Assembly: GCA_020439945.1 (NCBI GenBank)
Contig: JAGRPB010000045.1
Coordinates: 1 to 34,045, forward strand
Length of the DNA stretch: 34,045 bases
Source of the DNA: Verrucomicrobiia bacterium
GTDB taxonomy: Bacteria; Verrucomicrobiota; Verrucomicrobiia; Verrucomicrobiales; DEV007
Direction of reading: 5' to 3'
Shown in pieces: positions 1 to 34,045 of this stretch. The notes beneath the pieces were generated by a model. It worked only from the letters and a program-made list of their open reading frames with translations. It had not been told where the DNA came from and did not search any database. A program made the position numbers and the translations under genes. Within the stretch, counting starts at the first letter, position 1, and the number at the start of each line of letters is the position of its first letter.

Positions 1-1609
1 TGGAGCTCAGCAGGTAAACCACGGCGAGCACGATGAAGGGAGAGAAGCCGCCGAACAGGTGCATGATGCCGCCGACGAGCAGTTTGGCGGCGCCGGTTTG
101 ATCCATCGCCAGCCCGAGCGCCAACATGCCGAAAATGAGAAACACGATATTCCACTGCACGGCTTCGTAGGCCTGCTGCGCGGTCACGCAGCGAAACAGA
201 ATCATCGCCAGCGCGGCGAGCAGGGCGAGCGCGGGGATAGGCAGAATCTGAAACGACGCGCCAAGTATGAAGGCGGCCACGATGGCGGCGCCGACGCGGA
301 GTTTTCCGGGAACGATGGAGACCTCTTTTGGCTCGGTAATGGTGACGAAGTCTCTTGTCTGCTGGAGACGATTGATGAACTCCGCCGGACCTTCCATCAG
401 CAAAGTATCGCCGAATGCCAGGCGCACCTGGTCGAACTCGCTTTTCAAGTTCACGCCCTGGCGGTGAATGGCGAGTACGTTGACGCCGTAGTTTCGGCGG
501 AACCCGATCTCACGGAGCGTCTTGCCGATGTGATTCGATCGCGGTCCGATGATGCCTTCGATCATCTTCAATTCGCGTGTTTCGAGTTCGCGCAAATGAG
601 CCTGGGCCAGGAAGCGGACGTTTTCGCTTTCGTTCAGTTGCTTGATGCTGGAGCCGTGCAGTGTCAGGAGGAGACGGTCCATTTCGCGAATCTCCAGCTC
701 GTCGAGCGGTGTGTTCATCGAGCGACCTCGTCGACGTACTTCGAGCACATTGGTACCCGGAAATTCTTTCAAGAGCGTCTCCGTGAGCGGTTTTCCGATC
801 AGCGAAGAGTTCTTTTCCACGACGAACTGGGTCAGGAAGTCGCGGTCGGGCTGCGGGGTGAGCAATTCCGCCAGCGAACTGCGATCGGGCAGCAGTTTTC
901 GTCCAAGGGTGGCGAGGTAGATGAAGCCGATAACCGCATAGACCACGCCAAGCTTGGTCAGCTCGAACATGGTGAAGGGTGTCTGGCCAAACTCCTGGGC
1001 CACGCCATCGACGATCAGATTGGTCGAGGTGCCCGTCAGCGTGCAGGTGCCGCCGAGGATGGACGCGAAGGAGAGGGGAATCAGCAGCTTCGACGCTCGT
1101 AGCCCAGTGGCTCTCGCGTGTGCCAGCACGATGGGGAGAAACACGACGACGATGGGCGTGTTGTTGACGAAAGCCGACAGAATCGCGGCCAGGAACATCA
1201 GCACCAACAGCACTTGCAACTCGGTCTTTCCGGCGATGCGGGTGAAGAACTTGCCCATCGCATCGATCGCACCTGATCGCTCCAGTCCGGTGCTGAGAAT
1301 GAACATCGCCGCCACCGTGATCGGCGCGCCGTTACTGAAGACGCTCAGGAGCCCGCGCTCGACGATGCTTCCGTCCTCAATGCGATCCGAAATCGGCAGG
1401 AGACCGAGCAGGATGATCGCGCCGAGTGCCGACAACGCCACGACATCGGGGCTGCCCCACTCGCGTAAAAACGCGACGGCCACCCCGATGATGAGCAGGA
1501 AGACACAGATGACCGGGAGGTTGAGGCCCGGCATCAGCGGCTGGAGGAGATCGATCACCGGCCCGAGAATAAGCCGCATTTTCCCGGGCGCCAGAAAATC
1601 AGGTGTCAT
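1..1609 (-). CDS. SLC13-family permease with two TrkA-C domains (3' end outside window)
   Basis: Reading the minus strand from an ATG at 1609 gives an open frame to the window edge. The product is a polytopic inner-membrane transporter of the DASS/SLC13 type, expected to move a small anion such as sulfate or a dicarboxylate with Na+. Visible signs are an N-terminal membrane half with SNGAPITVAAMFILSTG and the hallmark FVNNTPIVVVFLPIV. A soluble middle follows with two TrkA-C (RCK_C)-like units, seen in VVEKNSSLIGKPLTETLLK and MIEGIIGPRSNHIGKTLRE. A second membrane half begins near VPGKLRVGAAIVAAFILGA. An AAGGCGG purine run sits just before the ATG. It diverges from the MGMT-like gene with a gap of about 50 bases. 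The family is clear; the substrate is not. The missing 3' part should encode the last helices. Confidence 0.88.
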   Translation of the reverse strand, partial: MTPDFLAPGKMRLILGPVIDLLQPLMPGLNLPVICVFLLIIGVAVAFLREWGSPDVVALSALGAIILLGLLPISDRIEDGSIVERGLLSVFSNGAPITVAAMFILSTGLERSGAIDAMGKFFTRIAGKTELQVLLVLMFLAAILSAFVNNTPIVVVFLPIVLAHARATGLRASKLLIPLSFASILGGTCTLTGTSTNLIVDGVAQEFGQTPFTMFELTKLGVVYAVIGFIYLATLGRKLLPDRSSLAELLTPQPDRDFLTQFVVEKNSSLIGKPLTETLLKEFPGTNVLEVRRRGRSMNTPLDELEIREMDRLLLTLHGSSIKQLNESENVRFLAQAHLRELETRELKMIEGIIGPRSNHIGKTLREIGFRRNYGVNVLAIHRQGVNLKSEFDQVRLAFGDTLLMEGPAEFINRLQQTRDFVTITEPKEVSIVPGKLRVGAAIVAAFILGASFQILPIPALALLAALAMILFRCVTAQQAYEAVQWNIVFLIFGMLALGLAMDQTGAAKLLVGGIMHLFGGFSPFIVLAVVYLLSS

Positions 1610-1660
1610 GAATCCGCCTTGAAACCCCAATCGGACCGGCCGAATCTCAAATTCAATCCC

Positions 1661-2002
1661 ATGAGTGATCCCGGCCGACCACCGACAGCTTTCGAGACGC
1701 GCGTCTACGAGGCGACGCGACGCATTCCGAAGGGCAAAGTCACAACCTACGGCCGGCTCGGAAAGGCTCTGAACTGCGGTTCCTCGCAGGCCATCGGGCA
1801 GGCGCTGCGGCGGAATCCGTTCGCGCCGGAAGTTCCCTGCCATCGGGTGGTGGCGGGGGATTTGACCTTGGGGGGATTTGCCGGTCATCGCGAAGGCGAG
1901 GAACTCCGACGGAAACGCCGGATGCTTGATGAAGAGGGCGTTCGCTTCGATGAGAAGGGCCGGGTCCTGGCAGTTTGTGTGCACGAATTCCCGGCTTCAT
2001 GA
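1661..2002 (+). CDS. MGMT-family (O6-alkylguanine DNA alkyltransferase-like) protein
   Basis: This 113-residue protein consists of only the C-terminal alkyltransferase domain of the Ada/Ogt/AGT family. The active-site motif PCHRV lies at residues 59-63 with the alkyl-acceptor Cys60, so it is not a Trp/Ala-type ATL variant at that position. KVTTYG (26-31) supplies the conserved Tyr, and QALRRNPFAPEVPCHRVV is the helix-turn-helix/active-site stretch. The Arg finger expected just before AIGQ (Arg128 in human AGT) appears to be Gln43. The ATG at 1661 is preferred over an in-frame TTG at 1619, which would leave only 9 bases to the divergent transporter start. The stop overlaps the next ATG (ATGA), implying translational coupling. 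The likely role is direct repair or recognition of alkylated guanine; catalytic competence is uncertain. Confidence 0.88.
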   Translation: MSDPGRPPTAFETRVYEATRRIPKGKVTTYGRLGKALNCGSSQAIGQALRRNPFAPEVPCHRVVAGDLTLGGFAGHREGEELRRKRRMLDEEGVRFDEKGRVLAVCVHEFPAS

Positions 2003-2280
2003 GCGATTCCGACCACCACGGTTTCCGGCCCGAAGATATGCGGGCAGATCTAGCTGATTACCTCGCAGATCTGGCGACATGGCGGATGCCTTTTGGACGC
2101 TACAAGAATCGCTATCTCTATGATCTACCGCTCGAGTATTTGCAGTGGTTTCCAGATCGACAGGACGGTTTTCCGTCGGGTCGTCTGGGCGAACTGATGG
2201 CGTTCGTTTGCCAGGTGAAAACGGACGGGGCCGAAGTGATTTTCGGGCCGCTCAGGCAAGCTAGGAAACGCCGGCGATAG
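1999..2280 (+). CDS. DUF3820-like small protein
   Basis: A 93-residue protein whose ATG overlaps the stop of the MGMT-like gene by four bases, so the two are probably co-translated. The centre carries MPFGRYKNRYLYDLPLEYLQWF (residues about 34-55, shown here only as a landmark), which fits the short DUF3820 family pattern MPFGKYKG-x-x-L-x-D-L-P-x-x-Y-L-x-WF. The family has no firmly established biochemical role; members are often annotated as putative quorum-sensing-regulated virulence factors or hypothetical proteins. The C-terminus is basic (RQARKRRR). No signal peptide or membrane segment is visible, so it should be cytoplasmic. An upstream in-frame TTG at 1975 exists but the coupled ATG is the better start. 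Confidence 0.75.
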   Translation: MSDSDHHGFRPEDMRADLADYLADLATWRMPFGRYKNRYLYDLPLEYLQWFPDRQDGFPSGRLGELMAFVCQVKTDGAEVIFGPLRQARKRRR

Positions 2281-2281
2281 G

Positions 2282-2353
2282 GGAGGGGCGATTTGCAATC
2301 GCCCGGCTGGCCCTGATTCCGATCGACTTCGGGCGACTGCGAATCGCCCCTCC
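2282..2353. repeat. Palindromic repeat, family A (copy 1)
   Basis: Two bases after the stop of the DUF3820-like gene lies a long imperfect palindrome. The arms are 2282-2304 and 2331-2353, 23 bases each and matching at 21 of 23 positions, around a 26-base loop. The arm core is GGCGATTTGCAATCGCC, itself nearly palindromic. A second copy with the same arm sequence occurs at 25339-25413, so this is a dispersed family and not a chance hairpin. It could act as a REP/BIME-like 3' mRNA stabiliser or weak terminator; there is no T-tract after it. The rest of the gap (2354-2418) shows no recognisable signal. Confidence 0.8.
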
Positions 2354-2418
2354 GAAGCTCGCGCGGTCGCGTTGCGTTTTTCGCTCGGATTTGGCGCTTT
2401 CGGACCCATCATTCTCTC

Positions 2419-3771
2419 ATGTCAGTCGTCCGCTGGATTTGTTTGCTCTTTTTCGCGTTCGTCATCGGCGTATATGCCGGTGAGCCGCCTGCGAACATCC
2501 TCCTCATCACGGCGGACAATCTCGGCTACGGCGATCTGAAATGCTATCGACCCGAGTCGCTCATCCCGACGCCCAATCTGAATCGACTGGCAGCGGAAGG
2601 CGCGCGGCTCACGAGTTTCTATACCGCTTCGCCGACTTGCACGGTGTCGCGGGCGTGTCTGCTCACAGGACGGATTCCCGAGCGTCACGGACTGACCAAT
2701 CAGCTACCGGGAATCGCGGGTAACTGGGGAATCGGATTGCGTCACGAGGAGAAATTGATCCCCGAATTCCTCAAGGAAGCGCCGACTACCTACGCCACGG
2801 GTTGTTTTGGAAAATGGAATATCGGATTCGCCGAGGGATCGCGTCCGACCGAGCGCGGCTTCGACGAGTTTTTCGGTTTCGCCTCTGGCAACATCAATTA
2901 CTTCACCCATAACTATAATGGGAAGCCGGATCTCTATCGCGACATCGAGCCGGTGGTTCGAACCGGCGAATACGCGACCGATCTTTTCGCCGATGCGGCG
3001 ATCGACTTCATCGAGCGAAAGTCGAACGAGGGCGTGCCGTGGTTCTGCTACCTGCCATTCAATGCGCCGCATTTTCCGAATCCGAAAAATCGTCCCAAGG
3101 GCGAACCGAATACCTGGCAAGCGCCGGATCGGGCTTTTGAAGCGGTGGGGCTGTCGCCGGACGAAGCCGATCCGGCGAAACGCTATCGAGCGGTCGTCTG
3201 GGCCCTGGACGAGGCGATCGGGCGCGTTTTGGCGGCGCTGGAAAAAGTAAATCAGTCAGAACGGACTTTTGTCTTTTTCATGTCGGACAACGGCGCGTTT
3301 TTGCTGAATCGCGAAGGCCTCGACGTGGGCAACAACGATCCGCTGCGCGACGGCGGGGTGACCTGCTGGGAAGGCGGCATACGAGTGGCGGCTATGGCGC
3401 GATGGCCGGGAAAAATCGAAGCGGGTTCCGTGATCGATGCGCCGCTGTGGTCGCCCGATTTGTTGCCGGCCGCAGTGGCGATTTCCGGAGCGACCTTGCC
3501 TGGAGGTCGCGTTTTCGATGGAAAAGATCCGCTGCCAATTCTGTCGGGAACCTCGAGTGATTCACCTCACGGCTCCCTGTTTTTTCAGTATGGCAAACAG
3601 GCGGCCCTGCGATCGGGCGACTGGAAGATTCTGCGCGAAAAACCGGATCAACCTTGGATGTTGTTCAATCTCGCGGAGGATCTCTCGGAACGACGAAACA
3701 TGGCGAAAAAGGAGCCGAAACGGCTGCAAGAACTGGAGGACGAATTCGCCCGCTGGAAAGCGACATTCTGA
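2419..3771 (+). CDS. Exported sulfatase (S1, alkaline-phosphatase superfamily) with an atypical maturation motif
   Basis: A 450-residue arylsulfatase-type hydrolase of sulfate esters, exported by an N-terminal signal peptide (about residues 1-20, ending VIGVYAG). The S1 fold begins with ILLITADNLGYGD (28-40), where the usual Asp-Asp metal pair is Asp33-Asn34. The formylglycine site is CTVSRACLLTGR, with Cys74 and Arg78. Other family landmarks are FGKWN near 133-137, FMSDNGA near 290-296 for the second metal pair, and EGGIRV near 320-325. The Pro or Ala normally two residues after the Cys is Val here, unlike the two sulfatases further along. The length is typical. The 25 bases before the ATG have no strong Shine-Dalgarno. 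The substrate cannot be assigned from sequence alone. Confidence 0.92.
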   Translation: MSVVRWICLLFFAFVIGVYAGEPPANILLITADNLGYGDLKCYRPESLIPTPNLNRLAAEGARLTSFYTASPTCTVSRACLLTGRIPERHGLTNQLPGIAGNWGIGLRHEEKLIPEFLKEAPTTYATGCFGKWNIGFAEGSRPTERGFDEFFGFASGNINYFTHNYNGKPDLYRDIEPVVRTGEYATDLFADAAIDFIERKSNEGVPWFCYLPFNAPHFPNPKNRPKGEPNTWQAPDRAFEAVGLSPDEADPAKRYRAVVWALDEAIGRVLAALEKVNQSERTFVFFMSDNGAFLLNREGLDVGNNDPLRDGGVTCWEGGIRVAAMARWPGKIEAGSVIDAPLWSPDLLPAAVAISGATLPGGRVFDGKDPLPILSGTSSDSPHGSLFFQYGKQAALRSGDWKILREKPDQPWMLFNLAEDLSERRNMAKKEPKRLQELEDEFARWKATF

Positions 3772-3784
3772 GTGTTTGGCACAG

Positions 3785-3873
3785 TGTGACATCGGCATCC
3801 CTGCCGGAGCTCTGGATGAAATTCCCGGCTCCGCCGGCTCTATGGAATCACCGGCAGGGATGCCGGTGTCACA
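3785..3873. repeat. Large structured palindrome, family B
   Basis: The arms 3785-3807 and 3851-3873 are 23 bases each and complementary at 22 positions; the arm begins TGTGACATCGGCATCCC. The 43-base interior holds a second stem, ATTCC (3821-3825) with GGAAT (3844-3848), closed by CCGGC (3825-3829) with GCCGG (3833-3837), which share one base at the junction. The whole would fold as a branched hairpin 89 bases long, starting 14 bases after the sulfatase stop. It resembles a REP/BIME-type or small non-autonomous mobile palindrome. I see only one copy in this window. It could also end or protect the sulfatase transcript. Confidence 0.72.
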
Positions 3874-3908
3874 TTGAGGTGATTGCAACAAACTTGCATT
3901 ATCCGGAG

Positions 3909-3968
3909 CCGGGGTCAGATTCGATTCAAGAGGGTTGGGTCGCGGACTTGACCCTGTTTGGTCCCCGG
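3909..3968. repeat. Palindromic repeat, family C (copy 1)
   Basis: Outer arms CCGGGG (3909-3914) and CCCCGG (3963-3968) enclose an inner imperfect stem built on AGGGT (3931-3935) and ACCCT (3951-3955). The inner part, AGAGGGTTGGGTC to GACCCTGTTTG, resembles elements at 12983-13023 and 21005-21040. Together with the family B palindrome it fills nearly all of the 205-base gap between the sulfatase and the ABC ATPase gene. Its right end runs into the ribosome-binding site of that gene. Confidence 0.6.
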
Positions 3969-3970
3969 AG
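3967..3970 (+). promoter_or_regulatory. Shine-Dalgarno for the ABC ATPase gene, overlapping a palindrome arm
   Basis: GGAG lies six bases before the ATG at 3977, an ordinary ribosome-binding spacing that fixes the start. Its two G residues are also the end of the CCCCGG arm of the family C palindrome. If that stem forms in the mRNA the site would be partly sequestered. The overlap is visible; a regulatory effect is inference. Confidence 0.5.
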
Positions 3971-3976
3971 TTTTTG

Positions 3977-4744
3977 ATGTCTGCCCCCGCTATCAAGTTT
4001 GATCACGTTTCGTTTCGCTACGGCGCCACTTCGGTGCTGGAAGATGTTTCGTTCTCGGTCGAGCGGGGAGCCTCGACTTGTGTGATCGGTCCCAACGGTG
4101 GCGGAAAGACGACGCTGCTGCGGTTGGCGCTGGGGTTGCTGGAACCTCGAAAAGGAAAGATCGAAGTTTTCGGAGAATCGCCGGATGATGGCTCTCGTCT
4201 GATCGGTTATGTGCCACAGGCGATGCGATACGATCCGCTGTTTCCGGTCAACGCGCGGGACATCGTTCTGATGGGGCGACTCGACCGGGTGCGTTTCGGT
4301 TTTTACTCGAAGGAATGCAAAGAGGCGGCTCGCGCCGCGCTGGCGGAAGTCGGGCTTGAGCGGGAGGAGACGACACCGTTTTCGAACCTTTCCGGGGGAC
4401 AAAGACAGCGCGTCCTGATCGCTCGCGCGTTGGCGACGGGCGCGGATTTGTTGCTGCTCGACGAGCCGACGGCGAACGTGGATCTGACGGTCGAAGCGCA
4501 GTTCCTCGATTCGTTGGATCACCTGCGCGAGCGAGCCACGATCATGCTGGTAACGCACGATATCGACCTGATCAGCCGACTCGGGGACTCGGTGCTTTGT
4601 GTGAATCATCGCGTTCACCGTCACGCCGTGGGCGATCTTCACGGCGAGCTGCTCCGCGAAATCTTCTCGGGCGAACATCGCCTCGAACACGATCGGAAAA
4701 CCCGTCATCAACACGGCGATCATTCGGCCTGCAAGCATGACTGA
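3977..4744 (+). CDS. Metal-type ABC transporter ATP-binding protein (ZnuC/MntA-like)
   Basis: A 255-residue ABC ATPase that would power metal-ion import with the permease encoded next to it. Visible motifs are Walker A GPNGGGKTT (38-46), Q-loop YVPQ (78-81), signature LSGGQRQR (138-145), Walker B LLLLDEP (158-164) and H-loop THD (193-195). The pattern GPNGGGKTTLLR and the ABC-3 permease partner point to the zinc/manganese/iron-chelate branch. The last 20 residues are rich in His (HQHGDHSACKHD), which could bind metal. The start is set by the GGAG site; an upstream alternative at 3935 lies inside the repeat and is rejected. It overlaps the permease gene by eight bases. No substrate-binding protein gene is adjacent. 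Confidence 0.92.
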   Translation: MSAPAIKFDHVSFRYGATSVLEDVSFSVERGASTCVIGPNGGGKTTLLRLALGLLEPRKGKIEVFGESPDDGSRLIGYVPQAMRYDPLFPVNARDIVLMGRLDRVRFGFYSKECKEAARAALAEVGLEREETTPFSNLSGGQRQRVLIARALATGADLLLLDEPTANVDLTVEAQFLDSLDHLRERATIMLVTHDIDLISRLGDSVLCVNHRVHRHAVGDLHGELLREIFSGEHRLEHDRKTRHQHGDHSACKHD

Positions 4745-5615
4745 ATTTCTCAAAGGCCTGGGCGAATTTTTTGATGCGGTGGCGAGTCCGACCACGGCCT
4801 TGGTTCGCTATGCACTGATCGCGGGCCTGATCGCCAGCGTGACGTTCGGGATTGTCGGAGGCTTCGTGGTGACGCGTCGCATCAGCTACATCGCGGCGGC
4901 GATTTCCCATAGCATTCTCGGCGGCATCGGCGCATCGATATTTCTCAGCCGCTCTTTCCAGTGGGAATGGTGCACGCCCTTGCTCGGTTCGATCGTGGCG
5001 GCGGTGGCGTCGGCACTCGTGATCGGCGCGGTGAGTCTGCAGGCGAAGGAACGCGAGGACACCATCATCGGCGCGATCTGGGCCACGGGAATGGCGGCGG
5101 GCGTGCTGTTCATCTACTTCGCGCCGGGGCCGGCGGTGAATCCGGAGAGCTTCATTTTCGGCAATATTCTCCTGACTTCGAAGTTGGACCTGACCATCAC
5201 GGCGGTGCTCGGTGCGATCGTGGTAGTCGTCACGGCGCTGAATTATCACAAGCTGGTGGCGGTGTGTTTCGATGAGGAATTCGTCCACCTGCGCGGCGTG
5301 GCGGCATCGTTCTACTATCTGCTGTTGTTGTGCCTGATCGGGTTGAGTGTGGTGCTGCTGGTGCGACTGACCGGAATCATCCTGGCGATCGCGTTGATCG
5401 TTCTGCCGGCGGCGACAGCGGCTCGTTTCAGTCGCCGACTCTGGATGATCATGGCGATCGCGGCGGTGCTCTGCATGATTTTCACCACGGGCGGCCTGGC
5501 TTTCAGCTATCCGACGCAGACGCCGACCGGGCCGGTGGTGGTGATCTTCGCGGCGATCGTCTATGGGCTGGCGTTGCTGGTGAAAATCGGCCGGAGACGT
5601 GGTGCGAAGGCTTGA
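4737..5615 (+). CDS. ABC-3 family metal permease (ZnuB/MntB-like)
   Basis: A 292-residue integral membrane protein with about eight hydrophobic segments spread over its whole length, typical in size for ABC-3 permeases. The characteristic segment AAAISHSILGGIGASIFL (about residues 52-69) matches the family's SHAxLxGIA-like motif, and LAIALIVLPAATAARFS (about 218-234) matches the conserved ALLVxPAATA region. It overlaps the ATPase gene by eight bases, so the two are surely co-expressed. Zn2+ or Mn2+ is the most likely substrate by family. A binding protein must be encoded elsewhere or replaced, since none is found here. Confidence 0.92.
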   Translation: MTEFLKGLGEFFDAVASPTTALVRYALIAGLIASVTFGIVGGFVVTRRISYIAAAISHSILGGIGASIFLSRSFQWEWCTPLLGSIVAAVASALVIGAVSLQAKEREDTIIGAIWATGMAAGVLFIYFAPGPAVNPESFIFGNILLTSKLDLTITAVLGAIVVVVTALNYHKLVAVCFDEEFVHLRGVAASFYYLLLLCLIGLSVVLLVRLTGIILAIALIVLPAATAARFSRRLWMIMAIAAVLCMIFTTGGLAFSYPTQTPTGPVVVIFAAIVYGLALLVKIGRRRGAKA

Positions 5616-5647
5616 ACGTCGGCGACACCGCGACGTAGGGTAGAGGC

Positions 5648-6481
5648 ATGCTCCCGAAAAAAAACATGCCAATCGTTCAGCATCCCTGTTGCGTGAAACC
5701 GGGCTCGAAAGCCAAGCTGGCCTCGATCGATACTCGCGACGATTCGCTGTTTCCGGTCGGAAAACAACACGGCAAAGAGCTTTTCAAGGAACTGGCGAAC
5801 GAGATCGGTGAACTGCAGGAACTGCTCTATGCCGAGGGAAAACAGAAGCTGCTGATCGTGCTGCAGGCGATGGATTCCGGCGGCAAGGACGGGACGATCC
5901 GCTACGTGTTTCGCGAGATGGATCCGCAGGGCGTTCGGGTGGCGAGTTTCAAAAAGCCGACCGAGAACGAACTGGCGAGGGATTACCTCTGGCGAATTCA
6001 TTCGCAGGTGCCGAAAAAAGGAGAGTGCGTGATTTTCAACCGCAGCCACTACGAAGACATTCTTGCGGTGCGGGTGCGGGAGATTCTCCCTGAATCGGTG
6101 TGGTCGAAACGCTACGAACACATCGTGAACTTCGAAAAGATGCTCGTCGATGAAGGCACCACGATCGTGAAAATCTTTCTCCACATCTCGAACGGGGAAC
6201 AGAAGGAACGGCTTCAGGCACGGCTCGACGAACCGGCGAAGCACTGGAAGTTCAACCCGGGCGACCTGGACGATCGCGCCCTTTGGCCGAAATTCATGGA
6301 AGCCTACGAGGACGTGCTGACCAAGACCAGCAGCGAGCACGCGCCGTGGTTCGTGATTCCCGCCGACCGTAAGTGGTATCGCAACCTGGTGGTCGCGCAG
6401 ATCGTCATCGCGGCGATGCGGGGGATGGAAATGAAGTTTCCCCCGGTGAATTTCGATCCCAACGAAATCGAGATCGAGTAG
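5648..6481 (+). CDS. Polyphosphate kinase 2 family protein
   Basis: A 277-residue cytosolic PPK2-type phosphotransferase that would use polyphosphate to phosphorylate a nucleotide (AMP/ADP or GDP to the next level). The Walker A-type loop MDSGGKDGTI is at residues 75-84, with GGKDG as the PPK2 hallmark. The second motif FNRSHYEDILAVRV (130-143) corresponds to the family's Walker B/DRSWYNR-like position. The KHWKFNPGDL segment (198-207) belongs to the lid region. Length fits single-domain PPK2. The start has the purine-rich leader GGGTAGAGGC directly before the ATG. It follows the permease gene by 32 bases and may share its transcript. Class I, II or III cannot be decided by eye. Confidence 0.88.
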   Translation: MLPKKNMPIVQHPCCVKPGSKAKLASIDTRDDSLFPVGKQHGKELFKELANEIGELQELLYAEGKQKLLIVLQAMDSGGKDGTIRYVFREMDPQGVRVASFKKPTENELARDYLWRIHSQVPKKGECVIFNRSHYEDILAVRVREILPESVWSKRYEHIVNFEKMLVDEGTTIVKIFLHISNGEQKERLQARLDEPAKHWKFNPGDLDDRALWPKFMEAYEDVLTKTSSEHAPWFVIPADRKWYRNLVVAQIVIAAMRGMEMKFPPVNFDPNEIEIE

Positions 6482-6485
6482 GAGT

Positions 6486-6501
6486 GGCGGGCGAAGCCGC
6501 C
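6486..6501. terminator. GC-rich hairpin between convergent genes
   Basis: GGCGGGC-GAA-GCCGCC forms a six-pair stem with one bulged G, placed right after the PPK2 stop and before the stop of leftward infA. It could serve both transcripts, but neither side has a T-tract. It may instead be another small repeat. Confidence 0.35.
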
Positions 6502-6510
6502 TCCGCCAAA

Positions 6511-6810
6511 TCAGCGACGGCGAGGACCGCCACCTCCGCCGCCGCGACGCGGGCCACGAGGACCGCCGCCTGGGCCGCCGGGACGACGGGAGTCGAGACG
6601 ATAAACGATGCGAGCTTTCTCCGTGTCGTAAGGGGACATTTCCAATTTCACACGGTCGCCGGCGACGAGCCGGATGAAGCGCTTGCGCATCTTGCCCGAG
6701 ATGTGGGCCAGGACGAGGTGGCCGTTCTCAAGTTCGACTCGGAACATGGTTCCGGGCAGGACAGTGTGAATGGTGCCTTCGAGTTCTACGGATTTTTCTT
6801 GCTTCGCCAT
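6511..6810 (-). CDS. infA: Translation initiation factor IF-1 with a Gly/Arg-rich C-terminal tail
   Basis: IF-1 binds the 30S A site during initiation. Residues 1-72 are a full S1/OB-fold IF-1, with [20 protein letters not shown] at the start, [20 protein letters not shown] (23-42) and [19 protein letters not shown] (53-71). After that, where IF-1 normally ends, comes a 27-residue tail made almost only of Gly, Arg and Pro ([19 protein letters not shown] and on). The ATG at 6810 matches the family's N-terminus; the 19 further residues possible upstream are not IF-1-like and are excluded. No strong Shine-Dalgarno is seen. It diverges from the methyltransferase gene over a 192-base gap. Confidence 0.96.
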
Positions 6811-7002
6811 AATGGGTGGGTAAGGCGGACGCCGAGTGGAGGGCCGCCGTGAGATAAACTGAAACATGACTCAGTTTTTGCCCATGGGAAGCGGTATTTT
6901 CGCAAGATTGAGGGGAAAAAGGGAGCGCCGACCGGTATTTTCCGGGGGGCGATTCACAATTCCGATGAAATTCGGCGCGAAGCGTTCCATCGTTTCGCCA
7001 AT
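6811..7002. promoter_or_regulatory. Divergent intergenic region, infA / SpoU methyltransferase
   Basis: This 192-base gap should hold promoters for two genes that point away from each other. I see no convincing -35/-10 pair, operator or riboswitch, and no strong Shine-Dalgarno before either start. The purine-rich run GAGGGGAAAAAGGGAG lies near 6911-6926. Confidence 0.35.
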
Positions 7003-7611
7003 ATGGCTCGACCGCGCCCCCAACGACGCCGGTCCGGTGGTGGCGGTGCTCCCCAGGGACGGGCGAACCGCCATTCCGGACCACTCGGACAATCGCTCGC
7101 CCGCCTTTCCGAGGACGAACTCTATCGGCTGGTGGAGGAGATTCCCGATATTCTGCTCCTCATTCTCGATGGCGTGCAGGATCCGCACAATCTCGGCGCC
7201 TGCCTGCGCACCGCCGACGGCGCGGGTGTGACGGCAATCATCACGCCGCGTCACCAATCGGCGCCTGTCACGGAAACCGTCGTCCGGATCGCCTGCGGCG
7301 GTGCGGAAAACGTGCCCGTGGTTCAGGTGGCGAACCTGGCTCGCTGCATGGAGCGATTGCGGGAAGACTTCGGCATTCGCATCGTCGGCACGTCGGACCG
7401 GGCCACGGCCGATCTTTACGAAAGCGACCTGACGGGTCCACTCGCTTTTGCGATGGGTTCGGAGGAAAAAGGGATTCGGCGTCTGACCGAGGAAAACTGC
7501 AACGAACTGGTGCGGATCCCGATGCTCGGTGGGGTGGAATGCCTCAACGTCTCCAATGCGACGGCGGTCTGCCTGTTTGAGTCGGTGCGCCAGCGAACGT
7601 TGGGCGAATGA
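7003..7611 (+). CDS. SpoU/TrmH-family RNA 2'-O-methyltransferase (RlmB-like)
   Basis: A 202-residue SPOUT-class enzyme that transfers a methyl group from SAM to a ribose 2'-OH in rRNA or tRNA. All three SpoU motifs are present: LDGVQDPHNLGACLRTADG (55-73), AFAMGSEEKGI (148-158) and RIPMLGGVECLNVSNATAV (171-189). The knot-forming C-terminus is complete. The closest functional label is 23S rRNA Gm2251 methyltransferase (RlmB), but the L30e-like N-terminal substrate-binding domain of RlmB is missing. A basic, Gly-rich N-terminus (residues 1-30) stands in its place. The target RNA is therefore uncertain. The 159 bases after it, before the TPR gene, show no clear terminator. Confidence 0.88.
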   Translation: MARPRPQRRRSGGGGAPQGRANRHSGPLGQSLARLSEDELYRLVEEIPDILLLILDGVQDPHNLGACLRTADGAGVTAIITPRHQSAPVTETVVRIACGGAENVPVVQVANLARCMERLREDFGIRIVGTSDRATADLYESDLTGPLAFAMGSEEKGIRRLTEENCNELVRIPMLGGVECLNVSNATAVCLFESVRQRTLGE

Positions 7612-7770
7612 GATTCATCGTTGGGACAAATTCTGGGGCTGGTGGTCTGAACTTTGCGTCAGCCGGAAATTGGCCTTCCCAAAGGTGACGGAAATTTTTC
7701 TTTTCGCGGTCCTGCAGAGTGTCTTGAATGACCGGTCGAAGGGGATCGTGGCACCTGTTGGGCCATTTGA

Positions 7771-10671
7771 ATGAATCACGACGCGAACAGAGCCATCGGC
7801 TTTCGGCTGATGGTGGGAAGAGGGGTTTTGGCTGGAATTCTGGCCTTGGCTGGCGTCGTGTCTCTGTCGCTTGGTCAGGATGAACCCGCCGCCGCGCCGC
7901 AGCCGGGCGTCGATACCACCGGACCGCAGGAATTGATCGCGCGCGGTCGCGCCGCCTTTGCCGCCAATGATTTCGCCACCGCCGAGGAAGCGCTGCAGAC
8001 TTTTGTCGAAGAATACGGCGCTGCCGAAGAGGCCAAGCAAGCGGTTCGGGTTTTTACCCCGATGATCGCCATCTGCAAAGTCGGACTGCAAAAGTTCGAC
8101 GAAGCACTGGTCTGGATCGAGAAAGCCTTCGCCGATCCTGAGATCGATCCGCTGGTGGCTGACGAACTGAGTTTCTGGAAAGGCATCGCGCTGATGACGC
8201 AGGACCAACTGGTCGAGGCACAGCATGCTTTCGGCGCCTACTGGGCTGACGAATCACATCAGCCGGTGAAACGCTACGAGGCGCTGGTGCTTTTCGCGAC
8301 CCTTTATCTCCAGCAGGGATTTCCCAAGGAAGCGGCCGATTTCCTCTCCGACCAGATTCCCAAGATTGCCGACACCGCACCGGAAGCCGCCAGCCGGGCG
8401 GTGGTTTTGCAGCTCTATTCGTTGATTGAGGCGGGCGAACTCGATCGTGCGCTGGCGCTGGTGCGGGTGCAGTATCCGCGACTCGGCGACATGACGCAGG
8501 TGATCAGCTTCGAGACACTGGCACTCCAACTCGGCTCGAAACTGCTGGAGGAAAAGCGTTGGCTCGACGCGATCGCCTGCCTGCAACGCATTGCGACGCG
8601 GGATCGCCTGCTGGAGATCCAAGGGGAGCGAAAAGCGGACATCGAGTCGCGGATCGCGCGTTTCGAGGGTAATCCGAACGCGCAATCGATCGTGTTTCAG
8701 CTCAAGAGTCTCCTGAAGCGGGTTGATCGCGAGATCGCCAATTTCGAGAAGATCGAGAACTTCGATTCGGCGTTGCGCCTTCGTCTGGCGACCGCTTTCC
8801 AGGGCATGGAACGCTATCGGGAGTCCGCCTTGGTGATGGAAGACATGCTCCGAACCATGCCGCCAGATCCGGTGGTCGACTCGGCGAGCCTGGCATTGAT
8901 CCAGTGCTGGATGCAGATTCGTCGCTGGCCGAAAGCGGTTGGAGCGGCTGAGCTCTATGCGGAAAAATTCTGCGACAACGGCGAGCATTTGGCGACGGTG
9001 ATGTTCCTGCGGGCAGAGGCGCTGCGCGAGGATCAGCAACTCGCCAAGGCGCAGCTGGCTTACGGTGATCTGGTCGAAAAATTTCCCGAAGACCCCGTCG
9101 CGCCAAAGGCCATTTTCATGCAGGGCTTCCTCTACCTGCAGCAGGATGACAACGAAGGAGCGCTGTTCCAGTTCGATCAACTGGCGAAGAAACATCCGGA
9201 TTCCTCGCTGATCGACGATGCCGACTACTGGAGTGGCCAGGCGATGGCATTCGCGAAAGACTACGAGGGCGCGCGCGAGCATTTGCGGGCTTACCTCGGG
9301 AAATACGACACGCCGAAGTATCGGAAGGAAGCGATTTTCCGGATCGCGGTCTGCACCTTCTCGCTGGGCGAATACGTGGACTCGATCGCGATGTTCGAGG
9401 ATTTCATCGGGAAATACGCTGGCGACGAACTGGTCGACGAAGCACGCCTGCTGATGGGGGACGCGCTCTTTGCCGAAGGTGAGATCGATCGCGGCATCGA
9501 GGTTTACCAGGCGATTCGACCTGAATCGACGCGATTCTTCGAGGATGCCTGGTTCAAGATCGGGAAGGCCTACAAGCTGACCGAGGAATTCGATGAGATG
9601 GAGCGACATTTCGAGCGCTTCGTTCAGCAGTATCCCGACAGCGGCCGCATGCCCGAGGCGGTTTATTGGCTCGGTTGGCTGGAAACGAAGGACGAGGATT
9701 TTGCGGGAGCCCGAGCCCGCTACTGGGACACGATCGTAATGCATGGCAATCGGCCCGAGCTAACCTCGATGGAGGACCTGTTTCTGGCCCTGCCGAAAGT
9801 GTATCAGCCGGATGGCGACGCCGGTCGCGAGGCTTTGCTGAAGAAACTCGAGGAAATGCGTCAACTCGCCGAGTCGGGCAAGCGCGACACCCTGGCGCTG
9901 CGATGCGCTTGGGCAAGAGCCAAGGTGCTGGAAAGGATCGATCCCGAACGCGCCAAGGCAGCACTGTTGGCGACGACACCACTCGTCGATCCAAAGGTTC
10001 ACAATCCGATGGTTACCGTTGATTGCGCCGATGCTCAGCGTGAGGCGGGCAACCTGCTCGTGGCGAAGCAGCTCTACACCGAAACACGTCGCTGGCATCC
10101 GAGGACGATTCAAAAAGATCGGATCTACGCCGGCCTCGGACAGATTGCGGAATCCGAGGGCGAGATCGACGATGCGATCGCCTTTTACGAGAAGTTTGAA
10201 AAGGAAACCGCGGCTTCGACTCGACTCGGCGAGATCCAGTTGGCCAAGGCAGGCTTGCTCGCCGAAAAAGGACGCCGTCCCGAGGCCATGGCGACTCTGG
10301 AGTCCGTGCTCGCTTCCGACACCGTGAGCGCATCGCGCAAAGCCGAAGCCCTGCTGACGCTCGGCGAACTGAAACTCAAGTCCGGTGAGAAAAAGGAAGC
10401 GTTGCCGTATTTCGAGCGCGTCTACGTCGCCTACGGCAAATTCGGCGAGTTAAATGCCAAAGCTTACGCGCAGCGAGGCGAAACGCTCGAGTCCCTGGGA
10501 ATGGGACGTGAAGCGCTGGAAGTCTATCGCGAGCTGGCCGGTCGCGAAGATCTGAAGACCTTCGAAGAAGCGAGATCGGCAACGGACAAAGTGAAGGAAC
10601 TGGAAGCCATCTATCCACCGGAACCCGAGTCGAAAGCGCCCGAAATCATCGGGGAAGGAGGAGACACATGA
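7771..10671 (+). CDS. Large exported TPR-repeat protein
   Basis: A 966-residue protein with an N-terminal hydrophobic signal (VLAGILALAGVVSLSLGQ, about residues 19-36) followed by a Pro/Ala-rich spacer and then helical repeats to the end. Many 34-residue-like TPR units are visible, for example ELIARGRAAFAANDFATAEE near residue 53 and the run around 480-560 with repeated A-x-x-x-L/F-x-x-A pairs. No enzymatic motif is seen. It should sit in the periplasm and scaffold proteins. It is the first gene of a tightly packed cluster with a second TPR protein, ExbB and two ExbDs, and its stop overlaps the next start (ATGA). By context it may be the periplasmic partner of the ExbB-ExbD motor, analogous to CpoB/YbgF in Tol-Pal, which is inference. 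Confidence 0.85.
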   Translation: MNHDANRAIGFRLMVGRGVLAGILALAGVVSLSLGQDEPAAAPQPGVDTTGPQELIARGRAAFAANDFATAEEALQTFVEEYGAAEEAKQAVRVFTPMIAICKVGLQKFDEALVWIEKAFADPEIDPLVADELSFWKGIALMTQDQLVEAQHAFGAYWADESHQPVKRYEALVLFATLYLQQGFPKEAADFLSDQIPKIADTAPEAASRAVVLQLYSLIEAGELDRALALVRVQYPRLGDMTQVISFETLALQLGSKLLEEKRWLDAIACLQRIATRDRLLEIQGERKADIESRIARFEGNPNAQSIVFQLKSLLKRVDREIANFEKIENFDSALRLRLATAFQGMERYRESALVMEDMLRTMPPDPVVDSASLALIQCWMQIRRWPKAVGAAELYAEKFCDNGEHLATVMFLRAEALREDQQLAKAQLAYGDLVEKFPEDPVAPKAIFMQGFLYLQQDDNEGALFQFDQLAKKHPDSSLIDDADYWSGQAMAFAKDYEGAREHLRAYLGKYDTPKYRKEAIFRIAVCTFSLGEYVDSIAMFEDFIGKYAGDELVDEARLLMGDALFAEGEIDRGIEVYQAIRPESTRFFEDAWFKIGKAYKLTEEFDEMERHFERFVQQYPDSGRMPEAVYWLGWLETKDEDFAGARARYWDTIVMHGNRPELTSMEDLFLALPKVYQPDGDAGREALLKKLEEMRQLAESGKRDTLALRCAWARAKVLERIDPERAKAALLATTPLVDPKVHNPMVTVDCADAQREAGNLLVAKQLYTETRRWHPRTIQKDRIYAGLGQIAESEGEIDDAIAFYEKFEKETAASTRLGEIQLAKAGLLAEKGRRPEAMATLESVLASDTVSASRKAEALLTLGELKLKSGEKKEALPYFERVYVAYGKFGELNAKAYAQRGETLESLGMGREALEVYRELAGREDLKTFEEARSATDKVKELEAIYPPEPESKAPEIIGEGGDT

Positions 10672-11609
10672 AGCGTTTCCTTTTCAGCGCCATCATCATC
10701 GTTACGCTCGCCACTATTTCGCGCGGAGAGGACGTCTTGCACCTGAAGGACGGGAAGGTCATCAGCTGCGAGATCACTGCCATTACCGACAATGTGCTGA
10801 CCTACAAGACGACGATCGATCTCGGGAATGGCCGCACCGCTAGCGCTGAACCTACGATTTCGCCGGAGGCGGTGGAATTCATCGAATTCGGACCTTTGCC
10901 CGGAGAGACCGAAGCCTTGCAGGCACCGGAATCCGCGTCGGTCGAGGATCTGCGAAAACTCTGGGACGAGAAATCGCGTCACTTGCATCGCCCGAAGTCC
11001 AATGCTGGCGAGATTGGCCTGCTCTATGGAAAGCGGCTCCTGGCCGAGCCGGAGTCGCATCAGTGGGATTTCGCCATTGCGGTGTTCGATCGCATCCTCG
11101 ATCGCGATTGGAACGCCGAGCATCATCTGCGGGCAAAAAGCGGACGGCTCAAAGCGCTGATTCAGTTGGGAAGACTCAACGAGGCCATTTCCGAGGCGCG
11201 TCAGCTGACCAGGGAATCGGAGGATCCCGAGATGCTGATCGAAGCGCGCTACGCCATCGCTCAGGCCGATTTCGAGAAACTGAAGCAGCTCGAAGAAGAG
11301 AATCCCAAGTGGGAAGAAGACGATACCGTAAGGCCCGAGCGGGAGAGCCTGTATCATGGCATCGTCGATGAATTTCTCTGGCCCTATCTGTTTCATGGTA
11401 CCGAGGAAGCCCTCGCCGCGCGTGGCCTGGTCGCCGCCGCGGAGGCGCATCGCTTTGCCGGCAATCTCGACGAGGCGCGAGCCTGCCTGAACGACGTGGT
11501 CGCTCTCTATCCCGACACACCCGCCTTGGCCGATGCTCAAGCGTCCCTGAAAACTCTCACCGAACCTGAAAGCGAAAATGCAACCACATCTCAATCGGAA
11601 ACGAACTGA
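10668..11609 (+). CDS. Exported TPR-like protein with N-terminal small beta domain
   Basis: A 313-residue protein starting with a signal peptide (MKRFLFSAIIIVTLATISRG, residues 1-20). Next is a short beta-rich segment starting VLHLKDGKVISCEITAI (about 23-75), similar in pattern to small SH3-like 'LKDG-x-xxG' domains. The rest is alpha-helical with TPR-like repeats, for instance FAIAVFDRILDRDWNAEHHL near 136-155 and HRFAGNLDEARACLNDVVAL near 264-283. It is translationally coupled to the large TPR gene upstream (ATGA overlap), and exbB begins 32 bases inside its 3' end. A role as a periplasmic accessory of the ExbB-ExbD complex is inferred from context only. Confidence 0.8.
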   Translation: MKRFLFSAIIIVTLATISRGEDVLHLKDGKVISCEITAITDNVLTYKTTIDLGNGRTASAEPTISPEAVEFIEFGPLPGETEALQAPESASVEDLRKLWDEKSRHLHRPKSNAGEIGLLYGKRLLAEPESHQWDFAIAVFDRILDRDWNAEHHLRAKSGRLKALIQLGRLNEAISEARQLTRESEDPEMLIEARYAIAQADFEKLKQLEEENPKWEEDDTVRPERESLYHGIVDEFLWPYLFHGTEEALAARGLVAAAEAHRFAGNLDEARACLNDVVALYPDTPALADAQASLKTLTEPESENATTSQSETN

Positions 11610-12405
11610 CTACCTCGTCCTCCTGATCGCGCTCGCCCTGTGGTGCGTGGCGGGCCTGCAGAGTCTGCGGGCACAGGACGAACCCGACGCCGCCTCGCCG
11701 CCGCCAGCCGCGGAGGTGCAGAGCAAATCAGCCTTCGATATCTACAAGGAAGGCGGCTGGTTCATGCATGTGTTGCTTGTCTGCTCGATCGGGACGATTG
11801 CCGTGGTGGTTTACAGCTTCATCCAGATCACGCCGAAAAAGATGGCGCCGAAAAATCTCGTCGAACAGGTCAATGGCTGCATGGCGAGTAAGGATGTGGG
11901 GACGGCTTATCAACTCTGTCAGTCGAATCCGAATTCCTACTCGAACGTGATCTCGACCGCGCTGCTGAAAGTGAATTTTGATCGCGATCTCGCCAACAAG
12001 GCCAGCATGGTTGAAGCCGCCGCCGAATCGCTCGACGAGGAAGAGCACAAGCAGATGGTCTGGGTGAACTACCTGAACGTCTTCGCCACGCTCGCGCCGA
12101 TGATCGGCCTGTTGGGAACGGTTTGGGGGATGATCGAGAGTTTCGACCAGCTTGCTGCCGGGAATGCTCAGCCGCAGGATCTCGCGGGCGGGATCAAGAA
12201 GGCCATGGGCACCACCGCCGGTGGTCTGATCGTCGGGATTCCGGCGATGTTCTTCTACTTCTTTTTTCGCGACAAACTCGCCGGCGTGATGACCACGATC
12301 CAAAAACACGCCAGCTTCGCCATCGACATCCTCAGCGGAGAAATCCGGCTCGAAGGCGCGGTGGAACAGGCCGCGGAAGCCGCGGCGGAGACCTCCGAAG
12401 AATGA
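11578..12405 (+). CDS. MotA/TolQ/ExbB proton-channel family protein
   Basis: A 275-residue inner-membrane channel subunit that with ExbD uses proton flow to drive work at the envelope. It begins with a signal-like segment and periplasmic stretch (residues 1-50), a feature of longer ExbB proteins. Three membrane helices follow: 61-82, 163-187 and 205-230. The family core is clear in FATLAPMIGLLGTVWGMIES (169-188) and KAMGTTAGGLIVGIPAM (208-224). The ATG at 11578 lies 32 bases inside the upstream TPR gene; no other start would retain the signal segment. The C-terminus is Ala/Glu-rich. It is separated from exbD by 134 bases holding an inverted repeat. Confidence 0.93.
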   Translation: MQPHLNRKRTDYLVLLIALALWCVAGLQSLRAQDEPDAASPPPAAEVQSKSAFDIYKEGGWFMHVLLVCSIGTIAVVVYSFIQITPKKMAPKNLVEQVNGCMASKDVGTAYQLCQSNPNSYSNVISTALLKVNFDRDLANKASMVEAAAESLDEEEHKQMVWVNYLNVFATLAPMIGLLGTVWGMIESFDQLAAGNAQPQDLAGGIKKAMGTTAGGLIVGIPAMFFYFFFRDKLAGVMTTIQKHASFAIDILSGEIRLEGAVEQAAEAAAETSEE

Positions 12406-12410
12406 ACAGC

Positions 12411-12502
12411 AATTCGTGTGATTTCGTAAAATTCGTGGTCATTCGTGTTCCTCAAATTCCTTCAACGCGAATGGCCACGAATTTGAAGAATTGACACGAA
12501 TT
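12411..12502. repeat. Inverted repeat, family D, between exbB and the first exbD
   Basis: Two 35-base arms, 12411-12445 and 12468-12502, form an imperfect inverted repeat around a 22-base spacer. Each arm itself contains AATTCGTG twice (AATTCGTGT and AATTCGTGG). The element is AT-richer than its surroundings and occupies most of the gap within the cluster. The motif resembles dispersed 'ATTCGTG' extragenic palindromes common in bacterial genomes, but that comparison is from memory. A strong hairpin here could lower exbD expression relative to exbB or protect the upstream mRNA. Confidence 0.75.
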
Positions 12503-12539
12503 CTCCGCACCTACCCCACTTAAAACTCATCGCTGACCA

Positions 12540-12947
12540 ATGACTCGTCGCCGCAAAGCTGATGCCGGAGAGGTAAGCTTCCAGATCACTCCGATGATCG
12601 ACATGACCTTTCTGTTGCTCATCTTTTTCATGGTGACCTCGAAGCTGACCGATCAGCAGATCAATGTGCCGATCGAGTTGCCGATCGCGATCAGTGCCGT
12701 GGCGCCGGAGAAGGCGGAGCGCGACATCGTGAATATCGACGGCGAGGGGAACTACTACATCGGCGATCGCCGGGCGACGAAGGAGGAGCTGAAGGCGCAC
12801 CTGGTGGAGCGCTTCAAGGATTTCCCGCCGCTGCAGGTGTATCTCCGCGCCGACAAGAACACGCCGGCGAAAACGGTGCGCGAGGTGATCGACATGGCGG
12901 CGGAAGCCGGGGCGATCGATGTGATTGTCGGGACTTATCAGAAATGA
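12540..12947 (+). CDS. ExbD/TolR biopolymer-transport protein (first copy)
   Basis: A 135-residue single-pass inner-membrane protein. A short basic N-terminus (MTRRRK) is followed by QITPMIDMTFLLLIFFMVTS (15-34), the ExbD/TolR helix with the proton-relay Asp21. The periplasmic domain (about 40-135) has the usual ending AEAGAIDVIVGTYQK. It should pair with the ExbB encoded upstream. No Shine-Dalgarno is visible before the ATG at 12540. The second exbD, 118 bases downstream, has the same topology but a clearly different sequence, so the complex may use two ExbD types. Confidence 0.93.
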   Translation: MTRRRKADAGEVSFQITPMIDMTFLLLIFFMVTSKLTDQQINVPIELPIAISAVAPEKAERDIVNIDGEGNYYIGDRRATKEELKAHLVERFKDFPPLQVYLRADKNTPAKTVREVIDMAAEAGAIDVIVGTYQK

Positions 12948-12982
12948 AATTGGAAGATGGGAGATCGAAGATGGCAGATGGG

Positions 12983-13023
12983 GATTCAACAGGGTTGGGT
13001 CTTGGAGTGAACAGGGTTGAATC
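12983..13023. repeat. Palindromic repeat, family C-related, between the two exbD genes
   Basis: GATTCAAC (12983-12990) and GTTGAATC (13016-13023) are perfect eight-base inverted arms. Inside, AACAGGGTTG occurs twice as a direct repeat (12988 and 13010), and the AACAGGGTTGGGTC stretch resembles the elements at 3909-3968 and 21005-21040. The flanks are purine-rich (GGAAGATGGGAGATCGAAGATGG upstream, given at 12952-12974), and AGGA before 13066 may be the ribosome-binding site of the next gene. Confidence 0.55.
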
Positions 13024-13065
13024 AGAGGGAATAGGAAGAAGACGAAGAATAGGAATAGGATTTTC

Positions 13066-13521
13066 ATGAGACGACGGAAGAAGAGAAAGACCTCGATGGT
13101 TGAGATGCAGATGGGGCCCATGATCGACATGGTGTTCCTGCTGCTGGTCTTCTTCATGGTTTCGGCGAAACCGATTCGGCCAGAGACAGATATTCCAATC
13201 GGTCTGCCGGGACAGGTGGCTCAGGAGGAAGCGGTCGACATTCCGGATGAGGCGCGCATTCAAATTCGCGCCGATGGGAACGTGGTGTTGAACGAACAGA
13301 TTCTCGACGGTCCCGATTCCCGCTCGATGCCGGAACTGGTCGCGGTTCTCGATCGTTTCAACAAGGCCGCCCAGAATGCCAAATCCGACGCTCTCGTCAC
13401 CGTGGCGCCGCACGATGCCGTCCCGCATCAGAGACTGGTCGATGTTCTCAATGCCTGCGCCGAAGCGGGTATCACGGGAGTGAGTCTCGCCGATGGGACG
13501 AGTGAGTCCGGTGATCAGTGA
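13066..13521 (+). CDS. ExbD/TolR biopolymer-transport protein (second copy)
   Basis: A 151-residue single-pass inner-membrane protein with a very basic N-terminus (MRRRKKRK) and the helix GPMIDMVFLLLVFFMVSA (17-34) carrying Asp21. The periplasmic part ends ACAEAGITGVSLADGTSESG, matching the ExbD C-terminal pattern. The start is supported by AGGA about five bases upstream. The last codons and the stop lie inside the first copies of a heptamer tandem array. It most likely joins the ExbB and first ExbD of the same cluster. Confidence 0.92.
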   Translation: MRRRKKRKTSMVEMQMGPMIDMVFLLLVFFMVSAKPIRPETDIPIGLPGQVAQEEAVDIPDEARIQIRADGNVVLNEQILDGPDSRSMPELVAVLDRFNKAAQNAKSDALVTVAPHDAVPHQRLVDVLNACAEAGITGVSLADGTSESGDQ

Positions 13522-13573
13522 TCAGTGATCAGTGATCAGTAATCAGTAATCAGTAATCAGTAATCAGTAATCA
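13511..13573. repeat. Nine-copy heptamer tandem array
   Basis: Nine contiguous seven-base units: four GTGATCA (13511-13538) and then five GTAATCA (13539-13573). The array begins inside the final codons of the second exbD, whose TGA stop lies across the first two units (13519-13521). The first four units each contain a GATC site at seven-base spacing. No spacers are present, so it is a simple microsatellite that may vary in copy number. The 62 bases after it, up to the esterase stop, hold nothing recognisable. Confidence 0.95.
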
Positions 13574-13635
13574 GTCGCGGATGAGGAGTCGCCGAGTCCG
13601 ACTCACGAATCGCTCTCCGTGCCGACGGGCGATCG

Positions 13636-15222
13636 CTATTCGAACGTGATCTCCCAGCTGTCGGTGCGGAAGGGCGTGGCCGGGAGGCCGGCGTCGTTGG
13701 CAAAATTGATGTTTTCCGGATTGTTCGACCAGGCGTAGCGGACCGCCCGCGGGTCGGGCACGTCGGGGCTGCTGACGACCACGGTGTCGCCGACGATTTC
13801 CGCATCGGCCTTCACGAAGACGCTGTCGGCCCCGGCGATGGTGAAATGGCGGAGCGGCTGGTTGTCGGTCGATTTCAGGCCGCCACCGGCATGTTTGAAC
13901 TTCAGCACGGCCTTGCCGCCCTCGATGGTGAGGGAGTCGAAGACCGGGCCGCTGTAGACAATGTCCTCGCCGTAGGCCTGGGCGCGGGCGAATCGGGCCA
14001 GGCGCTCACCGACGGGTTTCTTGTTTTTCGGGTGAATGTCGCCCGGGTCACCGACGTCGATCGCCACGACCATCCCGGTGTTTTTCCCTTCCTGCCAGAA
14101 TTTCAGCATCTGTTCGCGGATGACCGGCCAGCCCTGTTCGTGGCCGCCACCGAAATTCGGCAGCTGAACCAGGTAGAAGGGGAAGTCGCGTCGTTCCAGT
14201 TCCGGAGCGCCGGCCGCCCAGTCCGCTCGCCAGTCCTCGACCAGGGCAAACATCAAATCGCGATACTGAGGGGCGAAGGGTGGCCGCGAATTGGCTTCCC
14301 CCTGGTACCAGATGACGCCGCGGATCGCGCAGGGCTCCAGAGGAGCGATCATCGCATTGTAATGACCGGCGGGGCGCTTCACGTGGGTGGGACCCAGAGG
14401 TTCGCGAGGGGCTCGTCCGGCGGGCGTGGGTTCGCCGGCTTCCTTGGCGGCTTTCACCTTGGCTTTCCAATTGGCGAGCGCCTTTTCGTAGGCCTCCATG
14501 GCTTTCGGATGATTGGCGACGGTCGCCTTCCAGTATTCGCGGGTCACCTCGGCTGCGGGATCATCATTCAACGTCTCGGTGTTGATCCAGGAAAAGGCGT
14601 TGGTGCCGCCGTTGGCGCTCTGGATCAGACCGACCGGAACTTCGCGTTCCTTCATCAGGGCACGGCCGAAATAGAATCCGGCCGCCGAAAACCGGAGAAC
14701 GGTGGCGCCGGTGCATTCGTCCCACTTGGCGTTGACCGTGTCGCGCCGTTCGTCGGCTCCGTCGACGGGTACCTTGAAAAGGCGGAGATTGAGCAGCTTG
14801 CGTTGGGTGGCTTCTTCGGCCATGGCATCGGCGTTGAGGGAGCTGCCGACCGCCAGTCCCATGTTCGACTGGCCCGAGCAGAGCCAGACTTCGCCCACCA
14901 GCAGATCGGACACCGTCAAAGTCGCCTCACCGCTTTTCACGGTGAGTTCGGCCGGCTTGGCACTGGCTTTCAGGGGATCCAGGATGACCATCCAGGAGCC
15001 GCCGTCCTCGACCGTCGCCTCCTTTTTCTGTCCGGCAAATTCGACCGTGATCTTGGCGCCGGGTTCATGCCAGCCCCAGACCGGCACGGGCAGTTCCTGC
15101 TGGAGGACGCCGTGATCGGTGAAGAGCGGATGGAGTTTCAATTCGGCATGAGCCGCGAGCGAGGTGAGGGCGAACGTCGCGAAAATGGCGGCTGCGACAC
15201 GGAGGCTGGTAGGGAGTTTCAT
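13636..15222 (-). CDS. Sialate O-acetylesterase-like exported esterase (SASA domain)
   Basis: A 528-residue SGNH-type carbohydrate esterase. A signal peptide (about 1-26, ending SLAAHA) is followed by an N-terminal beta domain (ADHGVLQ-like FTDHGVLQQELPVPVWGW, 34-51). The nucleophile motif is LCSGQSNMGLA with Ser119. IRGVIWYQGEAN (300-311) is the conserved oxyanion/Gln-Gly block, and GDPGDIHPKNK (391-401) carries the catalytic Asp395 and His397. All expected catalytic residues are present. It should remove O-acetyl groups from sialic acid or, as in many environmental homologues, from other acetylated glycans. It lies upstream of nothing co-directional; the isomerase gene is 131 bases before it on the same strand and may be co-transcribed. 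The leader before the ATG is pyrimidine-rich without a Shine-Dalgarno. Confidence 0.9.
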   Translation of the reverse strand: MKLPTSLRVAAAIFATFALTSLAAHAELKLHPLFTDHGVLQQELPVPVWGWHEPGAKITVEFAGQKKEATVEDGGSWMVILDPLKASAKPAELTVKSGEATLTVSDLLVGEVWLCSGQSNMGLAVGSSLNADAMAEEATQRKLLNLRLFKVPVDGADERRDTVNAKWDECTGATVLRFSAAGFYFGRALMKEREVPVGLIQSANGGTNAFSWINTETLNDDPAAEVTREYWKATVANHPKAMEAYEKALANWKAKVKAAKEAGEPTPAGRAPREPLGPTHVKRPAGHYNAMIAPLEPCAIRGVIWYQGEANSRPPFAPQYRDLMFALVEDWRADWAAGAPELERRDFPFYLVQLPNFGGGHEQGWPVIREQMLKFWQEGKNTGMVVAIDVGDPGDIHPKNKKPVGERLARFARAQAYGEDIVYSGPVFDSLTIEGGKAVLKFKHAGGGLKSTDNQPLRHFTIAGADSVFVKADAEIVGDTVVVSSPDVPDPRAVRYAWSNNPENINFANDAGLPATPFRTDSWEITFE

Positions 15223-15328
15223 GGAAGAGAAGGAAGAGGTTTCCCCCTATCACGCTTCGTTTCCGGGCCAAAGTCAACGCCGCGATGGGCGGAAAAACGT
15301 CCCACCTTACCCTGTTCGATCAGCGATC

Positions 15329-15344
15329 ACACCCGGTTGGGTGT
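15329..15344. terminator. Small hairpin after the isomerase-like gene
   Basis: ACACCC-GGTT-GGGTGT makes a perfect six-pair stem ten bases beyond the stop of the leftward isomerase-like gene. No T-tract follows on the minus strand, so terminator function is doubtful. The adjoining bases 15306-15316 (TTACCCTGTTC) echo the family C repeat core. Confidence 0.3.
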
Positions 15345-15353
15345 TGCCCGAAC

Positions 15354-16214
15354 TCAGGCGAGCCCGAGCACCTTGTCCATCCGCGCGGCGATGTCGGCGA
15401 GACGCGCCCGGTCGCCGGACCCAACTTCTGCGGTGGCCCAGCCTTGGTAATTGATCTTTTTCAACGCGGCGCGGACCTGGTCCCATTCGATGGTGCCTTC
15501 GCCGATCGGTGAACTGAAGCCCTTGGCCAATCCTTCGGAGCGGTGCTTTCGCTCATCCCATTCCTTGATGTCGAGCCTTCCGATGCGGGGTCCCAAGAGT
15601 TCAATCCAGTGCTGCGGCACGCCCCAGCGGACGTTGTTGCCCACATCGAAATAGCTGCCGAACCAGGGATGATTGATTTCGTCAACGTAGCGGACCGTAT
15701 CGAGGGCGCTGATCAGGAAGCCTGCCCAGACGTTCTCGACCAGGATTTTCACCTGGTGTTTTTCGGCGGCTGGCAGGCCTTGGCGAATGATGTCCTGCGT
15801 CTCGTTCCAACTCTCCATCAGGGGGCGGGTACGATCATAGCGGGCCACGTAGAGGACGCTGCTTCCGCCCACGCTGGCGGCGAACTCGACCGCGCCCGTG
15901 AGATCGGGGTTCGATGAATTCACGATGCCGTGCACCGGCAGCCCGGATTTTTCGATGGCCTTGCGGAATTCAGCCCCGTTGTCCTTGTCTTCCGTGCGCA
16001 ATTCGGTGCCGTCGAAGCCGAGATCCTTCACCAGTTTGAACCGGTCCCCGATACTGAGATCGGGTTCGTTGACGTCGCGAAACTTGATCGCCTTTCGGAT
16101 GATTCCGCTAAATTCTCCCGCCGCGGAAGCGGTGGGAGCGACGAGAGGAAGGGGAGAGGCGCCGACCGCGAGCAGGCCGAGCGAGGATTTTTTCAAAAGA
16201 TTTCGCCGATTCAT
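15354..16214 (-). CDS. Tat-exported sugar phosphate isomerase/epimerase-like TIM-barrel protein
   Basis: A 286-residue protein of the AP-endonuclease-2/xylose isomerase-like TIM-barrel family. It starts with NRRNLLKKSSLGLLAVGAS, a twin-arginine signal with the RR-N-L-L pattern at residues 3-6, so it should be exported folded. Barrel and likely metal positions are GFDGTELR (66-73), KILVENVW (156-163, Glu160), GSYFDVGNN (186-194, Asp190), LDIKEWD (214-220) and GWATAEVG (258-265, Glu263). These fit the Glu/Asp/Glu metal set of the family. The reaction is likely an aldose-ketose or epimerisation step, or related chemistry on an oxidised sugar; the precise substrate is unknown. Confidence 0.85.
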   Translation of the reverse strand: MNRRNLLKKSSLGLLAVGASPLPLVAPTASAAGEFSGIIRKAIKFRDVNEPDLSIGDRFKLVKDLGFDGTELRTEDKDNGAEFRKAIEKSGLPVHGIVNSSNPDLTGAVEFAASVGGSSVLYVARYDRTRPLMESWNETQDIIRQGLPAAEKHQVKILVENVWAGFLISALDTVRYVDEINHPWFGSYFDVGNNVRWGVPQHWIELLGPRIGRLDIKEWDERKHRSEGLAKGFSSPIGEGTIEWDQVRAALKKINYQGWATAEVGSGDRARLADIAARMDKVLGLA

Positions 16215-16475
16215 GGTGGGCGGAAGCTACCACTTTCGGGTTCGGCTCGTTAAGAGGAAAGCGATCACGCAATGAAGGTGGTCAAAAAATTGCTGTCAGA
16301 TGATGGCTCGTCCTCTTGCGTATGAGAAAAAAAATGTTAGGGTTTATGGAGTTTCATCAATATTTTCGCAAATTTATTTCGCATATGTTGGAAATTTCGG
16401 GGGATTAACCAACTGCGAAACCAAGTCGGCCAAGAGCCCAGAGTGATTCGGCCGTAAATCACATCATCAGACACG
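16215..16475. promoter_or_regulatory. AT-rich divergent intergenic region
   Basis: A 261-base gap between the leftward isomerase-like gene and the rightward giant gene. The middle (about 16300-16400) is clearly richer in A and T than the rest of the window, with runs such as GAGAAAAAAAATG and CAAATTTATTTCGCATATG. It is the likely promoter zone for both genes. I cannot name a convincing -35/-10 pair or operator. A leftward open frame of 80 codons across 16337-16579 overlaps the start of the giant gene and is not taken as a gene. Confidence 0.45.
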
Positions 16476-19400
16476 ATGTCGGCGACAATCGAAGGAAAAA
16501 TATCATTCGACTGCCCGAGTTGCGCTGCCCACCTGCAGGTTCCTGCGAGGTTGGCCGGCGTGACCGGTCCCTGCCCCAAATGCGGCGCGACGATTGTCGC
16601 GCCCCAGCAGAGTGTGTCTCCCCAGGAATCCGGCGGTCAAACGGCCGCGCACCACGAGGATCCCGCTTCGGGCCGGAAAAATGGTTATCAGTCCCTGAGG
16701 CGCCGACGCACCCGGGTCGAACCTCCCAAGCGCGACCTGCGTCCCATCAGCGGCGGGAACAAAGCGGAATCGGAAGGGGAAACGGATGGCGGCGACGACG
16801 AGGTCGCAACCCCCTTCAGCGGAGTCGGCAATGAAGCACCGGAGTCTCCGGATTCGCCACTCGCTTCTGATCTGGAAGTGTCGGCGGCGGAAGAAGAGCC
16901 GAAAAAAACCGTTGCCCGACCTCCCAGTTTCCTGAGCGGTGGCGTTGCGGGCATGGCTTTTCCCGGAGTGGTGTCGAATCCGGGTCCCAAAACTCCGGTT
17001 TCCGAGGAGGCCGTCGAGCCGGATTCGGAAATTCAGACGGAACCCGGGCTCGCCGCTTCGACGGCACCAAAGACTTTTGCTCGACCACCCATCGACCTCA
17101 AGCGCTCGATTTCACGCCAACCCGAGCCCGTGCCGGCGAAGGTCGAAGAGGTGCCTGAAACCGGGGCCGAAGAAAAGCCATTCGAGGAAACGGCCCCTTC
17201 GGTGAAAGAATTGGATGAGGCGCCGCCGGTTCTTGAAGAGGAGACGAAGATTGATGCCGGAGCGGATGAGGAGGTAGCTTCACTCGATGATCTGCCCGAG
17301 GAGCCACCCGCTTCGGGAGGCTTCTGGCCGTGGCAGAAAAAATCGAAACCGGTCGAGCCGGTGGCGAAAGAAGTCGCCCCGGAGGAACGGGAACAGGAAA
17401 CGCCCGCGGAGATGGTTCCTCAGTCCGAGCCGGTCTCGGCCGAGGACGAAGAGAAAGGTTCGCGGGAGCACGATTTTGAGTGGCTGCTCACCAAGGACGA
17501 ACGTGTTCCCGATGGTTCCGAGCCCAATTCGCCTCGTGAAGCACCGCGGGCCATGGTCGATCCAGAGACCGATCTGGATGAAATGTTCGGGAGTGCTTCC
17601 GAGTCTGCGGAAACTGACACGACCCCACCGCCGGCTCCCGGACCGTTTCCGAAATGGAGTTCTCTGGAAAGCGCCGGTGGTCTGGATTCCCTCATCGGAA
17701 TCGTGAAAACGCCACCCGCCTCGGGCGTGGCCGATGAAGCGCCACCGCTGGTCGAGGATCCGTGGAAAAAGCCCGACCCGGTGTCGTCAAAAGCGGAAGA
17801 TTCCTCCGAAAAAGCGACCGCCGGAGCAGATCCGTGGACGAAGCCGCTGCCGCCGACGGGCGATGCCGCAGTGGGACCGCCGCCGTTGGACGATGAGGAG
17901 GCGACAAAGAATCCCGAAGCAATCGAGGAATCGATTCCGGTGATGCTTCGGTCGTCACGACTTCGCGAAGGCGCGCCGCTGGCCCAGGAGAGCCCGGGAG
18001 ATGCCGAAAACTCCGGCGGTCTGTCTCTGAGGGTTCCCCCCAGGGAGAAAAAGATCCCGAGGGTGGAGGACCCTGCCCAAGCTCCGCCTTCCGATCTCTG
18101 GGGTTCGTCCAACGAGATGCCCGCACGGAAGCCCGAGCCGGCCGCGATCGAGAACGATGCCATCGCGGCGACTCCGTGGCTGGCACCCCAACTGAAGCGG
18201 ACGGCCGCCGCCGCCGCCGCGACGGAAGATTTTGCCGAGACCTCCCCCGAAACCGAAACGCCGCCGCCAATGGCGGAAGACAAGGAGGAGACTGTTTCCG
18301 AAGATACTCTGATCGGGGGGACGTCGGAAGACGTGCCGCCTCCGATGGCCGAAGAGGAGGAGGATTTGCCGCCGCCGATCGCGCAGTTGCCCCGTTTTCT
18401 GGGGGGCGCTCCCGTGGCGGAAAGCCATTCGCCCGCTTCGACCGCCGCCAGTTCTTCCAGCGCGCCTCCCTTGCCGGAAACCGCGCCGACTCAGGCGCCC
18501 CAAGATGATTTCGCGAAGGACGATGAGCCGATGCTATCGTTTCCGGCTTCCGGTGATTTTGGCGCTCCGCCGATGCTCAACATGCAGGCTTTCGGCGAGG
18601 GCGAGCCCCCGCGCCCGGGAGATCGGGCCGCCGCTCCCGGTCAGCAAATCCGTCTGCCCCAGATTGCCGACACCGATTCCGGCAGCGTTCAGGCAAAAGC
18701 GATCGTTTCTCCGATCACGGGTGAAACGATGAAGCCGTTCGCGCCTCTGGATGACGGCGCGGCGGAGATGGAGAAGGTCGAGGCGCCCGAAGCACCAGAT
18801 TTCGAGGAATCGAAAATCGCTTCTCTGTCTGATCGATTGCCCCAGTCATCGAAAAACGAAGAGAACCCACCGAAATTCGAAGCCGAAGGGGTCCTCGCGT
18901 CGAACGCCGACATTTCCGCCTCGAGTATTGGCGAATTGATCGCCAGCGAAGTCGACGGTCAGGAGTCCGACGAAAAGGCCATTCCTGGTGATCCGGGCGA
19001 ATTCATTTCCGCGCGTGCCCGGGTCGCGGCCGCCTCCATCGCCCGACAGGAAAAGGAGCGTGAGACGGAAGAAAAGGACGCCTCAACGGCTTCCGAAATA
19101 CCGCCCCCGGTCACACCCGAGGTCGTTTCAGTCCCCGTGATGGGCAAATCGCCGTTCCAGAAAAACTCCGGCGAACCCTCGGCACCGCCGCTCGATGTGG
19201 AAACCGAAGAGGGGGATTTCGAGGAAGGCGGACCTGAAGACATGGGCATGGCAAGAATTCTCGGACTCATGCCCCGGGGCAGGGAGAACGAGGTGGAGAC
19301 TCCCGTGGATTCCGACCAATCGACGCCGAAAGCGGCCAAGACTCAGGCGCAATCGGCCAAATCCAAGGCACCGGAATTTCCCTCCATCGACGATGTGCTC

Positions 19401-20993
19401 GACGGCAAGGCCAAGGCTCATCCCACTCCGGAGAAAGGTCCGGGCATGATCGATGGACTGAAAAAGACGTTCGAAACCATGGACGGCCGTCGCAAGAAGC
19501 TCGTCATTGGCGGGACGGTGGCGGCCACCCTGGCGGTCGTGGCGGCGGTTGGATTCGGCAGTGGTTGGTTCCGTGGTTCTGATGACGACGTGGCCGATGG
19601 CGAATCCGAAGGCACGCCGAAAACGATTCAGACCGATTCCGGCTCCGTTGCCGCGAAGGGTGAAGGCGCCACCGCGGCCGCGAATCCCGAGTCCGGGCAA
19701 CCTTCCCAGGCTTCGCCGAAGTCGGAAACGGAACTTCCCAAAGCCAATCAGGTGGGCGGCGGAAACAAGTTGGTGATCGTCGACTCGGGCGATGCCGGGG
19801 CGGCTCAGACTCCGACCCCTGTCGAGGATCGTCCGAAATCGAGTGCGCCCAATCCGCCTTCCATGACCTCGCTCATCCCCGATGGCAACAAACCGGCCTC
19901 CGATCGGGCGGCCGACGTGGCCACCGGAGTGGCGTGGGCCAGTGGTCCTAACGAAGATTCTTCGATGGCGGCTCCGGGCGCGAAGGAAACCGAACCATCG
20001 GTGGGGAATGGCGAAAAACCCGGAGGCACGGAAACTTCTTCCACCGATCTGGTGCTTCCGACGGTGGGAGCGGTGGCTCCCGCGACTGGGGATGTCGATC
20101 CCCTGGTGGCCGAGGGTTCATCCAGCAGCGCCGTCGCGGCGGTCGGGGGAAATTCCGAGCCGAATGGCGGCGGATACACTGAAATTGGTGGTGCTGGCGA
20201 AGATGGCAACGCGCCGACCGGTTCGCCCGTGGTGACGACGGACGAAGGCGATCCCGAAAAGGCTCTGTCCCGTCAGGAAGAACGGTTGCAGAGCGTCGCT
20301 CCCATCGCCGGCGCGGATTCCGGTGTGAAGCCCAATCTGGACAATCCGGTCGAAGCCGCGAAATACACCCTCCAGAAATTCCTGTCCCAGCCGGATTGGG
20401 AAGATCGCATGGAGTTTGTCTACGATGCCGAACGCCTGAAACCACGGATCCGGGCCTACTACCAGACGGCAGATGACGGTCCGATCACCGAGTCGGTCGC
20501 CAAGTTTTTCGACATGGATGAGAAACCCGCCGACGGAGGCGACCCGTTCTACGCCTTCTACCTGTTTCTCGAAGGCGTCGAAGCCGAGTTTCCCGTCGTG
20601 GTGAGAAAGACGGCCGACGGATACAAGGTCGATTGGGAACTGTTTGTGGAATGCAAGGATCGCCTTTTTGCGGAGTTCAAGAACAGCGGCAAAGAGGGCC
20701 CCGCGACCTTTCGTTTCGTGATGCAGCGCCACAGCTACTGGGGTCCGGATCGGGAGACTTTCGCCAACAGCAACGACTACCTATGTTACAAGATCGAGCC
20801 GCCTTATCCGGACGCCGAAGCCTTTGTGTTCGTGGCCAAGGATGCACCGATCGCCGCCGAGACGGAGAAACTCGCCACCTGGGGATTGCCGCCTGTGGAT
20901 GTGGTTCTGACGCTGGAGCTGAAGGAATTTCCCCACGGCGCGAAGCACTACGTCATCAAGTCGCTCGATAAGCCCAGTTGGGTCGCGCCCTGA
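16476..20993 (+). CDS. Giant zinc-ribbon, disordered, single-pass membrane protein
   Basis: A 1505-residue protein I cannot assign a function. It opens with a zinc ribbon: CPSC (13-16) and CPKC (33-36), a CX2C-X16-CX2C arrangement. Residues about 40-1000 are a Pro/Glu/Ala/Ser/Asp-rich, probably disordered and acidic stretch with imperfect repeats such as DPWKKPDP / DPWTKPLPP and PPPMAEDKEE / PPPMAEEEED. RRKKLVIGGTVAATLAVVAA (from about 1005) starts the only obvious membrane helix (1009-1030). Another low-complexity stretch leads to a compact C-terminal domain (about 1286-1505) with EAAKYTLQKFLSQPDWEDRM, FPVVVRKTADGYKVDWELF and EFPHGAKHYVIKSLDKPSW. The positive residues before the helix suggest the zinc ribbon is cytoplasmic and the C-terminus periplasmic. 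It stays open over 4.5 kb, so it is a real gene. Confidence 0.85.
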   Translation: MSATIEGKISFDCPSCAAHLQVPARLAGVTGPCPKCGATIVAPQQSVSPQESGGQTAAHHEDPASGRKNGYQSLRRRRTRVEPPKRDLRPISGGNKAESEGETDGGDDEVATPFSGVGNEAPESPDSPLASDLEVSAAEEEPKKTVARPPSFLSGGVAGMAFPGVVSNPGPKTPVSEEAVEPDSEIQTEPGLAASTAPKTFARPPIDLKRSISRQPEPVPAKVEEVPETGAEEKPFEETAPSVKELDEAPPVLEEETKIDAGADEEVASLDDLPEEPPASGGFWPWQKKSKPVEPVAKEVAPEEREQETPAEMVPQSEPVSAEDEEKGSREHDFEWLLTKDERVPDGSEPNSPREAPRAMVDPETDLDEMFGSASESAETDTTPPPAPGPFPKWSSLESAGGLDSLIGIVKTPPASGVADEAPPLVEDPWKKPDPVSSKAEDSSEKATAGADPWTKPLPPTGDAAVGPPPLDDEEATKNPEAIEESIPVMLRSSRLREGAPLAQESPGDAENSGGLSLRVPPREKKIPRVEDPAQAPPSDLWGSSNEMPARKPEPAAIENDAIAATPWLAPQLKRTAAAAAATEDFAETSPETETPPPMAEDKEETVSEDTLIGGTSEDVPPPMAEEEEDLPPPIAQLPRFLGGAPVAESHSPASTAASSSSAPPLPETAPTQAPQDDFAKDDEPMLSFPASGDFGAPPMLNMQAFGEGEPPRPGDRAAAPGQQIRLPQIADTDSGSVQAKAIVSPITGETMKPFAPLDDGAAEMEKVEAPEAPDFEESKIASLSDRLPQSSKNEENPPKFEAEGVLASNADISASSIGELIASEVDGQESDEKAIPGDPGEFISARARVAAASIARQEKERETEEKDASTASEIPPPVTPEVVSVPVMGKSPFQKNSGEPSAPPLDVETEEGDFEEGGPEDMGMARILGLMPRGRENEVETPVDSDQSTPKAAKTQAQSAKSKAPEFPSIDDVLDGKAKAHPTPEKGPGMIDGLKKTFETMDGRRKKLVIGGTVAATLAVVAAVGFGSGWFRGSDDDVADGESEGTPKTIQTDSGSVAAKGEGATAAANPESGQPSQASPKSETELPKANQVGGGNKLVIVDSGDAGAAQTPTPVEDRPKSSAPNPPSMTSLIPDGNKPASDRAADVATGVAWASGPNEDSSMAAPGAKETEPSVGNGEKPGGTETSSTDLVLPTVGAVAPATGDVDPLVAEGSSSSAVAAVGGNSEPNGGGYTEIGGAGEDGNAPTGSPVVTTDEGDPEKALSRQEERLQSVAPIAGADSGVKPNLDNPVEAAKYTLQKFLSQPDWEDRMEFVYDAERLKPRIRAYYQTADDGPITESVAKFFDMDEKPADGGDPFYAFYLFLEGVEAEFPVVVRKTADGYKVDWELFVECKDRLFAEFKNSGKEGPATFRFVMQRHSYWGPDRETFANSNDYLCYKIEPPYPDAEAFVFVAKDAPIAAETEKLATWGLPPVDVVLTLELKEFPHGAKHYVIKSLDKPSWVAP

Positions 20994-21004
20994 GCCGGGC
21001 TGAC

Positions 21005-21040
21005 TCAACAGGGTTAGGTCCAGGATCTTACCCTGTTTGA
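21005..21040. repeat. Palindromic repeat, family C (copy after the giant gene)
   Basis: AACAGGGT (21007-21014) and ACCCTGTT (21030-21037) are perfect arms, with further pairing inside (AGGTCC against GGATCT with one wobble). The whole extends from TCAACAGGGT to ACCCTGTTTGA with one bulge. It begins 11 bases after the stop of the giant gene, so it could act as a terminator-like or 3'-protecting hairpin. The sequence shares AACAGGGTTRGGTC with the elements at 3909-3968 and 12983-13023. Confidence 0.65.
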
Positions 21041-21095
21041 AAAGCGCCCCGTACCATTGATTTTCCGAAGCCGGGAAAGCCACGGAAGAAACGCC

Positions 21096-21296
21096 GTGTG
21101 GGATTTCTTCGATACGATTCTGAATTGGCTGACCTGGCCGAGATTTCAGCTCTGTTTCTGGGCTGGCCTTGTTCTCGGGTTACTTACGGCCGGAAGCATT
21201 CCCGTGGAGCCGTGGAATCTCGTTGCCGGAGGGCTGGTCTTCGTGATTTTCGTCGTGACCGGTTGGCGATGGGAAAATGATCGTGGAGAAGCGTGA
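21096..21296 (+). CDS. Small two-helix membrane protein, unknown function
   Basis: A 66-residue frame beginning with GTG at 21096, preceded by GGAAG at a seven-base spacing. An in-frame TTG at 21057 would lengthen it but has no such site. It encodes an amphipathic Trp-rich start (WDFFDTILNWLTWPRFQ) and two hydrophobic segments: LCFWAGLVLGLLTAGSI (about 19-35) and NLVAGGLVFVIFVVTGW (about 41-57). The product should sit in the inner membrane. No family is recognised. It lies between the giant gene and a convergent symporter gene six bases beyond its stop. Confidence 0.55.
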   Translation: MWDFFDTILNWLTWPRFQLCFWAGLVLGLLTAGSIPVEPWNLVAGGLVFVIFVVTGWRWENDRGEA

Positions 21297-21302
21297 ACGC
21301 GG

Positions 21303-22814
21303 TCAATTCGGGTTTGGATTTCGCGAGACTCGAGATCGAAGGGACGCCACGCCCAGCCCGACGAGGAAGATCGTCAGGGTGCCGATGACGGTGACCATTC
21401 CGCTGGCGAGCGGAAAGCGGAACGACTCGGGCATCCAGTCGGCTTTGGCGAAACTCATCCAGAAAATCGTGAACACGCCGATGATCACGCCGACGATGGC
21501 GGCGAGGTTGTCAGCCTTTTTCGAGAGGATGCCGAGGAGGAAGAGTCCCAGCATGGCGCCGGCGAACACGCCCGAGAGATCCCACCAGATTTGGAGAATG
21601 TTTCGGCTGTCGTAGGTGAGGATGATGGCCACCGAAGTGCCGATCACGCCCCAGATGACGGTCGACCAGTGCAGGACCCGCATTTTGGCCTTCTCGTTTT
21701 CGCCATCGCCGATGTGTCGGAAGATGTCCTTCAACGTGATGGTGGCGGAGCTGTTCAAACTGGTGTCGATGGTGCTCATGGCGGCGGCGAAAAGCGCGGC
21801 GACAAGTAGTCCGCCGATTCCCGCAGGCAGGTGATTGGCCATGAAATGGGGCAGCGCGAAGTCGCTGTAGGCTCCGGCCTTGCCAACGTCATCAGCCATG
21901 GTCTGGATGGCGGACATTTCGGACTCGTGGGCGTGGTAGAATCCGAAGAGCAGGGTTCCGATGAGGAAGAACATTGCCGAAACCGGAACGTAGGTGATGG
22001 CGCCGAGCCAGAGGGAACGCTTGGCGGCCGATTCCGAATTCGCGGTGTGGTAGCGCTGGATGTAGTTCTGATCGATTCCGAAATTGGTCAGATTGATGAA
22101 GATGCCGAAGAGCAGGACGACCCAGAAACTGGATTGGGTGAAGTCGAAGGCAAAGCTGCCGAGCGAGAACTTGTCGTCCGCGGCGGCGGTTTCCAGGAGC
22201 GTCGAGCCGCCGGGATCGCCGAGAAGCAGCACGGCGATGACGGCGATCGCTCCGAGGCTGAGCACGAGGCTCTGAATCACATCCGTCCAGATAACGGCCT
22301 CGATGCCGCCGACCAGGGTGTAGAGAGTGACGAGGATTCCGGTGGCGAGAATGATCAGCCGGATGTCCCAGCCGGTGACCGCGTGCATCCCGATGGACAC
22401 GCCGAGCATGATGGTTCCGGAGCGTGAGACCTGGGTAAACAGGTAGCAGATCACCGTGTAAATCCGGGCCCAGGGACCGAAGCGATGCTCAAGATGGTGG
22501 TAGGCGGAGATCTCTCCACTGTTCCGATAGAAGGGAACGAACCACTTTGAGGCGATCCAGGCCCCGATGGGAAGGGTGAGCGAAAAGACGAAGAAATTCC
22601 AATTGCCGTCGAAGGCTTTCCCCGGGTTCCCGATGAAGGTGTTGCTCGAGAGGAAGGTGCCGAAAAGCGAGAGACCCACGGCCCAGCCGGGAAGTCGGCC
22701 TCCCGCCGCCATGAACTCGCCGGTGGTCTTGCTGCGCTTGGCGAACCAGCAGCCAAAGCCGACCACGGCGATGAGATAGACAAAGAGGACGAGGCTGTCG
22801 ATGGGGGATTTCAT
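21303..22814 (-). CDS. Sodium:solute symporter (SSS/SLC5 family)
   Basis: A 503-residue protein with about 13 membrane segments, the usual size and fold of Na+-coupled SSS transporters of sugars, sialic acid, vitamins or amino acids. Family features include GRLPGWAVGLSLFGTFLSSN (39-58), the first helices with the unwound Na+ region, and YTLVGGIEAVIWTDVIQSLV (about 165-184), a strong SSS signature. INLTNFGIDQNYIQRYHTA (about 240-258) and AALFAAAMSTIDTSLNSSAT (about 341-360), which covers the Na2-site Ser/Thr region, are also typical. Its placement among sulfatases and an esterase suggests uptake of a sugar or uronic acid released outside; the substrate is unproven. The start region closely resembles that of the FG-GAP gene at 30032. 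Confidence 0.93.
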   Translation of the reverse strand: MKSPIDSLVLFVYLIAVVGFGCWFAKRSKTTGEFMAAGGRLPGWAVGLSLFGTFLSSNTFIGNPGKAFDGNWNFFVFSLTLPIGAWIASKWFVPFYRNSGEISAYHHLEHRFGPWARIYTVICYLFTQVSRSGTIMLGVSIGMHAVTGWDIRLIILATGILVTLYTLVGGIEAVIWTDVIQSLVLSLGAIAVIAVLLLGDPGGSTLLETAAADDKFSLGSFAFDFTQSSFWVVLLFGIFINLTNFGIDQNYIQRYHTANSESAAKRSLWLGAITYVPVSAMFFLIGTLLFGFYHAHESEMSAIQTMADDVGKAGAYSDFALPHFMANHLPAGIGGLLVAALFAAAMSTIDTSLNSSATITLKDIFRHIGDGENEKAKMRVLHWSTVIWGVIGTSVAIILTYDSRNILQIWWDLSGVFAGAMLGLFLLGILSKKADNLAAIVGVIIGVFTIFWMSFAKADWMPESFRFPLASGMVTVIGTLTIFLVGLGVASLRSRVSRNPNPN

Positions 22815-22911
22815 GAGAAGATTCTTGAGTCTGGCGAAAGATTTCTGCGATGGCGAGGTGGAGCGCTGCTAAGGTGAGAGTGGGTCGGCGTTTCGTCTCG
22901 GGCGGCTCAAT
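22815..22911. promoter_or_regulatory. Divergent promoter region, symporter / cation antiporter
   Basis: These 97 bases separate two genes pointing apart, so both promoters must lie here or overlap the coding ends. No clear -35/-10 pair, operator or riboswitch is visible, and neither start has a strong Shine-Dalgarno. Confidence 0.3.
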
Positions 22912-23874
22912 ATGCTACTTTCTCTGGTCTTTCTTGTTGTCGGTCTGGCCGTCCTCGTGGCGGGAGCAGAAGTCTTGGTAAGAGGCGCATCGGGAATTGC
23001 CCGAGCGGCTGGGCTTAGTCCGTTGGTGATCGGCCTGACCGTGGTGGCCTTCGGCACCAGTGCGCCGGAATTGGCGGTGTCGATTCGCTCGACCCTGGCG
23101 GGCTCGGGAGATCTGGCGATCGGTAATATCGCGGGCTCCAACCTGTTCAACGTGGCGGTGATCCTGGGGCTGTCGGCCCTGGTTTGTCCACTGGTGGTAA
23201 ACCTCCAAGTCATCCGGCTCGACATGCCGGTGATGCTGGCAGCATCGGCGGCCTTCGTCGGTTTCTACCTTTCGGGAGGTGGACTGGAGCGCTGGGAGGC
23301 GGGACTCCTGTTCGCCGGTGCGATCGCCTACACGGTCCTGCTGGTACGCATGAGCCGGAGGGAGGTGGCGAGTGCGAAGGAACCAATCGGCGAGGTGAAA
23401 ATCCTGGCCGTTCCGGCCGAACCTCCGAAGCGCCTTTGGACCCAGGGGCTGCTGGTGCTGGCGGGCCTGGGCGGACTGGTGCTCGGCGCCCAACTCTTTG
23501 TCGACAATGCGGTGAGCATCGCTCGGACGCTGGAGGTTTCCGAGGCCATCATCGGCCTGACCATCGTGGCGGCGGGCACGTCGCTGCCGGAACTGGCCAC
23601 CTCGGTGGTGGCGGCGCTGCGAAAGGAGACGGACGTGGCGGTCGGCAATATCGTGGGATCCAATCTCTTCAACGCGCTCTGCATCGCCGGCGCGGCGGGC
23701 CTGATGCGGCCCATCGATGTCGGACAGATCAGCTGGCTCGATTTCGGGTTCATGCTGGGCAGCTCGGTGATCCTGCTGCCCTTGATGCGCACGGGCTTTC
23801 GCCTCGTTCGCTGGGAAGGCGCCCTGCTGTTGGCCTGCTACGCGGTCTATCTTTTCCTCCGCTGGCCTCGTTGA
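22912..23874 (+). CDS. Calcium/sodium antiporter of the CaCA family (YrbG-like)
   Basis: A 320-residue, roughly ten-helix inner-membrane exchanger. The two inverted alpha repeats that define the family are complete: GTSAPELAVSIRSTLAGSGD (48-67) with AIGNIAGSNLFN (69-80), and GTSLPELATSVVAALRKETD (222-241) with AVGNIVGSNLFN (243-254). The Glu residues of each GTS-x-PE motif are the cation ligands. A cytoplasmic loop of about 30 residues (148-178) joins the halves. It should exchange Ca2+ (or another cation) for Na+ or H+. It ends 11 bases before the convergent sulfatase gene, with no visible terminator. Confidence 0.94.
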   Translation: MLLSLVFLVVGLAVLVAGAEVLVRGASGIARAAGLSPLVIGLTVVAFGTSAPELAVSIRSTLAGSGDLAIGNIAGSNLFNVAVILGLSALVCPLVVNLQVIRLDMPVMLAASAAFVGFYLSGGGLERWEAGLLFAGAIAYTVLLVRMSRREVASAKEPIGEVKILAVPAEPPKRLWTQGLLVLAGLGGLVLGAQLFVDNAVSIARTLEVSEAIIGLTIVAAGTSLPELATSVVAALRKETDVAVGNIVGSNLFNALCIAGAAGLMRPIDVGQISWLDFGFMLGSSVILLPLMRTGFRLVRWEGALLLACYAVYLFLRWPR

Positions 23875-23885
23875 CGGTAAGAGCC

Positions 23886-25454
23886 TCACGGTTTTTCGGA
23901 GTAATCGGGGTGGGGCGTGGGAAGGCGGGCGCCGGAAGTTTCCAGGAGCTGATCGAGACGAAGCCGGAGTTCCCGCCCGCGGTCGGCGTCTTCCGAGAGA
24001 CGGTCGTGCTGCTCGGTGAGATCCTCATCGGTTCGGTAGAGCTCGTCGCGATCGCTTTCGTAGAAATGGAGCAGTTTCCAGTCGCCGGAACGAAGCACCG
24101 AATGCGGCCGGGTCTGACTGGTGAGGCCATCGTCGATGCCAATCGTGGCCGGCGCCTTGGCGAAACCCTTTTCGGGATGGTAGTAGGGAAAATGCCAAAG
24201 CAGGTCGCGGGGTTCGGGCTTCGCCTTTGGATTTTCGAAGACCGGGAGCAGCGAGCGCCCGTCCCGATCCGGCGGAAGCTCGGCGTTTGCCAACTCGGTG
24301 AAAGTGGGGAAGAGGTCGAGCCCGATGATGGGCGTATCGCAGGTTTCGTTGGGGGCGATTTTGCCGGCCCAGCGAGCGAGGAAAGGAACCCGGATGCCGC
24401 CCTCGTAGAGATTCCACTTGCTGCCGCGGAGTGGGGCGTTGCCGGCATAATTGGGATGGCCGCCGTTGTCGGAGGTGAAGACGACGAGGGTATTTTCGGC
24501 GAGGCCGGTTTCGTCGAGCGCCGCCAACAGTTGGCCGACGTAGTGATCGAGCGCGGTGACCATGGCGCCGTAGTGGGCGAGCACGTCGTGGCGCGGATGG
24601 TCGGCGGGGATCTTATCATCGTAGTGATCGTGCAGCCACTTCACCCGGGTGTGGATGGGATCGTGGACGTAGAAATGCGAAACCATCAGGAAGAAGGGGC
24701 GCTCGTGGTCCTGCTTCAGGAATTTGATGGCGCGCTGGGTCATCGAATCCTCGACGAATTCGCCGTCGGGCAGGTCGAGGAAGTCGCGCTTGGATTTGTC
24801 GTTCCAGTAGGAATAGGGATGGCTGCCAAAGTCTTCCTCCGCGACTTGGAATCCTTGGGCTTTCGGTCCGTGCGTCGGGCTCCAGCCCAGGTAGCGCTGG
24901 TAGTGTTGATTGAGGTGCCACTTGCCGAAGAAGGCGGTCTGGTAGCCGGCGTCGGATAGGGTCTCGGCGATGATGGTTTCCTCCAAGGGGAGATCGAGGG
25001 TGAAAGGCGGTGCCCGCAACGGAGTGACCATGGGTTGGTAGCCGGCCTCGGGCTTGGTGACGAACTCGAAGCCGAGTCGGGCCGGGGTTTTTCCCGTGAG
25101 AAAGCCAGCGCGCGACGCCGAGCAGATCGGAGCCGGGGAGTAGGCTTGGGTGAAGCGCAAGCCCTCGGCGGCAAGCTGGTCGAGGTGAGGGGTCTCGAAG
25201 ATCTCCTCTCCGTAGCAACCGATGTCGGTCCAGCCGAGGTCGTCGGCGAGGATGAAGAGGAGGTTGGGCCGGTCGTCGGCGAGGGTGGCGGAGGCGTGAA
25301 ACAACGTGAACGAGAGAACAGCGAGCGTGGCGATTTTTCGGAGAGGCGATTTGCAATCGCCTGAGCTGGTCGTGTTCCTGAGGCTCCGCGGGCGATTGCA
25401 AATCGCCCCTCCGAATTCGCTCGCGGTCCCCGTGACTTTCTCGAAATCGCTCAT
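23886..25454 (-). CDS. Exported sulfatase with a palindromic repeat in its N-terminal coding region
   Basis: An S1-type sulfatase of 522 residues from the ATG at 25454, which overlaps the stop of the upstream sulfatase gene (ATGA) and so is likely the real start. The family core begins PNLLFILADDLGWTDIGCYG (63-82), with metal-binding Asp71-Asp72. The formylglycine site is CSASRAGFLTGK (Cys111, Arg115), and later landmarks are FFGKWHLNQH, VVFTSDNGGHPNY and YEGGIRVPFLARW. The signal-like hydrophobic segment IATLAVLSFTLFHASATLA is at 41-59 and not at the very N-terminus. Residues about 14-39 come from a family A palindrome, which gives the motif GAICNRP and, later, GDCKSPL. The signal may therefore have an added 40-residue leader. 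No alternative ATG/GTG/TTG lies between the repeat and the signal. Confidence 0.88.
   Translation of the reverse strand: MSDFEKVTGTASEFGGAICNRPRSLRNTTSSGDCKSPLRKIATLAVLSFTLFHASATLADDRPNLLFILADDLGWTDIGCYGEEIFETPHLDQLAAEGLRFTQAYSPAPICSASRAGFLTGKTPARLGFEFVTKPEAGYQPMVTPLRAPPFTLDLPLEETIIAETLSDAGYQTAFFGKWHLNQHYQRYLGWSPTHGPKAQGFQVAEEDFGSHPYSYWNDKSKRDFLDLPDGEFVEDSMTQRAIKFLKQDHERPFFLMVSHFYVHDPIHTRVKWLHDHYDDKIPADHPRHDVLAHYGAMVTALDHYVGQLLAALDETGLAENTLVVFTSDNGGHPNYAGNAPLRGSKWNLYEGGIRVPFLARWAGKIAPNETCDTPIIGLDLFPTFTELANAELPPDRDGRSLLPVFENPKAKPEPRDLLWHFPYYHPEKGFAKAPATIGIDDGLTSQTRPHSVLRSGDWKLLHFYESDRDELYRTDEDLTEQHDRLSEDADRGRELRLRLDQLLETSGARLPTPHPDYSEKP
25339..25413. repeat. Palindromic repeat, family A (copy 2), inside a sulfatase gene
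   Basis: The arms 25339-25361 and 25391-25413 read CGGAG-A-GGCGATTTGCAATCGCC against its reverse complement with one mismatch. The core is identical to that of 2282-2353. The element is 75 bases by these limits, a multiple of three, and lies in the first 40 codons of the leftward sulfatase without breaking its frame. The intervening sequence differs from copy 1, so the two arms are the conserved part. Confidence 0.85.
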
Positions 25455-26899
25455 GGGAACTGTTTCGCGAGTTTCTCGGCTAATGTGGCCACGTTTTTGG
25501 CCTGCGATTCCTGACCCGCCAGATTGCGGGTTTCGCCGGGATCGTTTTCGTGATCATAGAGTTCGCGGGCGGTCACCTCGCCGTTTTCGAAGGAGCGCCA
25601 TTCGGTGTAGCGCCAGCGGTCGGTGCGCATCGAGTAGCCAATGGCCTCGCGATTTTTCCTCGGGCCGTAGAACGGATGCTCGTGCTGGGTGAAGGCGGCG
25701 TCTTTCACCGAGACCGACGGATCGGCGATCACTGGCGCGAGGTTCGCTCCCTCGAGTCGTTTGCGGAGGTCGCCTTCGATGCCAGAGAGATGTGCGAGGG
25801 TCGGATAGAGATCGACCAACTCCGCCAGCGAGTCGGTGGTCTTTCCATGTCCGGCTGACTCACGCGGATCGGCGATGATGAGCGGGACACGCGCGTCGAG
25901 CTCGAAGTTGGAGGTCTTTCCCCAGAGGGTGTGCTCGCCGATGTGAAATCCGTGGTCCGAGGTAAAGACCACGATGGTATCCCCGTCGTGGCCGCCTTCC
26001 TCGAGGGCATCGAGGATCTCCCCGACCTGGGCATCGAGAAAGCTGATGGAGGCGTAGTAGCCGTGGCGATAGTGGCGGACCTCGTCATCGGTGAAATCGC
26101 GGTCCTTGGGAACGAGACCGTAGCCCTTGATCTCTTTGGAGTCGTGCATCGCGATCTCGGGAACTCCCTCTGGAGCATAGGGCGGGTCGGGCATGGTGAG
26201 ATCCTCCGGATCGTAGAGATCCCAGTATCGTTTCGGCGCGACGAAGGGCAGGTGAGGGCGCCAGAAACCGACCGCGAGGAAGAAGGGCTGCCCGTCGACC
26301 GGATGCTCGCGCAGCATGGCGGCGGCGAGATTGGCGATCTGGCCATCGCGGTAGGCGGTGTCGGGGACATCGAGATCCTCGGTCACGGGCGCCTTGAACT
26401 CCTCCTGGATGGTCCGCAACGCCGGTGGCGTGTTCTTGTAAACGGTGTCGTCGGCGTGGGTGCCTTTGTGGAGCACTTCGTCGATCGACCACGAACGCCG
26501 GTCCTGGGTATCGCCGGTGTTGTGAAAGATTTTCCCGATGTCCTGGCAAAAGTAGCCGTGATTCTTGAAATGCTGCGGCAGCGTTACCAGGGTCGAGCCC
26601 CCGGGCGTGGTGTCACGAAACCATTTCGACAAATCATCGACTCCCGTAGTGTTCGGGCGCAGCCCGGTCAGGAACGAGGCTCGCGACGGATTGCAGACGG
26701 CCTGCTGGCAATAGGCGCGGTTAAAGACGAGGCCGCGCTCAGCGAGACGGTCGAGGTTCGGCGTTACCGCGAAGTCGTCTCCGTAGGGGCCAATGGCGCA
26801 GTTGAGATCGTCGGCGACGAGGAAGAGGACGTTGGGCTTGCCGTCGGCTGCTCGACCAACACTTCCCGCCAGTGCCAGCATTCCCAGAAGCAGGATCAA
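25451..26899 (-). CDS. Iduronate-2-sulfatase-like exported sulfatase
   Basis: A sulfatase resembling the iduronate-2-sulfatase branch of S1, seen in PNVLFLVADDLNCAIGPYG, the formylglycine site CNPSRASFLTGLRPNTTGV, GKIFHNTG, AVGFWRPHLPFVAPKRYWDL and VFTSDHGFHIGEHTLWGKTS. Counted from the TTG at 26899 it has 482 residues, with a signal peptide LLLGMLALAGSVGRAADG (about 4-21) and Cys69 as the site of oxidation. An ATG at 27016 would give 521 residues but its first part (about residues 9-32) is translated from a palindromic repeat, so the later start is favoured with reservation. It is coupled to the next sulfatase by an ATGA overlap. It should remove 2-O-sulfate from uronic acid or similar units. 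Confidence 0.88.
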   Translation of the reverse strand: MILLLGMLALAGSVGRAADGKPNVLFLVADDLNCAIGPYGDDFAVTPNLDRLAERGLVFNRAYCQQAVCNPSRASFLTGLRPNTTGVDDLSKWFRDTTPGGSTLVTLPQHFKNHGYFCQDIGKIFHNTGDTQDRRSWSIDEVLHKGTHADDTVYKNTPPALRTIQEEFKAPVTEDLDVPDTAYRDGQIANLAAAMLREHPVDGQPFFLAVGFWRPHLPFVAPKRYWDLYDPEDLTMPDPPYAPEGVPEIAMHDSKEIKGYGLVPKDRDFTDDEVRHYRHGYYASISFLDAQVGEILDALEEGGHDGDTIVVFTSDHGFHIGEHTLWGKTSNFELDARVPLIIADPRESAGHGKTTDSLAELVDLYPTLAHLSGIEGDLRKRLEGANLAPVIADPSVSVKDAAFTQHEHPFYGPRKNREAIGYSMRTDRWRYTEWRSFENGEVTARELYDHENDPGETRNLAGQESQAKNVATLAEKLAKQFP

Positions 26900-26921
26900 G
26901 CGGACGGCGGGAGGAGAGGAG

Positions 26922-26991
26922 GGGCGACAATCCTGTCGCCCATGCGGAAGGCAAGGACTGGGAAAGCGGGCGAGACGCCCGCGCTCCCAGT
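26922..26991. repeat. Two-hairpin palindromic repeat, family E, at the 5' end of a sulfatase gene
   Basis: Hairpin 1: GGGCGACA (26922-26929), loop ATCC, TGTCGCCC (26934-26941), a perfect eight-pair stem. Hairpin 2: GCGGGCG (26966-26972), loop AGA, CGCCCGC (26976-26982), extended by ACTGGGA (26957-26963) against TCCCAGT (26985-26991). If read in the sulfatase frame it gives peptides such as WERGRLARF and HGRQDCRPS, which I recall as typical translated repeats in this kind of genome. It lies between the FG-GAP gene and the likely start of the iduronate-sulfatase-like gene. Confidence 0.75.
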
Positions 26992-27050
26992 GGAGGGCTC
27001 GAAGAATTCTCAACATGGTGGGAAATCAGTTGTCCAGATTTCGATCGTTC

Positions 27051-30032
27051 TCACTCCCACGCCTCCGTGCCAACGATTTGACCGGCCTTCAGCTTCGCCG
27101 GGTCGATGACCACATGCTTCACTTTCTCGCGATTCCAGGTATAGGTCATGTGGACGAGCCCGTCGGCGGTCTGGATCATGGCGGGGTAGGAGAATTCTCC
27201 CGATTCCTCCTTCTCGATGAAGGCGACGGCTTTCCATTCCTTGCCATCGTCGCTGATGGCGAGGTTGAGGAGATTTCGTTTGCCCCAGCCGTCCTTGCGA
27301 TCCTTACGAGCACCGAGGTGGTTGTAGAGAAGGAGATGGCGTCCATCGGCGAGAGTCAGGGCCTCGATTCCCGAGTTATTGTTGGGCAATTCCGATTCCG
27401 ACAACTCGGTCCAGGTGCGGCCCTGGTCCTTCGAGTAGGCCTCGATGATGCGCTCGTTCTTGGAACGGAACATCGCGTGGAAGGTGCCATCCTCTTGAAA
27501 CAACAGGGTTGGCTGGATGACCTGATAGGGTTGAGTCTCGGGTTCGAAGCGCTGCCAGGAGCGCCCCAACTCCGGGTGATCGAGATCGATCAGGCGTTCC
27601 ATGTGAAAGCGCCAGTCGCCATCGTGCTCGGTCGAGGAGGGGCAGAGCAGAGTGCCGTCGGCTAGAAGATAGGGCTTGCCGCGGACCGGTCCGTCGATGC
27701 CCTCGGGCAGTCGGCGGCGATCGCCGAAGGAGCGACCGAAATCGTTGCTCACGACCACCTCGCCCCACCATTCGGCGGGATTGGGTCCGACCTTGAAGAA
27801 AAGCATGGTCGGCGAGTCGCCGGGCGGCTGAAAGAGGGACGGATTCCAGCAAGGATGGCGGTGGCCGTCATACTGGAGGCCGTTGGCGACCTCGCTGGGA
27901 GAGGACCAGCCGGCCCCGTCATGGTAGCTGGACCAGATACCGACATCGGGATCCTTCTCCTTCGTTCCTCCGAACCAGGCGGCGACCAAACCGCGAGGCG
28001 TTTCGCAGATCGTGGAGGCGTGGCACTGCGGGAAGGGCGCCTTGTTGTAGATGAATTCCTCTTTCACTAGACCTGGGAAACGCGGCTCCTTGGCGGCCTT
28101 GGGCTCGCGAGCGGCGATCTGGTCGCCGGTGTATTGAATGCAATCGTCGTGCTTGATGAAGTAGATTCGCCCGTTCTCGGCGCCGACGACAAGGTCGGGT
28201 TTGCCATCCTTGTCAAAATCGCAGGCGGTCGGGCTGGAAGTGTGACCGGCCACGTTGCGATCGGCGAGATTACCAATTTTCTTGAGGACGACCTTGCCGT
28301 CGCGGTCCTCGCAATTGCGATACCAGATGGCGTTCTCGGAATTCACGAGGACGTCAAGACGACCGTCTCCATCCCAGTCGACGACATCGAGTTTGTAGCG
28401 ACCGCTGGCACCGGCGGATTTTTTGTTCAACTGAATCGGCTGGTTGTCTTCGTCGATGAAAATGCGTGTCTCCTCCGTGGCCCGGCTCTGGCAGGTCAGG
28501 TAGCCCTCCTGGTCGAGGATGACGAGGTCGAGTTTCTCGTCGCCGTCAAAATCCACCGCCATCGGCGTGGTGCGCCACTGGGTCTGGAGATTCGGCGCCT
28601 TGGTCTGCCACCAGTACCATTTCGGCGGGGCCTCCTCAGTCCAAAACGGAAGCGGCATTTCGACAAGGCCCTTCTCCGTGTTCTTGAGTAACTGGATGCG
28701 GGGCCAGATGGAGTTGTAGAGAATGTCGTCACGACCATCGCCGTCCCAGTCGGCCACGCAGAGAGTGGTGTAACCCCACTTGGCTTCGCAGGGGCCCTGG
28801 ATGGATCCGTTGGGGCCGGCGAGAACGCGAAACTCCTTGCCGTCGGCCTCGATCAGTTCCGGCGCACTCCACTTCGTGCCCTTGCCATCGAGATTGGTGA
28901 AGATAGCGATGTTGCCGGCGGTATTTCCGCAGACGAGGTCCTCGTCACCGTCGCCGTCCCAGTCGTGGGCATAGGGCGTGGCCAAGGCGCCGAACTTGAG
29001 GGTGTCGGCTTCCTGTTTGAAGTAGGCAGGCTGCTCGAAGACCGGCCGATTGGCGGTCTTCGGAGTAACGTTCTCGACGAAGGCGACCCGACCGTCTTCG
29101 TCGCCGCAGATCAGGTCGAAGTCGCCATCTTGATCCCAGTCGAAGGCGGTGGGTGTGATCATCTGGAGGTGCATCACCAGCGGGGATCCATCCTCGGCCT
29201 TAACCTTGAACCCGGTGGCGTATTCCGGGTTTTCTCGGCTGCCGATGTTCTCGAAGTAGGTGAAGCCGTCGAGGAACTCGCCGCAGAGCAGGTCAAGATC
29301 GCCGTCACCGTCGAAGTCGGCGAAATTGGGACTAGGCATCCCGTAGACATCGACCGGGGAACCACCGGCGAGGATCTTCTCGGGATGCTTCGAATACTCG
29401 CCGTCGTTGTTCTTGATCAGGTAGACCCAGCCGTGAAGGGGGCCGTTGCGCCAGCGGCCCTCCGCATCGTAGGCCTGGTCCCAGACGTAGTCGCTCCAGT
29501 CGCCGATGCCGACGACGAGATCCTGGTCGCCGTCGCCTTCCCAATCGACGTAGCGCCACATGCGGGCGCGGGTGTTGCCCTTGTGAAAGCGGGCGTCCTC
29601 GTAGAGTTTCTTCCCGCCCTTGGTGGTTCCGGTTTCGCGGAAATTGGGATATTCGAAGTTCTCGCGAAGCACTCGCGGCTCGCCATCGACGTAGCTGACC
29701 TGAACGTTGTGGCTGGTGCCGCCCAAGTAGATCGCCTTCTTGAAGACCGGCATCTTGTTCTTCGGATCTTGGGTCGGATTCTCGAAAAAGTAGAGCCCGT
29801 TGGTCGGCTTGTCGGGACCGGAAACGACGAGGTCCATGTCGCCATCGCCGTCATAATCCATCGGCAACGGCCATGCCCAAAGCCCGACGCCGAGATCGAC
29901 CTCGAGCCCGGGATTGTTGTATTTGAGCGGAAGGAGTTTCCAGTCGTTGTCGTCGGCGGCAGATGCGCCCGACACGGTGAGCACCGCGAGGGCGCCGAGG
30001 ATTGAGAGTCGGCAGGAGGTTGGGGTTTTCAT
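27051..30032 (-). CDS. FG-GAP/VCBS-repeat protein fused to a sialidase-like BNR domain
   Basis: From the ATG at 30032 this is a 993-residue exported protein with a signal peptide (about 1-25, ending SGASA). Residues about 55-640 hold nine Asp/Gly-rich Ca2+-binding repeat motifs such as DYDGDGDMDLVV (59-70), DFDGDGDLDLLCG, DWDQDGDFDLICG and DFDKDGKPDLVVG, which suggest a beta-propeller. From about 650 a second propeller resembling the BNR/exo-alpha-sialidase family starts: PQCHASTICETPRGLVAAWF, HRHPCWNPSLF, FRSKNERIIEAYSKDQGRTW and VHMTYTWNREKVKHVVIDP. The upstream ATG at 30125 would add 31 residues with no signal character and is rejected. Enzymatic function could be a glycosidase or lyase, or only glycan binding; true sialidase activity is not established. 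Confidence 0.85.
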   Translation of the reverse strand: MKTPTSCRLSILGALAVLTVSGASAADDNDWKLLPLKYNNPGLEVDLGVGLWAWPLPMDYDGDGDMDLVVSGPDKPTNGLYFFENPTQDPKNKMPVFKKAIYLGGTSHNVQVSYVDGEPRVLRENFEYPNFRETGTTKGGKKLYEDARFHKGNTRARMWRYVDWEGDGDQDLVVGIGDWSDYVWDQAYDAEGRWRNGPLHGWVYLIKNNDGEYSKHPEKILAGGSPVDVYGMPSPNFADFDGDGDLDLLCGEFLDGFTYFENIGSRENPEYATGFKVKAEDGSPLVMHLQMITPTAFDWDQDGDFDLICGDEDGRVAFVENVTPKTANRPVFEQPAYFKQEADTLKFGALATPYAHDWDGDGDEDLVCGNTAGNIAIFTNLDGKGTKWSAPELIEADGKEFRVLAGPNGSIQGPCEAKWGYTTLCVADWDGDGRDDILYNSIWPRIQLLKNTEKGLVEMPLPFWTEEAPPKWYWWQTKAPNLQTQWRTTPMAVDFDGDEKLDLVILDQEGYLTCQSRATEETRIFIDEDNQPIQLNKKSAGASGRYKLDVVDWDGDGRLDVLVNSENAIWYRNCEDRDGKVVLKKIGNLADRNVAGHTSSPTACDFDKDGKPDLVVGAENGRIYFIKHDDCIQYTGDQIAAREPKAAKEPRFPGLVKEEFIYNKAPFPQCHASTICETPRGLVAAWFGGTKEKDPDVGIWSSYHDGAGWSSPSEVANGLQYDGHRHPCWNPSLFQPPGDSPTMLFFKVGPNPAEWWGEVVVSNDFGRSFGDRRRLPEGIDGPVRGKPYLLADGTLLCPSSTEHDGDWRFHMERLIDLDHPELGRSWQRFEPETQPYQVIQPTLLFQEDGTFHAMFRSKNERIIEAYSKDQGRTWTELSESELPNNNSGIEALTLADGRHLLLYNHLGARKDRKDGWGKRNLLNLAISDDGKEWKAVAFIEKEESGEFSYPAMIQTADGLVHMTYTWNREKVKHVVIDPAKLKAGQIVGTEAWE

Positions 30033-30121
30033 GAGAAAATTCCGTTGAAGCTGAGGGAGCGGGTTCAGGTATAGAAGGAAGTGGGGGAGGGATTCAAGAG
30101 GAAGCGGAGGGCCGACCGCCG

Positions 30122-33100
30122 TCATTGCGCGACGGATGCGGCGTGACTGAGGACCTGTCCATTTTTTCGCAGCAGGTCGCGAAGCGGTTCGATGGGGACG
30201 TCCCGGGGGGCGACGTCGTTCTGAATGGCGAGATGCGCGGCGGTGCCGGCGGCCTGGCCGAGCGCCATCCAGGTCGGCTCCATGCGGATGCTGGAAAAGG
30301 CGACATGCGTGGTGCTGGCGGCGACGGGAACGATGAGGCCGTCGATTTTTTCCGGAATCATGACGCGGTAGGGAATCTCGTAGGGCCGGGTGATGTGGTC
30401 GAGCATGCCGAGGTAGCCCTCGAGGACGATGGTGTCGCTCGGTTGGCGTTTGCGGCAGGGGAAACTGTCGATCGGAAACTCTCCCACGGCGATGGTATCG
30501 GGGTGCCGGGTGATGGCCTCGCCTTTCCCGGTGATGTGGTGCTCGGTCAGGGTGATTTCCCCGACGAGGCGCCGGCCTTCGCGGACGTAGAGCTGGAACG
30601 GGAAGTGGTCCGGATCGTCGGTGAATTCGTCCTTCGGAAACTGGAGCTCGTTGGCAAGTTTGCGGTGTTCTTCGGGGATCTCGGGATCATTCTGGAGAAA
30701 CCAGATCAGGCCGAGGGTGAGGTTGCGGATGCGCTCGCGGATTCGGTCGCGGGTGGCCTCGTCGCCCTCGATGTAGCCGCGATTCTCCTCGGTGAACGGA
30801 AACCCGAGCGGGCGCGGATTCATGTTCACGTCGGTTTTCCCGTTGGGGATGTTCGTGACCGAGAGGGCCCGGACCAGGGTGTCGAAGTGCTTCGGGTTGT
30901 AGCCGCGACCCGGCTTGAGGACCTTGGGGCCGGCGAGCCGACCGGCCTCGAGATCGTCGAAATAGCCGAGATAGACGCTGCGATCGTAGCCGGGAGGCGG
31001 GTCGTTGAGACGGTGACTGTTTTCCGGGTCCGTGGTCAGGCAGAGTCGGTAGGTGAACGCGGGCAGGTCGTCGCTGGCTTCGCCGGTCGTGCCGGGGAGG
31101 AACTCCTTTTCCTGGTAGTCGAAATAGACGACGCCGGCATGAGGTTCGTCGAATTCATCGCGAGCCTCGCGCCCGAGACGGTAATCGGCGCCGGCGGCCG
31201 CGTAGAGATCGCCTTCATAGGTGGCATCGAGGAAAACCTGGCCGCGCACGCGCCGGGTGAGTCCGTCTTTTTTCCGAAGAATCGTGAGGGCTTCGAGGGA
31301 GTCGTTTCCTGCGTGAGCTTCGGCCAGACTCCAGCCCTTGAGGACGGTAATTCTGTCGCCTTCGTCGGCCAGCATGGCGTCGAAGACCGCTTCGGAAACG
31401 GAAGGCTCGGCGTAGTAGCCGTCGCGGCAAAGCTCGATGTTTTCGTGGTCGGGGCCGTAGGTTTCGAGGTAGTGGGCGCGCTGGCGCTCGACGAATTCCT
31501 GGAAGATTCCGCCGATCATGGCGCGGTTCTCGATGTCGCTCTTGCCGAGGCCGCTGGTGGTCATCCCGCCGACGTGGAGATTGGGCTCGATCAGGAGAAC
31601 ACGGCTGCCGAGCCTTGCGGCGGCAATGGCGGAGGCGACTCCGCCGGGCGTTCCGCCATAGACGACGACCTCGGTCTCGTCGGTTTCGCCGGCGATCACC
31701 TTCGCTTTTCCGATTGCTTCACGGGACGGGGCGAGGCGGACGTCGCTGAACCCGGCGGCATTGTCGGCTTCGCTTCGCAGGGTGACCCGGGACAAGTTGG
31801 CATCGCTGTGGCCCTTCGCGTTGGTGAGAGTCCAGACTTCCGGCTCGGCGGGAATGGCTCCCGCGGGTCCGAGCTGGAGAAACAGTTCATCGGGTGCCTT
31901 CCGGTGGCTGATGATTCGCACGAGGAGGGAGTGGCAGTTTCCAACTTCGAGTTTCGGTCCGGTTATCGATTCCTGATAAAGGCGGGCGGTGAGCTGGCCC
32001 TCGGCGTTGATGGCGATGACGACCCGATCCTCGTCGCCGCGGGTGGCGAGGGAAAGGCTGGCTCGTTTTCCAGCCTGGGGAACAACCAGATCGGCGGCGA
32101 CGAACAGCGTCTCGCCTTCGTTGCCGAGATCGATCCAGTCGCCCACTTCGGCCTTCGCGGAGGCCACTGGTGGAAGTGGCTTCTCGAGTTCGACCGACTC
32201 GGGCATTTGAATGGCATCGAGGTCTGCGAGATCGATCTTGAGCACCTCGACGGTCTGCTTTCCTCCCGCGAAGGCCACCAGCAGGTGACCGTCGTGCTCG
32301 ATGGCGTGCGGGTAATCGACGTGACGACCGCCGACCAGCCAGGCGAGCTTGGTGAACTCGATACCGTCGTCGCTGAGAGCTAGAGTCAGCGGATCGCGGG
32401 CGCGCGGATTGCTGTTCGAGACAAGGAAATAGCGACCGTCGGAAAGCTGGAAGCCGAAGAGCTTGGAGGTGGCGTCGGGGAAGTTGGTCTGAATGGGAGT
32501 GGTCCAAGTGCGACCGTCGTCTGCGGAGACGGATCGATAGAGGAACTTGCTCTGACGATTGTCGCGAAAGAGGGCCACGAGCCGATCGTCCGGCAGCGCC
32601 CACCAAAGCGGTTCTTCGGCGCTGAGTTCGGCGCTGGTGCCGAGGACGGGAAAGGAATTCCAGTCGTCCATCGACTTCACCCCGCCGACAAGGAACTGCA
32701 CGCCGGTCTTTTTGTAGTCCCAGGTGCGGCGGGACATCATCCAGTCGCCGGTGGCAATTTTCTGCGGCGGGAAATTGTTGATGGCGTTGTTGGCGACAAT
32801 GCCAGCGTCCTCCCAACTGCCGTCATCGGTGAGGCGAAAGGCGTGGAGTTCGAGCGACGGGCCGAAAAATCCGGCGGCCTCGTCCAGGGCGCAGAGCGCC
32901 AGCAGTTCGCCGTCGCGCTGCCAGAATCCGCGCGAGATCCACCGCATGCCCTTTTCGGTGCGCGTGCCGTAGTGGGGGGAATCGGGACCGGAATTCGGCG
33001 GGATGGGCGTGAGAAACTCGGGCTCGGTCCAGTTCAGCCCGTCAGGACTGGTCGCGAATTTCACCCGCTGCCCGACGCGGTCTTCGATCCCGGGGCCGTC

Positions 33101-33361
33101 GCTCCACATTGCGAAGTAGCGACCGTTGTGGAAGGCGAGGTAATTGTGCTGATTGACGCCTTTCTCTTCACGGACGTCGCTGACGACGACGTGCTCGGCG
33201 GGCACCCTGGGAAGTTTCGAGTAGTCGATCTGGTGCGGATCCCCCGGCACCCAGTCCCCGGCCAACATGATCGGCGAGGAGGGATCCGCCGCGAAGATCG
33301 TGGCCAAGGTGAGGGAGCCGAAAACGAAGCCGGCACCGATGAGCGAAGCGAGTGGTCTCAT
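30122..33361 (-). CDS. BNR/sialidase-like domain fused to a FAD-dependent oxidoreductase
   Basis: A 1079-residue exported protein. The signal peptide is residues 1-24 (ending ATIFA). Residues about 55-400 look like a beta-propeller of the sialidase/glycosidase-like type: NQHNYLAFHNGRYFAMWSDG, VKFATSPDGLNWTEPEFLTP and VSADDGRTWTTPIQTNF. A beta-sandwich-like linker spans roughly 405-555. The rest (from about 560) is a FAD_oxidored-type domain: VVVYGGTPGGVASAIAAARL, the GGMTTSGLGKSD motif of the family, FLDATYEGDLYAAAGADYRL, NPRPLGFPFTEENRGY and LIVPVAASTTHVAFSSIRME. It likely oxidises or eliminates on a sugar or polyol while the propeller binds or cleaves a glycan. The ATG overlaps the previous gene's stop (ATGA), and the FG-GAP gene follows after 89 bases. 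Confidence 0.87.
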   Translation of the reverse strand: MRPLASLIGAGFVFGSLTLATIFAADPSSPIMLAGDWVPGDPHQIDYSKLPRVPAEHVVVSDVREEKGVNQHNYLAFHNGRYFAMWSDGPGIEDRVGQRVKFATSPDGLNWTEPEFLTPIPPNSGPDSPHYGTRTEKGMRWISRGFWQRDGELLALCALDEAAGFFGPSLELHAFRLTDDGSWEDAGIVANNAINNFPPQKIATGDWMMSRRTWDYKKTGVQFLVGGVKSMDDWNSFPVLGTSAELSAEEPLWWALPDDRLVALFRDNRQSKFLYRSVSADDGRTWTTPIQTNFPDATSKLFGFQLSDGRYFLVSNSNPRARDPLTLALSDDGIEFTKLAWLVGGRHVDYPHAIEHDGHLLVAFAGGKQTVEVLKIDLADLDAIQMPESVELEKPLPPVASAKAEVGDWIDLGNEGETLFVAADLVVPQAGKRASLSLATRGDEDRVVIAINAEGQLTARLYQESITGPKLEVGNCHSLLVRIISHRKAPDELFLQLGPAGAIPAEPEVWTLTNAKGHSDANLSRVTLRSEADNAAGFSDVRLAPSREAIGKAKVIAGETDETEVVVYGGTPGGVASAIAAARLGSRVLLIEPNLHVGGMTTSGLGKSDIENRAMIGGIFQEFVERQRAHYLETYGPDHENIELCRDGYYAEPSVSEAVFDAMLADEGDRITVLKGWSLAEAHAGNDSLEALTILRKKDGLTRRVRGQVFLDATYEGDLYAAAGADYRLGREARDEFDEPHAGVVYFDYQEKEFLPGTTGEASDDLPAFTYRLCLTTDPENSHRLNDPPPGYDRSVYLGYFDDLEAGRLAGPKVLKPGRGYNPKHFDTLVRALSVTNIPNGKTDVNMNPRPLGFPFTEENRGYIEGDEATRDRIRERIRNLTLGLIWFLQNDPEIPEEHRKLANELQFPKDEFTDDPDHFPFQLYVREGRRLVGEITLTEHHITGKGEAITRHPDTIAVGEFPIDSFPCRKRQPSDTIVLEGYLGMLDHITRPYEIPYRVMIPEKIDGLIVPVAASTTHVAFSSIRMEPTWMALGQAAGTAAHLAIQNDVAPRDVPIEPLRDLLRKNGQVLSHAASVAQ

Positions 33362-34045
33362 GGTTCCATCGGTCGGAGGGCGTTCAAGGCGGCGTCGAGA
33401 ACGGCCGTGCTGGCAGCATCGAGTGTGGGTTCGTGGGGCGATTCGACGCGATCCTCTCCGGCGAGCAGGAAAGGAGTCACCGCGTAGATCGGCAGGACCA
33501 ATCGTTGTCCGAGTTCATCGACGATGCCGACGATGAGCGTGTCGCCGCCGACGTTCAGTTCTAGAACTGTTCGGAAGCCATCGCCATTCTCGGGTTCAAA
33601 TTCCCACGGGCTGAATGGCTGTTGCCAACCGGCTTTTGTCAACGGGGAACGGACAACTCTCGGTGCGGGTGAATCCTGAGAGTCGAAAAAACTCAATTGA
33701 GCCCCGATGAAATCTTTCTCGGGAACAGGCAGCTTCGCGTTCGTTGCCGAACGCTCCATGGTCTCCCGGAAATCCGCGAACGTCTTTGTCGGAGGTTGAC
33801 CCGTTCCGGTAATCCAGAGCACGCGACCGCCGGCGTCGAGGTAGGCCTGGAGATTTCGGTCGAGGGCCCGGGAGTCGAGGGAATGGTAGGAGTTGAAGGA
33901 ACTGGCCACGATCACCAGCCGCGGCATCGCCTCGGGCGAGGGAAAGCCGCCGGACAGCATCTCGCGAAGATCGAGAGTGGCGTAGGGCGTTTCCTCCTGC
34001 TGCCAAGTCCGGGCGATGGCGGCGGATTGGACCCGGCTGGAAAAG
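33358..34045 (-). CDS. Partial protein of unknown function, first in the operon
   Basis: The leftward frame runs from the right window edge to a stop at 33358; no start is visible, because the frame continues through ARTWQQEETPYATLDLREML upstream of an internal Met at 33960. About 229 residues are seen. The part PRLVIVASSFNSYHSLDSRA followed by LQAYLDAGGRVLWITG resembles the alpha/beta core of class I glutamine amidotransferase-like or ThuA-like domains, with a strand and turn around ITGTGQPP. I would not name it more closely. The C-terminus is a beta-rich stretch, VGGDTLIVGIVDELGQRLVL. Its stop overlaps the ATG of the BNR-FAD fusion, so the two should be translated together. Confidence 0.65.
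   Translation of the reverse strand, partial: FSSRVQSAAIARTWQQEETPYATLDLREMLSGGFPSPEAMPRLVIVASSFNSYHSLDSRALDRNLQAYLDAGGRVLWITGTGQPPTKTFADFRETMERSATNAKLPVPEKDFIGAQLSFFDSQDSPAPRVVRSPLTKAGWQQPFSPWEFEPENGDGFRTVLELNVGGDTLIVGIVDELGQRLVLPIYAVTPFLLAGEDRVESPHEPTLDAASTAVLDAALNALRPMEP

Follow-up and report, generated by a model that had tools for sequence, protein, structure and literature searches.

A palindromic REPIN in frame ahead of the putative signal peptide of a verrucomicrobial sulfatase

In a Verrucomicrobiia bacterium (GTDB DEV007; assembly GCA_020439945.1, contig JAGRPB010000045.1), a near-perfect palindrome lies between the start codon and the putative signal peptide of a sulfatase gene. 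This raises the question of whether the repeat is part of the protein and, if so, how an exported enzyme came to carry it. REPs are short non-autonomous elements thought to be moved by RAYT, an IS200-like HUH tyrosine transposase. Those found at the N-terminus of an open reading frame have been left open to question, since translation may really begin downstream of the repeat. An initial annotation of the window (the whole stretch of 34,045 nucleotides that was analyzed) proposed that a REP-like element had inserted in frame and moved the signal inward. Here, the genome of the window (G000) was compared with three congeners (G001, G002, and G003).

The leader palindrome and its repeat family

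The gene (23886–25454, minus strand) encodes a sulfatase of 522 residues (Pfam PF00884, E 3.8e-59), to which 54 matches at E ≤ 1e-30 are encoded across all contigs of G000. Its ATG (25452–25454, minus strand) overlaps the TGA stop of an upstream sulfatase as ATGA. The same overlap is kept by the orthologues in G001 and G002, which upholds the proposal that this start is native. As annotated, the hydrophobic segment begins only at residue 41 of the translation, and the putative hydrophobic and cleavage region (IATLAVLSFTLFHASATLA; 25278–25334, minus strand) was assigned to residues 41–59 by translation and orthologue alignment. Orthologues align with the focal protein from about residue 44 on. 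The mature part differs from its G002 orthologue with a dN of 0.18 and a dS of 0.88 over 463 codons, and judged by these rates it is under purifying selection.

The palindrome has arms of 25 nt (25337–25361 and 25391–25415) that are 96% complementary, with one mismatch, and are spaced by 29 nt. It consists of two inverted REPs with a GGAG tag, referred to as a family-A REPIN (25337–25415, minus strand), and occupies codons 14–39 of the leftward gene; both the position and the frame given in the initial annotation are borne out by the translation. That annotation also relied on a length of 75 bases, a multiple of three. The length depends on the chosen ends, being 79 nt by the full arms and 73 nt from GGAG to CTCC, and this argument was dropped as the ends are arbitrary. 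What counts is the open frame through the repeat, which does hold; all three leftward frames are open across the element. In the focal frame, the repeat reads as about 26 residues, and the peptides encoded include SLRNTTSSGDCK.

The proposed genome-wide search found 25 occurrences of the family-A half-site GGCGATTTGCAATCGCC in G000 at no more than one mismatch, and none of the reversed control. The tagged 22-mer GGAGGGGCGATTTGCAATCGCC, searched with up to two mismatches, occurs 31 times in G000 and is absent from G001, G002, and G003. Among the 57 genomes searched, tagged family-A copies beyond G000 were found only in G008 (once) and G021 (three times). The copies are mostly arranged as inverted pairs, as in REPINs. 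The GGAG tag 5' of the hairpin is conserved at 96–100% per position in the 25 half-sites, and copies share CGGAG. By these features, the palindromes are classed as REP/REPIN elements with a GGAG tag. A second family-A REPIN, also noticed in the initial annotation, occupies the intergenic gap at 2282–2353, before another sulfatase (2419–3771, plus strand). Family B (CACTGGGAGCGCGGGCGTCTCGCCCGC) is represented by 15 half-sites in G000 and 75 in G002. K-mer discovery in a 0.53 Mb sample of the genome did not bring out any abundant REP family, given the low copy numbers of families A and B; the families were subsequently collected by pattern hits with the surrounding stretches.

Family-A REPINs lie on both sides of a RAYT open reading frame (G000:C428:3814–4446), which matches Y1_Tnp with 39.2 bits (cut-off 23) and REP_Tyr_transpos with an E-value of 1.9e-20 and 73 bits, just under the cut-off of 80. 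Its nearest relatives in the congeners are 41–54% identical. A third family, D, adjoins a RAYT gene at G000:C217. GGAG-tagged REPs flank RAYT genes at G021:C57, G003:C61, and G000:C217 (loci among L327, L328, L329, and L331), and the RAYT gene at G001:C264 is flanked by GTAG-tagged REPs; hence both tags coexist in the genus. The REP superfamilies described in PMC3733652 carry a GTAG tag (or a degenerate form of it) or a CGTC tag, and the string GGAG is absent from the main text of that paper. As families A, B, and D all carry GGAG, they were filed in neither of these superfamilies.

Other repeats were also observed in the window. A dispersed repeat (GACTCAACAGGGT.AGGTC), whose partial inverted repeats end in ACCCTGTT, occurs at 3923–3960, 12983–13020, and 21002–21039; its core, with 9 copies, ranks first among the real 14-mers of the 0.53 Mb genome sample. 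The heptamer GTGATCA/GTAATCA forms a tandem array at 13511–13580. Just past the stop of the sulfatase at 2419–3771, an inverted repeat (3782–3807 and 3851–3876), with arms of 26 nt that are 92% complementary, could represent a terminator or a further pair of REPs.

Orthologues and a likely history of the leader

Orthologues of the focal sulfatase were found in G001 and G002 (71–74% identity), and in both genomes the upstream sulfatase adjoins them. The alignment of homologues that had been suggested as a check supports a REP-like element, an in-frame insertion, and an inward shift of the signal. In G001, the ATGA start is kept and the protein runs straight into the signal peptide with no repeat (MKRLLMKRFPPGMICLMLAL / MKRLLMKRFPPGMICLMLALVPISRG). 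In G002, the ATGA start is followed by M-I-DFE-NP-TG-SA and then by a different REP at the same place, a family-B REPIN that is in frame up to the signal. The leader in the window, M-S-DFE-KV-TG-TA, matches this G002 stretch, with M-x-DFE in common. No homologue with the same N-terminal residues but no palindrome was found. Orthologues that lack an insertion were likewise found for other genes described below, among them a hydrolase in G003 and a cytochrome protein in G001 and G003.

Alignment with the family-B REP of the G002 orthologue also revealed a probable decayed family-B half-site in the window (CACGGGGACCGCGAGCG; 25418–25434, minus strand). It agrees with the family-B start CACTGGGAGCGCGGGCG at 14 of 17 bases, a score equalled by 2 of 200,000 random 17-mers from the window. 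The family-A element thus probably landed inside an older family-B REP that was already in the leader. The initial description of a single insertion into the N-terminus can be retained as far as the in-frame insertion is concerned; the N-terminus, however, was seemingly not pristine. A likely history, as we infer from the alignments, is that the ancestor shared by G000 and G002 already had a family-B REP, into which family A inserted later in G000.

The upstream sulfatase (25451–27016, minus strand) also carries REPs between its ATG and its signal, and its start is ambiguous (TTG at codon 40, ATG at codon 46). A family-B half-site at 26966–26988 (minus strand) is read as WERGRLARF, and a family-D REP (GGAGGGGCGACAATCCTGTCGCCC on the other strand; the same repeat as beside the RAYT gene at C217) lies at 26918–26941 (minus strand). 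The two REPs fall within the first 37 codons (26918–26988, minus strand). The family-B peptide reads HWERGRLTRP in G002 and, decayed, PWECGRLVRF in G001, such that WE[RC]GRL stands in the same frame in all three genomes although the G001 palindrome has decayed. A later start is possible in each of the three.

The repeated occupation of the focal leader by REPs in two lineages could mean that the repeat, though translated, is not neutral. A stem-loop 40 bases past the start codon might lower or couple expression of the operon's second sulfatase, and would have been kept for that effect. The fold is strong: RNA of 25320–25470 (minus strand) reaches −75.1 kcal/mol (z −7.3), the DNA of the palindromic element folds with a z of −8.2, and none of 200 shuffled sequences folds as stably. 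However, hairpins in coding regions can be unwound by ribosomes, only the frame and not the repeat sequence is conserved between the species, and simple tolerance also predicts repeated occupation. A selected role for the hairpin is thus considered unlikely.

Probable reading of the repeat as protein

If the repeat were an untranslated leader, translation would have to begin at a non-standard codon downstream, and the hairpin would act on the mRNA, either on its stability or by limiting expression. N-terminal REPs in open reading frames of Pseudomonas, Citrobacter, and Stenotrophomonas were judged to be probably non-coding by Di Nocera et al. (PMC3733652). Many REPs in the present genomes directly precede genes that start after the repeat (L012, L020, L273, L287, and L298), and the hairpin is very stable. 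The start codons of the focal gene nevertheless argue against this explanation. An in-frame listing revealed no usable ATG, GTG, or TTG between the repeat and the signal core, which also bears on the reservation of the initial annotation that translation might start after the repeat at a non-standard codon. The sole start codon between the repeat and the mature protein is a TTG that leaves nine residues of the signal. The G002 orthologue, with its different REP, has no ATG, GTG, or TTG outside its repeat between the repeat and the mature protein. Moreover, the ATGA start recurs in the orthologues, including the one without a repeat, where it is used directly. Without a usable later start, an exported functional enzyme can be made only if translation begins ahead of the repeat, barring the use of a rare start codon; initiation at such a codon (for example ATC or ACG) downstream of the repeat may occur. 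An n-region of 40 residues is also long, which weighs against translation of the repeat. Judged by the reading frames, translation of the repeat into about 26 additional residues is almost certain, and an untranslated leader is quite unlikely.

The same arrangement was found in other genes. In a predicted hydrolase, a family-B REP precedes the signal in both G000 and G002 (MLRRSVRPS[LGARASRPL]RQSCLFLLS..). The gene starts at an ATGCTGA overlap with the upstream stop, and in neither genome does a usable ATG, GTG, or TTG follow the repeat, which again speaks against an untranslated leader. The G003 orthologue has the same ATGCTGA start and an empty site. A third gene (G002:C487) is also without a usable later start. 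An initial count of nine translated N-terminal REPs was reduced to three gene families once start codons within the signal had been listed. A later GTG, TTG, or ATG is possible in the upstream sulfatase and in two G002 genes (L286 and L302). In the latter two, the family-B REP ends in CCAGTG or CCCGTG, so that an in-frame GTG immediately precedes the signal core; the start codon may here come from the repeat itself.

REPs also occur in frame inside multi-domain proteins. In the cytochrome protein, the repeat gives 24 residues between cytochrome domains and is absent in G001 and G003. A ThuA protein carries one between its NPCBM and CxxCH domains that is absent in G000, a hydantoinase carries one between its hydantoinase A and B parts and has orthologues without the insertion, and a large AAA protein contains another. 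REPs inside multi-domain proteins must be translated, which also speaks against the non-coding explanation. Such positions are the exception: most of the 81 REP clusters surveyed (family A in G000, family B in G000 and G002) are intergenic, most often between convergent gene ends, and a minority lie in frame within genes. Positions before signal peptides account for 3 of 7 unambiguous gene families, compared with about 4% of coding sequence (crude binomial P about 0.003); with small numbers and a home-made gene caller, this enrichment is suggestive only.

An assembly artefact, in which REP copies were wrongly joined by the metagenome assembler, is very improbable. In its favor, the assembly comprises 474 contigs, with several copies of family B close to contig ends. 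Against it, ordinary reads are longer than the element, G001 and G002 show an identical order of flanking genes, and an open frame continues on either side.

Proposed origin and relation to known systems

The explanation that we favor, at a probability of roughly 80%, is that REPs mobilized by RAYT survive in genes where the protein tolerates them, here in an n-region that is probably discarded with the signal. A RAYT-linked process, for which the RAYT at C428 is the candidate, would have placed a REPIN downstream of the native start codon and ahead of the signal's hydrophobic core, and the insertion site was probably the older family-B REP. With the frame still open, ribosomes starting at the ATGA overlap would read about 26 residues as part of a long n-region. 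As the n-region should be cut off with the signal, the mature sulfatase would be unchanged and the insertion, presumably nearly neutral, would survive. Selection would purge insertions that break the frame or the mature protein, leaving REPs where the protein can spare the residues.

A bolder extension is that, in this verrucomicrobial lineage, successive REP families recurrently land in one niche, the stretch from the start to the signal core. Old REPs would decay to n-region codons while new ones insert, and export leaders would keep being rebuilt from palindromes linked to a GGAG-tagged REP/RAYT branch. We offer this as a tentative and rather doubtful proposal.

In-frame palindromic insertion is already known; the position and the clean comparative evidence are what is unusual here. 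Di Nocera et al. (2013, PMC3733652) described in-frame REPs, among others in the verrucomicrobium Opitutus terrae. Many of the intragenic REPs in that paper lie at the N-termini of open reading frames, and many of those were treated as possibly extragenic. Both sets are short inverted-pair palindromes with a conserved tag, are associated with RAYT, and in some cases encode 20–30 residues in frame. The present elements differ in their GGAG tag and in their position just before the signal core, which was not found in that paper's account of intragenic REPs; in addition, the N-terminal start-codon problem is settled here by sequence for two genes in two species each. A literature search on REPs with signal peptides found nothing relevant. 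The Rickettsia palindromic elements (RPE), cited in PMC3733652, are likewise translated and tolerated in frame in protein-coding genes, whereas the phylum and the repeat sequence differ and the present elements are pairs of REPs with a GGAG tag, in a genome that also encodes RAYTs. The REPINs and RAYTs described in PMC3116915 and PMC2817692 share the unit of two inverted REPs, a RAYT gene flanked by REPs, and species-restricted copies; their tag is GTAG instead of GGAG, and here one family-A copy lies in coding sequence. Long autotransporter signal sequences (PMC2805444) also place an unusually long N-terminal stretch ahead of the export signal. For these a domain organization was described, whereas the present extension is repeat-derived and differs between sister species.

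Because the operon starts overlap and no usable start codon follows the repeat, translation through it appears nearly unavoidable, and a mobile repeat would thus supply part of an export leader. This suggests a rule by which small mobile elements are tolerated in those parts of a protein that its mature form no longer contains. Annotators should be aware that, in genomes of this kind, a long extension at the N-terminus may be genuine and derive from a repeat.
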